NCBI GenBank assembly: GCA_017622925.1
Contig: JAGAQC010000034.1
Coordinates: forward strand, 1-64,000
Length of the DNA: 64,000 nt
Reading direction: 5' to 3'
Source of the DNA: Ruminococcus sp.
Lineage (GTDB): Bacteria > Bacillota > Clostridia > Oscillospirales > Ruminococcaceae
Part shown: piece after piece, positions 1 to 64,000 of the stretch
How positions within the stretch are numbered: position 1 is the first letter of the stretch
How the letters are laid out: every line of letters starts with the position of its first letter
Translations under genes and position numbers: made by a program
The notes under the pieces: generated by a model
Told to the model about the DNA's origin: nothing
What the model saw: the letters and a program-made list of their open reading frames with translations, nothing else
Databases searched by the model: none

Positions 1-13
1 AAGCAGACAAAAG

Positions 14-115
14 GAACTGAATAAAAATTTTTCATAGCAAGGCGGAGGAGGAAAGCGTGCTGTCGCACGGTGACGACGACAACGCAGCTATGGGAAATTT
101 TTATCAGTGAACTTG
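14..115 (+). repeat. Hairpin-core element, copy 1
   Basis: A roughly 100-bp element. Its outer arms (actgaataaaaattt near 17-31 and its approximate complement near 97-110) form an imperfect terminal inverted repeat. The centre holds a short palindrome, GCGTGC-tgtc-GCACGG at 55-70, preceded by gaaa and followed by tgacgac. The centre has the same layout as the other copies (7667, 9974, 22774, 29520, 44553), but the stem bases differ in a paired way. It has no coding capacity of note. Confidence 0.55.
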
Positions 116-145
116 TTTGGTTTTCAAGTAGGGTTACTATAGAAG

Positions 146-663
146 CAGACCGTCTGTTTCTGTTATCTGTGGCTCTTTTTAACGAAAGGAATTATTGGAG
201 ATGAAAATAGCTTTTAAAGTTTTCAGCGTTCTGCTGATAATCTGGGCGGCGGTTGTGATGATCGCCGGCACACTTCTTATCTTTGCCACCGATAAGCTCT
301 TTGAGCTTGCAGGCGACGCGGGTATTGCCGTAGGCTCTCTCGGAGCTGCCGGTATGCTTGTTTCCGTGATCGGCGTAATTGTCGTTGCGGTAGCTGCTTT
401 GATGCTTTATACGGGCATCAACGGTCTGCGCGGACGCATGGATAAATGCAAGAAATTCACTCTTGTATTTCTGATCATTTCGGCAGTCAACTTTGTTCTG
501 TCGTTGGCTCAGGATTCAAACACAGCTTCGGCGTTTTTACAGGTACTGTTTTTCGGGGTATACTTTTTCCTCGCAAAAATGTACATGAAGTACGATGATA
601 CGTATTAAACAGGCTCTAAGATAAACCCTACGCACCCAGCAGATAACAGAAACAGACGGTCTG
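146..663. repeat. 24-bp inverted repeat pair flanking a membrane gene
   Basis: A perfect 24-bp sequence at 146-169 (begins cagaccgtctg) recurs inverted at 640-663. The pair brackets the small membrane protein gene at 201-608 and nothing else. The transcript could fold into a long closing stem, or the pair may mark a small insertion. No target-site duplication was identified. Confidence 0.6.
201..608 (+). CDS. Small integral membrane protein (about 4 TM)
   Basis: A 135-residue protein made mostly of hydrophobic segments. Approximate membrane spans are residues 6-28, 45-72, 85-103 and 110-127, with a short basic loop (GLRGRMDKCKK) between the second and third. ATG 201 is preferred over the in-frame TTG at 195 because AAAGGA at 185-190 is well placed for it. 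I do not recognise a family. It stands alone between two copies of a 24-bp inverted repeat, upstream of the expansin gene. Confidence 0.7.
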   Translation: MKIAFKVFSVLLIIWAAVVMIAGTLLIFATDKLFELAGDAGIAVGSLGAAGMLVSVIGVIVVAVAALMLYTGINGLRGRMDKCKKFTLVFLIISAVNFVLSLAQDSNTASAFLQVLFFGVYFFLAKMYMKYDDTY

Positions 664-685
664 AAAACTCACGAGGTAAGATATT

Positions 686-1567
686 ATGATGTTAAAAAGA
701 TTTTTTGCGGCGGCATTTTCGGTTCTTGTATGTTCATGCGCCATGACTGCTTCTGCGGACGAAAAAATTCCCCTTGACGTGAACGGCGACAAGATAGTTG
801 ACGTTTTTGACCTTGTTCGCGCAAGACAAGAGGGGCAGTCCGCCGAAGAACTTAAAACGCTGAGCCGATTTCTGCTTTGCGGCAAATATGACGGCGAAAA
901 GGATAACGGCGGTTACGACAGCGAATATACGATCGACGAAAGCTGCATACTCGAACCTAAAGGAACTGTCCACACAGGTGACGGAACGTTTTACGGCGGC
1001 GGATATGTGGGCGGCTGTGCGATGCTTGACCCTGTTTCCACGGATTACTGGATAGTTGCCATGAATCTTGCGGACTACAATGACGCGCAGCTTGCAGGGG
1101 CGTATCTGGAGGTAACAGGCGAGCTGGGTACTATAAATATGCTCGTTACCGATCTTCTCCCCGAGGGCAAAAAAGGCGATTTGGATTTATATGTTGACGC
1201 TTTTCCGCTGATAGCTCCTGCCGAAAAAGGGCGTGTACCCGTTTCGTGGAAGATAGTTCCCCTCGATACGGCGGAAAACGCTCCCGTATGCTACAAATAC
1301 AAAGAGGGTACTACGGAATTCTGGTGCGGCGTACAGGTGCGCAACCACCGCTACCCTATAACAAAGCTTGAATACCTTGACGAAAACGGCGAATTTGTCG
1401 AGATAAACCGCCGTCCCTACAATTATTTCGAGTCAATGGATATGGGAAAAGGTCCTTTCACGTTCCGCATAACCGATATTTACGGACAGGTCATTATCGA
1501 CGAAAATATTCCGCTTTCGACTGACGATACGGAGATAATCCCCGGACACGTTCAATTCCCGAAGTAA
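686..1567 (+). CDS. Secreted bacterial expansin (EXLX1-like) with a single dockerin-like loop
   Basis: Residues 1-24 are a signal peptide. Residues 29-50 carry one dockerin-type calcium loop and helix (DVNGDKIVDVFDLVRARQ). Residues about 95-180 match the double-psi-barrel domain of bacterial expansins (GTFYGGGYVGG, AGAYLEVTG, VTDLLPEG), and 185-293 match the cellulose-binding second domain (VQVRNHRYPITKLEY, ending PGHVQFPK as in Bacillus YoaJ). Expansins loosen cellulose/xyloglucan contacts without hydrolysis. T101, D156 and D167 of the active groove are kept, but the tyrosine of the family VTDLYPEG motif is L158. The aromatic binding face reads F212-W213-Y245 where YoaJ has W-W-Y. Substrate work is presumably extracellular. 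Whether the half dockerin binds a cohesin is unknown. Confidence 0.88.
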   Translation: MMLKRFFAAAFSVLVCSCAMTASADEKIPLDVNGDKIVDVFDLVRARQEGQSAEELKTLSRFLLCGKYDGEKDNGGYDSEYTIDESCILEPKGTVHTGDGTFYGGGYVGGCAMLDPVSTDYWIVAMNLADYNDAQLAGAYLEVTGELGTINMLVTDLLPEGKKGDLDLYVDAFPLIAPAEKGRVPVSWKIVPLDTAENAPVCYKYKEGTTEFWCGVQVRNHRYPITKLEYLDENGEFVEINRRPYNYFESMDMGKGPFTFRITDIYGQVIIDENIPLSTDDTEIIPGHVQFPK

Positions 1568-1577
1568 GGAGCGCGCT

Positions 1578-2048
1578 ATGAAAGTTGAAAAAGCCGACTA
1601 TGTATGGGCTGTCCTGTCATTTATAACTGTGGGAGTTTCCTTTCACTTCGGGTATCTTCTTTACGGTCTTTTGGCTATATACGGATTTATGGTACTGCTG
1701 TTCCTGTATCATGTATTTAAGGTGAAAAAGCAGATCTCGGGGACTGAGGCGGCGTTCGGAAAAATTACCGAATACCGTACAAAAAAGGGATCGCGTACTT
1801 ATTATTATCCTGTTGTTGAATTTGAAACGGCAGACGGCAGGTCGGTAAGCTCGGTTTACACTTATCCCGATAAGGAGCAGAAATACGAGATAGGCGACGA
1901 GGAGCTTATCCGTTACGACCCCGACGACCCTATCTTTTTCTATTTCGCCAATCGTGAAAACGAACTTACGGATAATTATTATCGGTATATACTTTTCGGC
2001 GGAATACCTGCGCTGATCGTGCTTATTCTGATCTTTGCGCTGAGATAA
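1578..2048 (+). CDS. DUF3592-type membrane protein
   Basis: A 156-residue protein with two N-terminal membrane segments (about 10-27 and 29-48), a soluble beta-rich middle (GKITEYRTKKG through DELIRYDPDDP) and a C-terminal span (about 135-155). This layout and the Y-x-P-V-V-E-F motif resemble DUF3592. The function is not known. It starts 10 bp after the expansin stop with a GGAG site and may be cotranscribed with it. Confidence 0.65.
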   Translation: MKVEKADYVWAVLSFITVGVSFHFGYLLYGLLAIYGFMVLLFLYHVFKVKKQISGTEAAFGKITEYRTKKGSRTYYYPVVEFETADGRSVSSVYTYPDKEQKYEIGDEELIRYDPDDPIFFYFANRENELTDNYYRYILFGGIPALIVLILIFALR

Positions 2049-2077
2049 TGTCGGCTGTAAATTCACATAAAATTTAG

Positions 2078-2102
2078 ACCTCTCCGTTTTTCGATGAGGT
2101 CT
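2078..2102 (+). promoter_or_regulatory. Hairpin in the purN leader
   Basis: GACCTC at 2078-2083 pairs with GAGGTC at 2097-2102, just upstream of the purN ribosome site (AAGGAG near 2110). There is no U-run, so it is not a classical terminator. It could be a leader structure or the end of the preceding transcript. Low certainty. Confidence 0.3.
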
Positions 2103-2124
2103 GCTAAATAAGGAGCTGAAAAAC

Positions 2125-2751
2125 TTGAAAAACATAGTTGTTCTTGTATCGGGGGGCGGTACAAATTTGCAGGCGCTTATAGACGCCGAAAGATCGGGGG
2201 AGATCATCGGCGGCAAAATAACCTGCGTTATATCTTCAAACCCCAATGCCTACGCTCTCGAAAGAGCAGAAAACAACAACATACCCACAAGGATAATTCC
2301 CCGAAAGAATTATTCCGACCCAAAAGCCTACAGTATGGCTGTCCTTGCGGCTCTCGATGAGGAGCAGGCGGACCTTGTCGTACTTGCAGGCTTTATGACT
2401 ATCCTCGATGAATGCGTAACGAGCAGGTACGCATATAAGATAATTAACGTTCACCCTGCGCTTATCCCGTCTTTCTGCGGAGAGGGCTACTACGGACTTA
2501 AAGTCCACGAGGCGGCTCTTGAATACGGCGTAAAGGTATCGGGAGCGACTATTCACTTCGTAAACGAAAAGGCGGACGCAGGCGCAATAATTTTGCAGGG
2601 CGTTGTTGACATAAAAAAAGACGATACTCCCGAAGTTCTCCAAAGACGTATCATGGAAAACGTCGAATGGAAGCTTCTCCCGAAAGCCGTATCTCTTTTC
2701 TGTCAGGACAGAATTGAAATTATTGACGGAAAGGCTTATGTGACCGAATGA
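2125..2751 (+). CDS. purN: Phosphoribosylglycinamide formyltransferase
   Basis: Transfers a formyl group from 10-formyltetrahydrofolate to GAR in purine synthesis, in the cytosol. The 208-residue length is normal. Visible motifs are the N-terminal phosphate loop VSGGGTNLQ, the catalytic triad N108, H110 (INVHPALIPSF) and D151 (EKADAGAII), and the SGATIHFV strand. Translation starts at TTG 2125, 9 nt after AAGGAG. The stop overlaps the next start (ATGA), so the downstream lipoprotein is translationally coupled. Further purine genes follow at 3.4, 5.8 and 11.3 kb. Confidence 0.95.
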   Translation: MKNIVVLVSGGGTNLQALIDAERSGEIIGGKITCVISSNPNAYALERAENNNIPTRIIPRKNYSDPKAYSMAVLAALDEEQADLVVLAGFMTILDECVTSRYAYKIINVHPALIPSFCGEGYYGLKVHEAALEYGVKVSGATIHFVNEKADAGAIILQGVVDIKKDDTPEVLQRRIMENVEWKLLPKAVSLFCQDRIEIIDGKAYVTE

Positions 2752-3413
2752 AAAAGTTACTTGTATCATTGATTTGCCTGCTTACGCTTACTTCCTGCGG
2801 AGAAACTAAAGCTTTTCTTGACGCGGCGGAATCTTTTCTTGAGGAAAATGAGGATCTTTTTGAAAGTTATCCTGTTGTAACTTATGATATCGAAAATGCT
2901 GTCGACGGCAATTATACTGTTGTTTATCAGCTTAGAACGGGTTTCCCCGATACTAATGTTGACGTTGAAATAAAAAAATCCGATGATGTCATATACGCCT
3001 ACAGCATGGACTGGAACGGAACTACAAATATTCCCGAAGATACTTCAGATTGGAATGATTGCACAAGTCTGCCCGAAAAAATTGTTTATCTTTTTGATTA
3101 TGACGGCGGAGATGTGTATTATGTTCAGAATAATGCAGGTTTAATGACGAATGGAACTCCTTATGACCCGATATGTCAAATTGTTTATGACGGCGAAAAT
3201 GTTCCTGATTTTATGAATAGTAACAATAGTATATGTATAAATAATATTGATAACAACTCTGATTCATGGAGAGAAAAATTTGAAGCCGCTTCGGAAGTTC
3301 TACAGGAAAACATAACCGAGCAGGAAATCGTTGATATATTTGACAACTGCGGATATGACGATAAGTATATGTTTGAAATTTATAATTATAAAGGAGAAAT
3401 TGAAAATGATTAA
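2748..3413 (+). CDS. Lipoprotein of unknown function
   Basis: A 221-residue protein with a lipoprotein signal peptide (MKKLLVSLICLLTLTSCGE, lipobox LTSC, mature Cys at about 17). The rest is acidic and soluble with no motif I recognise. It is inserted between two purine genes and overlaps both: 4 bp with purN and 8 bp with the IMP cyclohydrolase. It is therefore cotranscribed with them although it is probably an extracytoplasmic protein. Confidence 0.7.
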   Translation: MKKLLVSLICLLTLTSCGETKAFLDAAESFLEENEDLFESYPVVTYDIENAVDGNYTVVYQLRTGFPDTNVDVEIKKSDDVIYAYSMDWNGTTNIPEDTSDWNDCTSLPEKIVYLFDYDGGDVYYVQNNAGLMTNGTPYDPICQIVYDGENVPDFMNSNNSICINNIDNNSDSWREKFEAASEVLQENITEQEIVDIFDNCGYDDKYMFEIYNYKGEIEND

Positions 3414-4119
3414 ACTTGATTTAGCTAAGGAACTCAATTCAAACGCTTACCCCGGAAGAGGTATTGTTATCGGCAAGTCCGAATGCGGAAAATACGCCGT
3501 TACGGGCTATTTCATCATGGGCAGAAGCGAAAACAGCCGTAACCGCGTTTTCGTTGAGGACGGCGACGGTATCCGCACGCAGGCTTTCGACCCCTCGAAG
3601 CTCTCAGACCCGCATCTTATCATTTACGCTCCCGTGCGTGTTCTCGGAAACAAGCTCATCGTTACGAACGGCGACCAGACCGACACTATCTACGAGCTTA
3701 TGGATAAGCAGTACACATTTGAACAGTCCCTCAGAACAAGAGAGTTCGAGGACGACGCTCCCAATTATACCCCCAGAATCTCGGGTATTCTTCACTTTGA
3801 GGACGGCGGCTTCAACTATGCAATGTCCATTCTAAAGAGCGCGAACGGCAACCCCGATTCATGCCTGAGACATACTTTCACATATACGACCCCTGTTGCA
3901 GGCGAGGGACATTTCATTCACACCTATATGGGTGACGGAAATCCGCTCCCCAGCTTTGAGGGCGAGCCTAAGCTTGTGGGAATTTCGGGAAATATCGACG
4001 AGTTCACAGACACGCTCTGGAATAATCTCAACGAGGATAACAAAGTATCTCTCTTTGTACGCTTCGTGAACATTGAAACAGGCGATGTTGAGACAAGGAT
4101 CGTAAACAAGAACAAGTAA
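3406..4119 (+). CDS. purO: IMP cyclohydrolase, PurO type
   Basis: Predicted to close FAICAR to IMP, the final step of purine synthesis. Residues 15-45 contain YPGRGIVIGKS and YFIMGRSENSRNRVF, the hallmark of the PurO/IMP cyclohydrolase-like family first known from archaea and also found in many Clostridia. The 237 residues fit that family. The ATG at 3406 follows AAAGGAGA and overlaps the end of the upstream lipoprotein gene. The separate AICAR transformylase at 5758 has no cyclohydrolase domain, so this protein likely supplies that activity. Family assignment is strong; the gene symbol is by analogy. Confidence 0.87.
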   Translation: MIKLDLAKELNSNAYPGRGIVIGKSECGKYAVTGYFIMGRSENSRNRVFVEDGDGIRTQAFDPSKLSDPHLIIYAPVRVLGNKLIVTNGDQTDTIYELMDKQYTFEQSLRTREFEDDAPNYTPRISGILHFEDGGFNYAMSILKSANGNPDSCLRHTFTYTTPVAGEGHFIHTYMGDGNPLPSFEGEPKLVGISGNIDEFTDTLWNNLNEDNKVSLFVRFVNIETGDVETRIVNKNK

Positions 4120-4538
4120 TGACAAAATCCCCAAAGTCAACAATAAACCTTCTGCTTACATTCAATAAACTGCTGATTTTCCCGTTGTGCATTACATATA
4201 TAATCGTAAATTTTTTAACGATCCTGAACTGGTTGGATATTATATTTGACACTTCAAAATATAATTATTTTTCCCCGTCTTTAGAGGTATGGAGATTTTT
4301 ATATAATCGCGGTATAGATGAATATTTCTACTTTTTTGAAAATATAGGCATGGAATTGTCTCTTTCCTGCAATAATGTAATATCGGTAATACTTACCCTT
4401 ATGATGATAGCCGATATAATTTTCAGTATAAAAAACGGCAGAAAACAGATCATAAAGTGGACTCTGTACGGGATAATAGCAGTTATTGTTTTATTTATCG
4501 GTTTTGTTGCCTCACCTGAATTTTATGACAGCGTATAA
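4119..4538 (+). CDS. Small membrane protein, unrecognised
   Basis: 139 residues with an N-terminal hydrophobic span (about 11-33), a middle loop rich in Tyr and Phe, and two further spans (about 80-103 and 113-133). The ATG shares one base with the stop of the cyclohydrolase gene, so the two are coupled. No family recognised. AT content is higher than in the purine genes on either side, which suggests acquired material. Confidence 0.6.
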   Translation: MTKSPKSTINLLLTFNKLLIFPLCITYIIVNFLTILNWLDIIFDTSKYNYFSPSLEVWRFLYNRGIDEYFYFFENIGMELSLSCNNVISVILTLMMIADIIFSIKNGRKQIIKWTLYGIIAVIVLFIGFVASPEFYDSV

Positions 4539-4548
4539 GGAGATATAG

Positions 4549-4908
4549 ATGAAAGAATATATAAATATAAACAGGTTTGATGACTGTATTGACCTTGCAT
4601 TCTATATTGATATGGAAAAGGTTATGTCAGTCGGCAGAAAACTTGAGGAAATCAATGAAAATGCGTATATGAACGGTGAAAACTGGGGAATACTGCTCGA
4701 TTTCTATATCGAGAAGAATGCTCCCGAATTGATAGATACGTATGAGCCTGACCCCGAAGCCGGTATGTATTCGGCGATGTTTGAAAATTCTCCCGAGGGA
4801 GAAAAAGCGGCGCAGGCTATGGCGGATATTATGATCTCACTTGTTGAGGACGAGAATAAGCTTATTGATTTTGTAAGCGAGTTCGGCGATGAAATAGAGT
4901 GGGATTAA
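4549..4908 (+). CDS. Imm51-like immunity protein
   Basis: 119 residues, acidic and soluble. The pattern YMNGENWGILLDFYIEKN, then DPEAGMYSAMF, then a C-terminal FGDEIEWD matches my recollection of the immunity 51 family, which is associated with polymorphic toxin systems. No toxin gene is visible next to it, so it may be an orphan immunity gene protecting against neighbours' effectors. Good ribosome site AAGGAGAT 8 bp upstream. The family call is from memory of the motif, not a search. Confidence 0.6.
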   Translation: MKEYININRFDDCIDLAFYIDMEKVMSVGRKLEEINENAYMNGENWGILLDFYIEKNAPELIDTYEPDPEAGMYSAMFENSPEGEKAAQAMADIMISLVEDENKLIDFVSEFGDEIEWD

Positions 4909-4932
4909 TGAAAAATTCAGGGAATTATAAAC

Positions 4933-5733
4933 ATGATTATATGGAATGTTTTTAAGAAATGCAGATTTGCAATTTCGGCGGTTTTGTGCATGGCGGCGGT
5001 GGTAAGCTGCGGTCATGATGAATTTGCCGACGATGTTTCCGAAACAGTCGAAAATACATCGTCTGTTTCGGAAGTTGAAACAGACGCGGAAAACATTGAT
5101 AAATCTGCCGATGCTTCCGAAATACCTGACGGCGCAGCGTATAAATGCACCGAATACTTGGTCATGAGCGGCACGCCGTCAGTCAGCAGTATTTCATATT
5201 GTGACGAATATGGCAATGATATACGCGAATACTCCTTCTTGGAAAACGAAATAGTCGCTGTTCTCAATATGGAAAACGAGTACGACAGCGAGGGACGGAT
5301 TATCTCGATAAGACAAAAAACCGAAGGCTTTAATGAAAATGTAGATTCTTCTGAATCGTTCAGTGAATTCGAGTATTATGAGAACGGTGATATGAAACAG
5401 ATTAGCGTTTATGAGAGCGATAAGACGATCATGACGGTTGAGTGGACGTATGAGTACGATGAACAGGGCAGACCTGTCGTCAAAGAGGAGTACTGGAACG
5501 GCAGCGACGAATTATTCAGCACGACATATATAACCTATGATGAAAGCGGAAATGTGACTAAAGAAAAAATTGATTATAACGGTAAAGTGAAAATTGAAAA
5601 TCATTATCAGAATGATGAAAAGGGACGTCCTTTAATAAAGAAAGAGCCTGATTCAGATTATTATTACATTGAATATGAATACGAGGACTACAAAGACTTT
5701 ACTATAACAAGACCCGGCGGTCTTGTATATTAA
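4933..5733 (+). CDS. Lipoprotein with YD-repeat-like C-terminus
   Basis: 266 residues. The signal peptide ends in a lipobox (AAVVSCGHD, Cys at about 27). An acidic Ser/Glu linker follows (about 30-70), then a region of repeated beta-hairpin units of the type Y-D-x-x-G-R/N (YDEQGRPVVKEEYWNG, YDESGNVTKE, NDEKGRPLIKKE), which resembles YD/RHS-like repeats. Probably anchored on the outer face of the membrane. No enzyme motif. Start ATG 4933 is weakly supported; 4942 is an alternative. Confidence 0.65.
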   Translation: MIIWNVFKKCRFAISAVLCMAAVVSCGHDEFADDVSETVENTSSVSEVETDAENIDKSADASEIPDGAAYKCTEYLVMSGTPSVSSISYCDEYGNDIREYSFLENEIVAVLNMENEYDSEGRIISIRQKTEGFNENVDSSESFSEFEYYENGDMKQISVYESDKTIMTVEWTYEYDEQGRPVVKEEYWNGSDELFSTTYITYDESGNVTKEKIDYNGKVKIENHYQNDEKGRPLIKKEPDSDYYYIEYEYEDYKDFTITRPGGLVY

Positions 5734-5757
5734 ATTAAATTAAAGGAGGACATTATT

Positions 5758-6939
5758 ATGTCAAATGAAATGCAGTTAAAGTATGGTTGCAACCCCAATC
5801 AGAAGCCGTCGAGGGTTTACATGGCGGACGGCAGCGAACTTCCTATCGAGGTTCTCTGCGGCAAGCCCGGCTATATCAATCTTCTTGACGCGCTCAACGG
5901 CTGGCAGCTTGTCAAGGAGCTTAAAGCGGCTACGGGAGTATGCGCGGCAACATCGTTCAAGCACGTTTCACCTGCGGGCGCGGCTATCGGCAGACCGCTT
6001 TCCGACGACCTGAAAAAAATCTACTGGGTAGACGATTTAGGCGAACTTACGCCCCTTGCAAGCGCATATGCAAGAGCGAGAGGAGCGGACAGAATGTCCT
6101 CATACGGCGACTTTATCGCGCTTTCCGACAAGGTTGACGTATGCACAGCTAAAATGATTCAGCGTGAAGTATCGGACGGCATTATCGCTCCCGACTACGA
6201 CCCCGAGGCTCTGGAAATTCTCAGATCAAAGAGAAAAGGCACATACTGTATTCTCAAAATAGACGAGAACTACAAGCCTGCTCCTATCGAGACAAAGCAG
6301 GTTTACGGAGTATCGTTCGAGCAGGGACGCAACGAGCTTGACATAAACCGTGAGCTGCTTGCAAACGTCGTTACTGAAAACAAGGATATTCCCGATGATA
6401 AAAAGGACGATCTGCTTATCTCCCTTATCACGCTCAAATACACGCAGTCCAATTCAGTTTGCTACGTCAAGGACGGACAGGCTATCGGTATCGGAGCAGG
6501 TCAGCAGTCGAGGATTCACTGTACACGTCTTGCAGGACAGAAAGCCGATAACTGGTGGCTGAGACAGTCTCCGCAGGTCATGGGACTTCAGTTTGTTGAC
6601 GGAATCCGCCGTGCAGACCGTGACAATGCTATTGACGTTTACATGGGCGAAGAGTACGAGGACGTTCTCCGCGAGGGCGAGTGGCAGAGAATTTTCAAGG
6701 TAAAGCCTGCCGTTTTCACTGTCGAGGAGAAAAAGGCATGGCTTGCCAAGAATACGGGCGTTTGTCTCGGTTCGGACGCTTTCTTCCCGTTCGGCGACAA
6801 TATCGAGCGTGCGAAGAAGTCGGGCGTTGAGTATATCGCAGAACCCGGCGGCTCTATCCGTGACGATAACGTTATCGAGACCTGCAACAAGTACAATATC
6901 GCTATGGCGTTTACTGGTATCAGACTTTTCCACCACTGA
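5758..6939 (+). CDS. purH: Phosphoribosylaminoimidazolecarboxamide formyltransferase (stand-alone)
   Basis: Transfers formyl from 10-formyl-THF to AICAR, giving FAICAR. At 393 residues it contains only the transformylase half of PurH; the N-terminal MGS-like IMP cyclohydrolase domain is absent. The catalytic Lys-His pair is K68-H69 (SFKHVSPAG). Substrate motifs NSVCYVKDGQ and GAGQQSRIHCTRLAG are intact and the protein ends with GIRLFHH, as PurH does. A strong AAAGGAGG site precedes ATG 5758. The missing step is probably done by the protein at 3406. Confidence 0.93.
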   Translation: MSNEMQLKYGCNPNQKPSRVYMADGSELPIEVLCGKPGYINLLDALNGWQLVKELKAATGVCAATSFKHVSPAGAAIGRPLSDDLKKIYWVDDLGELTPLASAYARARGADRMSSYGDFIALSDKVDVCTAKMIQREVSDGIIAPDYDPEALEILRSKRKGTYCILKIDENYKPAPIETKQVYGVSFEQGRNELDINRELLANVVTENKDIPDDKKDDLLISLITLKYTQSNSVCYVKDGQAIGIGAGQQSRIHCTRLAGQKADNWWLRQSPQVMGLQFVDGIRRADRDNAIDVYMGEEYEDVLREGEWQRIFKVKPAVFTVEEKKAWLAKNTGVCLGSDAFFPFGDNIERAKKSGVEYIAEPGGSIRDDNVIETCNKYNIAMAFTGIRLFHH

Positions 6940-6984
6940 TAATAAAGGAACTTTTTAAAAGTTCCTTAAAACTACGGTGATTTA

Positions 6985-7236
6985 ATGTATAACGAAAAAG
7001 ATATTTATGAAGCTCACGCTTATAGTATTTACAACAGGGAGCATATAGAAAAAAGTTGGTATTGCGGTTGTTTCTACTGCGGAAAAATTTTCAGACCTTT
7101 TCAGATCGACTTATGGACTGACAATGGCGATACTGCTTTATGTCCTTTTTGTGATATAGACAGCGTAATAGGCGACTACAGCGGTTATCCGATAACCGAA
7201 GATTTTCTGAAAGCTATGAATAAACGCTGGTTTTGA
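6985..7236 (+). CDS. Small zinc-ribbon cytoplasmic protein
   Basis: 83 residues with two Cys pairs, CGCFYCGK and CPFCDI, spaced as a zinc ribbon, followed by DSVIGDYSGYPITEDFLKAMNKRWF. This belongs to a small conserved family usually annotated only as cytoplasmic protein; function unknown. It overlaps nothing upstream and is followed after 11 bp by a small membrane protein gene. Confidence 0.6.
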   Translation: MYNEKDIYEAHAYSIYNREHIEKSWYCGCFYCGKIFRPFQIDLWTDNGDTALCPFCDIDSVIGDYSGYPITEDFLKAMNKRWF

Positions 7237-7247
7237 GGATGATTATA

Positions 7248-7544
7248 ATGGAAAAAGTAAAAAAATCCAAAAGAAGAATTGCTTTAAAAGTTATTGCAGT
7301 AATTTTGGGACTGTGGGTTTTAATGGCTGCTATAGATATGATAAGATTTTTTTCTTCTGACAAACAGATTTCTCCTATGATCTGCACCGGCTCTAACGGC
7401 TGTCATTGTTTTGAATGGCGTGAAGAAATAAGTTTAGGCGGCTATACATTTGATTATTCCTATTACAGTGAGGAATCTTATCGCGAGGGAAAGCCGGATA
7501 AAGCTGTATGTTACTTTTTCGGTCTGAAATTTGAAAGAGAGTAA
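7248..7544 (+). CDS. Small single-span membrane protein
   Basis: 98 residues: a Lys-rich N-terminus, one membrane span (about 13-33) and a soluble C-terminal domain containing a Cys pair (CTGSNGCHC) and several Tyr residues. ATG 7248 is chosen over an in-frame TTG at 7233 because GAGGA at 7235-7239 sits 8 nt upstream. Unrecognised. Confidence 0.55.
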   Translation: MEKVKKSKRRIALKVIAVILGLWVLMAAIDMIRFFSSDKQISPMICTGSNGCHCFEWREEISLGGYTFDYSYYSEESYREGKPDKAVCYFFGLKFERE

Positions 7545-7666
7545 AAAGCGTTATCCATGTCGAGATACTAAAAGATATAGGGATCATAAGGGGGATTTTA
7601 TGTCAGCATTATTGTCTGAGTTGAAATATAGGGATGTATACAGGGGTATAAAATCCGCACTTCCTT

Positions 7667-7828
7667 AGAGCCTGTTCAGAATCTCCCCGCGCACGTCTTT
7701 TCGGCAAAATTTGCCGATTACTGCGTTGAAAAAGCTCACCATACATCAAGTATGCTTTCGCTTTTTCGCCTTGTACTCGACAAATTATGCTCGAAAATCC
7801 GCACACGCCGAGATACTGAACAGGCTCT
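7667..7828 (-). repeat. Hairpin-core element, copy 2
   Basis: 162 bp bounded by agagcctgttcaga at 7667 and its inverted form ending tgaacaggctct at 7828. The centre, read on the minus strand, is GCATAC-ttgat-GTATGG followed by tgag. It lies directly upstream of the lipoprotein gene at 7851, whose ribosome site begins about 11 bp after the element. Copy 3 at 9974 is nearly the same sequence in the opposite direction. Confidence 0.75.
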
Positions 7829-7850
7829 GAAATTACACGGAGGGATTATT

Positions 7851-9215
7851 TTGAATAAATTAAAATTATCGGCATTATTTCTTGCTGTGATGTTTTTGTC
7901 ATCATGTTCATATATGAATGATGATGGCACGCTGAAATCGGCAAAAAGCTATGAAACTGTTGAATTTAACAACTTTTCTTTTGAATTGCGTGATGGTTTT
8001 GATAAAGAAGAAAGTTCTTTTGACAACACCATGAAACTGACATTCAAAAATGACATGGAATTTAACGTTATGTCTGATTATGACTGCAAAGTATGCGCTC
8101 CCGAAGTGCTAAATCAGAATTTTGAGAAAAGTTGTTTACCTCATGAATCAATAAGTACAGAAGTTTTAAATGTTGCAGACAAGGAAATATCAAGTATACA
8201 TATGACTGATAATGGGGAAGATGATTTTTCTAAATATACATATATGACCGACGCAAGCTCTTTTATTATTTCTTCTGTTTATGAACCGAAAGACAAAGAA
8301 CTTTGTGACGCTCTTGCTATGGAGATAATGGAAAGCCTGAGTTATATCGGTCATAGTGAAACGAGTACGGAGAATGAGTTTATATCCGTTGAACCTGAAG
8401 ATATATGGTTCTGCAAAAGTGACGAAAGTTCCGTATCATGTATATATGCTTATGCGGAAAACATCGCACAGTATTTAAGCGACTGCACGATCGAAGTCAT
8501 GATAAATGGTGAATTTGATACGGCGGAAGAATATGCGGAACATGAGTACATGAAAAATGTTGAAGATACAGAGTATATTCAGAAACCTTATGAAACTGAT
8601 TTTAACGGAAAAAAGGCGTATTTGCAGGAGTATAAGAAAGATGATACGGATATTTCCGTATATTTCATTGATCATGACGGAATAACATATCGCGTTTGTA
8701 CTAATATTTATGAGGCTGACGGAAGTGAAGCTGTAAGAGAAAGTATTGACAGAATGCTTGAAAAAGTTACTTTTAAACCTGTTTCTGCTGAACGATGCAG
8801 GGAAATAAAAAAGTCGTCTGTATCTGATTATACAAGTCCGAATTTCAGATATTCCATAAGTGATTTTTATGAAGCGCCTGATGAATATGCAAGTCAGAGT
8901 TATTTTGAGAGCAGTACGGGAAACACCATTCAAATTCAAGAAGTTGAACGTGATACTCTTGAACATCATTACGACTTTTATGATTATGATATTGCGCAGG
9001 CTGGCGGATATGAAACTATTCAGGCAGGCGACAATACAATTACTGCTGTTAAAAATGCCTATTCTGGCGGTGTCGGTGAGTATACGCAATATGTCTTTAT
9101 GGACGAGAAAAATGCCCTTATTATAAGCATAAATACTGATTTGGGCGATAGTTCCGATGTTATAAGAAAAAACAAGCGTATAATGGATTTTTTCGCATCT
9201 ATTGAGAGTAAATAA
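7851..9215 (+). CDS. Large lipoprotein, unknown function
   Basis: 454 residues beginning at TTG 7851, 7 nt after GGAGG. This start gives a proper lipoprotein signal (LKLSALFLAVMFLSSCSY, Cys at about 19); the longer upstream frame reads through the repeat element and is not credible. The mature part seems to hold two or three similar beta-rich segments (patterns like SLSYIGHSE, KVTFKPVS and FFASIES, each at the end of a unit). AT-rich compared with neighbours. Probably outer-surface; no catalytic motif seen. Confidence 0.68.
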   Translation: MNKLKLSALFLAVMFLSSCSYMNDDGTLKSAKSYETVEFNNFSFELRDGFDKEESSFDNTMKLTFKNDMEFNVMSDYDCKVCAPEVLNQNFEKSCLPHESISTEVLNVADKEISSIHMTDNGEDDFSKYTYMTDASSFIISSVYEPKDKELCDALAMEIMESLSYIGHSETSTENEFISVEPEDIWFCKSDESSVSCIYAYAENIAQYLSDCTIEVMINGEFDTAEEYAEHEYMKNVEDTEYIQKPYETDFNGKKAYLQEYKKDDTDISVYFIDHDGITYRVCTNIYEADGSEAVRESIDRMLEKVTFKPVSAERCREIKKSSVSDYTSPNFRYSISDFYEAPDEYASQSYFESSTGNTIQIQEVERDTLEHHYDFYDYDIAQAGGYETIQAGDNTITAVKNAYSGGVGEYTQYVFMDEKNALIISINTDLGDSSDVIRKNKRIMDFFASIESK

Positions 9216-9259
9216 AATAACACTGATAATTGAGATATAGGGGTTATAAGGGGAACGGT

Positions 9260-9348
9260 TAAATTTTGTAGGGGACGGCGCCCACGACGTCCCGAAAAAG
9301 GGACATCGCACCGTCCCCTACGTTTGTATTTGCGGAACGAATGTTCAC
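9260..9348. repeat. GC-rich hairpin repeat (gtaggggacggcg family), copy 1
   Basis: Starts ttttgtaggggacggcgccc and closes with a matching caccgtcccctac, forming a long hairpin between two genes, with a shared tail ttgtatttgcggaa. A second full copy is at 29333 and a half copy with the same tail at 27455. There is no clean U-run, so it is a repeat first, although it could also end transcription. Confidence 0.6.
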
Positions 9349-9374
9349 CTGATTTTTTAAGGGGGATTTTAAAA

Positions 9375-9857
9375 ATGGAACGAGACAGAGCGTTAAAGAT
9401 AATGAATATAACGGCAGCCGTACTTTTCGGACTGACCGTTTTGCTGTATCTTTTTGTAACTGCCTATCCGAGGGGAGTTATGCAGTTGTTTATGCAAAAA
9501 TCGGATATTGAACTTTCAACGGCAGCTATTGTACATATGCTTTTGGGCGCAGTAAAGCCGCTGATATTTACGGCTGTAGGCGTAATAGGCTTCACAAGGA
9601 AAAATATGTCGTTTAAATGGAGCATGGCAACTGCGGTCGGAAGCGGCATTTTGTGGCTGTTTCCGCCTGCCTTTTTAAAGATGTACTTTACGAGTGCTTT
9701 TGCCAGTATGTACGGAGCGGAAGAGCTTGCATATATAAGCGCGCTGAATAGTTCGGTTGCTATGTTCGGATTTATGAGCAGTATCGGAATACTTCTGATC
9801 TTCGGTTCAGCCGTAGCGGAGGCGTATGCGGCGAAAAAGGGGACTGCCGATAAATAA
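9375..9857 (+). CDS. Four-span membrane protein, unrecognised
   Basis: 160 residues with four hydrophobic spans (about 8-30, 50-72, 78-100, 125-150). ATG 9375 follows AAGGGGGA; the longer frame would start inside the repeat. No conserved motif recognised. It and the lipoprotein upstream lie between two inverted copies of the hairpin-core element. Confidence 0.62.
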   Translation: MERDRALKIMNITAAVLFGLTVLLYLFVTAYPRGVMQLFMQKSDIELSTAAIVHMLLGAVKPLIFTAVGVIGFTRKNMSFKWSMATAVGSGILWLFPPAFLKMYFTSAFASMYGAEELAYISALNSSVAMFGFMSSIGILLIFGSAVAEAYAAKKGTADK

Positions 9858-9973
9858 CACGGCATATGCGGCAGGGAAACAATATCCGCATAAATTGTGG
9901 ATAGTTGTTATTAATTACAGATACGTTGAAAACATCAAAAACGACAAACCGTCCTCAAAATACTTTGAGTTTT

Positions 9974-10136
9974 AGAGCCTGTTTAGTATCTCGGCGTGTG
10001 CGGATTTTCGAGCATAAATTTGCCGAGTACAAGGAGAAAAAGCGAAAGCATACTTGATGTATGGTGAGCTTTTTCAACGCAGTAATCGGCAAATTTTGCC
10101 TAAAAGACGTGTGCGCCGAGATACTAAACAGGCTCT
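9974..10136 (+). repeat. Hairpin-core element, copy 3
   Basis: 163 bp bounded by agagcctgtttagtatctc and its inverted partner gagatactaaacaggctct. Core GCATAC-ttgat-GTATGG near 10046-10062. It is nearly the reverse complement of the copy at 7667, so the pair forms a 2.5-kb inverted bracket around two genes. It fills most of the gene-free stretch 9858-10189, in which I see nothing else. Confidence 0.75.
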
Positions 10137-10189
10137 TAGGGATAACCCTTTACAAAGAGGAGTTTTGAGCAAGGTTGGGGGGAATTAAA

Positions 10190-11173
10190 ATGAAATATTT
10201 AAAATCGGCATTGTTCATACTTCTTGCAGGAACGCTGCTCTGCGGCTGCGGAGACAAAGCTTCCGATGATCCGGACATATCCGACGGTTTGAGCGCGGCG
10301 GTGTCGGATACCTCCGATTACAATTTCTTTGAAATGGCGGACGGCTTGTTCAGCTTCGGAACGCCGCCCTATCTGGCTTTCAGAGAAGACGACAGCGTAA
10401 ACGATTACGAGTATTCCTTTACTACGGGAAAGAAAAACAGCCTTATCGGAGTTATGAGCGTTTCGGGTTATCACCAGACCGCCAAAGGTTTTGGCGAGGG
10501 TACGCTTTCCGACTATGAAAAGGTGTACAGCGACGTAAAGGGCGAGAGCATTACGGTCGGGGACGTTCCTGCCTATCAGATCACGGCGAACAGCGACAAG
10601 ATAAGCTACAGATCAATTATGCTGCAATACGGAAACGGCGATCTGTTTGTGGTCAATATGACCGATAACAAAGGAAAAAATGATGCGGAAAAAGCCGCCG
10701 CAGCACTTTGCAGTACGATAAAATACAAGGGCGAACCGCTGAAAAGCTCCCCCGAGACTTTTGAAAACGATTACTTTTCGATAACCGTGTCCGAGAAGTG
10801 GTATTTCAAGTCCAAGGACAGCGAGAGAGTTACTGTTTGCCTTAATTTGCAGGAAAGTATCGAGGATATGGGGTATTCCTTTTCACTGAAAGCTTTGCCC
10901 AACGGGGGAGATATAACTTTGCTTGCAAACGATCGGTTCGGCGAGTTGTCGGAAAGCGGCGAATGCAGAGTCGAAAAATCGGAATTTCTCGGCTCGGAGG
11001 CGCAGTCGGTATTCTCCGAAAAACAGCTCGGCGATATAACTCTGCAAAGGGAACATCGCTATTTTAAGGCGAACGGTACGTGCTTTGAGGCGATACTTCT
11101 GTGTACGGATTCAAACAAGGAGCAGTTCGACAAGGATATTCAGACGATAACGGAAAGCATTACGTTCCGTTAA
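10190..11173 (+). CDS. Lipoprotein with duplicated beta-domain
   Basis: 327 residues. Lipoprotein signal MKYLKSALFILLAGTLLCGC with the mature Cys at about 18. Two related segments of about 130 residues follow (about 40-180 and 190-327), each starting with a phrase like FFEMADGLFSFGTPPY or FENDYFSITVSEKWYF and ending in a helix of the type AAALCSTIKY / DIQTITESITF. This resembles PsbP-like or DUF-type extracytoplasmic domains, but I cannot name it. ATG 10190 follows a GGGGGG site. Confidence 0.65.
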   Translation: MKYLKSALFILLAGTLLCGCGDKASDDPDISDGLSAAVSDTSDYNFFEMADGLFSFGTPPYLAFREDDSVNDYEYSFTTGKKNSLIGVMSVSGYHQTAKGFGEGTLSDYEKVYSDVKGESITVGDVPAYQITANSDKISYRSIMLQYGNGDLFVVNMTDNKGKNDAEKAAAALCSTIKYKGEPLKSSPETFENDYFSITVSEKWYFKSKDSERVTVCLNLQESIEDMGYSFSLKALPNGGDITLLANDRFGELSESGECRVEKSEFLGSEAQSVFSEKQLGDITLQREHRYFKANGTCFEAILLCTDSNKEQFDKDIQTITESITFR

Positions 11174-11185
11174 GAGATTCCTGCA

Positions 11186-11245
11186 ATTTTTTATTGTCCC
11201 TACATTGGGAAAATTTTCCACGGCGGTTGCAATTTTGTACTCAAT
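11186..11245 (+). repeat. Decayed relic of the 47-kb/50-kb repeat family
   Basis: The stretch with gtccctacattgggaaaat and ggttgcaattttg resembles pieces of the long repeats at 47288 and 49874 (gtccctacatcggggaat; tgttgcaattttgaa). The purD -35 box lies inside the second piece. Similarity was judged by eye and is partial. Confidence 0.35.
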
Positions 11246-11255
11246 ATGATATAAT
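11227..11255 (+). promoter_or_regulatory. Promoter for purD
   Basis: TTGCAA at 11227-11232, 17-bp spacer, TATAAT at 11250-11255, about 37 bp upstream of the purD start. Confidence 0.7.
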
Positions 11256-11292
11256 AATAAAAACAAACTGTATTATCAGGAGGAAGAAAAAA

Positions 11293-12579
11293 ATGAAGAA
11301 CGTTTTGGTAGTCGGCGGCGGCGGACGTGAACACGCCATAATAATGAAGCTGGCTGAAAGCAAGCATGTGGGGAAGTTTTACTGTACTCCCGGAAACGGC
11401 GGTATATCTAAGTATGCAGAGTGCTTTAATGTATCGGCGACAGATATTGAGGGCGTAGTCGCTCTTGCAAAGGAATTAAAGCCCGATATGGTAGTGGTAG
11501 CTCCAGACGATCCGCTTGTTTTGGGAATGGTTGACGCTTTGCAGGCAGAGGGTTTCATGACGTTCGGACCAAAGGCGAATGCGGCGGTTATCGAGGGTTC
11601 TAAGGTGTTTTCCAAGGAGCTTATGAAGAAGTACAACATTCCCACGGCTTTCTACGAGGTTTTCACCGAGAGCGACAAGGCGATAGCTTATCTTAAAGAG
11701 CAGAACAGCTACCCTGCCGTTATCAAGGCGGACGGTCTTGCGCTGGGCAAGGGCGTTATCATCGCGCAGAATGAGGAGGAGGCTGTTCAGGCTGTCCACG
11801 ATATGATAGACGGTCTGAAATTCGGCAAAAGCTCCGCACGTATCGTGATAGAGGAGTACCTTACAGGTCCGGAAGTCTCCGTACTGAGCTTTACGGACGG
11901 CAAGACACTTGTCCCCATGATCTCCTCGATGGATCATAAGCGCGCACTGGACGGCGATAAGGGACTTAACACAGGCGGTATGGGAACTATCTCGCCGAAC
12001 CCCTGCTATACCGAGGAAATTGCAAAGGAATGTATGGAGAAGATATTCCTTCCCACCATGAACGCCATGAACGCCGAGGGACGTACTTTCGAGGGTTGTC
12101 TTTATTTCGGACTTATGATAACTCCCAACGGACCGAAGGTGATCGAGTACAACTGCCGTTTCGGCGATCCCGAAACACAGGTCGTTCTTCCTATGCTCGA
12201 TGCAGACCTTTATGAAATTTTCGAGGCTGTTTATAACCATGAGCTTGACAAGGTAGATATAAAGTGGCACAGCGGCGCATGCGCATGCGTTGTAATGGCA
12301 AGCGGCGGTTATCCCGAGAGCTACCCCAAGGGTATCGTTATGAACGGCTTTGACGATAAGGGACAGGTCGAGGGCTGTTTTGTGTACCACGCAGGAACTA
12401 AGCTCGGCGAAAACGGCGAATTTCTCACAAACGGCGGACGTGTTATCGGCGTGACGGCAAAGGGCGGCGATCTCCGTGAAGCTCTTGATACGGCGTATAA
12501 GGGCGTTTCAAAAATAAGCTTTGACGGCGCGCATTACCGTAAGGATATTGGTCATAAAGCTCTTGAAATTTTATCTTGA
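11293..12579 (+). CDS. purD: Phosphoribosylamine-glycine ligase
   Basis: Joins glycine to phosphoribosylamine with ATP to form GAR, the substrate of PurN. At 428 residues it is full length. The N-terminal VVGGGGREHAI, the ATP-grasp region (KADGLALGKGVIIA, near 140-155), the SSMDHKRALDGDKGLNTGGMG stretch and YNCRFGDPETQ are all present. ATG 11293 follows AGGAGG at 11278-11283. It has its own promoter, so it is probably transcribed separately from the purN-purH block. Confidence 0.96.
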   Translation: MKNVLVVGGGGREHAIIMKLAESKHVGKFYCTPGNGGISKYAECFNVSATDIEGVVALAKELKPDMVVVAPDDPLVLGMVDALQAEGFMTFGPKANAAVIEGSKVFSKELMKKYNIPTAFYEVFTESDKAIAYLKEQNSYPAVIKADGLALGKGVIIAQNEEEAVQAVHDMIDGLKFGKSSARIVIEEYLTGPEVSVLSFTDGKTLVPMISSMDHKRALDGDKGLNTGGMGTISPNPCYTEEIAKECMEKIFLPTMNAMNAEGRTFEGCLYFGLMITPNGPKVIEYNCRFGDPETQVVLPMLDADLYEIFEAVYNHELDKVDIKWHSGACACVVMASGGYPESYPKGIVMNGFDDKGQVEGCFVYHAGTKLGENGEFLTNGGRVIGVTAKGGDLREALDTAYKGVSKISFDGAHYRKDIGHKALEILS

Positions 12580-12585
12580 TGCTGC

Positions 12586-12767
12586 TAACATTGGGATTCC
12601 AAAGGGACGGTGTCCCTTTGGCGGAGTCCAGAGGCAGCGCCTCTGGTGGGGTGCGGGGCGAAGCCCTGCGTAGCGTTTAAGCGCTCCGCAAAGGGTGAAT
12701 CCAAAACCGATTCCGTGAATCGGTTTTGGAGAGGGAACGCCCTGCAAGAGAGGGCGTTCCCTTAGTA
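12586..12767 (+). repeat. Five-hairpin intergenic element (family A), copy 1
   Basis: About 180 bp, made of successive palindromes: aaagggacggtgtcccttt, agaggcagcgcctct, gcggggcgaagccctgc, a variable stem (ccaaaaccgatt...aatcggttttgg) and gggaacgcc...ggcgttccc. Four other copies lie at 15154, 17251, 42449 and 56912. In the other copies the variable stem is caaacagtc...gactgtttg, so both arms changed together here. It occupies most of the gene-free stretch 12580-12895. Confidence 0.85.
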
Positions 12768-12895
12768 AGAACATGGTACGCCGTATCTTTGATAAGGTTT
12801 ACAAAAAATTAACAATTTTTCTGCACAAAAATGAATTCCCATTCGTTGAACAATATAAGAGAGCGATCTCGACTATAATTACGGAGGGGAATCAT

Positions 12896-14347
12896 ATGAA
12901 AAAATTTATAATGACGGCGATCTTGTCTGCGGCTGTAATGTCATTGACCTCGTGCAGCTTTAATATGAAAACGCAGGGTGAATTTGGTAATGCCGATGTA
13001 GACGGGGACGGCGAAATGACTGCCGGCGACTTAGATGAGTTCGGGAATTATCTTCTGGGAACGTATTCCGAGGAGGAGTATTCGCTGATAAACGACTATG
13101 ACCTTGCAGGAAGATTTGACCTTAATTTGGATGGTTCGGCAGACGTTTTCGACATGGTGCTTATGCGGCAGGCTGCCGTATCGGGCGAAAACCGTGAGAC
13201 AGTCTCATGGAGCGTTGACGATGTACCGCTGGCGGACGGTTTTGACAAGATACTGAACGACGAGTACGTGATAACTTCTCCCGAGGAGCTTTCGGAGCTG
13301 ACGGAGATTCTTTACAGCGGTACTGAAAAGGACGGTATATGGGCGAATTACGATGAAGCCTTTTTTTCGGATAAAAGTCTGCTTATCAAGCCGATAATGC
13401 AGAGCTTTTACCGTTCAGATAAGGTAATTTACAATATTTCCTCCGTTTACTATGAGGGGGACGATATTGTTATCCACTGTAACGAAAATTACGATACAAA
13501 GACCGACTACACGGGCGAACAGCTTGTAAATACGCCGCTTTTGGCGCAGGTGAGCGTTCCGAAGGACAGAAACGGAATGACGCCTCGCTGGGAAATAAAA
13601 AAGTTGAATTACGACCGTTTGATCGACTTTATATTAGAGGAAGGCAAAAACGATCAGCCTGAAATAGACGAATACGACACCTTTGACTTCACCTCGCCCG
13701 ACGGCAGTCAGACGTTTTCAGTCAGTCAGGAGGTAACGAAATATCCCGATAAGGATTGTGAAACTACTTTGCGGTTCTGCTCCGTTTTTAAAGGTACAAA
13801 CGAGCTTGAAAAGGTGCGGATATGCGTTCCCGATGAAATATACCGACCGTTTTCGGACGAGAAAAACTACGAGGTCGTATGGGGCGAAAGCGGCGTGACT
13901 TTCAAATTCACAGCCGATAAGGAGTATTCGTACACCTTTGACTACGTGGATAAATTTCCGCGGACGCAGACTGTTACTGTAGATCACACGGGAAAGGTCT
14001 ATCCCGGAATATCTTCTGTTGACGTTATCGGCGACTATGCAGGGGATATGCAGCGTGTCGGAGTTGTTATAGTACGGGCGGCTTATGACGAAGTTCCACG
14101 GGACAGGGGATATAAAATATTAGGCTCGCCCATAGGCTTCGACATTGCCGATGACGTGGAGAATCCAACGGCGGTTCTGCACTATGACGAAAGCCTGCTG
14201 AACGGTTCGGAAGAAAATCTGAGACTTTTCGGATACGCTCCAAAGGTCGATAAATTCACACATTACAACATAGCTATTGACACGGAAAACAATACCGTCA
14301 CTATGCCGGCGCATAACGGTATTTATTTCCTCGCCGAGGTACAATAG
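12896..14347 (+). CDS. Dockerin-bearing lipoprotein
   Basis: 483 residues. The lipoprotein signal MKKFIMTAILSAAVMSLTSC puts a lipid on Cys20. Directly behind it (about 31-100) is a two-loop type I dockerin: DVDGDGEMTAGDLDEFGNYL and DLNLDGSADVFDMVLMRQ. The remaining 380 residues are beta-rich with no enzyme signature I recognise. Lipid anchor plus dockerin in one protein suggests it tethers a cohesin-bearing partner to the membrane. Start ATG 12896 follows GGAGGGG; the longer frame is not credible. Confidence 0.8.
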   Translation: MKKFIMTAILSAAVMSLTSCSFNMKTQGEFGNADVDGDGEMTAGDLDEFGNYLLGTYSEEEYSLINDYDLAGRFDLNLDGSADVFDMVLMRQAAVSGENRETVSWSVDDVPLADGFDKILNDEYVITSPEELSELTEILYSGTEKDGIWANYDEAFFSDKSLLIKPIMQSFYRSDKVIYNISSVYYEGDDIVIHCNENYDTKTDYTGEQLVNTPLLAQVSVPKDRNGMTPRWEIKKLNYDRLIDFILEEGKNDQPEIDEYDTFDFTSPDGSQTFSVSQEVTKYPDKDCETTLRFCSVFKGTNELEKVRICVPDEIYRPFSDEKNYEVVWGESGVTFKFTADKEYSYTFDYVDKFPRTQTVTVDHTGKVYPGISSVDVIGDYAGDMQRVGVVIVRAAYDEVPRDRGYKILGSPIGFDIADDVENPTAVLHYDESLLNGSEENLRLFGYAPKVDKFTHYNIAIDTENNTVTMPAHNGIYFLAEVQ

Positions 14348-14369
14348 AGGTACAATGAAGGAGTAAATT

Positions 14370-15059
14370 ATGCAGCAGGAAAAGCTGACTAAAGGAATAT
14401 TTTTCGGACTTGTAGGCAATCTGCTATTCGTAGCCTTTGGCTTGATATGTCTGTTTTATTACTATACCTACGCAAGCGAAAGCATTTTTTCAAAGGTTAT
14501 CGAGGTCATAGCGTACTGTACGGAATTTATGGGGTTCGGATTGCTTTTGTATTCGGACTGGCTGCTTATCAAGAGCATTCGCCTTAGACGGCTGCTGAAA
14601 GTCAGTTTTTCCGTTTACATAGTCCTTGAAGCCGTGATGATGATACTGGAACTGAACGCTTACAGGATAGAAGCATATGAGCCGTATTCGCTTGCCCTTG
14701 CGATGATACATGCGGTCGTATCGGGCATGGTTTGCTTTGCCTTTTTGCAGCTCGACCCCGACAATGTGAAGTGGGAGGTTGCCATAGGAGCGTGTTTTAC
14801 GCTTATTATAGCGGGAATGCTCGGAAATATTTTAGGCGTGCGAATATATTTCAGTATCATAACGAATGCGGTCGGCTTTTCGGTGCTTTTCGCCGCTATG
14901 AAATTCTTCCGCGATCGAGGACAGATAGAAATAGACTGCTACGGCGACAGGGCGAATGCGGCGGAATTTTCAAGCAGTACCCTTTTCGCCGAAATGAAAG
15001 ACGACGAGAAGCTCTCGGAAAACGATACGCCTGAGAGTGAAAATATCGAAAAAGAATAA
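14370..15059 (+). CDS. Polytopic membrane protein, unrecognised
   Basis: 229 residues with about six membrane spans (roughly 10-32, 42-62, 72-92, 105-127, 133-152, 157-177) and a charged cytoplasmic tail rich in Asp, Glu and Ser. It starts 22 bp after the dockerin lipoprotein gene with AAGGAG, so the two are likely cotranscribed. A terminator follows at once. Confidence 0.65.
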   Translation: MQQEKLTKGIFFGLVGNLLFVAFGLICLFYYYTYASESIFSKVIEVIAYCTEFMGFGLLLYSDWLLIKSIRLRRLLKVSFSVYIVLEAVMMILELNAYRIEAYEPYSLALAMIHAVVSGMVCFAFLQLDPDNVKWEVAIGACFTLIIAGMLGNILGVRIYFSIITNAVGFSVLFAAMKFFRDRGQIEIDCYGDRANAAEFSSSTLFAEMKDDEKLSENDTPESENIEKE

Positions 15060-15080
15060 GCTTAAAATAATATTAAATTA

Positions 15081-15118
15081 TCCGTTTGCTTTGGAAACAA
15101 AGCAGGCGGATTTTTTTA
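15081..15118 (+). terminator. Intrinsic terminator
   Basis: Stem tccgtttgcttt / aaagcaggcgga (12 pairs with two G-U) with a 6-nt loop and a run of seven T. Ends the 12.9-15.06 kb transcript. Confidence 0.8.
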
Positions 15119-15153
15119 TCACTTTGTGAAACTTTTGCAGGTCTGCAATGTCT

Positions 15154-15336
15154 TTACTAAGGGAACGCCCTCTCTTGCAGGGCGTTCCCTCTTTTCAAAC
15201 AGTCATTAAGACTGTTTGAAAATTCACCCTTTGCGGAGCGCTTAACGCTTTTGCGGGGCGTTGCCCCACACCCCACCAGAGGCGCTGCCTCTGGACTCCG
15301 CCAAAGGGACACTGTCCCTTTGGAATCCCGATGTTA
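15154..15336 (-). repeat. Five-hairpin intergenic element (family A), copy 2
   Basis: Inverted relative to copy 1. Starts gggaacgccctctcttgcag and ends ggaatcccgatgtta. The variable stem is caaacagtcattaagactgtttg in three parts (arm, loop attaa, arm). It sits between the terminator and the phage island in the gene-free stretch 15060-15509. The rest of that stretch is AT-rich, with a GGTTTTT/AAAAAACC hairpin near 15430-15450. Confidence 0.85.
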
Positions 15337-15509
15337 GTTTTTTTAGTTGTTAGTGGCGACTTTGCACAAGTTAATATGTTGAGATATGTGCATAACGCCG
15401 AAATTTAAAATTATTTTTCAATAATCAATGGTTTTTCGTTGAAAAAACCGCCATTCCGACCCCTTTATGAGAGGCGAATTAATATGAACTCTCGGAAAGG
15501 AGATGCGAA

Positions 15510-15995
15510 ATGTCCGAAAAGATCACAGAACAAAGGAGGGATAAATTCTGCTGCTATTATGTGACGCTCGGAGATCCCGAGGAGGCTGCTGTCAGAGCAG
15601 GCTGGCAAGGGGCGGCAGCGTTGACGGAAGCGGCGAAATGCCTGAAAGACCAGCAATGCCGCAAAGTCATATCGGAGCTGAAAACGCTTTTTGCCGATAC
15701 CGCGTCAGTCAAAGCAGGGCTGAAACGGCTTGCTTTCGGAAGCTGTAAGGACGCCGTTACCCTTGCATTTTCGGAGGAACTGCCGCCGCCGTCAGTCATA
15801 GAAAAGCTCGATCTGTTCAACGTTTCCGAAATAAAACGCGATAAGGGCGGCGGCGTGGAGATAAAGCTTTTTGACAGGCTGAAGGCTCTTGAAAAGCTTT
15901 ATGAGCTTGAAACGGCGCAGGACGGCAAAAATATGGCGGCAGGACTTATCGAAGCCCTTACAGCCTCGGCAGGTGCGGAAAATCATGACGATTAA
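15510..15995 (+). CDS. Phage terminase small subunit
   Basis: 161 residues. DNA-recognition partner of the packaging motor. The N-terminal helix-turn-helix region (FCCYYVTLGDPEEAAVRAGW) and the stretch through LKDQQCRKVISELK match the terminase small subunit pattern of clostridial tailed phages. Strong GAAAGGAG site. The end overlaps the large subunit start by 11 bp. First gene of an eight-or-nine-gene phage block, all on the plus strand. Confidence 0.85.
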   Translation: MSEKITEQRRDKFCCYYVTLGDPEEAAVRAGWQGAAALTEAAKCLKDQQCRKVISELKTLFADTASVKAGLKRLAFGSCKDAVTLAFSEELPPPSVIEKLDLFNVSEIKRDKGGGVEIKLFDRLKALEKLYELETAQDGKNMAAGLIEALTASAGAENHDD

Positions 15996-17238
15996 GCGGC
16001 TTTCGGACAAGCAGCGGCTGACCGTAAACTGGTGGCTGAATCCGAAATTTTCCCGATATGACGCCATTATCTGCGACGGAGCTGTGAGAAGCGGCAAAAC
16101 CATGTCAATGTCCCTCGGCTTCGTTATATGGGCGGTCAGCAGCTTTGACGGCGGAGCGTTCGCTATGTGCGGCAAGACGGTGACTTCGCTCAGGAGGAAC
16201 GTTATAACGCCGCTTTTGCCTGTTCTTAGGGACATCGGCATGATATGCGAAGTAAAGGTCAGCCGCAGCTATATGGACGTTTCCTACTGCGGCAGAAAAA
16301 ACCGATTTTACTTCTTCGGCGGACGTGACGAAGGCTCGGCGGCTCTGATACAGGGCGTTACACTTTGCGGAGTATTCCTTGACGAAGCGGCTCTTATGCC
16401 TCGTTCTTTTGTGGAACAGGCGTTAGCAAGATGCTCGGTAAACGGCTCAAAAATGTGGTTCAACTGTAATCCCGACACCCCCTCCCACTGGTTCTACAAT
16501 GAATGGATCAGAAAGGCGGAAAGCAAAAATGCGTTGTATCTCCATTTTACAATGGACGATAATCCGTCTTTGTCGGAAGAACTGAAAAACCGCTATAAAA
16601 GGCTGTATTCTGGGGCATTCTACGATCGCTTCGTACTGGGAAAATGGACGGCGTCCGAGGGTACGGTCTATCCTATGTTCGACCCGAAAAAGCACGTTTT
16701 CGACCATGAGCCGCAGTGCGAAAGATACATCGTTTCCTGCGACTACGGAACGGTGAACCCTACCTCTATAGGACTTTGGGGATATTCGGGCGGAATATGG
16801 TACAGGCTTCGGGAGTATTATTACGCTTCAAAAAAGGAGGGTATCTGCCGCACCGACGAGGAGCATTACGCCGCATTGGAGGAGCTTGTCGGAGACAAAA
16901 AAGTCGAAAAGGTCATAATAGACCCCTCGGCGGCAAGCTTTATCGAGTGTATCAAACGCCACGGAAGATTTCGCACGGTCAAGGCTGACAACGACGTTGT
17001 GACGGGAATAAGACGGGTAAGCGCAGTTCTGAAAGAGGGCAAGCTTATGTTTCACAGTTCGTGCCGAAGCATTATCAGGGAGTTTTCCCTGTACCGCTGG
17101 GCGGACAAAACGGGTACGGACGCTCCGATAAAGGATAACGACCATGCTATGGACGATATGCGTTATTTTGTGTCGGAGGTGTTTAAATCGGTCGATGACG
17201 GCTTCTTTGCGCTTTCGGTAGACCGATCAGCAGTTTAG
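15985..17238 (+). CDS. Phage terminase large subunit
   Basis: 417 residues. ATPase-nuclease of the packaging motor. Walker A is GAVRSGKTMSM (about 30-40) and Walker B VFLDEAALM (about 131-139). The C-terminal RNase H-like nuclease acidic motifs are SCDYGTVNPTS, VIIDPSAASF and NDHAMDDMRYF. ATG 15985 is the natural start; the longer frame overlaps the small subunit. All catalytic acids look intact, so the enzyme could be active. Confidence 0.93.
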   Translation: MTIKRLSDKQRLTVNWWLNPKFSRYDAIICDGAVRSGKTMSMSLGFVIWAVSSFDGGAFAMCGKTVTSLRRNVITPLLPVLRDIGMICEVKVSRSYMDVSYCGRKNRFYFFGGRDEGSAALIQGVTLCGVFLDEAALMPRSFVEQALARCSVNGSKMWFNCNPDTPSHWFYNEWIRKAESKNALYLHFTMDDNPSLSEELKNRYKRLYSGAFYDRFVLGKWTASEGTVYPMFDPKKHVFDHEPQCERYIVSCDYGTVNPTSIGLWGYSGGIWYRLREYYYASKKEGICRTDEEHYAALEELVGDKKVEKVIIDPSAASFIECIKRHGRFRTVKADNDVVTGIRRVSAVLKEGKLMFHSSCRSIIREFSLYRWADKTGTDAPIKDNDHAMDDMRYFVSEVFKSVDDGFFALSVDRSAV

Positions 17239-17250
17239 CTAAAGCGGACT

Positions 17251-17402
17251 GACATTGGGATTCCAAAGGGACGGTGTCCCTTTGGCAGGGTGTGGGACAG
17301 CGTCCCACAAATCGTTTAAGCGCTCCGCAAAGGGTGAATTTTCAAAACAGTCCTGTGGACTGTTTTGAAAGAGGGAACGCCCTGCAAGAGAGGGCGTCCC
17401 TA
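17251..17402 (+). repeat. Five-hairpin intergenic element (family A), copy 3, shortened
   Basis: Same start (attgggattccaaagggacg) and same end (agagggcgtccc) as copy 1 but missing the agaggcagcgcctct palindrome. The variable stem is caaaacagtcc...ggactgttttg. It lies between the terminase and portal genes, inside the phage block. Confidence 0.8.
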
Positions 17403-17435
17403 AAAAAGAGACAAAAATAGACAAAAGGAGGTCAT

Positions 17436-18566
17436 ATGAAAATATTCAAAAAGAGAACGCCGAGGGCTGCTCCCGAGCTTTTGCAGGCGGAGCGAGAGTC
17501 CGACCCGATAATGACCCTGCCTGCAAGTTCGGCAGGCTTTGAAAAGGAGCTTTTCGACAGGCTCAGGTACGCCGTCCCTGTCATTGACGCGGCTATAATG
17601 AAAATAGTCCGCCTTACAGGAGCGTTCAGGCTTGTAAGCTCCGAAAAAAGGCATCAGGAGGAGCTTGACGGCTTTTGCGGAAACGTTTCCGTGGGACTTC
17701 ACGGAAAATCCATAAACTGCTTTGCGGACAGCTTTCTTGACAGCCTGCTCACATACGGGAGCGCAGTCGGGGAGATAGTTCTCAATGAGAGCGAACGCAC
17801 AATAGCAGGTCTCTGGAATGGCGACAGCACAAAAATTGTTGTAAGTCAGGGGAGTACGCCCTTTGAACGCCGATATTCCGTCAGATGCGCGGACGGCTCG
17901 TACAAGGCGGTAAAACGTCCCGAACGAATCGTTTATGCGGCTCTTACGGGCGGTAATTCGCTTCTCAGGGGACTGCCTGCGCTGAGCAGCATACTTATGA
18001 GGATATATCAGTGTATCGGGCAGAATTTCGACCGCGCAGGAAACGTCCGCTACGCCGTGACGTACAAGCCTGCCGATTCCTCGGGGGATATTTCCTGTAC
18101 AAAGGAACGCGCAATGCAGATAGCGAGAGAGTGGGCGGACGGCATGAATTCCGCAAAATACGGTCAGGTCAAGGACTTCATAGCAGTCGGGGACGTTGAC
18201 ATAAAGGTCATAGGCGCGGAAAATCAGCTTTTCGATACGGAAATACCCGTTCGTCAGCTTTTGGAGCAGATAGTAGCCAAGCTGTCGATACCGCCGTTTC
18301 TTTTGGGACTTACGTGGAGTTCAACGGAACGCATGTCCTCGCAGCAGGCGGATATACTCACCTCGGAGCTGGAATATTACCGTCGGCTTATGTCGCCCGT
18401 TCTGCGAGATATAGGGAACGCATTTCTCAGGTCGAGAGGATATTCGGGGGAATGCTCCGTAGAATGGGATAACATCAATTTACAGGACGAATCAGTCCTT
18501 GCGCAGACGCGTCTTAATAACGCGCGAGCTGCGGAGATCGAAGCTAAGTTAAATTTAAATAATTAA
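17436..18566 (+). CDS. Phage portal protein
   Basis: 376 residues. Forms the ring at the capsid vertex through which DNA passes. Recognisable portal features include FLDSLLTYGSAVGEIVL, the long helix region KERAMQIAREWADGMNS, and the C-terminal VRQLLEQIVAKLSIPPFLLG with MSSQQADILTSELEYYRRLM. Shorter than many portals (450-550 residues) but without an obvious break. AAAGGAGG site upstream. Confidence 0.85.
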   Translation: MKIFKKRTPRAAPELLQAERESDPIMTLPASSAGFEKELFDRLRYAVPVIDAAIMKIVRLTGAFRLVSSEKRHQEELDGFCGNVSVGLHGKSINCFADSFLDSLLTYGSAVGEIVLNESERTIAGLWNGDSTKIVVSQGSTPFERRYSVRCADGSYKAVKRPERIVYAALTGGNSLLRGLPALSSILMRIYQCIGQNFDRAGNVRYAVTYKPADSSGDISCTKERAMQIAREWADGMNSAKYGQVKDFIAVGDVDIKVIGAENQLFDTEIPVRQLLEQIVAKLSIPPFLLGLTWSSTERMSSQQADILTSELEYYRRLMSPVLRDIGNAFLRSRGYSGECSVEWDNINLQDESVLAQTRLNNARAAEIEAKLNLNN

Positions 18567-18584
18567 TTTATGGAGGTAAAATTT

Positions 18585-19541
18585 ATGTATAACGAGATCA
18601 AACTTGAAAAGGGAATGTACAATCTCAGCGGAAAGAGCTTTACGGCGGCGTTGGAGGAGCTTGACCCCTCAGCCGCATATATTGGCACGGAGCTGGAGTC
18701 GCTGGACGCTTTCGAGAGACAGCTCAAGCGTTACAATATCAGAATAAGCGGCACGGACTGCGACTGCGTGGAGAAGTTCTTCACCTCGACCGATACGGCG
18801 GTGCTTTTCCCCGAGTACGTCAAGAGATGTATCGCAAAGGGCTTTGACGGCACTGTGCTTTCTTCTGTAACGGCTGTAAAGACCGTATGCGAAAGCGGTC
18901 AGTACCTCGGCTGTGTAATGGACGATTCTGCGGAGTACGTTACTACGGCGCAGTCCGTACAGCTCCCGTCCGCAACGGTCAAGGAGGGCAGCAAGGCGGT
19001 AGTCCTTGAAAAGTTCGGCAGACTTATCAACGCTTCTTACGAAGCCGTAAGAAAGCAGCGACTTGACGTTTTCGGCGTAATGCTCAGAGGTATCGGCGTA
19101 AAGCTTGCTGTTTCGGTAGTTAAAAAGGCAATGTCTGTGCTTGCTGCGGACGCGGCGGCAGTTACCGCTTCTTCGCTCAGCTATGCCGCCCTTGCGGAGC
19201 TTTACGGCAAGTTCGACTGCTTCGATATGACGACCGTTATTGCCAACCCTGCCGACGCTTCAAAGATAGCGGCAATGGAGCAGCTTTCTGATACGAAAAT
19301 CTCGGCGGACGGCAAAATGATACTTCCATTCGGCTCTGAGCTTATCAAGACTTCGTCCGTTCCCGCAAATACCGTTATAGGTATCGACAGAAACTTCGCT
19401 TTGGAGTTTATCACAAGCTCGGGACTTGTTATGGAGACCGATAAGCTCATCGACCGTCAGCTCGACCAGATAACCGTTTCCATTACCTGCGGATTCAGAA
19501 AGATCACACCTGAAGCCGTTAAGAAGATAACTATTAACTGA
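18585..19541 (+). CDS. Phage major capsid protein
   Basis: 318 residues starting MYNEIKLEKGMYNLSGKSF, with DAFERQLKRYNIRISG and LFPEYVKRCI. This resembles the HK97-fold capsid proteins of clostridial phages, and the C-terminal half (VIANPADASKIAAM onward) fits the A-domain. ATG 18585 is preferred because the upstream ATG 18570 lies within the GGAGG site. It precedes the protease-like gene; in many related phages it follows it. Confidence 0.8.
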   Translation: MYNEIKLEKGMYNLSGKSFTAALEELDPSAAYIGTELESLDAFERQLKRYNIRISGTDCDCVEKFFTSTDTAVLFPEYVKRCIAKGFDGTVLSSVTAVKTVCESGQYLGCVMDDSAEYVTTAQSVQLPSATVKEGSKAVVLEKFGRLINASYEAVRKQRLDVFGVMLRGIGVKLAVSVVKKAMSVLAADAAAVTASSLSYAALAELYGKFDCFDMTTVIANPADASKIAAMEQLSDTKISADGKMILPFGSELIKTSSVPANTVIGIDRNFALEFITSSGLVMETDKLIDRQLDQITVSITCGFRKITPEAVKKITIN

Positions 19542-19606
19542 TGTTTGCAGGAACTTAATGAGTTTTGTTTCTTTCATGGGGACACCTCGTATCGTCCCCC
19601 TATCCC

Positions 19607-19796
19607 GTCAATGTCATTAACCTAAGAGGACATTGTCTCACTTCACTTTTTGCCAAAAGGAGACTTTTTGAATCAATGTCGTAACATTCTGCTCCATTTG
19701 GGGCAGAATGTTACGAAAACTGAGATTCCAAAGGGGTCACCCCTTTGGCAGGGGGTGTGGGGGACAGAGTCCCCCACTTAGGTTTACGGCATTGAC
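19607..19796 (+). repeat. Composite hairpin element (family A2), copy 1
   Basis: Outer inverted arms gtcaatgtcattaacctaag and its approximate complement near 19777-19796. Inside are three palindromes: cgtaacattctgc...gcagaatgttacg, ccaaaggggtcacccctttgg and gtgggggacagagtcccccac. The inner part recurs almost unchanged at 55600-55700 and, rearranged, at 38345-38625, while the outer arms differ. It lies inside the phage block between the capsid and protease-like genes. Confidence 0.8.
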
Positions 19797-19813
19797 AAAA
19801 TAAGGAGGTTACT

Positions 19814-20638
19814 ATGGAAAAAGAAATACTTGAAAAGATAAATAAATTCACACGGAGAGAATTTTCCGAGGACGAGCTTTATGTATTTTCGGTAATACTT
19901 TGCGATAATGAGATCGACCGTGACAGAGAACGTTTCTCGGACAATGCGCTGAATACGCTGAAAACGCTGTTTATAGGGAAAACGGGCATATTCGACCACG
20001 ACCCGAGTACATCGAATCAGACCGCAAGGATATTCGACACCGAACTGCTCACAGACGACAGCCGCACGACCCGAAACGGCGAACCGTACAAATATCTTAA
20101 AGCGTCGGCGTATATGGTCCGCACAGAGGAAAACAAAAATCTTATAGCCGAAATAGACGGCGGTATCAAGAAAGAGGTAAGCATTTCCTGTTCGGCAGGA
20201 AAAAAGACGTGTTCCGTGTGCGGCAGGGACAGAACGTCGGAGGGGTGCAGTCATATCCGAGGAAAGAGCTATAACGGCAGAATGTGCCATACCGTGCTTG
20301 ACGATATATCCGACGCATATGAATGGAGCTTTGTGGCAGTACCTGCGCAGGTCAATGCGGGGGTAACGAAAAAGTATACCGAGGAGGCTGAGGAGAAGTC
20401 CGCAAGCTCGGCTGACACGGACAGTAACGAGGAGCTTCGCCGTGAAATAGTGCGTATGGCGTTCTTTCGGGGCGGCTGTAACGCCGTGCAGGAGGCGGAA
20501 CGTTCGGTAAAGGGTATGGGTACAAAGGAGCTTATCGGTCTGAAAAAGGCATACGAACGCCTTTTGGAGCATAAGGGCATCGAGGTTCAGCTTATTCCCG
20601 AAACTTCCCGTGAAGCGGCGGAGCAGTTCAAAATTTAA
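19814..20638 (+). CDS. Phage prohead protease-like / structural protein
   Basis: 274 residues. The N-terminal 180 residues (FSVILCDNEIDRDRERFS, GKTGIFDHDPS, YKYLKASAYMVRTEENKNL, EVSISCS, YEWSFVAVPAQVNAG) match a family annotated in clostridial phages as prohead protease or structural protein. H58 of FDHDPS and S130 or S132 of EVSISCS are plausible catalytic residues by analogy with prohead proteases. A Cys-rich insert (CSVCGRDRTSEGCSHIRG) could bind zinc. The C-terminus is helical. AAGGAGG site. Confidence 0.7.
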   Translation: MEKEILEKINKFTRREFSEDELYVFSVILCDNEIDRDRERFSDNALNTLKTLFIGKTGIFDHDPSTSNQTARIFDTELLTDDSRTTRNGEPYKYLKASAYMVRTEENKNLIAEIDGGIKKEVSISCSAGKKTCSVCGRDRTSEGCSHIRGKSYNGRMCHTVLDDISDAYEWSFVAVPAQVNAGVTKKYTEEAEEKSASSADTDSNEELRREIVRMAFFRGGCNAVQEAERSVKGMGTKELIGLKKAYERLLEHKGIEVQLIPETSREAAEQFKI

Positions 20639-20653
20639 TAAGGAGGAGCAGGC

Positions 20654-21016
20654 ATGAATTCCGAAAATGTAAAATCTCTTTTTACCCTGTTTTCGGGGGA
20701 GGAATACAAGGATACGTTTGCGCCGTTTCTGGAAGTTTCCACAGCGCAGGTGCAGGGAATGCTTCTTGACGGCGCGGATAAGGACGATTCACGGCTTGAT
20801 TTTCTCTGCGCGGCTCTTGCGAATTACAGATACCGCATGGCAGAGCTGTCAACCGACCGTTCCGAGTATACCTACGGCGGAAAAATGTCGGGCGGCAGCG
20901 ACGGCAGACTTCTGAGCTTTTCGGAAGGTCTGCTGAAGGACTACTATCACCTGTGCAGAGACTTGATAAACGGCTCGGACTTTGTGTTCATGACCGTACC
21001 GAATACAACGGAATAG
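20654..21016 (+). CDS. Probable phage head-tail connector protein
   Basis: 120 residues, mostly helical (MNSENVKSLFTLFSGEEY; FLCAALANYRYRMAEL; GLLKDYYHLCRDLI). Size, helical content and place after the capsid genes fit a gp6-like connector or small head-completion protein. No decisive motif, so the role is inferred from position. Ribosome site AAGGAGGAG. Confidence 0.6.
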   Translation: MNSENVKSLFTLFSGEEYKDTFAPFLEVSTAQVQGMLLDGADKDDSRLDFLCAALANYRYRMAELSTDRSEYTYGGKMSGGSDGRLLSFSEGLLKDYYHLCRDLINGSDFVFMTVPNTTE

Positions 21017-21025
21017 GGGGCGCAT

Positions 21026-21445
21026 ATGCAGGATATACTTACTCAGATAAAGCAGGCGTTTACTGCGGCAGGCGGCAAAAATATCTATACCGCATTCGAC
21101 GCCGTTCCTATACGCGATAAGGGGGAATTTTTCACAGTCCTGAGCATTGGCGGATATGAAGCAATGCCGCCGATATATACGAACAATAAGATATATATGC
21201 CCGTCAAGGCGGAGCTTACGGTAACTGTTTTAGCTCCCGAGAAATGCAGTCAGGAGGAAATTTACGATTACTACAGCTTATATTTTGAAGCTTCTGTCAA
21301 TAAGCTGTGCGGACTGAGCAGCACCCTGAAAAAAATTGACGTATCAATTGATAAGGCGTTGAACAGGCTTGCTTTAAAGTCGGTCGTAAAGCTGAACTGC
21401 ATGAAAATTATCACCAAAACAGAGGAGGCGGCTGCGAATGACTGA
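21026..21445 (+). CDS. Phage structural protein, unrecognised
   Basis: 139 residues with an alternating alpha/beta pattern (MQDILTQIKQAFTAAGGKNIYTAF; PVKAELTVTVLAPE; KLNCMKIITK). Resembles small minor-tail or neck proteins of tailed phages (about 130-150 residues) in size and position. It overlaps the next gene by 8 bp, showing coupled translation. No enzyme motif. Confidence 0.55.
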   Translation: MQDILTQIKQAFTAAGGKNIYTAFDAVPIRDKGEFFTVLSIGGYEAMPPIYTNNKIYMPVKAELTVTVLAPEKCSQEEIYDYYSLYFEASVNKLCGLSSTLKKIDVSIDKALNRLALKSVVKLNCMKIITKTEEAAAND

Positions 21446-21827
21446 AGTGAAAGTCCGTGAAGCGTTTCCCGTTAAAATAAGTAATCTGACGATGTACTGC
21501 GAAAGCATGAAGTTTTCGGCGGAAACGGCAATTTATGAACACTCAACCGTCACAGGCTATCCGATAATGACGAACAAATGCCGCAAAATGACAAGAATTT
21601 CATTTACGGGCAGGGTATACAACGATAAAACGCCGATGCGGCTTGCAGGGCTTGCAAATAATCTCAACAGCTATGAGGGCGTGGAGATAATTTATCGTGA
21701 TATACGCTTTTACGGCTGTATTATTACGGGATTTTCGGCGGAGGACAGCGGCGAGGACTACATTAAGCTTACCATAAATGCCGCCACGACCTATCCCGTA
21801 TTTTTCCTTGACGAGGTGAGTAAATGA
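21438..21827 (+). CDS. Phage structural protein, unrecognised
   Basis: 129 residues, rich in beta strands (PVKISNLTMYCESMKF; RISFTGRVYND; GVEIIYRDIRFYGCIITGF). The layout is reminiscent of small tail or baseplate proteins that sit beside hub proteins. It overlaps the previous gene by 8 bp and the next by 4 bp (ATGA). Confidence 0.55.
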   Translation: MTEVKVREAFPVKISNLTMYCESMKFSAETAIYEHSTVTGYPIMTNKCRKMTRISFTGRVYNDKTPMRLAGLANNLNSYEGVEIIYRDIRFYGCIITGFSAEDSGEDYIKLTINAATTYPVFFLDEVSK

Positions 21828-22738
21828 TAGTTTATATCGAACTGAAAAGTAAGGACGGCACATGGAAGTCTTTATCGAGACTGCTGAACTTTGTCTTTGA
21901 AAAGGAGGCTTACACTCCCTATACGACGTTCAGAACGACTGCTTTCGGAAACGAGCTGCCCGAGGATTTTACAGAACTGAAATTCTACATAAACGGCAAG
22001 CAGCTTCATCACGGAACAGCCGATACGTACAAGAAGATCAATGAAAAGGGCGGCGTAAGGGGATATATTACCTCACGGGGATTCACCTCTCTGCTGACGG
22101 AGAACCAACTGCCGCCCGGAACGTACACGGATATGACGCTGAATAAGCTTTTCGACAATTATTTTGCGCTTCCGAACATCACCCACGAAAACAACGAGCA
22201 GAGCAGTTATATTTTTGTGAACAGGGGAACTCCGATGTGGGACGGCGCAGTTAATTTAGCCTATAAGCTGACGGGAACGTATCCTTATATAAGAAACGCC
22301 AATAAGTTCATGATGAGTATGCCGACAGACGCAAAGAACGTGACCTACACTTTGGAGGACGCTGTTAATTACGGCTCGGAGCTTAATACGAAACGCATAG
22401 TAAGCCATTATCACATGGCGGACATAAGCGGAAATTACGGGACTTACGAGTATATCGGTGCGGAAGCGGAGGCAAGAAGCCTTATCCGACATCATCATTT
22501 CGAGCTGGACAGACGTTTTCTTTATTCTCCCGACAGCGCGTGTCAATTCCGCGGAGAAGTGTCGATGAGGGGATATAAGCGGAGATTTTTCACGTACAAC
22601 GGCTATAAGGGCGAGGACCTCAACGATATTGTATCGTTTGAGGATATAAGCGGACAGCGTGTTAAAGCGGTAAAGATCACAGGCGGACAAAAGGGCGTTT
22701 TTACAGAACTGAGCGTTTATGAAGATTTGTTTTCCTAA
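21824..22738 (+). CDS. Phage baseplate hub-like / late control D-like protein
   Basis: 304 residues. The N-terminal beta domain (SRLLNFVFEKEAYTPYTTF; FYINGKQLHHGTADTYKKI) followed by RGYITSRGFTSLLTENQLPP and TLNKLFDNYF resembles XkdQ/gpD-type hub proteins that cap the tail tube. It is the last phage gene. No tail tube, sheath, tape measure or spike gene lies in the window, so its partners are missing. Confidence 0.65.
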   Translation: MIVYIELKSKDGTWKSLSRLLNFVFEKEAYTPYTTFRTTAFGNELPEDFTELKFYINGKQLHHGTADTYKKINEKGGVRGYITSRGFTSLLTENQLPPGTYTDMTLNKLFDNYFALPNITHENNEQSSYIFVNRGTPMWDGAVNLAYKLTGTYPYIRNANKFMMSMPTDAKNVTYTLEDAVNYGSELNTKRIVSHYHMADISGNYGTYEYIGAEAEARSLIRHHHFELDRRFLYSPDSACQFRGEVSMRGYKRRFFTYNGYKGEDLNDIVSFEDISGQRVKAVKITGGQKGVFTELSVYEDLFS

Positions 22739-22773
22739 TACACTGTACCATAAATTTGGATTCGGAATATAAT

Positions 22774-22940
22774 ATAGTATACTCGCTGCTATTGCAAAAT
22801 ACACAAAGAATGCTGAACAGAAAATTCGTATGTCAAGGAAGATGACGAAAGCATACTTGCTGTATGGTGAGGAAGATGACGCAGACAGACGGATTTTATG
22901 TCGGCATTACTGTATATTTTGCAATAGCGGCGAGTATATT
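22774..22940 (+). repeat. Hairpin-core element, copy 4
   Basis: 167 bp. Terminal inverted arms agtatactcgctgctattgc and its approximate complement at 22905-22940 (about 35 bp with few mismatches). Core GCATAC-ttgct-GTATGG flanked on both sides by gaagatgacg. It separates the phage block from the FeoA gene and fills the region directly upstream of that gene's ribosome site. Confidence 0.8.
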
Positions 22941-22967
22941 TCAGTGATGCGATCATTGGAGGAAAAA

Positions 22968-23198
22968 ATGCCGACCAAAAGAATACTCAGCAGCCTTAAA
23001 GAGGGCGAAAGCTGTAATATTATAGAGATCATGCCAACGGGAGCGATGGTGAACCGCCTAAAGGAACTCGGCTTCACCTGCGGCGCTCGTGTGGAATGCC
23101 TTCGCAGAAGCTTTTCGGGCGACCCGACTGCATACCTTGTAAAAGGTACGGTCATCGCTTTGAGAAAAAACGACGCCGAGGGTATTATTGTAAATTAA
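22968..23198 (+). CDS. feoA: FeoA-domain protein
   Basis: 76 residues making one FeoA/SH3-like domain: LSSLKEGESCNIIEIMPTG, a helix with LKELGFTCGARVECL, then VKGTVIALRKNDAEGIIV. FeoA proteins assist the FeoB ferrous-iron channel; no feoB is present in the window, so this may be a stand-alone member. ATG 22968 follows GGAGGA at 22958-22963. The longer frame reads through the hairpin element and is rejected. Confidence 0.85.
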   Translation: MPTKRILSSLKEGESCNIIEIMPTGAMVNRLKELGFTCGARVECLRRSFSGDPTAYLVKGTVIALRKNDAEGIIVN

Positions 23199-23210
23199 GT
23201 TACCTATCAC

Positions 23211-23248
23211 AAAAATGCGGTCGGAACATTATCCGACCGCATTTTTTA
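23211..23248. terminator. Bidirectional terminator
   Basis: aaaaATGCGGTCGG, loop aacattat, CCGACCGCATtttttt. A near-perfect stem with A and T runs on both sides, serving feoA and the convergent SCP2 gene. Confidence 0.9.
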
Positions 23249-23250
23249 AG

Positions 23251-23580
23251 TTATTTTTTAATAAGATTTGCAAATTCCAAAGCCTTTGAAATATCGCCGT
23301 CTACTTTAAGCTTGCCGAGTGTAAAGGCAGCAACGGCGTCAAGCTTGCCATTTATGAGTTTAACGAAGTTGTCCATTTTCATGGTAATGGCGCAATGCCT
23401 GTCGTTATACTCGTAAGGCTCGATTTGGATACCCTTGTTGCCGTTCATATTTACGGCAACGTAGAAAACTCCGGGGTCTCTGTCCTTGATATAGAAAGAA
23501 ACAGCAAGACCGGGTGTGCCGGTAACGTCGATATCCTTAGCCTTTTCACGCAGCATAGCCAAAAGTTCGTCCATAGTCAT
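23251..23580 (-). CDS. SCP2 sterol-binding domain protein
   Basis: 109 residues with a helical N-terminus (MTMDELLAMLREKAKDI) followed by an SCP2-type beta sheet: FYIKDRDPGVFYVAVN, CAITMKMDNFVKLINGKLDA, FTLGKLKVDGDISKALEF. Such proteins bind lipids or hydrophobic ligands. In bacteria the ligand is mostly unknown. A GGAGGTGAT site precedes the start. Faces the FeoA gene across a shared terminator. Confidence 0.85.
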   Translation of the reverse strand: MTMDELLAMLREKAKDIDVTGTPGLAVSFYIKDRDPGVFYVAVNMNGNKGIQIEPYEYNDRHCAITMKMDNFVKLINGKLDAVAAFTLGKLKVDGDISKALEFANLIKK

Positions 23581-23664
23581 GCAATATCACCTCCAAAATA
23601 ATTATACAGCACAACTAACGGTATGTCAATGGATTAATTGTTAATATCAAATGAAGCCGATAAT

Positions 23665-24936
23665 TTACGCTTTCTTTTTAACGGTTTTTTTAACTTTTAA
23701 AAGGATAACACCTGCAACGAGCAGAATTGCGCCTATGCAGAGGGCATATATCGAGGTCGGAAGAAGCAGCGTTGCGCTCATGCAGAACCAAATTTCGCCC
23801 GTTAAGATGTACGCCATAGCAGCTCCGACAGACGATGCAGCCGCCGCAAGAAGCGTTACAAGTCCGCCCCAGAAGAAGATACCGCCGTAAAAACCGAGCA
23901 GCCGTCTGCCGTTTCTGTTGACGATAACAGCCGTCCATATAAGCAGAACCACGAACAGCGCGCCGATGATACCCAGCGTAAGTCCCGAAAGTATGTATCT
24001 GATATTTTCAAGTCTGAATCTTAGATTCCAGCCTATTTTGCTTACAGAGAATTTTTCCTCGGTCTCATTTTCCGCAAGGCTGCTTCGGATAGAATTGTAG
24101 TCCGCCGTCTGCATTTCGTAGCCGAAAACTTCATTTGCCGTTTCGCTGTTGTTCATGAAGAACTCTATCAGTTCCGTTTCGCTGAGGGTAGTTTCGTCGC
24201 CCTTGCCCTCGAGGATATAATCGCCGTACTGTTTCAGCTTATCGGCGAAAAAGTTCGTAAATCCGCTTTTTGCAAGGTATACGGAAAACTCCGTTTTGTC
24301 GGCGAAACCGTGCGTTGCCTTGTCGAAGTCGGTCTCATAGTAGAGGTTGTCCGACAAGGACATATCGTTGTAACGCGCGTTTATTACAGTCCAGACGTTC
24401 AGGCTTTTTGCTCGGTCGTAAAGAATATCTCCCGATAAGCCGAGTTTAAGGCTGAAAAGCAGACTTACCAAAATAAGTATGATACATGCGATAAACGAGA
24501 TGACCGCAGCTCCCATAAGTCTGCCTGCTCCCACCTTGACAGGCTTTGGCGGAGCTTCTTCGGGCATCGGCTCGGGCAGCGGAGGTATCTCCATAGCAGG
24601 AGCAGCCTTTTCACGCTCACGGGCTATATGAAGCTCGGGTTCGGGGACATTGGGAGCTTCCTCAGTTTCGGGAACTTCCGTTATTTCGGTCGGTTCGGGT
24701 TCGGTGGAGCTTTCCTCGGACATTTCTTCGGCAGGCTTTTCGTTAATAAGAGCAGTCTCGGGACTATCATCGGCAGACGGCTCAGCTTCCGAAATTTCAT
24801 CTGCTTTTGGTGTGTATTCTTCTCTGTTTTCGGGAACTACGTCGCCTGTAGCCGGATTCCTCAGCATTGCGCCGCAGCCCGTACAAAAAAACAGCTTATC
24901 ATCGTCATAAACAGCTCCGCATAATTTGCACTTCAT
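23665..24936 (-). CDS. Zinc-ribbon membrane protein
   Basis: 423 residues. Residues 1-25 form a zinc ribbon (MKCKLCGAVYDDDKLFFCTGCG). Residues 35-135 are an acidic, Pro/Glu-rich linker. A first membrane span lies near 145-168, then an extracytoplasmic helical domain of about 150 residues, then three or four spans at the C-terminus and a Lys-rich end. The start on the minus strand (ATG at 24936) follows GGAGG; longer frames lack support. Function unknown. It has its own promoter, divergent from the ABC operon. Confidence 0.75.
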   Translation of the reverse strand: MKCKLCGAVYDDDKLFFCTGCGAMLRNPATGDVVPENREEYTPKADEISEAEPSADDSPETALINEKPAEEMSEESSTEPEPTEITEVPETEEAPNVPEPELHIAREREKAAPAMEIPPLPEPMPEEAPPKPVKVGAGRLMGAAVISFIACIILILVSLLFSLKLGLSGDILYDRAKSLNVWTVINARYNDMSLSDNLYYETDFDKATHGFADKTEFSVYLAKSGFTNFFADKLKQYGDYILEGKGDETTLSETELIEFFMNNSETANEVFGYEMQTADYNSIRSSLAENETEEKFSVSKIGWNLRFRLENIRYILSGLTLGIIGALFVVLLIWTAVIVNRNGRRLLGFYGGIFFWGGLVTLLAAAASSVGAAMAYILTGEIWFCMSATLLLPTSIYALCIGAILLVAGVILLKVKKTVKKKA

Positions 24937-25012
24937 ATAACATCCTCCATTTTCTATATTCTCAGCTGCTGTAAACGTTACAACAGCGGCGAGTATATAA
25001 TACGATAGTTTA

Positions 25013-25041
25013 ATTATACCTTTTAAAATTCCTTTTGTCAA
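25013..25041 (-). promoter_or_regulatory. Promoter for the zinc-ribbon membrane protein
   Basis: On the minus strand, TTGACA (25041-25036), 17-bp spacer, TATAAT (25018-25013). It is divergent from the ABC promoter at 25114, 73 bp away, so the two could share regulation. Confidence 0.8.
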
Positions 25042-25113
25042 CAGAAAAAAGTCGAAAATCATGAAAATATCATCGGCAGCTTTTTTTATGTTAATTAAAT
25101 AAAACATATTTTC

Positions 25114-25142
25114 TTGACATTTTATTAAAAGAATGTTATAAT
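25114..25142 (+). promoter_or_regulatory. Promoter for the NatAB-like ABC operon
   Basis: Consensus TTGACA at 25114-25119, 17-bp spacer, TATAAT at 25137-25142, about 70 bp upstream of the ATPase start. Confidence 0.85.
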
Positions 25143-25210
25143 AAGGTCGGCAGTATTGCCGATAATGATATGCGCAGACAGCGGAGAACTGTCTGCTGAA
25201 AGGGAAAAAT

Positions 25211-25951
25211 ATGGAAAACGTACTTGAAGTCAGGGAACTGTCAAAGCAGTACGCCAAGGTGCTTGCCGCAGATAAGGTTTCTTTCGACATCAAAAAGGGC
25301 GAAATATTCGCGCTTATAGGACCAAACGGCGCAGGAAAGACCACGACTATACGTATGATCTCGACATTGCTCAGTCCGACGGAGGGCGATGCGGTAGTCA
25401 GCGGTCACAGCGTACTGAAAGAGCCGGAAAAGGTTCGCCAATGTATCACCTATCTGCCCGACGAAGCAGGGGCGTACAAGAATATGACGGGTAAAAAATA
25501 CCTGCGGTTTATGGCGGGACTTTTTTCGACCGACATTGACACTATCAATAAATATGTTGAACGAGCGGAGGGCATATGCGGTCTCGGCGACCGTCTAAAG
25601 GACAAGATAGGCAGCTACAGCCGTGGCATGATACGAAAGCTGCTGCTTGCAAGAGCCGTTATGACGAAGCCCGACCTTGCCATACTTGACGAGCCTACCA
25701 GCGGACTTGACGTTCTCAACGCCATTGAGATACGCAAGATGATAAAGAAGCTTGCCGCAGAGGAGGGAATGTCATTCCTGCTGTCCTCGCATAACATGCT
25801 TGAGATAGAGTTTGTTTCCGACCGTGTGGGAATAATCGCAAAGGGGCATCTTCTTGTTTCGGGACGGACTGACGAGCTGAAAGAGCGTTATAATGCGGCG
25901 AATCTCGAGGAGGTCTTTGAAAGGGTGGTGAACGACAATGAAATTCTTTAA
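25211..25951 (+). CDS. ABC transporter ATP-binding protein (NatA-like)
   Basis: 246 residues. Walker A IGPNGAGKTTTIRM (about 36-49), Walker B LAILDEPTSGLD (about 155-166) and the H-loop SSHNM are canonical. The signature reads YSRGM rather than LSGGQ, a variation also seen in NatA-type export ATPases. The gene overlaps the permease gene by 14 bp, so the two are cotranslated. Probable role: export of ions, peptides or drugs; substrate unknown. Confidence 0.9.
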   Translation: MENVLEVRELSKQYAKVLAADKVSFDIKKGEIFALIGPNGAGKTTTIRMISTLLSPTEGDAVVSGHSVLKEPEKVRQCITYLPDEAGAYKNMTGKKYLRFMAGLFSTDIDTINKYVERAEGICGLGDRLKDKIGSYSRGMIRKLLLARAVMTKPDLAILDEPTSGLDVLNAIEIRKMIKKLAAEEGMSFLLSSHNMLEIEFVSDRVGIIAKGHLLVSGRTDELKERYNAANLEEVFERVVNDNEIL

Positions 25952-27266
25952 TCTGCTCAAAAAGGAACTTGCGGAGCTGCTGAATCTCCAGACCGTGATA
26001 AGCCTTGCAGTCACAATGGCAATGCTGATGTTCCTCGGGAGCTTCATGTCGTCCACTATTGAAGAAGCGGTAAAGCAGGAGTACACCGTTACGCTCTGCG
26101 ACCGTGACAAAACCGATTTTACAGCGGAGCTTATAGAAACGCTCCGAAAAAATAAAGCCATCGTCAATGAAGTTACATCTGACAGCGAGGATTATTCTGA
26201 GCTGTTGAGAACTGCCGAAAAGGACAGCGTAATAGTTATTCCGCAGGGCTTTACCGAGGCTCTGAACGCCGAAAAAGCTCCCGAGCTTATAAGCGTTTCC
26301 GAGATGAAGTCAGCCGCTATGATGTCGAACATGTCCAACAACAACGACGGAGCAGTAAGGCTTATCAGGGATTGCATTTCAAACGTTTTTGCGCAGCGTG
26401 CCGGACTTACTCCGGAGGACGTTAAGCTTATCAACGCGCCTGTTTCGCTCAGCGAATTTACCGTTGTAAAGGATAAGACCTCGGAGGTATCGGCGGATGA
26501 AGTAATGGGCAATATCATGATGCAAAATATGCTGCTGCCTATTATTGTTTTCGTGCTTATCATGATGACTTCTCAAATGCTCATGAGCGCGATCTCCAAC
26601 GAGAAGATCGACAAGACTTTGGAAACTCTGCTGTCCGCGCCTGTTTCGAGAACGGCTGTACTCGGCGCAAAAATGCTTGCCGCCGCCATAGTTGCCATGA
26701 TAAATGCGGTTTGCTTCATGGTCGGCTTCTCGGGAATGATGTCGGGCGCGACCGATTCCGTAAAGGCTGAGTTTGAGGGAAGCGCCATAAACGAGTACAT
26801 ACCGATAGATTCGGCTCTTGAACAGCTCGGACTTACACTCGGCGGCGTAGATTACGTGCTTGTGGGACTTCAACTGTTCCTTACGATAATGATATGCCTG
26901 TCAGTCTCGCTCATGCTCGGCGCACTGGTAAACGACACAAAGCAGGCTCAGACTATGGTAATGCCGCTGATGTTTGCGGCGATGATACCCTATATGATCT
27001 CGATGTTTGCGGATATCAACAGTTTGCCTATTGTAATAAGACTTATTGTATACGCTATTCCGTTTACACACACGTTCTCCGCGATACCCAACCTTATGTT
27101 CGGGCATATGGGAATATTCTTTGCAGGACTTGTTTACCAGATAATCGCATTTGCGTTTTGCATGTTCTTTGCGCTGAGACTGTTCAAGTCGGATAAAATA
27201 CTTACAGTTTCGCTGAACTTCGGTCAGAAATCAAAGTTTAAAAAGGCTAAAAAGAACGAAAATTAA
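25938..27266 (+). CDS. ABC-2 type permease (NatB-like)
   Basis: 442 residues. One membrane span near 17-37, a large extracytoplasmic domain (about 40-195), then five or six spans to about 425 and a basic tail (KKAKKNEN). The phrase ISNEKIDKTLETLLSAPVSR is a hallmark of ABC-2 permeases of the NatB group. It follows the ATPase with an overlap and is closed by a terminator. Confidence 0.88.
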   Translation: MKFFNLLKKELAELLNLQTVISLAVTMAMLMFLGSFMSSTIEEAVKQEYTVTLCDRDKTDFTAELIETLRKNKAIVNEVTSDSEDYSELLRTAEKDSVIVIPQGFTEALNAEKAPELISVSEMKSAAMMSNMSNNNDGAVRLIRDCISNVFAQRAGLTPEDVKLINAPVSLSEFTVVKDKTSEVSADEVMGNIMMQNMLLPIIVFVLIMMTSQMLMSAISNEKIDKTLETLLSAPVSRTAVLGAKMLAAAIVAMINAVCFMVGFSGMMSGATDSVKAEFEGSAINEYIPIDSALEQLGLTLGGVDYVLVGLQLFLTIMICLSVSLMLGALVNDTKQAQTMVMPLMFAAMIPYMISMFADINSLPIVIRLIVYAIPFTHTFSAIPNLMFGHMGIFFAGLVYQIIAFAFCMFFALRLFKSDKILTVSLNFGQKSKFKKAKKNEN

Positions 27267-27273
27267 TAAAATT

Positions 27274-27315
27274 CCCGTCAGAGCCGAGATGATCAGGGCT
27301 TTGACGGGATTTTTT
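27274..27315 (+). terminator. Intrinsic terminator after the ABC operon
   Basis: Stem cccgtcagagcc / ggctttgacggg followed by atttttt. Near-perfect 12-bp pairing. Confidence 0.85.
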
Positions 27316-27392
27316 GCTGTCTGAAATTTAATTTTTTTAGGGACAGATCATGCCGTGAATAGCTGATTTTTGTCATAAGAGGTTTTTAGATC

Positions 27393-27416
27393 ATTTGGGT
27401 ACAAAAGTACCCAAAT
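27393..27416. repeat. Perfect 10-bp palindrome
   Basis: ATTTGGGTAC at 27393-27402, aaaa, GTACCCAAAT at 27407-27416. No U-run follows, so it looks more like an operator or a relic than a terminator. It lies in the gene-free stretch 27267-27615, upstream of yabP. The same stretch holds a half copy of the GC-rich hairpin repeat (27455-27495). Confidence 0.5.
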
Positions 27417-27454
27417 AATTTAATTAAATGTGATGTTACTATAAAGCCGTTAGC

Positions 27455-27495
27455 CGTCCCCTACAGATTGTATTTGCAGAAAAAATGTTCGCCTT
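27455..27495 (+). repeat. Half copy of the gtaggggacggcg hairpin family
   Basis: ccgtcccctac followed by the same tail (ttgtatttgcagaa...atgttcgcc) that follows the copy at 9260. The first arm is missing. It is preceded by ataaagccgttagcc, which recalls the heptamer repeat at 34862. Confidence 0.5.
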
Positions 27496-27615
27496 CTTTT
27501 TCTTTACACATATACATTCCCCTAAAGCAGTTATAATTTCACAGGGAAACGAATATATTTTAAAGAAAAAATACATAACGCTGTTCAACCGCAGCGGCAT
27601 GAAAAGGAGAAAATT

Positions 27616-27903
27616 ATGAAGGACAAGAATATGCAGACACAGCCGACAAACCATTCAATAATAATCGAGAACCGCCGTTCCATGACGATCTCGGGCATAA
27701 CCGACGTAGACAGCTTTGACGAAAAAGCGATATGCCTATACACTCAGCTCGGGGAACTTACTATCAAGGGCAGGGAGCTGCACATCGACTCCATGAGCGT
27801 GGAAACGGGCGACATGGTGATAACGGGCGATATATGGTCGGCGGTGTATGGCGACCGCGACAAAAAAGCTCCCGTATCGGCTCTCGGGAGACTTTTCCGA
27901 TGA
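27616..27903 (+). CDS. yabP: Sporulation protein YabP
   Basis: 95 residues. Contains NRRSMTISGITDVDSFDEKAI and the short beta unit ELTIKGRELHIDSMSVETGDMVITGDI, typical of YabP/YqfC proteins. YabP is needed with YabQ for spore cortex formation in Bacillus. It overlaps yabQ (ATGA-type), giving the same gene order as Bacillus subtilis yabP-yabQ-divIC-yabR. Ribosome site AAAGGAG. Confidence 0.9.
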   Translation: MKDKNMQTQPTNHSIIIENRRSMTISGITDVDSFDEKAICLYTQLGELTIKGRELHIDSMSVETGDMVITGDIWSAVYGDRDKKAPVSALGRLFR

Positions 27904-28355
27904 ACGTACCCGAGACATTTTTTTCCGTGGAGGAGGAGCTTTGGCTATTTCTGCTTTCCTGCATTGCCGGAGCTGTTTTCGGGGTGTACTATGACGTTTT
28001 CAGAACGCTGCGGCTTGCCGTACATCATCACAGCTTTTTCATAGTGATAGAGGACGTTGTTTTTCTGGGGACTTATGCCGTTTTTTTGTCCGCATTCGCC
28101 TCCGCCGCCGCAAGAGGGGAGCTGAGGGCATATTACGTATTTGGCGGAATACTGGGCTTTACGCTTTATTATTTTACTGTGGGAAAGTTCGTTATACGTC
28201 TTATGCAGAAGATAACGGGAGCGATAAAATGGATTTTTGCCATTGCCGTCAAGCCGTTCAAAGCTGCCGCGTGTAAATTTGTCGGAAATGCCCAAAGTAT
28301 TGTTAAAATAAATAAAAATAGCTCCGACCACTTGAAAAACAAGCGGCATTTGTAG
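27900..28355 (+). CDS. yabQ: Spore cortex biosynthesis protein YabQ
   Basis: 151 residues with about four membrane spans: LFLLSCIAGAVFGVYYDVFR (a YabQ hallmark), FIVIEDVVFLGTYAVFLSAF, YYVFGGILGFTLYYF and KWIFAIAV. ATG 27900 overlaps the yabP stop. In Bacillus, YabQ sits in the forespore outer membrane and is required for cortex assembly. The tail is basic. Confidence 0.9.
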   Translation: MNVPETFFSVEEELWLFLLSCIAGAVFGVYYDVFRTLRLAVHHHSFFIVIEDVVFLGTYAVFLSAFASAAARGELRAYYVFGGILGFTLYYFTVGKFVIRLMQKITGAIKWIFAIAVKPFKAAACKFVGNAQSIVKINKNSSDHLKNKRHL

Positions 28356-28388
28356 TATAATAAAGTATGACTATATAACGGAAAGAAA

Positions 28389-28739
28389 GTGAGCAATTTG
28401 CCCGAAAAAGACAAAAAAAAGAAAAAGGCAAAAAAAAGCAAAAAACAGGCTGCAAATAAAAAGGGACTGTTTAACAAAGGGCTTTTTAAGCTTGCGGCGG
28501 CGGCTGTTATCGTGGGCTGCGGATTTCTGCTGGTGACTACTGAAAGCGACTGCAACGATAAGGAAGAAGAGCTTGCTGCTATTCAGGCTCGTATAGACGC
28601 ATATAACATGGAAAACGCCGAGCTTCAGCGTACTCTCGACAGCGACGATCTTTCAGCATACATGGAACGTATCGCTCTTGAAGAAAACGGCTACGCTTAT
28701 CCCGACGAACGCAGGTTCTACGACAAATCAAGAGACTGA
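28389..28739 (+). CDS. divIC: Septum formation initiator, DivIC/FtsB family
   Basis: 116 residues from a GTG start. Very Lys-rich cytoplasmic N-terminus (about 1-33), one span (LAAAAVIVGCGFLLV), a coiled coil (EEELAAIQARIDAYNMENAEL) and the short C-terminal domain with ERIALEENGYAYPDER, which fits the FtsB/DivIC pattern. It acts in the divisome with FtsL and DivIB. Position after yabPQ matches Bacillus divIC. Confidence 0.88.
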   Translation: MSNLPEKDKKKKKAKKSKKQAANKKGLFNKGLFKLAAAAVIVGCGFLLVTTESDCNDKEEELAAIQARIDAYNMENAELQRTLDSDDLSAYMERIALEENGYAYPDERRFYDKSRD

Positions 28740-28793
28740 GACTGTTTCTCAAAACAACGCCAAGTTAATATATTTAAGGAGTTAGAAATACAT

Positions 28794-29228
28794 ATGCAGC
28801 TTGAAATCGGAAAAATCTATACCGGAAAAGTCAAGGGAATCGCACAGTACGGCGCGTTTATCGACATCGAGGGCGGCGGCACGGGAATGGTGCATATTTC
28901 CGAAATATCCAACACCTTTGTCAACGAGGTCAGAGAGTTTTTGACTATCGGACAGGAAGTCAGGGTAAAGGTCATCGGGATAAACGAACAGGGCAAGGTC
29001 AGCCTTTCAATAAAGAAAGCGGACGACGGCAGCGTTCCTGCTCCCGAGAAAAGAGCCGTCAAAAAGGAACGCCGTCCCAAACCGAATATTTACGAGCCGA
29101 AAAAATCTGTTCCCCAGTCGGAAATGACGTTCGACGATATGCTCGCGCACTTCAAGCAGTCCAGCGAAGAACGGATAGGCGACCTCAAACGCAGCACCGA
29201 CCGAAAAAACGGTACAAGAAGAAAATAA
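28794..29228 (+). CDS. yabR: S1 RNA-binding domain protein (YabR-like)
   Basis: 144 residues. Residues 1-72 are one S1 domain (GKIYTGKVKGIAQYGAFIDI, GMVHISEIS, IGQEVRVKVIGINEQGKVSLSIK). The C-terminal half is a basic, disordered tail with DDMLAHFKQSSEERI. General stress protein 13 and YabR have this form. Its place after divIC is conserved in many Firmicutes. Confidence 0.88.
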   Translation: MQLEIGKIYTGKVKGIAQYGAFIDIEGGGTGMVHISEISNTFVNEVREFLTIGQEVRVKVIGINEQGKVSLSIKKADDGSVPAPEKRAVKKERRPKPNIYEPKKSVPQSEMTFDDMLAHFKQSSEERIGDLKRSTDRKNGTRRK

Positions 29229-29233
29229 CCCTC

Positions 29234-29267
29234 ATATTCCCTTGGCTTTCGTCAGGGGAATATTTTG
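29234..29267 (+). terminator. Probable terminator
   Basis: ATATTCCC / GGGAATAT stem with a 14-nt loop and a short T-run (tttt). Weaker than the other terminators in the window. Confidence 0.5.
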
Positions 29268-29332
29268 TTGATTATGACGTATTAATATACGTTTTTGCTT
29301 AACGTATGTGTAAAGTTTTAGTAGGCAAGTGA

Positions 29333-29425
29333 ATTTTGTAGGGGACGGCGCCCTCGACGTCCCGCTTTCAAAACAATCTTGGTCACCGATTTCGGGACGT
29401 CGAAGGCGCCGTCCCCTACAATTTG
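29333..29425. repeat. GC-rich hairpin repeat (gtaggggacggcg family), copy 2
   Basis: gtaggggacggcgccctcga and its inverted partner tcgaaggcgccgtcccctac enclose cgtcccgctttc...gggacg, giving a very long hairpin. Related to 9260. It lies in the gene-free stretch 29229-29705, upstream of the polysaccharide operon promoter. Confidence 0.75.
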
Positions 29426-29475
29426 GATTTATGTCCGCCTACGTTTTCTTTACACATACTTTTTTTACGAAGCTA

Positions 29476-29504
29476 TTGACATATATTCCCGTTTTTGCTA
29501 TAAT
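29476..29504 (+). promoter_or_regulatory. Promoter for the polysaccharide operon
   Basis: TTGACA at 29476-29481, 17-bp spacer, TATAAT at 29499-29504. Transcription would start near 29511, so the hairpin-core element at 29520-29677 becomes the 5' leader of the mRNA. Confidence 0.8.
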
Positions 29505-29519
29505 TAACATACATATTAA

Positions 29520-29677
29520 TACTAATCTCTGACCGAACCAATGAAAATCTTCACCGCCATCCACTCGCTGCTTGTCGTCAAAACCTCTTGGAGGGCGACA
29601 GCCCGCCTTCGAGCTTTTTCCTAAATCAGCAAGTGCCTGTCGGCGAATCTTTTCATCGAACCGATCAGAGATTAGTA
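29520..29677 (-). repeat. Hairpin-core element, copy 6, in the operon leader
   Basis: 158 bp with 33-bp terminal inverted arms (tactaatctctgaccgaacc and its near complement). The core is GGGC-gaca-GCCC, flanked by gcgacagc and followed by ttcgagctttttcc. This equals the minus-strand layout of copies 1 and 2, with different paired bases in the stem. Confidence 0.6.
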
Positions 29678-29705
29678 TAAAAACACAAAGAAACTTTGGA
29701 ATTGT

Positions 29706-31079
29706 ATGAAGAGAGATAAATTTAAACGGCTTATTTCATTTGCGCTTGCTATCATTCTGTTAGCAGTCCTCACGGGAGGATTTGCGGCTGTATGGTACGT
29801 TTACTACAGCGATACCATCGTCCTCCCCTATTACCGCCGAGGAAACTGGGTGCTTATCGGCATTTACTGTATGCTTGTGTGGATATTCTTCAAGGCATAC
29901 GGCGGCTTCAAGCTGGGATACCTCAAAAAAACCGACATGCTCTATTCGCAGCTTATCTCGATAGCCTGCGTGGATTTCGTCAGCTACTTTCTTATCAGCC
30001 TTATCGGGCGTGATTTCATGCGACCTTATCCCATGTTGATGCTCACCCTTGCGGACTTCGGCTTCATCGCCCTCTGGACGCTTATCACGGGCAAGCTGTA
30101 CTTTATTATATACCCCCCGAGAAAGCTCATTATTCTCTACGGCAGCCGTCAGGCGGCTTCGCTTGTGCTGAAAATGAGCAGGCGTGTGGATAAGTACATG
30201 ATATGCGAATCTATCAGCATAACCGAGGACGCCGAAAAAATCAGAGAGCTTATTTTAAAGTACGAGGGCGTTATAATCTGCGATATTCCCGCCGACCTCC
30301 GCAACGACTATCTGAAATTCTGCTATGAAAATTCAATACGTTCGTATATTGCGCCAAAAATTTCCGATATTATTATCAGGGGAGCTGACGATATACGGCT
30401 TTTCGACACCCCTCTGCTGCTCAGCCGAAACTACGGTCTTGACTTTGAACAGCGGCTTTTTAAGCGTGTTTTCGATATTATTTTTTCGTTGGTGTGCCTT
30501 ATCCTGCTTTCGCCCTTTATGCTCGCCGCCGCTGTTGCGGTAAAGCTCTATGACGGCGGAACTGTTTTCTATAAGCAGAAACGGCTGACTATCGGCGGCA
30601 AGGTGTTCAATATATATAAATTCCGCAGCATGATAGCCGATGCGGAAAAGGTCGGCGGCGCACAGCTTGCTTCCGACGACGACCCGAGGATAACTCCCGT
30701 GGGAAGATTCCTGCGAAAAATACGCATGGACGAGCTGCCCCAACTGCTGAACATTCTTAAAGGCGAAATGTCGGTGGTAGGTCCGAGACCCGAACGTCCC
30801 GAGCTTTCGGAGCTTTACAAAAAAGAAATGCCCGAATTTGAGTTCCGCCTTAAAGTTAAGGCAGGACTGACCGGCTATGCGCAGGTAACGGGCGTTTACG
30901 ATACATCGCCATACGACAAGCTGAAAATGGATCTGATGTATATTGAAAACTATTCATTCCGAATGGATCTGCAAATAATTCTTATGACCGTTAAAACAAT
31001 GCTTTTTCCGCCGAGATCAAACGCTTCGGCGCAAGAGGGCATTCTGACGGAAAACGACAACCAAAAGAAAAGAGGATAA
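29706..31079 (+). CDS. Polyprenyl-phosphate sugar phosphotransferase
   Basis: 457 residues. Starts exopolysaccharide or O-antigen-like repeat units by transferring a sugar-1-phosphate to undecaprenyl phosphate. Four N-terminal spans (about 8-30, 45-62, 78-98, 108-128), a CoA-binding-like middle domain, then a fifth span (about 260-282) and the catalytic domain: KRVFDIIFSLVCLI, FYKQKRLTIGG, YKFRSM, KIRMDELPQLLNILKGEMS, VGPRPERPE. This is the WbaP/WcaJ-like architecture. First gene of the operon. Confidence 0.92.
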   Translation: MKRDKFKRLISFALAIILLAVLTGGFAAVWYVYYSDTIVLPYYRRGNWVLIGIYCMLVWIFFKAYGGFKLGYLKKTDMLYSQLISIACVDFVSYFLISLIGRDFMRPYPMLMLTLADFGFIALWTLITGKLYFIIYPPRKLIILYGSRQAASLVLKMSRRVDKYMICESISITEDAEKIRELILKYEGVIICDIPADLRNDYLKFCYENSIRSYIAPKISDIIIRGADDIRLFDTPLLLSRNYGLDFEQRLFKRVFDIIFSLVCLILLSPFMLAAAVAVKLYDGGTVFYKQKRLTIGGKVFNIYKFRSMIADAEKVGGAQLASDDDPRITPVGRFLRKIRMDELPQLLNILKGEMSVVGPRPERPELSELYKKEMPEFEFRLKVKAGLTGYAQVTGVYDTSPYDKLKMDLMYIENYSFRMDLQIILMTVKTMLFPPRSNASAQEGILTENDNQKKRG

Positions 31080-31080
31080 C

Positions 31081-32145
31081 ATGAAAACTACAGCAGTAAT
31101 TATGGCAGGCGGACGGGGCGAACGCTTCTGGCCAAAAAGCCGCACTTCACGTCCGAAGCAATTCCTTTCGCTGACCGCAGACGGCGAAACTATGATACAG
31201 AAAACCGTAAAAAGGCTTCTTCCCCTTGTGGCTGAGGAGGACATCTATATCTCCACCAATGAAATGTACCGCCATTTAGCGGAGGAGCAGCTCCCGAACA
31301 TACCGAAAGAGAACATTCTGTGCGAGCCTGCGCCGAGAAATACAGCTCCGTGTATCGCATTTGCGGCGGCGGTCATAAACAGAAAATACGAGGACGCAGT
31401 AATGCTCGTGCTGCCCTCAGATCACCTCATCGGCATTGAAGATATTTACGTAAATACGCTGAAAAAAGCTATTGCGACTGCCGAAAGCGGCGATAATCTC
31501 GTCACCATTGGCATTACTCCGACTTACCCCGAAACAGGCTACGGCTATATCAATTTCGGCAGCGAATGCAATAACGCCTACAACGTTGAGAGATTTGTGG
31601 AAAAACCCGACCTCCCCACGGCGGAAAGCTATCTCGCTTCGGGAAAATACCTTTGGAACAGCGGCATGTTTATTTGGAAAATTTCCACGATAATGGGAAA
31701 TATCAAAAAGTTCATGCCCGAGGTGTACAACGGCGCAGTCAAGATAGGCAAGGCTTACGGTTCGCCCGAATACAAAGATGTGCTTGAAAAAGAATTTACC
31801 GCAATGCCCAGCGAATCGGTAGACTTCGGCATCATGGAAAAGGCGGAGAATATTTTCACAGTCCCCGGCAGCTTCGGTTGGGACGATGTGGGCAGTTGGC
31901 TCGCTGTCGAACGCATAAACGAAACGGACGAAAACAACAATTATATCGAGGGAAACGTAAGCTCCTGCGATATAAAAAATACCACCGTATGCGGCGGAAA
32001 ACGGCTTGTGGCGGCGGTCGGCGTGGAGAACGTTATCATAGTCGATACCGACGACGCAGTTCTTGTATGCTCCAAAAACAGCACGCAGGACGTGAAAAAA
32101 ATAATCGCGCAGCTTAAATCGCAAAACAGAACTGAACTTATATGA
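31081..32145 (+). CDS. manC: Mannose-1-phosphate guanylyltransferase
   Basis: 354 residues. Makes GDP-mannose from GTP and mannose-1-phosphate. The pyrophosphorylase signature MAGGRGERFWPKSRTSRPKQ and the motifs FVEKPD and WNSGMFIWK are clear. The C-terminal phosphomannose isomerase domain of bifunctional enzymes is absent, so mannose-6-phosphate must come from elsewhere. It starts one base after the stop of the upstream gene. Confidence 0.93.
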   Translation: MKTTAVIMAGGRGERFWPKSRTSRPKQFLSLTADGETMIQKTVKRLLPLVAEEDIYISTNEMYRHLAEEQLPNIPKENILCEPAPRNTAPCIAFAAAVINRKYEDAVMLVLPSDHLIGIEDIYVNTLKKAIATAESGDNLVTIGITPTYPETGYGYINFGSECNNAYNVERFVEKPDLPTAESYLASGKYLWNSGMFIWKISTIMGNIKKFMPEVYNGAVKIGKAYGSPEYKDVLEKEFTAMPSESVDFGIMEKAENIFTVPGSFGWDDVGSWLAVERINETDENNNYIEGNVSSCDIKNTTVCGGKRLVAAVGVENVIIVDTDDAVLVCSKNSTQDVKKIIAQLKSQNRTELI

Positions 32146-32157
32146 GGGGAGCTTTTT

Positions 32158-33195
32158 ATGAAAAACGCACTTATAACAGGAATCACAGGTCAGGACGGCT
32201 CTTATCTTGCCGAACTGCTCCTCGAAAAAGGATATAACGTTTACGGAATATGGCGCAGAAAGGCTACCGTAGACTACGGCAACATCGCGCATCTCAAGGA
32301 CAAGGTAACGCTCATTTACGCCGATATGACTGACCCCGTATCCCTTGTTACGGCTATGAGAATATCTCAGGCGGACGAGGTATACAATCTTGCGGCGCAG
32401 TCGTTCGTGTCCACAAGCTGGGATACGCCTATCGGTACGGCGGACATAAATGCGCTCGGCGTTGTGAACATGCTCGAAGCTATACGTATCGTCAAGCCCG
32501 AAGCGAGATTCTATCAGGCTTCTACCTCGGAAATGTTCGGCAAGGTGCAGGAGATCCCCCAAAAGGAGACTACGCCTTTCTATCCGCGCAGTCCCTACGG
32601 CGTGGCAAAGCTTTACGGTCACTGGATAACAAAAAATTATCGTGAAAGCTATAATATGTTCGCCTGCTCGGGCATTCTTTTCAACCATGAAAGCGAGCGG
32701 AGAGGACTTGAATTTGTTACAAGAAAAATCACCGACGCCGCAGTACGCATAAGTCTCGGCAGGCAGGAATACGTAGAACTGGGAAATCTCGACGCTAAGC
32801 GTGACTGGGGACATTCAAAGGATTACGTCCGCGCAATGTGGCTCATGCTTCAGCAGGATAAGCCAGACGACTACGTTATCGCCACCAACGAAACGCGTAC
32901 CGTCCGTGAATTTGCCGAAACAGCTTTCTGCCATGTGGGTATCGACGTTGAATGGCAGGGCAAAGGCGTTGACGAGATCGGCATAAACAAAGAAAACGGC
33001 AAGACTATTGTTAAAATAAACAAGAAATTCTTCCGTCCTGCCGAAGTGGACTTCCTCCTCGGCGACCCCTCAAAGGCGGAATCTGCTCTCGGCTGGGAAC
33101 GCGAAATTTCGTTCTCCGAGCTGGTCGAGCGCATGGTAAAGAACGATCTGGAGCTTGTCGGAAAAGAAATTAGGACAAGAAACATTACTTGTTAA
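32158..33195 (+). CDS. gmd: GDP-mannose 4,6-dehydratase
   Basis: 345 residues. Converts GDP-mannose to GDP-4-keto-6-deoxymannose. Rossmann motif GITGQDGSYLAELLLEKGY, catalytic STSEMFGK (Thr/Glu) and YPRSPYGVAKLYGHW with the Y-x-x-x-K pair, plus RGLEFVTRKI and NLDAKRDWGHSKDYV. All family hallmarks are present. The downstream reductase at 36175 would finish GDP-D-rhamnose. Confidence 0.95.
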   Translation: MKNALITGITGQDGSYLAELLLEKGYNVYGIWRRKATVDYGNIAHLKDKVTLIYADMTDPVSLVTAMRISQADEVYNLAAQSFVSTSWDTPIGTADINALGVVNMLEAIRIVKPEARFYQASTSEMFGKVQEIPQKETTPFYPRSPYGVAKLYGHWITKNYRESYNMFACSGILFNHESERRGLEFVTRKITDAAVRISLGRQEYVELGNLDAKRDWGHSKDYVRAMWLMLQQDKPDDYVIATNETRTVREFAETAFCHVGIDVEWQGKGVDEIGINKENGKTIVKINKKFFRPAEVDFLLGDPSKAESALGWEREISFSELVERMVKNDLELVGKEIRTRNITC

Positions 33196-33217
33196 ATGAG
33201 TTGACGGAAATTTATCT

Positions 33218-33463
33218 ATGGAAAATAAAATACTCCGCACATCTTTTAGGGGTTATAAAAAAGAAGATGTGCTTACTCGCTTAAATGCACTGAACGCGCT
33301 TATACTTGCTCTTGAATATAACAGCATTTCAAAAGCAGATGCAGAAAAAGAAATCGAAAAAATTATCTCAATGGAAATGCACACGGCTTTTCAGGGCTTC
33401 AACAAGGAAGATACAGATAAATATATTGACGAAATAATTGATCAGATAAGAAATTACAGATGA
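33218..33463 (+). CDS. Small protein with twin DivIVA-like motifs
   Basis: 81 residues, helical. Two similar segments, TSFRGYKKEDVLTRLNAL (8-25) and TAFQGFNKEDTDKYIDEI (53-70), resemble the N-terminal lipid-binding motif F-x-G-Y-x-x-x-D-V of DivIVA/GpsB proteins. It could help place the polysaccharide machinery at poles or septa; that is inference. It overlaps the next small gene by 4 bp. Confidence 0.5.
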   Translation: MENKILRTSFRGYKKEDVLTRLNALNALILALEYNSISKADAEKEIEKIISMEMHTAFQGFNKEDTDKYIDEIIDQIRNYR

Positions 33464-33681
33464 AAATAATAGTTATTATATTTACTTTTGTATTTCTCGG
33501 ATTTACAATTATCACGGCAAAAAATTTGATAAATTATATCATTCTGAAATACAGCAACAGAATATGGAAAGATTACAGCATGAATTATCTCCTGTCAAAA
33601 TCGCTGTTGTTCTATATACTTGAATTTTTCGTATCATTATGGGCATTTATCGTACTTTTAACATCATTGTGGAGGAGTTGA
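33460..33681 (+). CDS. Small two-span membrane protein
   Basis: 73 residues with spans at about 3-20 and 49-70 and a basic loop between. Starts inside the previous gene (ATGA) and ends just before the GT4 gene. Unrecognised; likely works with its overlapping partner. Confidence 0.5.
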   Translation: MKIIVIIFTFVFLGFTIITAKNLINYIILKYSNRIWKDYSMNYLLSKSLLFYILEFFVSLWAFIVLLTSLWRS

Positions 33682-33685
33682 TAAT

Positions 33686-34828
33686 TTGAATATATCATTT
33701 GACGCACTGCCGCTTATAAGCGGAAATATGACGGGTATCGGCTGGTGCGAGGTCGGTCAGACTACCGCAATGGCACGTCTGCACCCCGAAGATAATTTTT
33801 ATTACAGCTTCTTTTCACGAAAAGCAAGCGAGGATCATATAAAAATCGAGCGTATGGAGCGTTTCATGCAGGATATAAAGCCGAAAGCCGCACATTTTTC
33901 GGGTCTTGCATACCGCACCGTGAGCAATTTTATCCCCGTGCCGTATAAACTTTTTTTCGGCAAGGATATTGACGTTACGCACTTTTTCAACTACATCGCG
34001 CCGCCCGGAGTTCACGGGAAAACGGTTATAACCGTTCATGATATGGTGTACAAGGCTTTTCCCGAGACCGTCAGAAGCCGTACCAAAATGATGCTGAATA
34101 CAGGTCTGAAACGTTCCATGAGACAGGCGGATATTATCGTTACGGATTCGGAATTTTCAAAATCGGAGATACTTAAATATTTTCCGAAACACGCCGAAAA
34201 AATCCGTGTCGTTTACTGCGGAGTCGATCTGGAAAAATTCAAGCCCTGCGATACCCCCGAGCGCATACCCGAGGTAAAAAGATCACTCGGTATCGAGGGG
34301 GATTATTTCCTCTACCTCGGAACTATCGAGCCGCGAAAAAATCTGGAACGACTTATTTCCGCATACCATATTTTTACTCAGCGTATAAAAGATGCTCCGA
34401 AGCTTGTTCTTGCAGGCGGCAAGGGCTGGCTTTACGACAGCATTTTTCAAAAAGTCGCAGACTTAAAGCTTTCGGACAAGGTGATTTTCACAAAATACGT
34501 CCCCTCCGAGGACATGAATCCGCTTATGTGCGGAGCTTTGGCATTTGTTTTTCCCTCGATATACGAGGGCTTCGGCATGCCGCCCCTTGAAGCTATGGCG
34601 TGCGGAGTTCCCGTTCTCGTTTCCAACGCCGCTTCGCTGCCCGAAGTCGTGGGCGACTGCGGCGTAATATGCGACGCATACTCGGAGGAAAACATCGCAA
34701 ACGGTCTATACAATTTGTATACCGACACCGCCCTGAGAGCCGACCTGAGCATACGGGGACGAAAACGTGCCGAGGGATTCTCATGGGACAGATCGGCGGA
34801 GATGCTATACAAAGTCTACAAGGAATAA
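33686..34828 (+). CDS. GT4 glycosyltransferase
   Basis: 380 residues from TTG 33686 with GGAGGAG upstream. GT-B fold: KTVITVHDMVYKAFPE in the first half and IEPRKNLERLISAY, PSIYEGFGMPPLEAMACG and VPVLVSNAASLPEV in the second. The E-x7-E motif is E-G-F-G-M-P-P-L-E. Likely a mannosyl- or rhamnosyltransferase that extends the lipid-linked repeat unit; the donor would be GDP-mannose or GDP-rhamnose. Confidence 0.9.
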   Translation: MNISFDALPLISGNMTGIGWCEVGQTTAMARLHPEDNFYYSFFSRKASEDHIKIERMERFMQDIKPKAAHFSGLAYRTVSNFIPVPYKLFFGKDIDVTHFFNYIAPPGVHGKTVITVHDMVYKAFPETVRSRTKMMLNTGLKRSMRQADIIVTDSEFSKSEILKYFPKHAEKIRVVYCGVDLEKFKPCDTPERIPEVKRSLGIEGDYFLYLGTIEPRKNLERLISAYHIFTQRIKDAPKLVLAGGKGWLYDSIFQKVADLKLSDKVIFTKYVPSEDMNPLMCGALAFVFPSIYEGFGMPPLEAMACGVPVLVSNAASLPEVVGDCGVICDAYSEENIANGLYNLYTDTALRADLSIRGRKRAEGFSWDRSAEMLYKVYKE

Positions 34829-34861
34829 TTAGAATGAGTATTGTACAGCAACTTGCACAAT

Positions 34862-34995
34862 AAAGCCATTAGCTATTAGCTGTTAGCCTTTAGCTAAGGT
34901 GTTCTATCACATTATTTAATAGCGTATATTTTAAATCTTTCCGCCGAAAGGCGGACACCATAAGCTAATGGCTAAAAGCTAACGGCTAAAGGCTA
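34862..34995. repeat. Inverted repeat built from ttagcc/ttagct heptamers
   Basis: Left arm agccattagctattagctg... (34864-34902) and right arm ending gctaaaggct (34955-34994) are inverted copies of each other, each made of short ttagcc or ttagct units. A CCGCC-gaaa-GGCGG hairpin lies between. It sits between two glycosyltransferase genes in the same operon. Confidence 0.65.
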
Positions 34996-35047
34996 CCATT
35001 TTTGTGATTTGTGCCAAATATGCTCATTTATAACAAGGAATAATTAA

Positions 35048-36178
35048 ATGAAAAATCTTAAAATTCTTGAAGTCAACAAAGCGTATTTTCCACATATAGG
35101 CGGAATCGAAAGCCTTGTGAGACAGTATTCCGAGGAACTTCCGAAATGCGGCGCGGCTGTTCGTACCCTTGTATGCCGTGACGGCAGAGGAAAAACGGTG
35201 ACCGAAAAGGTCAACGGCGTAAAGGTCGTCCGCGCAGGCAGCTTCGGGACTTATTTTTCATGTCCGCTGTCGGCGACATTTATTGCAAAATTCCGCAAAA
35301 TGGCGAAACAGGCTGACGTGGTACACATAAACGTGCCGTTCCCACTTGCCGATGTTGCCCTGCTTTTGTCGGGATATAGGGGAAAAGTCGCCGTTTCATG
35401 GCACAGCGACATCGTTAAGCAGAAAAAACTAATGCTCCTTTACAAGCCGTTTCTGAAATATCTTTTGGGACGCGCGGACGTGATATTCACAGCAACCGAG
35501 GGGCATATCAACGGCTCGGACTTTCTGCCGAAATACAGGGAAAAATGCCGAATCCTGCCCTACGGTATAGCGATAGAGGACTACCTTAATATCGACCGCA
35601 GACCTGTTCTGACGGAGAAGCTTACGGATAAAAACAGCGTAAAAATATTTTTCACGGGCAGACTTGTGTATTATAAGGGCGTTGACGTCCTGTTAAAGGC
35701 GTTTGCTAAGGTCAGGAACTGCGAACTTTTTATCGCAGGGACGGGAGAGCTTGAAAATGAGCTTAAAGCCTTTGCCAAGTCGAGGGGACTTGAAAAAAAA
35801 GTCCATTTTCTCGGATTTCTCCCCGATAACACGCTGAAACAAGCCTTTGCCGACTGCGATATTTTCGTGCTGCCGTCGGTCGCAAAAAGCGAAGCGTTCG
35901 GCATTGTTCAGCTTGAAGCTATGGTCTACGGCAAGCCCGTTATCAACACGCGCCTGCCCTCGGGAGTTCCCCATGTAAGCGTTCATGCCGAAACGGGGAT
36001 AACCGTTCCGCCCTCCGACCCCGACATGCTTGCAAAGGCGATAAACCGCCTTGCATCGGACAAAAGTCTGCGTGAACGTCTGGGACGGAACGCCGCCCTG
36101 AGAGTTCGTGAAAAATTTGACGAAAAGAACGTTATCCGTAAATTATACGGTTATTTTGAGGAGGCGACCGAAAAATGA
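35048..36178 (+). CDS. GT4 glycosyltransferase
   Basis: 376 residues, PimA/mannosyltransferase-like. N-terminal EVNKAYFPHIGGIESLVRQY, middle VAVSWHSDIVKQKKLM, C-terminal FTGRLVYYKGVDVLLKAF, FVLPSVAKSEAFGIVQLEAM and a GKPVINTRLPSGVP donor site. The E-x7-E motif is E-A-F-G-I-V-Q-L-E. It overlaps the reductase gene by 4 bp (ATGA). Confidence 0.9.
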   Translation: MKNLKILEVNKAYFPHIGGIESLVRQYSEELPKCGAAVRTLVCRDGRGKTVTEKVNGVKVVRAGSFGTYFSCPLSATFIAKFRKMAKQADVVHINVPFPLADVALLLSGYRGKVAVSWHSDIVKQKKLMLLYKPFLKYLLGRADVIFTATEGHINGSDFLPKYREKCRILPYGIAIEDYLNIDRRPVLTEKLTDKNSVKIFFTGRLVYYKGVDVLLKAFAKVRNCELFIAGTGELENELKAFAKSRGLEKKVHFLGFLPDNTLKQAFADCDIFVLPSVAKSEAFGIVQLEAMVYGKPVINTRLPSGVPHVSVHAETGITVPPSDPDMLAKAINRLASDKSLRERLGRNAALRVREKFDEKNVIRKLYGYFEEATEK

Positions 36179-37107
36179 AAGCTTTGATAATCGGCGGCGG
36201 CGGCTTTGCAGGCGGTTATCTCATTCAGGAGCTGTCGCATAACGGCTGCGAGGTCTTTGCAACGTGCCTTGAGGGAGAAAAAATCGAGGGGGACTGCTCC
36301 GTACTCACCCTCGATATTACCCGAAAGGACGATATATCGGCAATTCTGAAAGACGTACAGCCCGACCTCATCTTTCACCTTGCGGCGCAAAGCTCCGTGG
36401 CGGTCTCATGGAAAAATCCGCAGCTTACTGCCGAAATAAACGTGATAGGGGCGATAAACGTCCTTGAAGCAGTCCGTGAGTACGGCGGAAAAAATCGGCT
36501 CATCGTTATAGGCTCGGGCGAGGAATACGGCTATATACGTGAAAACGCCTGTCCGCTCAGAGAGAGCGAGCCGCTTCACCCCGGAAATATTTACGCCGCC
36601 ACAAAGGTCTGTCAGGAAATGACTGCCGAAATTTACGCAAGGGCGTACAAAATGGATATTGTGATGGTGCGAGCCTTTAACCATTCGGGTCCGAAACAGG
36701 ACAGCACATTCGTTATTTCCGATTTTTGCCGTCAGATAGCCGAGATAGAAAAGGGCGAACGACCACCTGTCATGAAAGTCGGGAATCTTTCCGCAAAGCG
36801 CGATTTCACGGACGTTCGGGACATTGTAAGGGGCTACCGACTGCTTGCCGAAAAGGGCGTAAGCGGACAGATATACAACATCGGCAGGGGAAACGCCGTA
36901 AGCATACAGTATATCCTCGATACTGCGCTCAGTCTCTCAAATGCCGATATATCGGTAGAAAAAGACCCTAAGCGTTTAAGAGCCTCGGACATTCCCATAA
37001 TAGAACCCGACATATCGAAAATTACTGCGGATACGGGTTGGACTGCGGAAATATCGGTGGAACAGACTATCACGGACACCCTTAATTACTGGCGAAAAAG
37101 GAGCTGA
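36175..37107 (+). CDS. rmd: GDP-6-deoxy-D-mannose (D-rhamnose) reductase, Rmd-like
   Basis: 310 residues, short-chain dehydrogenase fold. GGGGFAGGYLIQEL nucleotide loop, DLIFHLAAQSSVAVSW, a GSGEEYG serine loop, and YAATKVCQEM with the Y-x-x-x-K pair. FNHSGPKQDSTFVISDF and VGNLSAKRDFTDVRD are typical of Rmd. It reduces the keto sugar made by Gmd to GDP-D-rhamnose. Fcl-type fucose synthase is less likely because its epimerase motifs are not evident. Confidence 0.82.
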   Translation: MKALIIGGGGFAGGYLIQELSHNGCEVFATCLEGEKIEGDCSVLTLDITRKDDISAILKDVQPDLIFHLAAQSSVAVSWKNPQLTAEINVIGAINVLEAVREYGGKNRLIVIGSGEEYGYIRENACPLRESEPLHPGNIYAATKVCQEMTAEIYARAYKMDIVMVRAFNHSGPKQDSTFVISDFCRQIAEIEKGERPPVMKVGNLSAKRDFTDVRDIVRGYRLLAEKGVSGQIYNIGRGNAVSIQYILDTALSLSNADISVEKDPKRLRASDIPIIEPDISKITADTGWTAEISVEQTITDTLNYWRKRS

Positions 37108-37112
37108 GATAA

Positions 37113-37451
37113 ATGGAAAAGCTTACCAATGAAAAAATGCGGACTTTCGGCGGTCACGAGCGTATCGGCATGTTCAACGCGGGAGAAAAAATAACGGAAT
37201 TCGGAGAAAAGCAAAATTCCGCAAACGAAGCTCTTGCGGCGAACATAAACGACCTTATCAAGCGTGTCTGCGCTTTAGAGGACAAGGCGGAGAAGCACGA
37301 GGAGGTCATGAAAGCTCTTGCCCACGAGCTTAACTCTTTTAAAAAGGAGCTTGACCGCCTGAGACTTTCCGAGAAACTCAATTCGGGCGCAATAGAACGT
37401 CTTGACAAGGCGATAAACCTTGCGCAGGGCGGAGAAAATTCGACCGAATAA
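37113..37451 (+). CDS. Coiled-coil protein, unrecognised
   Basis: 112 residues with strong heptad patterns from about 25 to 105 (NEALAANINDLIKRVCALEDK; VMKALAHELNSFKKELDRL) and no membrane segment. Starts 6 bp after the rmd-like gene and closes the operon. Might be a scaffold or regulator of the polysaccharide system. Confidence 0.6.
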   Translation: MEKLTNEKMRTFGGHERIGMFNAGEKITEFGEKQNSANEALAANINDLIKRVCALEDKAEKHEEVMKALAHELNSFKKELDRLRLSEKLNSGAIERLDKAINLAQGGENSTE

Positions 37452-37491
37452 GCGTTTGTACAGGCTCTAAAAAATTTTCTATGTTAAACTC

Positions 37492-37520
37492 TTGACAATT
37501 TTTGATTTTTGATGTATTAT
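37492..37520 (+). promoter_or_regulatory. Promoter for the atp operon
   Basis: TTGACA at 37492-37497, 17-bp spacer, TATTAT at 37515-37520. The leader to the atpB start is about 120 nt long. Confidence 0.8.
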
Positions 37521-37552
37521 TAGAGTATCGACAAAACAGCTAATTTGAAACC

Positions 37553-37591
37553 AACGGAGATTCTGCTATTTGCCGTCTCCGTTTTTCTTTT
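37553..37591 (+). promoter_or_regulatory. Terminator-like hairpin in the atp leader
   Basis: AACGGAGA at 37553-37560 pairs with TCTCCGTT at 37576-37583, followed by a T-rich run (tttttctttt). It sits after the promoter and before atpB, so it could act as an attenuator. A second hairpin, GGCGGAA...TTCCGCC at about 37603-37626, lies just before the ribosome site. Confidence 0.55.
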
Positions 37592-37646
37592 GCCGACAAT
37601 ACGGCGGAAAACGACCGTGTTCCGCCAACAGAAGGAAGGTGTTATA

Positions 37647-38333
37647 ATGAATGATCTTTCCGAAAAGCTTGCGGAAGAGCTTGGGAACAAAACGGCGTTT
37701 ACAATACCCATATTCGGCGGTATTCCCGTTCCCGATTCCTGCGTTGTAACATGGATAATTATGGGAGTTATCGTTATTCTCTCCATATTTCTCACACATA
37801 ATATGAAAAAAGTCCCCACGGGCAAGCAATGTCTGCTGGAGATCGGCATTACATGGATGAACAATTTCTTCCTCGATGCGCTCGGACCCAAGGGTAAAAA
37901 ATATCTGCCGATACTGGAAACCTTTCTTATTTATATAGGATTCTCCAATATAATCGGAATTTTCGGATTTGTTCCGCCGACCAAGGATATAAACGTCACC
38001 GCTGCGCTTGCAGTTATGGCGGCAATTCTTATTCAGGTCACGACTATCATTGAAAAGGGCGGCAAGGGTTGGCTGAAAAGCTTTGTACAGCCTATGCCGA
38101 TAATGCTCCCCATGAATCTGCTGGAGCTTGTCACACGTCCGCTTTCGATGTGTATGCGACTTTTCGGCAACGTACTCGGCGCTTTCGTTGTAATGGAGCT
38201 TATCAAAATGTGCATACCCGGCGGTCTGCCCGTACCGTTCAGCCTGTATTTCGATATTTTCGACGGCTGCATTCAGGCGTATGTTTTCGTTTTCCTCACC
38301 TCTCTCTTTATGTCGGAGGCTATGGAAGAATAA
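37647..38333 (+). CDS. atpB: ATP synthase subunit a
   Basis: 228 residues, polytopic F0 subunit forming the ion half-channels. The conserved arginine lies in RPLSMCMRLFGNVLGA (about residue 171). The C-terminal helices FDGCIQAYVFVFLTSLFM are typical. ATG 37647 with GGAAGG upstream is chosen; the longer frame would cover the leader hairpins. First gene of the operon. Confidence 0.95.
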   Translation: MNDLSEKLAEELGNKTAFTIPIFGGIPVPDSCVVTWIIMGVIVILSIFLTHNMKKVPTGKQCLLEIGITWMNNFFLDALGPKGKKYLPILETFLIYIGFSNIIGIFGFVPPTKDINVTAALAVMAAILIQVTTIIEKGGKGWLKSFVQPMPIMLPMNLLELVTRPLSMCMRLFGNVLGAFVVMELIKMCIPGGLPVPFSLYFDIFDGCIQAYVFVFLTSLFMSEAMEE

Positions 38334-38344
38334 TTATGTAAATT

Positions 38345-38625
38345 CACTGTTTACAACTTTAGTGGGGGACGCCGGCTAACCGCCCCGTACCCTCTGTCAC
38401 TTCGTGACATCTCCCTACACTGTAGGGAGTCACCTCACACCCCATGCCAAAGGGGTGACCCCTTTGGAATCTCTGTTGTCGTAAATTTTCCTGCATAAAG
38501 CCTTCCGTATACATTTGAATCCATACTTTTATGGCTTTATGCAGGAGAATTTACGATATAGGGTTCAAGAGATTACCTTTTGGCAAAAGATATAGGAAAC
38601 AATATCCACTAAGTTGTAGACAGTA
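38345..38625 (-). repeat. Composite hairpin element (family A2), copy 2, inside the atp operon
   Basis: Outer arms cactgtttacaacttta and taagttgtagacagta. Inside are ccaaaggggtgacccctttgg and a 23-bp inverted repeat at 38480-38502 / 38533-38555 (starts cgtaaattttcc). It fills the 321-bp gene-free gap between atpB and atpE. The 23-bp stem would be very stable in RNA. Confidence 0.75.
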
Positions 38626-38655
38626 ACTGTAAATTATAAAACGGAGGTTATTATT

Positions 38656-38883
38656 ATGGGATCAATTGCTTTAGGCGCTGCCGTTGCAGTTCTTACAGGC
38701 GCAGGCGCAGGTGTTGGTATAGGTATCGCTACCGCTAAGGCTACGGAGGCTATCGCACGTCAGCCCGAAGCTAAGGGCGACATCAGAGGAGCTATGCTTC
38801 TCGGCTGCGTTCTTGCCGAAGCTACCGCTATTTACGGTTTCGTTATCGCTCTCCTTATCATCATCATGCTCGGAGGGAAGTAA
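38656..38883 (+). CDS. atpE: ATP synthase subunit c
   Basis: 75 residues, two helices joined by [10 protein letters not shown]. The ion-binding carboxylate is in the second helix ([11 protein letters not shown]). Compared with the Na+ site of Ilyobacter (Q32, V63, E65, S66, T67, Y70), Glu, Thr and Tyr are kept, but Q is Ile (GVGIGIAT) and S is Ala. H+ coupling is therefore more likely than Na+. ACGGAGG site 11 bp upstream. Confidence 0.95.
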
Positions 38884-38972
38884 TAATTCAAGAACAATAA
38901 CAGACCTCCTCGGGAATCGAAAAAGCGTCGCTTCGGAGGTTTTCGGGGAGGTCTTGTAAACGGGGGTCAGAA

Positions 38973-39461
38973 ATGCTTGATTTTTCATTCTGGAGTATCT
39001 TCTGGGCGGTATTTAACGTTATCGTTCTTTTTTTGCTGCTCAGGATATTCCTGTTCAAACCTATAAATAAAATGCTTGACGACCGCACGCAGTCCGTGCA
39101 GAAGGACATCGACGACGCCGAACGCGCCAAAAAAGAAGCCGAGGAGCTGAAAGCGCAGTATGCCGCGTCTTTAAGCGAAGCAAAGGAGGAAGCCGGAAAG
39201 CTCCTCCGCAAAGCGCACGACGACGCCGAAACGGAGCGTGAAGCGATAATCCGCAAATCCCACGAAGAAGCGGAAAACATCGTCAGCGCAGCAGGCGAGA
39301 CTATCGAAAACGAGCGTAAACGGGTCATCCGTCAGGCGCATTCTCAGATAGCCGACCTTGCTATCGAAGCGGCTTCAAAGGTAGTCGGAGCTAATCTTGA
39401 CGATGAAAAGAACCGCCGTCTTGTTGATGAGTTCCTTTCCGAGGAGGCAGACAAAAAATGA
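38973..39461 (+). CDS. atpF: ATP synthase subunit b
   Basis: 162 residues. One N-terminal span ([20 protein letters not shown]) followed by a long charged coiled coil, the peripheral stalk. Ends ATGA over the fused delta-alpha gene. Normal length for the family. Confidence 0.95.
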
Positions 39462-41482
39462 GAGACACCGCTAAGGAATTTTTAAATGAGCTTATCCGTC
39501 TGAACATTACCCGTGAGGACATAGAGACTTCAAAGGGCGTTTTTGCCGCATGCCCCGACGTCAGGGATACTTTGGGCAACCCTCTTGTGACCCTTGACGA
39601 AAAAAGGGCTGTCATCAAGCGTATTTTCCCAAAGGCTCTTGAAAGACCCTTTGTGAACGCCGCAAAATCGGGTCTTATAGGCGAGCTTGACGAGATATTC
39701 GAGACTTATCTGGACGTTCTGCTGGAAAAGCAGGGCAGTATTAAGGCTGTAGTCCGCTATGTCACGCCGCTTACGGAAAGTCAGCAGGCGGAGCTTCGCA
39801 AGTTTATCATGGAAAAGTTCACCAAAGACGAGGTGGACATTGAATATAAACACGACCCCGACATAATCGGCGGCTTTATCCTCAATGCAGGCGATGTGGA
39901 ATATGACCGCAGCTACCGCACAAGTCTGCGAGCTATTCGTGAAACGCTCCGCAAAAAGGCGAACGATACTTCCGAAGCAAGCGGCAAGGGCATAAAGTCA
40001 GGGGACATTATATCTGTCCTCAAAACCGAAGTCAGGGATTTCGAGGTGCGTTCGGGAGCTTCCGAAACGGGATTCATCGTCCGTTTGGGGGACGGTATCG
40101 CCCGAGTTCACGGCATGAGCGGCGTTATGTACGGCGAGCTTGTGGAATTTGAAACGGGTATACGGGGAATCGTTCAGAACCTTGAAGAAAACTACGTCGG
40201 AGTAGTTCTTTTGGGCGACGACCACGGTCTTACGGAAGGCTCTACGGCTGTCAGAACGGGAAAGCGAGCAGGTATCGGCGTAAGCGATGAAATGCTCGGA
40301 CGCGTTGTGGACGCTCTCGGTTCGCCTATAGACGGTCTCGGTCCGATACACGCCGAGGACTACTTCCCTATCGAAAGAGAAGCCCCCGGAGTTATCGAGA
40401 GAAAGCCCGTAAGCGTACCTTTGCAGACGGGTATACTTGCCATTGACTCCATGTTCCCTATCGGCAGAGGTCAGCGTGAGCTTATCATCGGCGACCGACA
40501 GACGGGCAAGACCTCTATCGCTATCGACACTATCATAAATCAAAAGGGACAGGACGTTATCTGCGTTTACGCCGCTATAGGTCAGAAGTCCTCTACCGTT
40601 GCTCAGGTAGTAAACACGCTGAAAAAATACGGCGCGATGGATTATTCCGTCGTTGTTGCGGCGTCCGCTTCCGAGCCTGCTCCTTTCCAGTATATTGCGC
40701 CGTATTCAGCTACGGCTATCGCAGAATATTTCATGTCAAAGGGAAAAGACGTTCTTATAGTATACGACGACCTTTCCAAACATGCCGTGGCGTATCGTGC
40801 CATGTCGCTGCTGCTCCATCGTCCGCCCGGACGAGAAGCGTACCCCGGCGACGTTTTCTATCTGCATTCAAGACTTCTGGAGCGTTCGAGCCGTCTTGAC
40901 GACGAACACGGCGGCGGCTCTCTTACGGCTCTCCCTATCATCGAAACGCTTGCAGGCGATATTTCGGCATATATCCCCACAAATGTAATTTCTATCACAG
41001 ACGGTCAGATATTCCTTGAAAGCGAGCTTTTCAATTCGGGTCAACGACCTGCGGTGAACTACGGTCTGTCCGTATCCCGTGTAGGCGGCGCGGCTCAGAC
41101 AAAGGCTATGAAAAAAGCTGCCGGAAATCTCCGTATCGACTTGGCTCAGTTCAAGGAAATGGAGATATTCACTCAGTTCTCCTCCGAGCTTGACCCTGCT
41201 ACGGCGGAACTTCTTGCTCACGGTCATATGCTTACGGAACTCCTGAAACAGCCGCTTTATAATCCGCATCCGCATTATGAGCAGGTAATACTCCTCTATG
41301 CGGCACAGCACGGACTTTTCAGCCATGTATCGCCGAAAGAGCTTAAAACCTACGTTTCCGAGCTTATGAGCTACATCGACAGCTTCGGTCAGGATATTAT
41401 CACGGAGCTTGAAGAAAAACGTGTTCTCACCGACGATCTCACAGAACGTATCGAAAAGATCATCGCCGCATTTGAGGAATAA
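39458..41482 (+). CDS. atpHA: ATP synthase delta-alpha fusion protein
   Basis: 674 residues in one uninterrupted frame. Residues 1-170 are a complete delta subunit ([53 protein letters not shown]). A short linker ([17 protein letters not shown]) leads into alpha from about 185: [20 protein letters not shown], Walker [14 protein letters not shown] (about 345), [28 protein letters not shown], and a normal C-terminus. Usually these are two genes. The usual F1 ratio is three alpha to one delta, so the fusion alters stoichiometry unless alpha is also made alone. Confidence 0.93.
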
Positions 41483-41491
41483 GGTGATACT

Positions 41492-42400
41492 ATGCCCAAT
41501 ATCAGAGAAATACGTGAAAGAATAGAGAGCATAAAGCAGATACTCAAAATAACAAACGCAATGTATCTTATTTCTTCTTCAAAGCTTAAAAAGGCGCGAA
41601 AGGCTCTCGATTCCACCGAGCCTTACTTCTATAAGCTTCAGGAGACTGTCGAAAGCGTTCTCGAACATACGCCCCACATGCGCCAGCTGTACTTCGACAG
41701 GCGTTCAAGCATTCCCGAAGAACAGCGAAAAAAAGGCTATATCGTCATTACGGGCGATAAGGGACTGTGCGGCAGCTACAATCACAATATTCTTAAATAT
41801 ACCGAGGAAAAACTCGATGCAGCCGCCGATCTCGGCAGCTGCTACCTCTTTGTAATGGGACAGGTCGGACGTATGTACTTCCAACGCAGGATAAGATCGG
41901 GCAGAAAGGCTTACGTTGACGGCGAATTTCTCTATACTACGCAGAATCCTACGCTTTACCGTGCAGGAGAGATCGCTGATATTGTCCTTGAAAAATTCAA
42001 AAACGGCGAGCTTGACGAAGTGAGCCTGCTGTATACGGATATGGTGACTTCGGGCAAACAGGAAGTCCGCACCGTTCGGCTGCTCCCGTTCGAGCGCAGA
42101 CACTTCGGCAAGGCTGAGGACGGAACGATGAAAAAGCTCCCGAAAGCATCTTTTGTGCCGTCCCCCGAAAAGGTAATGGACTATCTTATACCGAACTACG
42201 CCAAGGGTATCATTTACGGCGCAATGGTAGAGGCGTTCTGCTGCGAACAGCATTCGAGAATGACCGCTATGGACGCCGCAACGACAAGCGCAAAGGACAT
42301 GATACGGGAGCTGTCGCTGTTGTACAACCGAGCAAGACAGGCGGCGATAACTCAGGAGATCACCGAGGTCTGCGGAGGTGCGGCTTCTGTTGGTGAATAA
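41492..42400 (+). CDS. atpG: ATP synthase subunit gamma
   Basis: 302 residues. Central shaft. N-terminal IREIRERIESIKQILKITNAM and C-terminal helix SRMTAMDAATTSAKDMIREL...QEITEV are conserved. The middle ITGDKGLCGSYN is also typical. Slightly longer than the usual 285 residues. 9 bp after the fusion gene, AAGGTGAT site. Confidence 0.95.
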   Translation: MPNIREIRERIESIKQILKITNAMYLISSSKLKKARKALDSTEPYFYKLQETVESVLEHTPHMRQLYFDRRSSIPEEQRKKGYIVITGDKGLCGSYNHNILKYTEEKLDAAADLGSCYLFVMGQVGRMYFQRRIRSGRKAYVDGEFLYTTQNPTLYRAGEIADIVLEKFKNGELDEVSLLYTDMVTSGKQEVRTVRLLPFERRHFGKAEDGTMKKLPKASFVPSPEKVMDYLIPNYAKGIIYGAMVEAFCCEQHSRMTAMDAATTSAKDMIRELSLLYNRARQAAITQEITEVCGGAASVGE

Positions 42401-42448
42401 TAATGTTAGTTTAGCAGGAACTATGTCAACGCTATTAGATTAAGGGAA

Positions 42449-42630
42449 CTAACATCGGGATTCCAAAGGGACGGTGTCCCTTTGGCGGAGTCCAGAGGCA
42501 GCGCCTCTGGTGGGGTGCGGGGCGAAGCCCTGCATAGCGTTTAAGCGCTCCGCAAAGGGTGAATTTCAAAACAGTCCACAGGACTGTTTTGAAAGAGGGA
42601 ACGCCCTGCAAGAGAGGGCGTTCCCTTAGC
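42449..42630 (+). repeat. Five-hairpin intergenic element (family A), copy 4, inside the atp operon
   Basis: Begins taacatcgggattccaaagg and ends agagggcgttccctta. All five palindromes are present; the variable stem is caaaacagtcc...ggactgttttg. It fills most of the 325-bp gap between atpG and atpD. No promoter was recognised in the remaining 90 bp, so atpD is probably read through from atpG. Confidence 0.85.
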
Positions 42631-42675
42631 AAAGACAGGGCGTTCTGTTTCCTTAATAAACAAAATCTCTGCTAA

Positions 42676-44124
<1,449 letters not shown>

Positions 44125-44125
44125 T

Positions 44126-44536
44126 ATGGCTAAAACTTTTTACCTTGAAATAATCGCCTCCGACCGCATTTTCTTTCAGGGGGACTGCGAGCATCTTGTA
44201 ATAACGGCGATAGACGGCTTGCTCGGCATACTTGCAGGACACGAGCCGCTTGTCACCTCTCTGCCTACGGGCGAACTTAAATACATGGTGGACGGCGAAT
44301 GGAAGCATGCCGCAATATCCGAGGGATTTATAGAGGTAATGCCCGATAAGGCGGTAATTCTTGCGGATTCCTGCGAACTTCCCGAGGAGATAGACATAAA
44401 ACGCGCGGAGGAAGCAAAAGAACGCGCCGAGGAAATGCTCCGTCAGCAGCAAAGTATTCGTGAATATTACGAAACTCAGGCGGCTCTCAACCGCGCCATG
44501 AACCGCCTTAAAGTATCGCAGAAGCATTTTCGATGA
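44126..44536 (+). CDS. atpC: ATP synthase subunit epsilon
   Basis: 136 residues. N-terminal beta sandwich (FYLEIIASDRIFFQGDCEHLVI; GLLGILAGHEPLVT) and a C-terminal helical hairpin (IDIKRAEEAKERAEEMLRQQ). ATG 44126 is preferred on family length; GTG 44117 overlapping atpD is an alternative. Last gene of the operon. Confidence 0.93.
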   Translation: MAKTFYLEIIASDRIFFQGDCEHLVITAIDGLLGILAGHEPLVTSLPTGELKYMVDGEWKHAAISEGFIEVMPDKAVILADSCELPEEIDIKRAEEAKERAEEMLRQQQSIREYYETQAALNRAMNRLKVSQKHFR

Positions 44537-44552
44537 AAATTTATTGGGAATT

Positions 44553-44729
44553 AAGGAAGCACTGATTAAATATGGTGCGTCAGATGTGCAGTCAGATTTT
44601 TTGTCAGCTTGCATAAAAACGACACAGGCATACTTTGTGTATGGCAAGGAGTTTTTGTGTAATATGACAGAAAATATGCAAGCAGATGACGTGCCAAGCT
44701 AAAAGCGGTATTTAATCAGTGATTCCTTG
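44553..44729 (+). repeat. Hairpin-core element, copy 5
   Basis: 177 bp. Terminal arms aaggaagcactgattaaata and its near complement at 44710-44729. Core GCATAC-tttgt-GTATGG, the same stem as other copies with a changed loop. It lies in the gene-free stretch 44537-44893 between atpC and the secD promoter. Confidence 0.75.
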
Positions 44730-44800
44730 GGCATTATGTATCAAAATTACGCTGTAATTTGTGCAATATCTCAAAATATACGCAGTTGCTATTGTTATAC

Positions 44801-44829
44801 TTGACTTTTTTCTTAAAATATTGTAAAAT
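44801..44829 (+). promoter_or_regulatory. Promoter for secDF
   Basis: TTGACT at 44801-44806, 17-bp spacer, TAAAAT at 44824-44829. Leader about 55 nt. Confidence 0.7.
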
Positions 44830-44893
44830 AATAGTAATTGTCACAGACAAAAAATAAAGGTCGTCAGACCGAAATATTTAGGAGGCAAAAGAC

Positions 44894-46321
44894 GTGAAAA
44901 AGATCCACAAATCAACTTTCTTCATTGTCGTTGCTTTTATTGCGTTGTTCGCAGTCTCCGCTGTTACAGGCTTTGATTATTTTTACGGCGATAAAAATAC
45001 TACCGTCGTAAAAGGCGTTGACGATATCCGTCTTGGTATTGACATACAGGGCGGCGTTGACGTTACTTTCGCCCCTGCGGACGACTACGACGCTACCGAC
45101 GAACAGCTTGACGCTGCCACTGAGACTATCAAGACCCGTCTTAGTTCTCTCGGTATCAACGACAACGAGATATACAGCGACCACAAATCAGACCGTATTA
45201 TCGTCCGTTTCCCGTGGCAGGCAGGCGAAAGCGAATACGATGCCGGAGCTGCCGTAAAGGAACTCGGCGAAATGGCTGAACTTACTTTCCGCAAGGGTAC
45301 GGATTCCGAGACCGATGCGGACGGAAACGTTATCCCTACAGGCGAACTCGTCCTCAGCGGCGCAGACATCGAAAGCGCGGACTACATTCAGCAGCCCGAC
45401 AGCAACGGCGATCTGGAATGGGTAGTTTCCCTCAAACTCAGTCAGAATAACGGCGAAGAAAAAAGCGGTTCGCAGAAGTTTGCAGAAGCTACCGCCGAAC
45501 TTGCGGGAACGAACACTCCGATCTCTATCTGGATGGACAATACCATGATCTCCTATCCTACGGTAAACAATGCCATAACCGACGGAAACGCTGTTATTAC
45601 GGGAAATTTCACCAGCGAATCCGCCAAAAAGCTTGCAGATCAGATAAATTCGGGCGCGCTTCCCTTTAAAATGGAAACGACAAGCTTCAAGACCATTTCC
45701 GCTACTATGGGAGAGGGTTCTCTTGACGCTATTATCCTTGCCGCATTCATTGCCTTTGCTTTCATTGCGGTATATATGATCGTACTTTACAGAGTCCCCG
45801 GCTTTGTGGCTGTTATCGCCATTGTCGGACAGATCGCAGGTACTCTTGCGGCTGTTACGGGTTGGTTCGGCTTTATGCCCGGCTCTACGCTTACTATCCC
45901 CGGTATCGCAGGTATCATTCTTTCCATTGGTATGGGCGTTGACGCAAATATCATCACGGGCGAACGAATCAAGGAAGAACTGCATTCGGGCAAGTCTCTC
46001 GATTCGGCTATACGTGTTGCGTATAAGCGCGCGTTCTCCGCTATCCTTGACGGAAACATCACAAACGTTATCATCGCTATCATTCTTATGGGCGCGTTCG
46101 GAGTTCCTTCAAGCTTCTTCTCGAAGATACTCAACAGTACGGTATTCCGTATGTTCGGCGCAACCACAGAGGGCGTTGTTTACTCGTTCGGCTTCACACT
46201 CCTTGTAGGCGTTGTCTGCAACTTTGTTTTCGGCGTATTCGCTTCAAGACTTATGGTCACGGCGCTTTCAAAGTTCAAGGCGTTCCAGAACAGAAAGCTT
46301 TACGGAGGTGATGTCAAGTGA
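44894..46321 (+). CDS. secD: Protein translocase subunit SecD
   Basis: 475 residues from GTG 44894 with AGGAGG upstream. One N-terminal span, the P1 domain (LGIDIQGGVDVTF; DKIIVRFPWQ-like DRIIVRFPWQ), then six segments with MGVDANIITGERIKEELHSG near the fourth to fifth span. Helps SecYEG complete protein export using the proton gradient. Overlaps secF by 4 bp. Confidence 0.95.
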   Translation: MKKIHKSTFFIVVAFIALFAVSAVTGFDYFYGDKNTTVVKGVDDIRLGIDIQGGVDVTFAPADDYDATDEQLDAATETIKTRLSSLGINDNEIYSDHKSDRIIVRFPWQAGESEYDAGAAVKELGEMAELTFRKGTDSETDADGNVIPTGELVLSGADIESADYIQQPDSNGDLEWVVSLKLSQNNGEEKSGSQKFAEATAELAGTNTPISIWMDNTMISYPTVNNAITDGNAVITGNFTSESAKKLADQINSGALPFKMETTSFKTISATMGEGSLDAIILAAFIAFAFIAVYMIVLYRVPGFVAVIAIVGQIAGTLAAVTGWFGFMPGSTLTIPGIAGIILSIGMGVDANIITGERIKEELHSGKSLDSAIRVAYKRAFSAILDGNITNVIIAIILMGAFGVPSSFFSKILNSTVFRMFGATTEGVVYSFGFTLLVGVVCNFVFGVFASRLMVTALSKFKAFQNRKLYGGDVK

Positions 46322-47289
46322 GTAAGAACAATAAAAAGACCACAGCTCCTGCCGTAACGGGAAAAATCTACGATTTCTGCTCAAAGAAAAGGCTTATCCT
46401 CATAGTTGCGGTATGCGTTGTCATCGCTCTCCTTGCAGGTATCATCATCAGAGGAGTTAATCTCGCGATCGAATTTAAGGGCGGCACAATGCTGACCTAT
46501 TCGTACACGGGCGACATCGACAAAAATCAGCTTAAATCTGCGGCTGAGGAGATCGTAAGCGTTCCCGTCAACATACGAACAGGCGAAAGCCTTGATGACA
46601 GCGGCTATCAGGTAACATTGTCGTTCACATCGAAAGACGGTCTTAACGCCGACAGACAGTTTGAGCTTAACGAAGCTCTTACAGAGAAGTTCCCCGACAA
46701 TCAGCTTGAACTTTTCGATTCCAACGATGTAAGCCCTGCTTCGGGACGTGAATTTCTCTTAAAGTGCCTTGTAGCTATGATTTTGGCTGCTTTGCTCATT
46801 ATCATCTACATTGCTCTGCGATTCAAAAAGATCGGCGGCTGGTCGGCAGGCGTATGCTCTATTTTCGCTCTCTGCCACGACCTTGCGGCGGCTCTTGCAG
46901 CTTCAATAATCTTCGGCTTTGAGTTCAACGCAAATATCGTTGCGGTAATTCTTACGATACTCGGTTATTCTATCAACAATACTATCGTTATTTACGACAG
47001 AATAAGAGAAAACAGGGCGCTTTATCCCAAGGCTTCCCTGAATGAGCTTATCAACATGGGCTGCTCGCAGTCCCTCAGACGTTCGATAAGAACTTCTGTC
47101 ACCACCATCGGCACTATGGTCGTAATATCCGTAGTTGTTCTCATAAGCGGCTACACTTCGCTGCTCAGCTTCTCTGTTCCGCTTATCTTCGGTCTTATTT
47201 CGGGTACTTATTCTTCTATCTTTGTTGCTCCCGTAACATGGTCTTGGTGGAAAGGCAGAAAACCCGCTCAGAACGATAAGAAAAATTAA
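46318..47289 (+). CDS. secF: Protein translocase subunit SecF
   Basis: 323 residues from GTG 46318, overlapping secD. First span, a small periplasmic-side domain with LAIEFKGGTMLTY, then five spans with ILGYSINNTIVIYDRIRENR, the SecF signature. Partner of SecD. Confidence 0.95.
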   Translation: MSKNNKKTTAPAVTGKIYDFCSKKRLILIVAVCVVIALLAGIIIRGVNLAIEFKGGTMLTYSYTGDIDKNQLKSAAEEIVSVPVNIRTGESLDDSGYQVTLSFTSKDGLNADRQFELNEALTEKFPDNQLELFDSNDVSPASGREFLLKCLVAMILAALLIIIYIALRFKKIGGWSAGVCSIFALCHDLAAALAASIIFGFEFNANIVAVILTILGYSINNTIVIYDRIRENRALYPKASLNELINMGCSQSLRRSIRTSVTTIGTMVVISVVVLISGYTSLLSFSVPLIFGLISGTYSSIFVAPVTWSWWKGRKPAQNDKKN

Positions 47290-47590
47290 ATCCTTTTCCG
47301 CACTTGTTGCAATTTTGAAGCTTTTATGACATAAGCGGAGTGTCGCTTCACCCCAAAATTCGGATATATTGTTATTGTGATTCTATATTTATATTGTTCC
47401 TGCAATTTTCCCGATGTAGGGACACGGCGTGCCGTGTCCGCTCAAATAAATTGCAGGAACATATAATTATAGGTAGAAGCACACAGCCGAAATAACGATA
47501 TATCCGTATTTTTTATGTATCACCTAATGCTGCGTGCGGACACGGCACGCCGTGTCCCTACATCGGGGAATTGTTTTTGACCCGTTGTTG
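47288..47590 (+). repeat. Long nested-hairpin repeat (family C), upstream copy
   Basis: About 300 bp with nested inverted pairs: cggatatattgttat / ataacgatatatccg, tgttcctgcaattt / aaattgcaggaaca, and gatgtagggacacggc...gccgtgtccctacatc. A second copy in the same direction lies at 49874-50288, so the repeats flank the 47869-49817 gene cassette. Starts just after secF in the gene-free stretch 47290-47868. Confidence 0.85.
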
Positions 47591-47641
47591 CGGTTTAGGT
47601 TTAAATTCTAATTTATGTGAGTAATCGAATTTTAACAACAA

Positions 47642-47681
47642 GCCCGAAAGCAGTTTACCAAACTACTTTCGGGCATTTTCT
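47642..47681 (+). terminator. Intrinsic terminator after secDF
   Basis: GCCCGAAAGcAGTTT / AAACTaCTTTCGGGC with loop acc-type and attttct tail. Strong stem. Confidence 0.8.
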
Positions 47682-47809
47682 ATATGCGTATCTAACTGAG
47701 AACGTTTTTTTGCCGAAATTTTTACTGTTCACAAGCATGGAAAATCGTCCCTAATTACGAAATTTCATAAAATGCAACCAATATTAACATTGATGTTACT
47801 TTTTATTGG

Positions 47810-47838
47810 TTGACGTAACATTTTCTCTGTGATATAAT
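47810..47838 (+). promoter_or_regulatory. Promoter and possible operator of the regulator-ABC cassette
   Basis: TTGACG at 47810-47815, 17-bp spacer, TATAAT at 47833-47838. TGTTAC just upstream (near 47794) and GTAACA within the spacer form an inverted pair that could be an autoregulatory operator. Confidence 0.7.
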
Positions 47839-47868
47839 CTAAATATAACATTAAAGGACGTGATAATA

Positions 47869-48318
47869 ATGGCGGCAGAATTCAGCAGGCTGAAAATGTT
47901 CCGCAGACAAAGCGGCTTTACACAAGAGGATATTGCCGAAAAACTCGGAGTTTCCCGACAAGCCGTTGCAAAATGGGAACGGGGCGAAAGCATGCCCGAC
48001 ATAGAAAGCTGCATCAAATTGGCGGATATTTACCAGACTACAGTCGATATGCTCGTGCGGAACATCGGCACGGAAGATCACACCGAGGACGGCAAGCATA
48101 TTTTCGGCTTAACAAGGCTGAACTCAAAGGGACAAATTACGCTCCCTGTAAGCTGCCGAAAGACGTTTGGTCTTAAAGAGGGCGATACTCTGCTTGTTCT
48201 CGGAGATGAGGACAGGGGCATCGCTATAGTGAATATCGGCAGCATAGCCGACGGTATCGCAGACGCCGCTAAAAATATGGGCAGTAAAATAAAAAGTCGC
48301 ATAAAGGAAGGCAAGTAA
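47869..48318 (+). CDS. HTH (Xre) - AbrB/SpoVT fusion regulator
   Basis: 149 residues. Residues 5-60 are an Xre-type helix-turn-helix (LKMFRRQSGFTQEDIAEKLGVSRQAVAKWERGES). Residues 80-125 are an AbrB/SpoVT-like swapped-hairpin DNA-binding domain (LNSKGQITLPVSCRKTFGLKEGDTLLVLGDE). Two DNA-binding folds in one small protein. ATG 47869 fits AAAGGA better than GTG 47860. It is directly upstream of, and cotranscribed with, the ABC genes it likely controls. Confidence 0.85.
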   Translation: MAAEFSRLKMFRRQSGFTQEDIAEKLGVSRQAVAKWERGESMPDIESCIKLADIYQTTVDMLVRNIGTEDHTEDGKHIFGLTRLNSKGQITLPVSCRKTFGLKEGDTLLVLGDEDRGIAIVNIGSIADGIADAAKNMGSKIKSRIKEGK

Positions 48319-48319
48319 C

Positions 48320-49054
48320 ATGACCGCAGTTGAAGCAAAAGCTCTTGTTAAAAAATATAAAAATAAGACCGCCGTTGACTCGATAAGCCTGACTGTGGAA
48401 AAGGGAGAGCTTTTCGCGCTTTTAGGCGTGAACGGCGCAGGAAAGACCACGACTATACGCATGCTTTCCTGTTTAAGCGTTCCGACCTCGGGAGAAGCGT
48501 TTATCAACGGTCACAGCTGTATTTCCGAAGCGGAAACGGTCAAGTCGGAAATAGGCATCTCACCGCAGGAGACCTCCGTTGCGGAAAATCTCACCGTCCG
48601 TGAAAATCTTGAATTTATGGCGGCTGTCTACGGCTTTGACAAGGCGAAGATCAAAGAACGTTCCGCCGAAATGATAAAGCTTTTCAGCATGGGAGAAGTG
48701 GAAAACGCCCGCGCAAAAACGCTCTCGGGCGGCTGGAAACGCAAGCTTTCCATTGCAATGGCTCTTATCAGCGAACCAAAGGTGCTTTTTCTTGACGAGC
48801 CTACCCTTGGTCTTGACGTTCTCGCACGCCGTGAGCTGTGGTCGGCTATAGAAACGCTGAAAGGCAAGATAACAGTAATACTCACGACCCACTACATGGA
48901 AGAAGCCGAACGTCTTTCCGACAAGATCGCCATTATGGTAAACGGCAAGATCGCAGCCACGGGCAGTTTAGCCGAACTCGAAAAAATCTCGGGCAGAACG
49001 GGTCTTGAGGACGTATTCGTTGAGATCGCCGAAAGGAGCAGTAAAAATGTTTAA
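48320..49054 (+). CDS. ABC transporter ATP-binding protein
   Basis: 244 residues. Walker A LGVNGAGKTTTIRM (about 38-51), signature TLSGGWKRKLSI, Walker B VLFLDEPTLGLD and H-loop TTHYMEEAERLSDKI. DrrA/NatA-like drug or lipid exporter class. One base separates it from the regulator, and it overlaps the permease by 8 bp. Confidence 0.92.
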   Translation: MTAVEAKALVKKYKNKTAVDSISLTVEKGELFALLGVNGAGKTTTIRMLSCLSVPTSGEAFINGHSCISEAETVKSEIGISPQETSVAENLTVRENLEFMAAVYGFDKAKIKERSAEMIKLFSMGEVENARAKTLSGGWKRKLSIAMALISEPKVLFLDEPTLGLDVLARRELWSAIETLKGKITVILTTHYMEEAERLSDKIAIMVNGKIAATGSLAELEKISGRTGLEDVFVEIAERSSKNV

Positions 49055-49817
49055 GGTAAAAGCATTCGCCGTGAGAAATATCAAGGAGCTTATGCGCGAT
49101 CCGCTCAGCTATATTTTCTGTCTCGGTTTTCCTATCGTTATGCTTGTCGTTATGACGCTGGTAAACGAGAGCATTCCCGAAGAAGCCGGAATGACGATTT
49201 TTCGCATAGATAATTTAGCCGGAGGTATAGCCGTTTTCGGTCAGACGTTTATCATGCTTTTTACTGCGCTGACCGTTTCAAAGGACCGCAGCGGAGCTTT
49301 CCTTATAAGAATGTACGCTTCGCCCATGAGGTCGGCGGACTTTATAGGCGGCTATATTCTGCCTATGACGGCAGTCTCAGCCGTTCAGACGGCGGCGGCT
49401 TTTGCGGCAGCGTTGATAATTTCGCTTATCACAAAAACCTCTCTGAATATTTTGGGACTTCTTGCCGCTGTTGCTGCAACGCTCCCGTCGGCTGTCATGT
49501 TCATAGGCTTTGGACTTCTTTTCGGCTCTCTTTTCAGCGAAAAATCAGCTCCCGGACTTTGCGCCCTGATAATTTCTCTCGGCTCGTTCCTCGGCGGTAT
49601 ATGGTTCGATGCGGAGTCAACGGGCGGCGTTATGCTAAAGCTTTGCAAGTCGCTCCCTTTCTGGTACTGCACCAAAACCGCCCGTTCCGCTGTCGCTCTC
49701 GATCTCAGCTTTGACGAGTTCCTGCTGCCGCTTATTATCGTGCTTATCTGCGCAACGGCTGTTACAGCTTTGGCAGCCCTTTCTTTCAAATCAAAAATGA
49801 AAGCCGACCTTTCTTAG
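49047..49817 (+). CDS. ABC-2 type permease
   Basis: 256 residues with six spans (about 22-40, 62-82, 106-130, 135-158, 167-185, 226-248). The conserved FGQTFIMLFTALTVSKDRSGAFLIRMYASPM segment is typical of DrrB-like permeases. ATG 49047 overlaps the ATPase end. Substrate unknown. Confidence 0.88.
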   Translation: MFKVKAFAVRNIKELMRDPLSYIFCLGFPIVMLVVMTLVNESIPEEAGMTIFRIDNLAGGIAVFGQTFIMLFTALTVSKDRSGAFLIRMYASPMRSADFIGGYILPMTAVSAVQTAAAFAAALIISLITKTSLNILGLLAAVAATLPSAVMFIGFGLLFGSLFSEKSAPGLCALIISLGSFLGGIWFDAESTGGVMLKLCKSLPFWYCTKTARSAVALDLSFDEFLLPLIIVLICATAVTALAALSFKSKMKADLS

Positions 49818-49873
49818 CAGCGTGTCGCTGCACCCTGTGTCACGTGACCGCTCGCAAGCTCGCTAATATTTTT

Positions 49874-50288
49874 AAACTCAAATTCTTTTCCGCGGTTGTT
49901 GCAATTTTGAAACTTTTATGACATAAATGGCGAGCCGCCGCAGCCGATTCACGTTTCCACTCGCAAGCTCGTTAATTTTGCGAAACTCAATTTTTTCCGC
50001 GACTGTTGCAATTTTGAAACTTTTATGACATAAATGGCGTGTCGCTGCACCCAAAAATTCGGATATATTGTTATTTTGGTTGTCTATTTATATTGTTCCT
50101 GCAATTTCCCCGATGTAGGGACACGGCGTGCCGTGTCCGCTCATAAAAATTACAGGAACATATAATTATAGGTAGAAATGCACAGCCGAAATAACGATAT
50201 ATCCGTGCTTTTATGTATCACATAATATTACGTGCGGACACGGCACGCCGTGTCCCTACATCGGGGAATTTTTTTTGAACCGTTTTTT
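49874..50288 (+). repeat. Long nested-hairpin repeat (family C), downstream copy
   Basis: Same order of inverted pairs as at 47288. The first 75 bp (ttttccgcgg...gacataaatgg) are duplicated here, making it longer. It fills the gene-free stretch 49818-50373 apart from the promoter at 50320. Confidence 0.85.
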
Positions 50289-50319
50289 AATTTATACGGA
50301 AAAATTTTTTAGACAATAA

Positions 50320-50348
50320 TTGACAATTGCAGGTAATGATGATATAAT
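50320..50348 (+). promoter_or_regulatory. Promoter for the leucine-rich dockerin protein
   Basis: TTGACA at 50320-50325, 17-bp spacer, TATAAT at 50343-50348, about 25 bp before the start. Confidence 0.85.
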
Positions 50349-50373
50349 AAAATAAAAATCAGGAGGTTTTATA

Positions 50374-52566
50374 ATGAAATTCAGAAAAATTTTAGCTTTG
50401 TTTTTGTCGGTTACGGTTTTGGGAACGGCTATGCCTGTTGTTTCGGTGGAAATGCCTAAAATCTCCATAACCGCTAATGCCGAGGAGACAGAATCGGCTG
50501 ATCCCAGATTGTATCTTAAATATAAAATGTTAAATGACGGCACAATTGAAATTACAGGATGTAACACGAACATTACTAAAGCAGAAATACCTTCTGACAT
50601 TAATGGTTATAAAGTTACAAGTATTGGTAGTATGGCATTTTTTCTCAGTGAAAACTTAACATCAATAACAATTCCCGACAGCGTTACAAGTATCGGCGAG
50701 AGGGCGTTTTCGTCTTGTTCGGGTCTAACATCAATAACAATTCCCGATAGCGTTACAAGTATCGGCAATAATGCGTTTCACGGTTGTTCGAGCCTGACAT
50801 CAATAACTATCCCCGACAGCGTTACAAGTATCGGCGATTCTGCGTTTTATTTTTGTACGAATCTGACAGAGATAACTATTCCCGAGGGCGTTAAAAGTAT
50901 CGGCGGCAATGCGTTTCATGAAACGCCATGGCTTGAAAATGAACGAGAAAAAAATCATTTAGTAATCGTAAACGGTATTCTTATTGACGGTAAAACCTGC
51001 TCGGGCGATGTTGTTATTCCCGACAGTGTTTCAAGTATCGGTAATAGTGCGTTTGAAAATTCTTCTTTGACATCAATAACGATTTCCGACAGTGTTTCAA
51101 GTATCGGCAATAATGCGTTCGTGAATTGTTCTTTGACATCAATAACGATTCCCGACAGCGTTACAAGTATCGGCGAGAGGGCGTTCTATGATTGTTTGGA
51201 TTTAGCAGAGATAGCGATTCCCGACAATGTTACAAGTATCAGCGATTATATGTTTTTTGGTTGTTCGGGTCTGACAGCGATAACTGTTCCCAACGGCGTT
51301 ACAAGTATTGGTTATATGGCGTTTAACGGTTGTTCGAGCCTGACATCAATAACTATTCCCGAAAGCGTTACAAGTATCGGAGCATTGGCGTTTAGGGAGT
51401 GTTCAAGTCTGACGTCAATGACTATTCCCGATGGCGTTACAAGTATTGGTTATATGGCATTTGACGGTTGTTCTGGTTTGACAGAAATAATTGTTCCCGA
51501 CAGCGTTACAGATATTGACTATTTTACGTTTTATGGTACGCCATGGATCGAAAATAAACGAAAAGAAGATACTTTAGTAATTGTAAACGGTTTTCTTATT
51601 GACGGAACAGCTTGTTCAGGCGATGTTGTTATTCCTGATACGGTCAAGAGCATTGGCGGACGTGCGTTTAATGGTTGTTTGGGTGTGACTTCGATAACTA
51701 TTCCCGACAGCGTTACACTTATCAGCAACGGAGCGTTTTATTGTTGTTCACATCTGACAGAGATAACCATTCCCGATAGCGTTACAAGTATTAGTTTTGA
51801 TGTGTTTTATGATACGCCATGGCTTAAAAATAAGCAAAAGGAAAATCCTTTAGTAGTTGTAAACGGTATTCTTATAGACGGTGGAACTTGTTCGGGCGAT
51901 GTTGTTATTCCCGAGAGCGTTACAAGTATCGGCGAGTATGCGTTTTCTCGGTGTTCGGGTCTGACTGCGGTAACTATTCCCGAGAGCGTTTCAAGTATCG
52001 GCGATTGTGCGTTCTACAGTTGCGAGGGTCTGACTTCAATAACGATAGAAAAACCCGATTGTGAAATTTACGACAGCGCAGATACAATTTCAACCGATTA
52101 TGATGACAAAGGTAAGCTTTATTTCAACGGCACAATTTACGGCTGCGAAAACTCCACCGCACAGGCATACGCCAAAAAATACAACAGAAAATTTGAATCC
52201 CTCGGCGCAGCGCCCGTACCGCCTGCAACAACTACAACAGTGACAACAACAATAACAACAACAACTAAAGCCACTACAACAACATCAACTACAGCCGAAA
52301 CGACTGCCGTACCCACGACTACCCCCTCTACCACAACTACCGCTGTATTGTTCGGCGACGCAAACTGCGACGGTAAAGTATCTATCGCCGATTCTACGGC
52401 TATCCTCCAGCACCTCGGAAATCAGGACAAATACGGTCTCTCGGAAAGCGGACTGACAAACGCCGACGTTGACGGAAACAGCGGCGTATCCACAAACGAT
52501 GCCCTTGTAATTCAAAAGGTAGACGCTAAAATCCTGACTGCCGAGCAGCTTCCGTTAAAAAAGTAA
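50374..52566 (+). CDS. BspA-type leucine-rich surface protein with dockerin
   Basis: 730 residues. Signal peptide (MKFRKILALFLSVTVLGTAM, cleaved near ANAEE). About 20 repeats of the BspA/LRR_5 kind, consensus LTSITIPDSVTSIGxxAFxxCSG, fill 60-570. Three of them are interrupted by an island, TPWLENxRxxxxLVIVNGILIDG (near 183, 388 and 479). A Thr-rich linker (about 610-655) leads to a two-loop type I dockerin (GDANCDGKVSIADSTAILQ; DVDGNSGVSTNDALVIQK). Likely docks onto a cohesin at the surface; ligand unknown. AGGAGG site. Confidence 0.92.
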   Translation: MKFRKILALFLSVTVLGTAMPVVSVEMPKISITANAEETESADPRLYLKYKMLNDGTIEITGCNTNITKAEIPSDINGYKVTSIGSMAFFLSENLTSITIPDSVTSIGERAFSSCSGLTSITIPDSVTSIGNNAFHGCSSLTSITIPDSVTSIGDSAFYFCTNLTEITIPEGVKSIGGNAFHETPWLENEREKNHLVIVNGILIDGKTCSGDVVIPDSVSSIGNSAFENSSLTSITISDSVSSIGNNAFVNCSLTSITIPDSVTSIGERAFYDCLDLAEIAIPDNVTSISDYMFFGCSGLTAITVPNGVTSIGYMAFNGCSSLTSITIPESVTSIGALAFRECSSLTSMTIPDGVTSIGYMAFDGCSGLTEIIVPDSVTDIDYFTFYGTPWIENKRKEDTLVIVNGFLIDGTACSGDVVIPDTVKSIGGRAFNGCLGVTSITIPDSVTLISNGAFYCCSHLTEITIPDSVTSISFDVFYDTPWLKNKQKENPLVVVNGILIDGGTCSGDVVIPESVTSIGEYAFSRCSGLTAVTIPESVSSIGDCAFYSCEGLTSITIEKPDCEIYDSADTISTDYDDKGKLYFNGTIYGCENSTAQAYAKKYNRKFESLGAAPVPPATTTTVTTTITTTTKATTTTSTTAETTAVPTTTPSTTTTAVLFGDANCDGKVSIADSTAILQHLGNQDKYGLSESGLTNADVDGNSGVSTNDALVIQKVDAKILTAEQLPLKK

Positions 52567-52583
52567 ATCAATACATATTTCTC

Positions 52584-52617
52584 AAAAAACAGCGGACAAG
52601 AGGTTCGCTGTTTTTTT
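52584..52617 (+). terminator. Intrinsic terminator
   Basis: aaaaACAGCG gacaagaggtt CGCTGTttttttt. Ends the leucine-rich protein transcript. Confidence 0.85.
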
Positions 52618-52761
52618 GATTTACGGAATTGATGTGTGAAAAATTTATCATAATTCATAACCTTTGAGGAAATTTTTGACAAAAAAATCAATAACAATTT
52701 GTTATTTTCGCTGAAAATTAAATTCTTAGTATATTTTTACTATTTAATTATTAAAAAACTG

Positions 52762-52790
52762 TTGATTTTTTTTGTAGAATGAGTTATAAT
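52762..52790 (+). promoter_or_regulatory. Promoter for the zinc-finger/proline-rich protein
   Basis: TTGATT at 52762-52767, 17-bp spacer, TATAAT at 52785-52790. The gene-free stretch 52567-52904 holds only the preceding terminator, this promoter and AT-rich sequence. Confidence 0.75.
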
Positions 52791-52904
52791 AGAAGATGAT
52801 AGAATCGTGGAGTATACACAAATTAGAAAATTGGCGTCCCGCTGCCGAAAAGCTGGGGCAGAAAGTCACATTAGGTTTTTTGACTTCTGCAAATGGAGAT
52901 GGTT

Positions 52905-55529
52905 ATGAATATTACACTTATAACAACTTCCTTTAACGACGAGGTTCACGGAACCTTCAATGACAAAAAAACAGGCTGCGGAATCAATCTGCTAAAGCCG
53001 GAAAATGTTACACGCTACCGTCGGGGCGGAAAAATGACCGATCTCGGCGAGGTCACCTGCGAACGCTGCAAGACCAAGATCGCCAAGGAAATGATAAAGT
53101 CCGACCAAAAGGAAATGAAGGCGATACTTAAAGAAGAACGCATGAAAGCCAAAAAAGGCATCGAGGACGAGGGTATCGTGCCGCTGGGAAATACTACCGC
53201 TAAGATCACGTCCGCTCAGAACGTTCACGAACCCGAGCCGGAGCGTGTTCCCGAGCCGCCAAAGCCTGCATTTCAGCCTAACGGCACGCCTGTTCTTGAT
53301 AACGATCTGGCTAAATTCGCTATTAAAAAGCCCGACGAACAGCCCGAAGCTCCCTCTAAAAACGAGTTTGTTCCCGAGCCTCCCAAGCTTTTCGACGACG
53401 AACCCTCTGTCCCTGCTCAGCCCGAGCCTGCGCCGACTCCTGCCGTCGAGGAGGACGATTTCTTAGCGCAGTTCGCAATACAGAAGCCCGATGAATCCGA
53501 AGTTCCTACAGAGGAAAAAGAGGACGACTTTTTGGCGCAGTTTGCTATTTCCGCTCCCCACAAGGAAGAACCTCAGCAGGAAGAGCCGGAAACTCCTCCC
53601 GTACTGGACGATATTTCGGCTGCGTTGGCGGCAATGGAACAGTCGCCGATAAATTCAGCTCCCAAAGCTCCCGAACCGACGCCCGAGCCTGCGCCTGCTC
53701 CGAATATGGCGGACGAGGACGACATAATGAAGATGTTCGCTATCGGCGCGCCGCCTCAGTCGGAAGAACACGACAAGATCGCAATTGAGGAGAAGGACAT
53801 CACGCCTGTCAAGACCGAGCCTGCACCTGTTGAAGAAGCTCCTGCGCGTGACTACTCGAGCGAATGGGATATTATAGCAAATCAGCTTTTCGGCGGAGCT
53901 TCCGAAGATGCCGAAGCTCCCGTTATCGAGGATATTTCTGCTCCCAAGCTTGACAATATCGCTCCCGTTGAAGCTCCCAAGCCTCCTGTTTTGGACGATA
54001 TTGCCGACATAAAGGAAACTGCCGAAGCTCCGAAAGCTCCCGTTATCGAGGAAGTTTCCGCTCCCGTGCTTGACGATATCGCTCCCGTTGAAGCTCCCAA
54101 GCCTCCTGTTTTGGACGATATTGCCGACATAAAGGAAACTGCCGAAGCTCCGAAAGCTCCCGTTATCGAGGATATTTCTGCTCCCGTGCTTGATGAAATT
54201 GCGCCTGTTGAAGCTCCCAAAGCTCCTGCTTTGGACGATATTGCCGACATAAAGGAAACCGCCGAAGCTCCGAAAGCTCCTGTTATCGAGGATATTTCTG
54301 CTCCCGTGCTGGACGAAATTGCGCCCGTTGAAGCACCCAAAGCTCCTGTTTTGGACGATATTGCTCCTGCAAAGGAAGCTGCCGAAGCTCCGAAAGCTCC
54401 CGTTATCGAGGAAGTTTCCGAACCCGAAGAAAAGGAAGACGAGCGTCCCATACTCGAAGATATTGACGACGACGATGACGACGAGCTTGAACTTATCTCA
54501 GAGTCCCTTGAACCGAAAGCTCCCGTACTTGACAATATTTCGGACGCCATCTCGGCTATGAATATCCCTGCGCCGACTGTTTCAAAGCCTGCGCCCGTTC
54601 AGCCTGCTCCCGTTCAGACTGCGCCTGTGATCGACGACATTTCCGCCGCATTATCGGCTTTGAATGCGAATACTCAGCCTGTAGGTGCTGTTCCCGTTCA
54701 GTCTGCGCCTGTTTCGCCTGTACCGGTGCAGCCTGTCCCGACAGTTCCCGCACAGCCTGTCGCTCCTGCTCCCGTTCCCATGCAGCCTACCGCTCCTATC
54801 GCAGGAGCTTTGAGTCAGGTCATTTCCGTACCTCAGATAACAGGCTATAACGACAAGAATCAGCCTATCTATACATATGTTCAGATGCAGATACAGGGCT
54901 ACGATCAAAACGGTCAGCCTATCCTTGTGCCGATGCCGGGTCAGACTATCCCCGTCCCGACAGCTCCGACCACGTTCAACCAGACCTTCAATCAGAACAC
55001 GAGACTTCGCGATGCCATTGCCGCGGCTAAGGAAGTTCCCAAGTCCTCAAAGGATATGACTCCCGGTCAGCGTATCGCCGCCGCAGAAGCCGCAAAGGGT
55101 TCTCCCATATCGGCAAACGTTTCAAAGATAGCAACAAATCCTCATACAAGGTCTACTTCTCAGGCGTTTATCTCAGCTATCTCGGTTTCCAAGGAATACG
55201 CAAATCAAAGTCTTACGGAAACTCAGGGTCTTAAACAGAGAACGGGCGTTCTCAATTCCGTAGAGGACGTTCTCTCGCAGTTGGGCGACAATTCGCTTAA
55301 AGAGAAAAAGCTTGCCGAGGCTAAGGCGCAGATCAGCATTCCTGCATATCAGGAGTACAAAGCTCCTACGAAAACGACCTCCTATTCGCCTAAGCCTGCC
55401 GCACCGAAAGCAGCTCCCACTCCTGCTCCCGTGAACAACAGACCGCTCACTAAATCCGAGCTTAAAGCTAAGAAAAAGCAGGACAAAATAGACGCTAAGT
55501 TCCAAAAGGAAATGTCAAAAAGAAAATAA
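52905..55529 (+). CDS. Zinc-finger protein with long acidic proline-rich repeats
   Basis: 874 residues. Residues 1-70 carry Cys residues (TGCGINLL, VTCERCKTKI) that look like a small zinc finger, then a charged helix. From about 100 to 600 the chain is low-complexity Pro/Glu/Ala, with IxxPxLDDI-type motifs (FAIxxP, PVLDDIA, APVIEDIS) repeated many times. A 40-residue unit recurs exactly at the DNA level (120-bp period). A Gln/Pro-rich part follows, then a basic helical C-terminus. No signal peptide, so cytoplasmic. Function unknown; likely a flexible scaffold. Confidence 0.75.
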   Translation: MNITLITTSFNDEVHGTFNDKKTGCGINLLKPENVTRYRRGGKMTDLGEVTCERCKTKIAKEMIKSDQKEMKAILKEERMKAKKGIEDEGIVPLGNTTAKITSAQNVHEPEPERVPEPPKPAFQPNGTPVLDNDLAKFAIKKPDEQPEAPSKNEFVPEPPKLFDDEPSVPAQPEPAPTPAVEEDDFLAQFAIQKPDESEVPTEEKEDDFLAQFAISAPHKEEPQQEEPETPPVLDDISAALAAMEQSPINSAPKAPEPTPEPAPAPNMADEDDIMKMFAIGAPPQSEEHDKIAIEEKDITPVKTEPAPVEEAPARDYSSEWDIIANQLFGGASEDAEAPVIEDISAPKLDNIAPVEAPKPPVLDDIADIKETAEAPKAPVIEEVSAPVLDDIAPVEAPKPPVLDDIADIKETAEAPKAPVIEDISAPVLDEIAPVEAPKAPALDDIADIKETAEAPKAPVIEDISAPVLDEIAPVEAPKAPVLDDIAPAKEAAEAPKAPVIEEVSEPEEKEDERPILEDIDDDDDDELELISESLEPKAPVLDNISDAISAMNIPAPTVSKPAPVQPAPVQTAPVIDDISAALSALNANTQPVGAVPVQSAPVSPVPVQPVPTVPAQPVAPAPVPMQPTAPIAGALSQVISVPQITGYNDKNQPIYTYVQMQIQGYDQNGQPILVPMPGQTIPVPTAPTTFNQTFNQNTRLRDAIAAAKEVPKSSKDMTPGQRIAAAEAAKGSPISANVSKIATNPHTRSTSQAFISAISVSKEYANQSLTETQGLKQRTGVLNSVEDVLSQLGDNSLKEKKLAEAKAQISIPAYQEYKAPTKTTSYSPKPAAPKAAPTPAPVNNRPLTKSELKAKKKQDKIDAKFQKEMSKRK
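53917..54420 (+). repeat. In-frame 120-bp tandem repeat, about four units
   Basis: The sequence gctcccgttatcgagga recurs at 53917, 54037, 54157, 54277 and 54397, always 120 bp apart, with few changes (for example gctcccgtgcttgac versus gctcccaagcttgac). It encodes 40-residue units in the preceding protein. Likely length-variable between strains. Confidence 0.9.
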
Positions 55530-55532
55530 ATC

Positions 55533-55720
55533 ACCGTTTACAACTTAAGAGGATTTTGTTACCCTTTACTTTCTGTTAAAGAGCGATTCTTTGAACCAAT
55601 GTCGTAACATTCTGCTCCATTTGGGGCAGAATGTTACGAAAACTGAGATTCCAAAGGGGTCACCCCTTTGGCAGGGGGTGTGGGGGACAGAGTCCCCCAC
55701 TTAAAGTTGTAGACAGTGGA
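55533..55720 (+). repeat. Composite hairpin element (family A2), copy 3
   Basis: Outer arms ccgtttacaacttaag and its near complement at 55700-55719. Inner palindromes are identical in order to the copy at 19607. It lies between the proline-rich protein and the TPR-like protein. Confidence 0.8.
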
Positions 55721-55746
55721 TATTAAATCACTTACGAGGTAAAAAC

Positions 55747-56826
55747 ATGGATAAAAACGAGATCATAAAAGAGCTTCAGTCCAAACTGGGCGATTCACCC
55801 GAGGAGAACGACAAAATTCTCCGTGCCGAGGGCGAAAAATTCGCAAAAGAGGGAAATATCGAGGGCTTGAATGTAGTGGGCGAGATGATACTTGACAACA
55901 TGCCCGATGACAGAAAAAAAGAGATCGAACGCCTGACGCACCTTGACGGACTAAGGCTCGACCGGTTCCACAAGAATATTTTAGACCTTATCTCCGAACG
56001 CAAGATCGTTGAAGCCGTTCCCTTAGCCGAACGCCTTTACAAAAAGATAATCCTCGACTATGCTCCGACGGATAAGGCGAAGTTCGTTTCGCTGAGAAAT
56101 CCATTTGAGGATAATCTGTGCCAAACGCTTTTCAAGGACGACAGGATACTTAACCGCACGCCTTTCGATTTTTCGGAGTATATAACGACTTACGCCTATC
56201 TTCTTGTTGAAGCGGGCGCAAACGTTGACGCTATCCCGATACTCGAAAAAGCGATAGAGTACAACCCCGTTGACGTTGGTCCGAGATTCGAGCTTTGCGA
56301 AATATACAAGATAATCCGCAACAAGAAAAAGGTTCTGGAGGTTACGCGCGACACTCTGAAAATCGCTTCCTCACCTGTCGCCATTGCTCGCTGTTACGCC
56401 AATGTCGGCTATACCCTTACGGATTACGGCGATTATGAGGACGCAGGCGTTTTCTATACGGCAAGCGTTATGTTTGCGCCGAACCCTGCTATTCCCCTTG
56501 AAATGAAGCACCTGACCGACTTAAAGGGTTCGCCTATTACAAAGCCGTCGCAGAAAAAGGTCATCGACACGATGAAGAAGTACGACATTGAGTACGGTCC
56601 CGATAAAACCGTTATCGAGGTAGCGGCTCAGCTTGCAAGCCATTACATCATCAAAAAGGACGTTCAGAACGCTTTGAATGCGCTGAAAATAACGTACAAT
56701 CTGACGCTGGACGAGGGCGTTAAAAAGCTCATATTACAGCTTGACCCCAACTCCCCGATGCTGAGACCTAAGCCCGAGGACGACGAAGCTGCCGCGGCAA
56801 ACAGAGCAAATATCACACATAACTGA
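55747..56826 (+). CDS. TPR-like helical protein
   Basis: 359 residues, almost all helical. Segments such as EAVPLAERLYKKIILDY, YLLVEAGANVDAIPILEKAIEYNP and CYANVGYTLTDYGDYEDAGVFYTASVMFAPNP fit tetratricopeptide-type repeats near 140-245. No signal peptide or membrane span. Probably a protein-binding scaffold; its neighbour on the left is another possible scaffold. Confidence 0.65.
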   Translation: MDKNEIIKELQSKLGDSPEENDKILRAEGEKFAKEGNIEGLNVVGEMILDNMPDDRKKEIERLTHLDGLRLDRFHKNILDLISERKIVEAVPLAERLYKKIILDYAPTDKAKFVSLRNPFEDNLCQTLFKDDRILNRTPFDFSEYITTYAYLLVEAGANVDAIPILEKAIEYNPVDVGPRFELCEIYKIIRNKKKVLEVTRDTLKIASSPVAIARCYANVGYTLTDYGDYEDAGVFYTASVMFAPNPAIPLEMKHLTDLKGSPITKPSQKKVIDTMKKYDIEYGPDKTVIEVAAQLASHYIIKKDVQNALNALKITYNLTLDEGVKKLILQLDPNSPMLRPKPEDDEAAAANRANITHN

Positions 56827-56830
56827 TTCT

Positions 56831-56864
56831 AAAGCAGACTGATTTTTTCAGTCTGCTTTTTTAT
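56831..56864 (+). terminator. Intrinsic terminator
   Basis: AAAGCAGACTGA / TCAGTCTGCTTT, loop tttt, followed by tttt. Perfect 11- to 12-bp stem. Confidence 0.9.
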
Positions 56865-56911
56865 AGTGAGAAAATTCGACTGAAAATTAAAAAAACTAAT
56901 ATCGTAATTTC

Positions 56912-57090
56912 AAAGGGAACGCCCTCTCTTGCAGGGCGTTCCCTCTTTCAAAACAGTCCGCAGGACTGTTTTGAAATTCACCCTTTGCGGAGCGCTTAAA
57001 CGATTTGTGGGGCTTTGCCCCACGCCCCACCAGAGGCGCTGCCTCTGGACTTCGCCAAAGGGACACCGTCCCTTTGGAATCCCGATGTTA
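56912..57090 (-). repeat. Five-hairpin intergenic element (family A), copy 5
   Basis: Inverted relative to copy 1. Starts aagggaacgccctctcttgc, ends ggaatcccgatgtta. The variable stem is caaaacagtcc...ggactgttttg. It lies in the gene-free stretch 56827-57232 between the terminator and the two-component promoter. Confidence 0.85.
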
Positions 57091-57149
57091 TTAACAGAGT
57101 TTGCCTGCTGAATTTGTTCAAAAAATCATAATATTTTTCCCAAAATCAA

Positions 57150-57178
57150 TTGACTTTTTTTTAAAATTGCGTTATAAT
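57150..57178 (+). promoter_or_regulatory. Promoter for the two-component system
   Basis: TTGACT at 57150-57155, 17-bp spacer, TATAAT at 57173-57178. Confidence 0.8.
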
Positions 57179-57232
57179 ATTATTGTAATAAGCTGAGAAA
57201 CCTCTCTCAGCCCATGAAGGAAGGTAAATTTT

Positions 57233-57940
57233 ATGGCAAATGAAAAAAGCTTAAAAATTTTAATTGTAGATGACGATAAAAATATATGCGATCTGCTAAG
57301 ATTATATCTCGAAAAAGACGGCTACAGCGTTATCCTCTCCCACGACGGCGAAGAAGCTGTGGTAAAGTTCAACGCCCTTAAACCCGATATGGTTTTGCTT
57401 GATATAATGCTCCCCGGTATGGACGGCTGGCAGGTGTGCCGTGAAATACGTAAAAAATCCAACGTCCCGATCATTATGATAACCGCTAAGGGCGAGACTA
57501 TCGACAAGGTTATCGGTCTTGAACTCGGCGCGGACGATTACATCGTGAAGCCCTTTGACGCTAAAGAGGTCATTGCACGTATCAACGCTGTCACAAGACG
57601 TGTGGGCAGCATAAACGTTGAACCCGAAGTTAAGGAAGTCCGCTACGAAAAGCTCTCCGTAAATATGACGCGCTACGAGCTGAAAGTAAACGGAAAGATC
57701 GTCGATACTCCGCCCAAAGAGCTTGAACTGCTCTACTATCTCGCCGCTAACCCGAACAGAGTTTACACCCGCGATCAGCTCCTTGACGAAGTATGGGGAT
57801 TCGAGTACTACGGCGATTCCAGAACTATTGACGTTCACATCAAGCGTCTGCGTGAAAAGCTGGAGGGCGTTTCCGACAAATGGGCGCTCAAAACAGTATG
57901 GGGCGTGGGATATAAGTTTGAAGCGGAGGAAGAAGAATAA
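57233..57940 (+). CDS. OmpR/PhoB-family response regulator
   Basis: 235 residues. Receiver domain with acidic pocket VDDDKNI, phospho-acceptor Asp near 57 (LLDIMLPGMDGW), Thr in MITAKGE and Lys in IVKPFDAKE. The C-terminal winged helix (about 130-232) shows ELELLYYLAANPNRVYTRDQLL and the recognition helix region DSRTIDVHIKRLREKL. Pairs with the kinase downstream; targets may include the htrA-LRR genes that follow. Confidence 0.95.
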   Translation: MANEKSLKILIVDDDKNICDLLRLYLEKDGYSVILSHDGEEAVVKFNALKPDMVLLDIMLPGMDGWQVCREIRKKSNVPIIMITAKGETIDKVIGLELGADDYIVKPFDAKEVIARINAVTRRVGSINVEPEVKEVRYEKLSVNMTRYELKVNGKIVDTPPKELELLYYLAANPNRVYTRDQLLDEVWGFEYYGDSRTIDVHIKRLREKLEGVSDKWALKTVWGVGYKFEAEEEE

Positions 57941-58042
57941 TTCATTGCCGTTTCAGAATTTGTAAACATAATTGATTTGTAAAATCAAAGAGAATTGGGG
58001 GTGGTTTTGACTGTCCCCTTTACTTATATAGAGGTGATTTTT

Positions 58043-59494
58043 CTGAGATCCAAAAACAGCTCGTATTATCGCATTTTTCGGCTGATAATGACTGTTACCG
58101 CCTGTGTGCTTGTGTCACTGGGAGCTGTGGTAGTCAGCGTTTCAGCGGCGATATACCGTAATTCTGAGCTTGAAAAAGTAAAATCGGCAGGCGATTTTTT
58201 CATAAGCTGCATTACAGACGATTACAACGAAAATAAAGACGACTATCTGAACGCCGCTGATTACTACGGCTATAAGCTTGCCAGCGAACAGGAAATACGC
58301 TTGTATATGTTCGACGCCGACGGAAAATGCCTTATCGCGCCGAACGGCGATACGTCAAACGCAAAAAATCTCACCAAAAGCACGATGTCCGAACTTGAAG
58401 AAGAGGACTTTTTGGGGATAGACTCGGAATTTCTCTCACAGAGAGTGCCGAGCCTGATGTATATTACGAAATTTTTCCTTGAAGAAGACGACAATAAATT
58501 CACTCCGAGATACATTCTCGCCGCAGCGACTACCGAAAACGTGGACGATTTCAACATAGCCGTGCTTATCGTCTATTCTTCGGCGGCTTTGCTGCTTTTC
58601 GCAGGCTGCTTTGTCATTTTCAGAAAAAGGATAGAAGCAAACATGAAGTTCGAGGCGGAATTTCTGCGCATTGTCGAAAACTACTCCAAAGACGAGTTTT
58701 CGGAAAAGCTTTCTACCGATATTTCACCGAACCTCATTCAGATATGCGACTTGGTGAACACCCTTGCCGCAAACGTCGAAAAAAGCGAGGAAACAAGCCG
58801 AACGTTTATTGCCAACGTTTCCCACGAGCTGAGAACGCCCATGACCACTATCGGCGGCTTCGTTGACGGTATTCTTGACGGCACTATCAAGAAAAGCCGT
58901 CAGCAGGAATACCTCATTCTCGTTTCTCAGGAGATACAGCGGCTTCGCATTCTGATAACCTCCATGCTCAATATGAGCCGCTTTGAATCGGGAACGATGC
59001 GTCCCAATTTCAAGGAAACTAACCTCACCGACCTTGTAATTAAAGTCGTACTGATGTTTGAAAAACGCATCGAGGAAAAGAATCTACAGGTCGAGGAGCT
59101 TGACAGCCGCCGTATCATTGCCGTTGCGGACGCCGACCTCATGCAGCAGGTCGTCTACAACCTTGTGGAAAATGCGGTCAAATTCGTAAACGAGGGCGGC
59201 ACGCTTTCGTTTACCTTCGATAAAAAGGACGACATCTGCATTATCGGTATCAGAAATACGGGCGAGGGTCTTAAAGATGACGAAATACAGCAGGTTTTCG
59301 ACCGCTTCTACAAAACCGATTCCTCACGTGGCAAGGACACTACGGGTCTTGGTCTCGGACTTTCTATCTCACGCAAGATAGTACATCTTCATCACGGACA
59401 TATCGTTGTAAAGAGCGTTTACGGCGAGTATACAGAATTTCAGATACAGATCCCCGAGGACTGCACTCGCGGAGAAAAAGAGAAAAAAGATTAA
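58043..59494 (+). CDS. Sensor histidine kinase
   Basis: 484 residues if started at CTG 58043, which follows GAGGTGAT with ideal spacing (8 nt from GAGG). Earlier in-frame TTG 57995 and 58007 and GTG 58034 have poorer sites. Two spans (about 12-36 and 173-193) bracket an extracellular sensor domain. The phospho-acceptor is His261 in FIANVSHELRTPMTT. ATPase boxes NLVENAVKFV, IRNTGEGLKDDEIQQVF and TTGLGLGLSI are intact. Gene identity is firm; the start is inferred. Confidence 0.9.
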   Translation: MRSKNSSYYRIFRLIMTVTACVLVSLGAVVVSVSAAIYRNSELEKVKSAGDFFISCITDDYNENKDDYLNAADYYGYKLASEQEIRLYMFDADGKCLIAPNGDTSNAKNLTKSTMSELEEEDFLGIDSEFLSQRVPSLMYITKFFLEEDDNKFTPRYILAAATTENVDDFNIAVLIVYSSAALLLFAGCFVIFRKRIEANMKFEAEFLRIVENYSKDEFSEKLSTDISPNLIQICDLVNTLAANVEKSEETSRTFIANVSHELRTPMTTIGGFVDGILDGTIKKSRQQEYLILVSQEIQRLRILITSMLNMSRFESGTMRPNFKETNLTDLVIKVVLMFEKRIEEKNLQVEELDSRRIIAVADADLMQQVVYNLVENAVKFVNEGGTLSFTFDKKDDICIIGIRNTGEGLKDDEIQQVFDRFYKTDSSRGKDTTGLGLGLSISRKIVHLHHGHIVVKSVYGEYTEFQIQIPEDCTRGEKEKKD

Positions 59495-59503
59495 GGAGCA
59501 GCT

Positions 59504-61054
59504 ATGGATCAGAGAGACAATGTTTTTAACGAGCTTCAAAAAAATCAACCCGAGGAAACAAACACGCCGCAGACTCCCGAACCCTCTCAGGCTTCGGAAA
59601 ATGCGGCTGCTCAGGAGAACAGACGAAACATTCAGCAGACGCAGTATAATTCAGCTCAGCAGCAGTTCCGTCAAGGAGCATACGATCAGGCACAGCAGCA
59701 ATATAATGCGAATCAGCAGTTTAATCAGGAACGGCAGTACGAACAGTACCGTAACCAGTTTTCCCCGAATCCGCCGCCCTCGCGTATGAACGGCTATTAC
59801 AATAATCCGTATTACGGCGCAGGCTCTTACCCGAACGCCGAACAGCTTCGCGCGGCGGCTGAGTTAAAGGAAAAAAATCAGCGGATACGCCGTGAAAAAA
59901 CTATCGTTGCGCTGTTTTTCATACTCGTTCTTGCCGCCCTTATAATGGGAATTACGGGCATCGTATACGACATTGCAACGAGCGGAAAACGTCTTAGGGG
60001 CGCAGGTACGGCGAATCAGGTCGTTATCTATCAGAACTCAAAGCCCGAGGGCGCTGACGATAATATTTCCGAACCCGACGAAAACGGCCGCTACTCCACA
60101 GAGGGCGCGGCGGCGGCAGTACGTAAGTCTATCGTGGAAATTTACACCTATTCCGACGCTTTTCAAAAGGATCTGGAGGGTACAGGCTCGGGTGTTGTTC
60201 TCAATGAACAGGGATATATCGTGACAAACGCTCACGTCCTTTCCGCAACAGGCTACCATGACGTACACACGGCGGACGGCAAGGTGTACTCCGCATCGGT
60301 TGTGGGACGTGACTCGAAAACCGATATTGCGGTTCTTAAAATCAACGCTTCCGACCTTGTGCCTGCCGTTCTCGGAAACTCAGACGAGGTGATAGTTGGC
60401 GAGGAAGTCATCGCTATCGGCAATCCGGCAGGTCTTACGGGAACTGTAACAAACGGCATCGTTTCAGCGGTAAACCGTGAAATACGCAGCGATTCCACGG
60501 GCTTTGAAATGAACTGCATTCAGACAAATGCCGCTATCTCTCCCGGAAACTCGGGCGGCGCGCTGGTAAACATGTACGGTCAGGTAATCGGCATTACTTC
60601 TTCTAAATATGTCAGCGGATTTTACGAGGGTCTCGGCTTTGCAATCACTATAAACGAGGCTAAGCCTATCATCGAGGAGCTTATAAACAACGGCTTTATC
60701 GGCGGAAGATTCCGTATCGGAATTACTTTGATCGACATGAGCAGCGAGGAAAATGTGGCGACTATTGAATCGAATCTGGGATTTGAACTTCCCGAGGACT
60801 TCAAGGGCATATATATCGACGATATAAGCGAGGACTGCGATATTTCCAAAACTGCGCTGAAAAAAGGCGATTTTATCACTAAAATAAACGGAACTCCCAT
60901 TGAAACTTACGATGAGATGTACGATACCATAAGCGCGTCATACGGAGCAGGCGATACCGTTCCGGCTGAATGCGCTCATGTAAGAAAGGACGGCAGTATC
61001 AAGGAGTACGAAATAGAATTCAAGCTTATGGAGGACACCTCCGGCGATTATTAA
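59504..61054 (+). CDS. htrA: HtrA/DegP-type serine protease with PDZ domain
   Basis: 516 residues. A Gln/Asn-rich cytoplasmic N-terminus (about 1-140), one membrane span (VALFFILVLAALIMGITGIV), then a trypsin-like domain with H244 (VTNAHV), D274 (KTDIAVLK) and S350 (GNSGGAL) of the catalytic triad. A PDZ domain follows (about 400-510: FKGIYIDDISEDC, ALKKGDFITKINGTPI). Surface quality-control protease. The next gene, a leucine-rich dockerin protein, starts 22 bp downstream. Confidence 0.93.
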   Translation: MDQRDNVFNELQKNQPEETNTPQTPEPSQASENAAAQENRRNIQQTQYNSAQQQFRQGAYDQAQQQYNANQQFNQERQYEQYRNQFSPNPPPSRMNGYYNNPYYGAGSYPNAEQLRAAAELKEKNQRIRREKTIVALFFILVLAALIMGITGIVYDIATSGKRLRGAGTANQVVIYQNSKPEGADDNISEPDENGRYSTEGAAAAVRKSIVEIYTYSDAFQKDLEGTGSGVVLNEQGYIVTNAHVLSATGYHDVHTADGKVYSASVVGRDSKTDIAVLKINASDLVPAVLGNSDEVIVGEEVIAIGNPAGLTGTVTNGIVSAVNREIRSDSTGFEMNCIQTNAAISPGNSGGALVNMYGQVIGITSSKYVSGFYEGLGFAITINEAKPIIEELINNGFIGGRFRIGITLIDMSSEENVATIESNLGFELPEDFKGIYIDDISEDCDISKTALKKGDFITKINGTPIETYDEMYDTISASYGAGDTVPAECAHVRKDGSIKEYEIEFKLMEDTSGDY

Positions 61055-61076
61055 GGAAAAAACAGGGGGATTTAAA

Positions 61077-63119
61077 ATGAAAATCAGAAAAATTTTTGCT
61101 TCGCTTTTGGCGGTCACGGTTTTGGGGTCGGCTATTCCTGCGGTAACGGTGAATATGCCTGAGATCGCCATGACAGCTAATGCCGAGGAAACGGAGGAAT
61201 TTACCCAGGGAACTTACGGATCGTTTTATTACAGGGCTTACAGCGACCATGTTGAGATCAGCAGCTTTAATGGATCTGAGACAGAGGTGGTTATCCCAAG
61301 CGAAATTGAGGGCTTGCCTGTTACAGAGATCTGCTATATTGCGTTCGACTCTTGTTCGGAGGTGACATCAATAACTATTCCCGACACTGTTACAAGCATC
61401 GGCAGCGGTGCATTTCGGGAATGTACAGGTCTGAGATCAATAAATATCCCGGAGGGCGTTACAACTCTCACCGATAGTTTATTTGCAGACTGTACAGCTC
61501 TGACATCAATAGCTATTCCGGACAGCGTTACAAATATCGAAAGGTGGGTATTTAGCGGCTGTACAAACCTGAAATCAATAACGATCCCCGACAGCGTTGC
61601 AGATATTGGTCTCAATGCATTCGGGGATACGCAATGGCTCGATAATGAACGGAAAAAAGATCCTTTAGTTGTCGTAAACAATATTCTTATTGACGGTAAG
61701 AAATGCTCCGGTGACGTTGTTGTTCCAGACGGCGTTACGGCAATCGGCTATTATGCCTTTGAGGAGTGTTATGATATGACATCGTTAACGCTTCCTGACA
61801 GCGTTACAAATATCTGCAATTCTGCGTTCTATAAGTGTACCGGTCTGAGATCGGTCAATATTCCCGACGGTGTTACAAGCATCGGCGATGATACGTTTTG
61901 TTACTGCTTTGATCTGACCGATGTAAATATTCCTGACAGCGTTACAAGCATCGGATACGATGCGTTCTGCCGCTGTTACGCTCTGAAAGAGATAATTATT
62001 CCCGACAGCGTTACAAGTATCGGCGTGGAGGCGTTCAACTGCTGTGGGTCTCTGGCGGAAATAACTATTCCCGACAGCGTTACTTATTTTGGCAGAGGTG
62101 CGTTTTATGGTACGCCCTGGCTTGAAGATAAGCGGGAAGAAGATCCACTGGTAATTATAAACGATATTCTTGTTGACGGTGCGACCTGCACGGGAGGTGT
62201 TGCTATTCCCGGCTACGTTAAAGGTATCGCCGATTGGGCGTTTACGTCCTGCAAGGAGATTACATCGGTATCTATCCCTGAAAGCGTTACAAGCATCGGC
62301 AAGCAAGCCTTTGCCGGCTGTTCAGGTCTTACATCAATAGGTTTGCAGGACACCGTTACAAGCATCGGCTATGCAGCATTCAGAGGCTGTTCGGGTCTGA
62401 AAGATATACATATCCCCGATCAGATCACAAGTATCAGCCAGAGTATGTTTGAAAACTGTTCGGGTCTTACGTCGATAACTATTCCCGACGGCGTTACAAG
62501 TATTGACAGGGAGGCGTTTAAAAATTGTTCAGGTCTGGACAGGCTGATCATTCCCGACAGCGTTACAAATATCGGCGGTGGGGCGTTCGGGGGATGTTCA
62601 GGTCTGGAGCATATTGTTGTCCCCGAAAGTGTTGTATTTATTGATGATGGTGCATTTTCAAAATGTGAAAAATTAGACAAAATAGTAATAGAAAATACCA
62701 AATGTGAAATTTTCGGTGATGCGTGGACAATTTCAAACTTCTATGATGAGGAAGCAGGGAAGTTTTGCTTCAACGGTGTGATCGCCGGCTATGACAACTC
62801 CCTTGCACAGGAATACGCTGAATCCTACGGCTATACATATGAATCCTTCGGCGAAGCTCCGAAAGCCCTCGTGCTGGGCGATGTGAACGACGATAAAACT
62901 ATTGATTCAAGTGATGCAACAGTTGTTCTCACCGACTATTCACTGACCTCCACGGGCAAGAGTTCTAAACTTACCTCCGCCCAGAAAAACGCCGCCGATG
63001 TCGATAAGGACGGCAAGATAGATTCCTCCGACGCTTCAACGATACTGCAATTCTACTCATACGTTTCAACAGGCGGTACGGAAACGGATATGTCCAAATG
63101 GTTGGCGAGCAGCGTGTAG
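61077..63119 (+). CDS. BspA-type leucine-rich surface protein with dockerin
   Basis: 680 residues. Signal peptide MKIRKIFASLLAVTVLGSAI, cleaved near ANAEE and very like the protein at 50374. About 18 LRR_5 repeats (LTSITIPDSVTSIG-type) with two islands of the form TxWLxxxRxxDPLVVVNxILIDG (near 184 and 345). It ends with a two-loop dockerin (GDVNDDKTIDSSDATVVLT; DVDKDGKIDSSDASTILQ). Only 22 bp after htrA and no terminator between, so probably cotranscribed. Confidence 0.92.
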   Translation: MKIRKIFASLLAVTVLGSAIPAVTVNMPEIAMTANAEETEEFTQGTYGSFYYRAYSDHVEISSFNGSETEVVIPSEIEGLPVTEICYIAFDSCSEVTSITIPDTVTSIGSGAFRECTGLRSINIPEGVTTLTDSLFADCTALTSIAIPDSVTNIERWVFSGCTNLKSITIPDSVADIGLNAFGDTQWLDNERKKDPLVVVNNILIDGKKCSGDVVVPDGVTAIGYYAFEECYDMTSLTLPDSVTNICNSAFYKCTGLRSVNIPDGVTSIGDDTFCYCFDLTDVNIPDSVTSIGYDAFCRCYALKEIIIPDSVTSIGVEAFNCCGSLAEITIPDSVTYFGRGAFYGTPWLEDKREEDPLVIINDILVDGATCTGGVAIPGYVKGIADWAFTSCKEITSVSIPESVTSIGKQAFAGCSGLTSIGLQDTVTSIGYAAFRGCSGLKDIHIPDQITSISQSMFENCSGLTSITIPDGVTSIDREAFKNCSGLDRLIIPDSVTNIGGGAFGGCSGLEHIVVPESVVFIDDGAFSKCEKLDKIVIENTKCEIFGDAWTISNFYDEEAGKFCFNGVIAGYDNSLAQEYAESYGYTYESFGEAPKALVLGDVNDDKTIDSSDATVVLTDYSLTSTGKSSKLTSAQKNAADVDKDGKIDSSDASTILQFYSYVSTGGTETDMSKWLASSV

Positions 63120-63220
63120 CTCACCCATTGCGACCGTATTCTTATGAACGGGATATGCGTCCCCGTATTCGCGAGCCTGTTCAGTCCCCCTCCCATAGAA
63201 AGGAAACAAGGTGTTATTTT

Positions 63221-64000
63221 ATGAAGAAGATCAGATTTACAGCAGTCGTTTTAGCCGCTTTGACGGCTGTTATGCCCATGTCTGCGAATTATTTCACTGC
63301 GCTTCCGAACGCGGCGGCGGAATCGGCTGAGGAAGAAACTGAAATATATTACAACGATATGTACTTTTTGCCGAGAAAGGGCAGACCCAATGAACTCATA
63401 TTACAAAATTATCACGGACAGGAACCGAATCTTGTCGTACCCGAAACGGTAGAGGGAGCGACCGTAACAGGGATAGGCGACAGCGCGTTTGCCTTTAACA
63501 AGGCTAACGGCAAAGTTGTTGAAAACGTCACTCTGCCCGACTGTATCGACTACTTTGGCAGCGACGTTTTCAAGAGTTCAACGGTCGTTTCCGTAAACAT
63601 ACCCAAGAAGCTGAGATTTATCCCGAGCCTGACGTTTGCAAGCTGTAAAAAACTCGAAACGGTCGTCTTTCATGACGATATAGTTTCTATAGCAAATTCC
63701 GCATTTCAGAATACGTCTGTAACGCTCCCGAAAAATTTGCAGGAAAGGGTCTCAGATGACAGCAAAGTCAAGTCTACGACCTCCGAATCTAAATATTACT
63801 CCGTAAACGGCGATTTTAAAATTTCAACTGCGATCGACAATGAGACAGGCAGCCGCTGCTGCAATATCGAGGGATATACGGGGAACAGCTCCGAGATCGT
63901 TTTCCCCGAAAGCATTTTCGATATTCCCGTGAAAAGCATTTCTCTTGCAAATCTCGATACGTCGGCAACTAAATCCCTAACGTTTCCGAAAACAACGCAG
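63221..64000 (+). CDS. Leucine-rich surface protein, 3' end outside window
   Basis: 260 codons read from ATG 63221 to the window edge without a stop. Signal peptide MKKIRFTAVVLAALTAVMPM, then BspA-like repeats that are more diverged than those at 50374 and 61077 (VVPETVEGATVTGIGDSAF; VTLPDCIDYFGSDVF; VNIPKKLRFIP). Site AAGGAAACAAGGTG upstream. A third member of this surface family in the region; whether it has a dockerin cannot be seen. Confidence 0.8.
   Translation, partial: MKKIRFTAVVLAALTAVMPMSANYFTALPNAAAESAEEETEIYYNDMYFLPRKGRPNELILQNYHGQEPNLVVPETVEGATVTGIGDSAFAFNKANGKVVENVTLPDCIDYFGSDVFKSSTVVSVNIPKKLRFIPSLTFASCKKLETVVFHDDIVSIANSAFQNTSVTLPKNLQERVSDDSKVKSTTSESKYYSVNGDFKISTAIDNETGSRCCNIEGYTGNSSEIVFPESIFDIPVKSISLANLDTSATKSLTFPKTTQ

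Follow-up and report, generated by a model that had tools for sequence, protein, structure and literature searches.

One delta subunit and one peripheral stalk per F1Fo ATP synthase are treated as a near-universal rule. In known enzymes the N-terminal domain (NTD) of delta caps F1 on its axis and the C-terminal domain (CTD) binds the b dimer. The closest described system is an engineered one, in which Ueno et al. 2025 (PMC12229609) fused the deltaCTD to alpha in the FoF1 of Bacillus PS3. As reported there, gels gave the engineered enzyme an average of two stalks and cryo-EM showed as many as three with their a-subunits, the share of three-stalk complexes being very low, and its H+/ATP ratio was 5.8 versus 3.0. 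Contact between deltaCTD-alpha and b2 was described as sufficient for stalk binding without the NTD, and the authors hold that it is the NTD, placed on the pseudo-three-fold axis, that restricts the enzyme to a single stalk. The model of this deltaDeltaN-alpha fusion is PDB 9jc1 according to the data section of the paper, which also mentions a natural deltaCTD-alpha gene in Acidaminococcus fermentans (UniProt G4Q3K6, A0A1I2C5T3).

We compare these enzymes with an ATP synthase locus of Ruminococcus sp., a gut relative of Ruminococcus flavefaciens, that lies in a 64,000-nucleotide stretch of DNA (hereafter the window; GenBank assembly GCA_017622925.1, contig JAGAQC010000034.1, positions 1 to 64,000) from a draft genome of 2.5 Mb in 76 contigs, 88% complete. 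Like the engineered PS3 fusion, the gene in the window connects a deltaCTD through a short linker to an alpha whose N-terminal helix is kept, and no separate delta or alpha was found beside it. Unlike that construct, it keeps the whole NTD, which was deleted in PS3 to allow several stalks. The Acidaminococcus fermentans gene is likewise a natural delta-alpha joining in an anaerobe, with the NTD absent by the description in PMC12229609 and present here. Fusions of the deltaCTD to alpha are already in print, as that paper records, and the full-delta form in the window differs from them by its kept NTD. Searches of the open-licence literature found no description of a full-length delta-alpha fusion.

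A fusion of delta to another stator subunit, as here, is seen in chain d of PDB 7jg5 ('ATP synthase subunit b-delta'), whose source organism we take to be mycobacterial. That fusion joins delta to stalk subunit b, whereas the window joins it to alpha, which is present in three copies; joining delta to b need not change the delta copy number. In the window b is a separate gene, atpF (38973..39461, + strand; 162 aa; PF00430, E 1.2e-28), the sole copy found in the genome, which sets the locus apart from delta-b fusions. One such delta/b 'Rosetta stone' fusion is described in PMC5709465. N-ATPases, described as lacking delta and having a longer b (PMC5706428), share with the window a departure from the standard delta subunit and differ from it in that delta is present here; the fused chain scores 610.4 bits against the N-ATPase alpha model TIGR03324, below the cut-off of 750.5. 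V-type ATPases carry several EG stalks (PMC6131620), and an enzyme with more than one stalk site per head would resemble them in function. Unlike those enzymes, the delta-alpha chain belongs to F-type families (Pfam, NCBIfam).

Architecture of the fused gene and its operon

The delta-alpha gene (39458..41482, + strand) reads directly as one uninterrupted frame from its ATG, which overlaps the atpF stop codon (ATGA), to its own stop, and encodes 674 aa (74.2 kDa; predicted mass 74,186 Da). Open frame, sequence reading, Pfam and NCBIfam together delimit a complete delta (OSCP), a polar linker of about 16 residues and a complete alpha. The OSCP family (PF00213) matches residues 15-164, corresponding to profile positions 19-172 of 172 (E 3.8e-25; 89.4 bits against a gathering cut-off of 22.3), and both delta domains are present. 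The NTD (residues 1-90; 39458..39727, + strand) was recognized with Pfam and bounded by alignment to relatives that have only the deltaCTD, while the CTD (residues 91-165; 39728..39952, + strand) is strongly conserved and aligns with the deltaCTD of 9jc1. Next comes the linker (residues 166-181; 39953..40000, + strand), which is polar (mean hydropathy -1.37) and probably flexible, and which varies in its sequence as well as its length. The region that follows (residues 182-200; 40001..40057, + strand) is kept and conserved, and we take it from known alpha structures to be the alpha N-terminal helix.

The alpha body (40058..41479, + strand), with its beta-barrel, nucleotide-binding and C-terminal domains, is defined by alignment and by Pfam matches to ATP-synt_ab_N (202-268), ATP-synt_ab (325-540) and ATP-synt_ab_C (547-672). 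The NCBIfam model for atpA, TIGR00962, spans residues 179-673 at 750.8 bits (cut-off 484.45), as expected of a full-length alpha. The Walker-A stretch GDRQTGKT (345-352) and the arginine-finger stretch SRVGGAAQ (540-547) show no variation in any of the 71 alignment rows. These results bear out the initial annotation, which had read a full delta, a short linker and a full alpha with intact nucleotide-binding motifs in a single frame and had put the chain at 74 kDa. Delta was not found as a separate polypeptide; its sole copy found sits inside the alpha frame.

The cluster around the fusion is otherwise normal, with the order a-c-b-[delta-alpha]-gamma-beta-epsilon on a single strand. Subunit a of Fo is encoded by atpB (37647..38333, + strand; PF00119, E 2.3e-42 on the longer frame), again the sole copy found in the genome; the open reading frame list starts this gene at a TTG at 37545, and the ATG at 37647 has a AAGGAAGG stretch upstream. 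The c-ring subunit is encoded by atpE (38656..38883, + strand; 75 aa; PF00137, E 1.2e-18). Downstream of the fusion lie, all on the + strand, atpG for gamma (41492..42400; PF00231, E 1.5e-91), atpD for beta (42727..44124; TIGR01039, 821 bits) and atpC for epsilon (44117..44536; PF02823 and PF00401). Between atpB and atpE are about 300 noncoding bases (38334-38640) holding inverted repeats, one of 24 nt (38479-38502 / 38533-38556) and one of 13 nt, a structure resembling a small repeat or mobile element. Close to this gap, two tandem c genes are found in many relatives of the same genus, and one in the window. The gamma-beta gap (42401-42726) is 326 bases long, and is about 25 bases in locus L003 and about 200 in L007.

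Conservation within the genus

Relatives' loci were taken as the best 80 of 159, nearly all titled Ruminococcus, with two titled Alistipes and one Bacillota bacterium; among these 80 the nearest, with 95% over residues 1-227, is from an uncultured Ruminococcus. The fusion was found in 54 of 59 same-genus genomes. It is one intact frame in 52 of them, where delta-alpha reads continuously at 65-88% protein identity; the count of 54 includes G036, where the fusion begins at a contig edge within delta and continues into alpha, and G033, where it carries a frame break inside alpha. Isolate assemblies with the fusion include R. flavefaciens FD-1, 007c, ATCC 19208 and MC2020, and strains MA2007, ND2009 and others are also represented among the 80 relatives. 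The initial annotation had named beforehand a stop or frameshift near 39970-40000 as an observation that would overturn the fusion; none is there, the same-genus frames read through, and chance need not be considered. Its pointer to Oscillospiraceae also fits the relatives, R. flavefaciens being placed in that family by NCBI.

A draft genome such as the window's invites the reading that a lost stop or a frameshift has joined two ordinary genes in a metagenome bin. The same fusion stands in the independent genomes and named isolates above, and codon-level purifying selection is seen on either side of the junction (below). On these grounds we reject both this artefact, whose residual probability we regard as negligible, and the reading of the gene as a pseudogene. 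The cluster order, the 54 genomes and the selection likewise uphold the initial description of the gene order as normal and not debris.

Same-genus genomes that do not fit the pattern are G016 and G054, where a conventional operon on a small contig is all that was seen (L037, L045), and G017, G022 and G037, where no F-type alpha was found in the search of the 59 genomes. Four others (G021, G034, G042, G043) have a conventional operon in addition to the fused one (L053, L049, L052, L054). The alphas of these additional operons group with those of other families of the order, which would reflect either horizontal transfer or misbinning. Two loci titled Alistipes (L175, L195) have a Ruminococcus-type fused operon and are probably mislabelled or misbinned metagenome contigs. 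The fused gene occurs in two copies in the FD-1 assembly (L247, L249) and in G045, through duplication or assembly redundancy.

Separate genes were sought in 25 genomes: 18 from the genus of the window, six with fusions of classes B or C (defined below), and G239. Completeness is 90% or more, and contamination 5% or less, in 24 of the 25. The fused frames hold 26 of 26 OSCP matches and 26 of 26 alpha matches over the TIGR00962 cut-off (G045 contributing two copies). No separate alpha or delta gene was found in any of the 25 genomes, nor in the window's own 88%-complete genome. Profile searches of the latter found one OSCP, one b and one a, and its other ATP-synt_ab matches are beta and a pair of genes, located on contig C48, that appear V/A-type by size and similarity. 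Because no separate alpha gene was found, the fused gene has to supply all three alphas of every enzyme, provided that the assemblies lack no gene. The stoichiometric puzzle posed in the initial annotation, that there would be three deltas per F1 unless the chain is cut or alpha is made separately, thus holds.

Related stator layouts and the origin of the fusions

Layouts were read with custom profiles at 162 loci from same-genus to same-phylum genomes; the loci were partly picked for long frames, so the counts are not frequencies. The ordinary layout, with separate delta and alpha, was found at 53 of these loci. Class A, the full delta-alpha, comprises 51 loci (43 of the window's genus, window included, with L077, L081, L083, L104, L132, L133, L134 and L168), and class B, deltaCTD-alpha, comprises 46. 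At the seven loci of class C (L058, L059, L095, L116-L119) a separate b is accompanied by b'-deltaCTD-alpha in one frame; L095 was assigned to this class by hand, on a 750-aa frame with deltaCTD, alpha and a hydrophobic N-terminus that has no b match of its own. Rarer forms are a free deltaCTD of 74-78 aa adjoining alpha (class D; L055, L062, L129), two tandem deltaCTDs and alpha in one frame (class E; L108 in G299), and a b-deltaCTD fusion with alpha apart (L156 in G408).

Among eight relatives scanned with Pfam, the triple fusions L059, L116 and L118 have ATP-synt_B, the C-terminal half of OSCP and alpha all over cut-offs. OSCP is also over its cut-off in L077 and L104 (full length) and in L078 and L060 (C-terminal half), and falls below it in L039 (20.9 vs 22.3 bits). 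The NTD is kept in all 43 window-genus loci measured, with at least 94 residues ahead of the CTD. Triple fusions follow a separate b gene and are 736-755 aa long in the four measured; their N-terminal part matches in 10 of 295 genomes of the order, nine with frames of 737-784 aa and the tenth with a frame of 521 aa. Such a chain would attach a membrane-anchor helix to every alpha and is perhaps more striking than the fusion in the window. It was not met in searches of the open-licence literature, none of them aimed at the triple fusion by name.

Frequencies were based on genomes with an F-type alpha at E <= 1e-120, in samples that overlap and are not to be summed; matches with short frames or internal stops were mostly taken as separate, so the fused counts are lower bounds. 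On this basis fused forms make up at least 16 of 97 in the family sample of 148, at least 25 of 65 in the order sample of 147, at least 23 of 117 in the class sample of 196 and, among the matches listed, at least 6 of 170 in the phylum sample of 199. Judged from these sequences, fusions of a similar kind recur within this class of bacteria, and the NTD of delta is often missing from them.

A 130-row alpha tree, with support by SH-aLRT only and 35 of 127 inner branches open, needs 14 changes between fused and separate genes and eight between presence and absence of the NTD. The window's clade groups with the ordinary loci L076 and L101 (96). Within a single genus (g68), a full delta-alpha (L077) and a deltaCTD-alpha (L078) are sisters (99), which suggests that the NTD was lost after the joining. 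In a 50-row tree, holding the 20 fused rows closest to the window together as one clade was rejected (p-AU 1.2e-56; the group was named after seeing the tree), which means either several origins or one origin with several reversals. At L076 the delta stop lies inside GGAGGTGA, a stretch that resembles the ribosome site of alpha. Delta and alpha share a reading frame there, and the two genes would become one if two in-frame stops were lost. The relatives can be read as a series from separate delta through full delta-alpha and deltaCTD-alpha to b'-deltaCTD-alpha, suggesting stepwise evolution of the change.

Selection, divergence and processing of the chain

For the selection test 73 named loci and the window gave a frame, and 72 rows passed the length limits; of the 80 named loci seven were left out where the frame was not found by motif and two for length. 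Pooled over 237 pairs, omega is lowest in alpha, at 0.042 in its N-terminal helix and 0.045 in the remainder, followed by 0.063 in the CTD, 0.175 in the NTD and 0.295 in the linker. By this measure purifying selection is acting on every part of the delta-alpha gene. The NTD is retained, yet it is the fastest-evolving folded part of the chain.

Divergence differs between the two delta domains. At alpha identities of 0.84-0.90 the CTD stands at 0.79 vs 0.51-0.52 for the NTD in fused chains, and at 0.46 vs 0.43 in separate deltas, a contrast owed almost entirely to the window's genus, which supplies nearly all pairs of class A. Outside it, the one class A pair of comparable distance is L081/L083, with 0.55 for the NTD and 0.74 for the CTD. 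Between fused lineages (alpha 0.6-0.7) the contrast is absent, the CTD exceeding the NTD by 0.04 both in 326 fused and in 590 separate pairs, perhaps because delta had diverged before the fusions arose. As a control, values at equal alpha identity in the window's genus vs others are 0.78 vs 0.65 for gamma, 0.68 vs 0.54 for b and 0.84 vs 0.87 for c. Since gamma and b are also more alike within the genus, the rise of the CTD is partly general; we dropped raised CTD conservation as a fusion-specific signal and kept only the contrast of CTD over NTD. In class B the CTD stands at 0.57 vs 0.45 (alpha identity 0.78-0.84; 13 vs 41 pairs), a rise no greater than that of gamma (0.75 vs 0.60).

The chain might be processed, by proteolysis in the linker or by internal re-initiation, to give the usual one delta and three alphas. 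A polar, variable and probably flexible linker could be cut by a protease without any conserved site, and in some relatives (11 of 72 rows) in-frame start codons occur near the junction, within residues 166-183. In the other 61 rows, the window among them, ATG, GTG and TTG are absent from that interval. The linker runs to 13-21 residues across the 72 rows, in which no shared motif was seen. The commonest in-frame start near the junction is Met at residue 160, inside the last delta helix, in 57 of 72 rows but not the window, and the next commonest occur in 14, 10, 9 and 9 rows. The window's sole in-frame ATG, GTG or TTG near the junction is the GTG of residue 197, where nine of 72 rows have a start codon, and starting there would remove the conserved alpha helix. 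Internal initiation is thus not supported by this codon survey, and conserved start, ribosome site and cleavage motif all went unseen, which argues against a conserved re-initiation or cleavage device; unspecific cleavage is possible. Joining the genes would bring no obvious benefit if the product were cut, yet the fusion recurs and persists. Class B linkers have about the length of the engineered one (profile gap 8-10 in 25 of 46, range 8-55, vs 11), and the engineered fusion is reported to run as one band above alpha on gels (PMC12229609). We consider processing to one delta and three alphas unlikely.

Copy number and peripheral stalks

We propose that this organism's ATP synthase takes its delta and its F-type alpha from this gene, the only source found for either, and that the chain would be used uncut, giving three tethered deltas per alpha3beta3 head, and we give this reading a probability of roughly 0.8. 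Uncut use is suggested by the sequence, in which no conserved processing or re-initiation signal was seen. The covalent link would then replace the reversible docking of delta on alpha. Residues 93-667 of the window's chain align along the whole of 9jc1, with seven extra residues in the linker region and a two-residue gap near the C-terminus. Measured as profile gap, the linker is 11 in the engineered fusion, 12 in seven of seven class C loci, 8-20 in other class A loci, 15-30 in the window's genus and 18 in the window. Given this alignment and linker length, the engineered geometry should be within reach of the window's chain. By analogy with 9jc1, each delta CTD would sit on its own alpha N-terminal helix and form a site for a b2 dimer. 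One delta NTD would fill the central dimple on the three-fold axis, and the other two would have to hang outside.

From this arrangement either one stalk or two to three stalks would form, with our expectation divided about evenly between them. Should only one form, three deltas would be present and one would engage b2 and a; the NTD on the axis would block the other sites and leave two deltas as idle passengers. The NTD is kept and selected throughout the measured loci of the window's genus, and PMC12229609, in its conclusions, ties this domain to the restriction of stalks to one, which together speak against several stalks. One copy each of the a and b genes was found, both in the operon of the fusion, which favours the single-stalk reading. 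Idle CTDs, however, should attract b2, since in the engineered enzyme of PMC12229609 this contact is reported to suffice without the NTD. The NTD is also missing in several fused branches, even within genus g68, and in fused chains it is far less conserved than the CTD, though not in separate deltas and almost wholly on the evidence of the window's genus; both observations are for several stalks. Against several stalks also stand the greater likeness of gamma and b within the genus, which makes part of the CTD rise general, and the contrast between fused lineages at alpha identity 0.6-0.7, no larger than that in separate deltas. A single working stalk seems to us a little short of even odds. 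That the enzyme encoded in the window is a natural multi-stalk F1Fo, with two or three b2-a stalks despite the kept NTD, which alone would then not fix the stalk number, is a tentative proposal that we hold at somewhat less than an even chance. Several stalks, if formed, would each bring an a-subunit and raise the H+/ATP ratio.

Implications for fermenting anaerobes

With three tethered deltas per head as the preferred reading, a genus that includes the cultured Ruminococcus flavefaciens appears able to make delta only in alpha's number. The fused enzymes offer a natural test of the factors that determine how many stalks and a-subunits an ATP synthase has, and hence how many protons it uses per ATP. 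If the multi-stalk proposal is true, gut and rumen anaerobes would have ATP synthases with an unusually high H+/ATP ratio. With several stalks, ATP could be made by a fermenting anaerobe even when the proton gradient is low, or each ATP could drive the pumping of more protons, and the higher ratio would alter the energy bookkeeping for rumen and gut fermenters.
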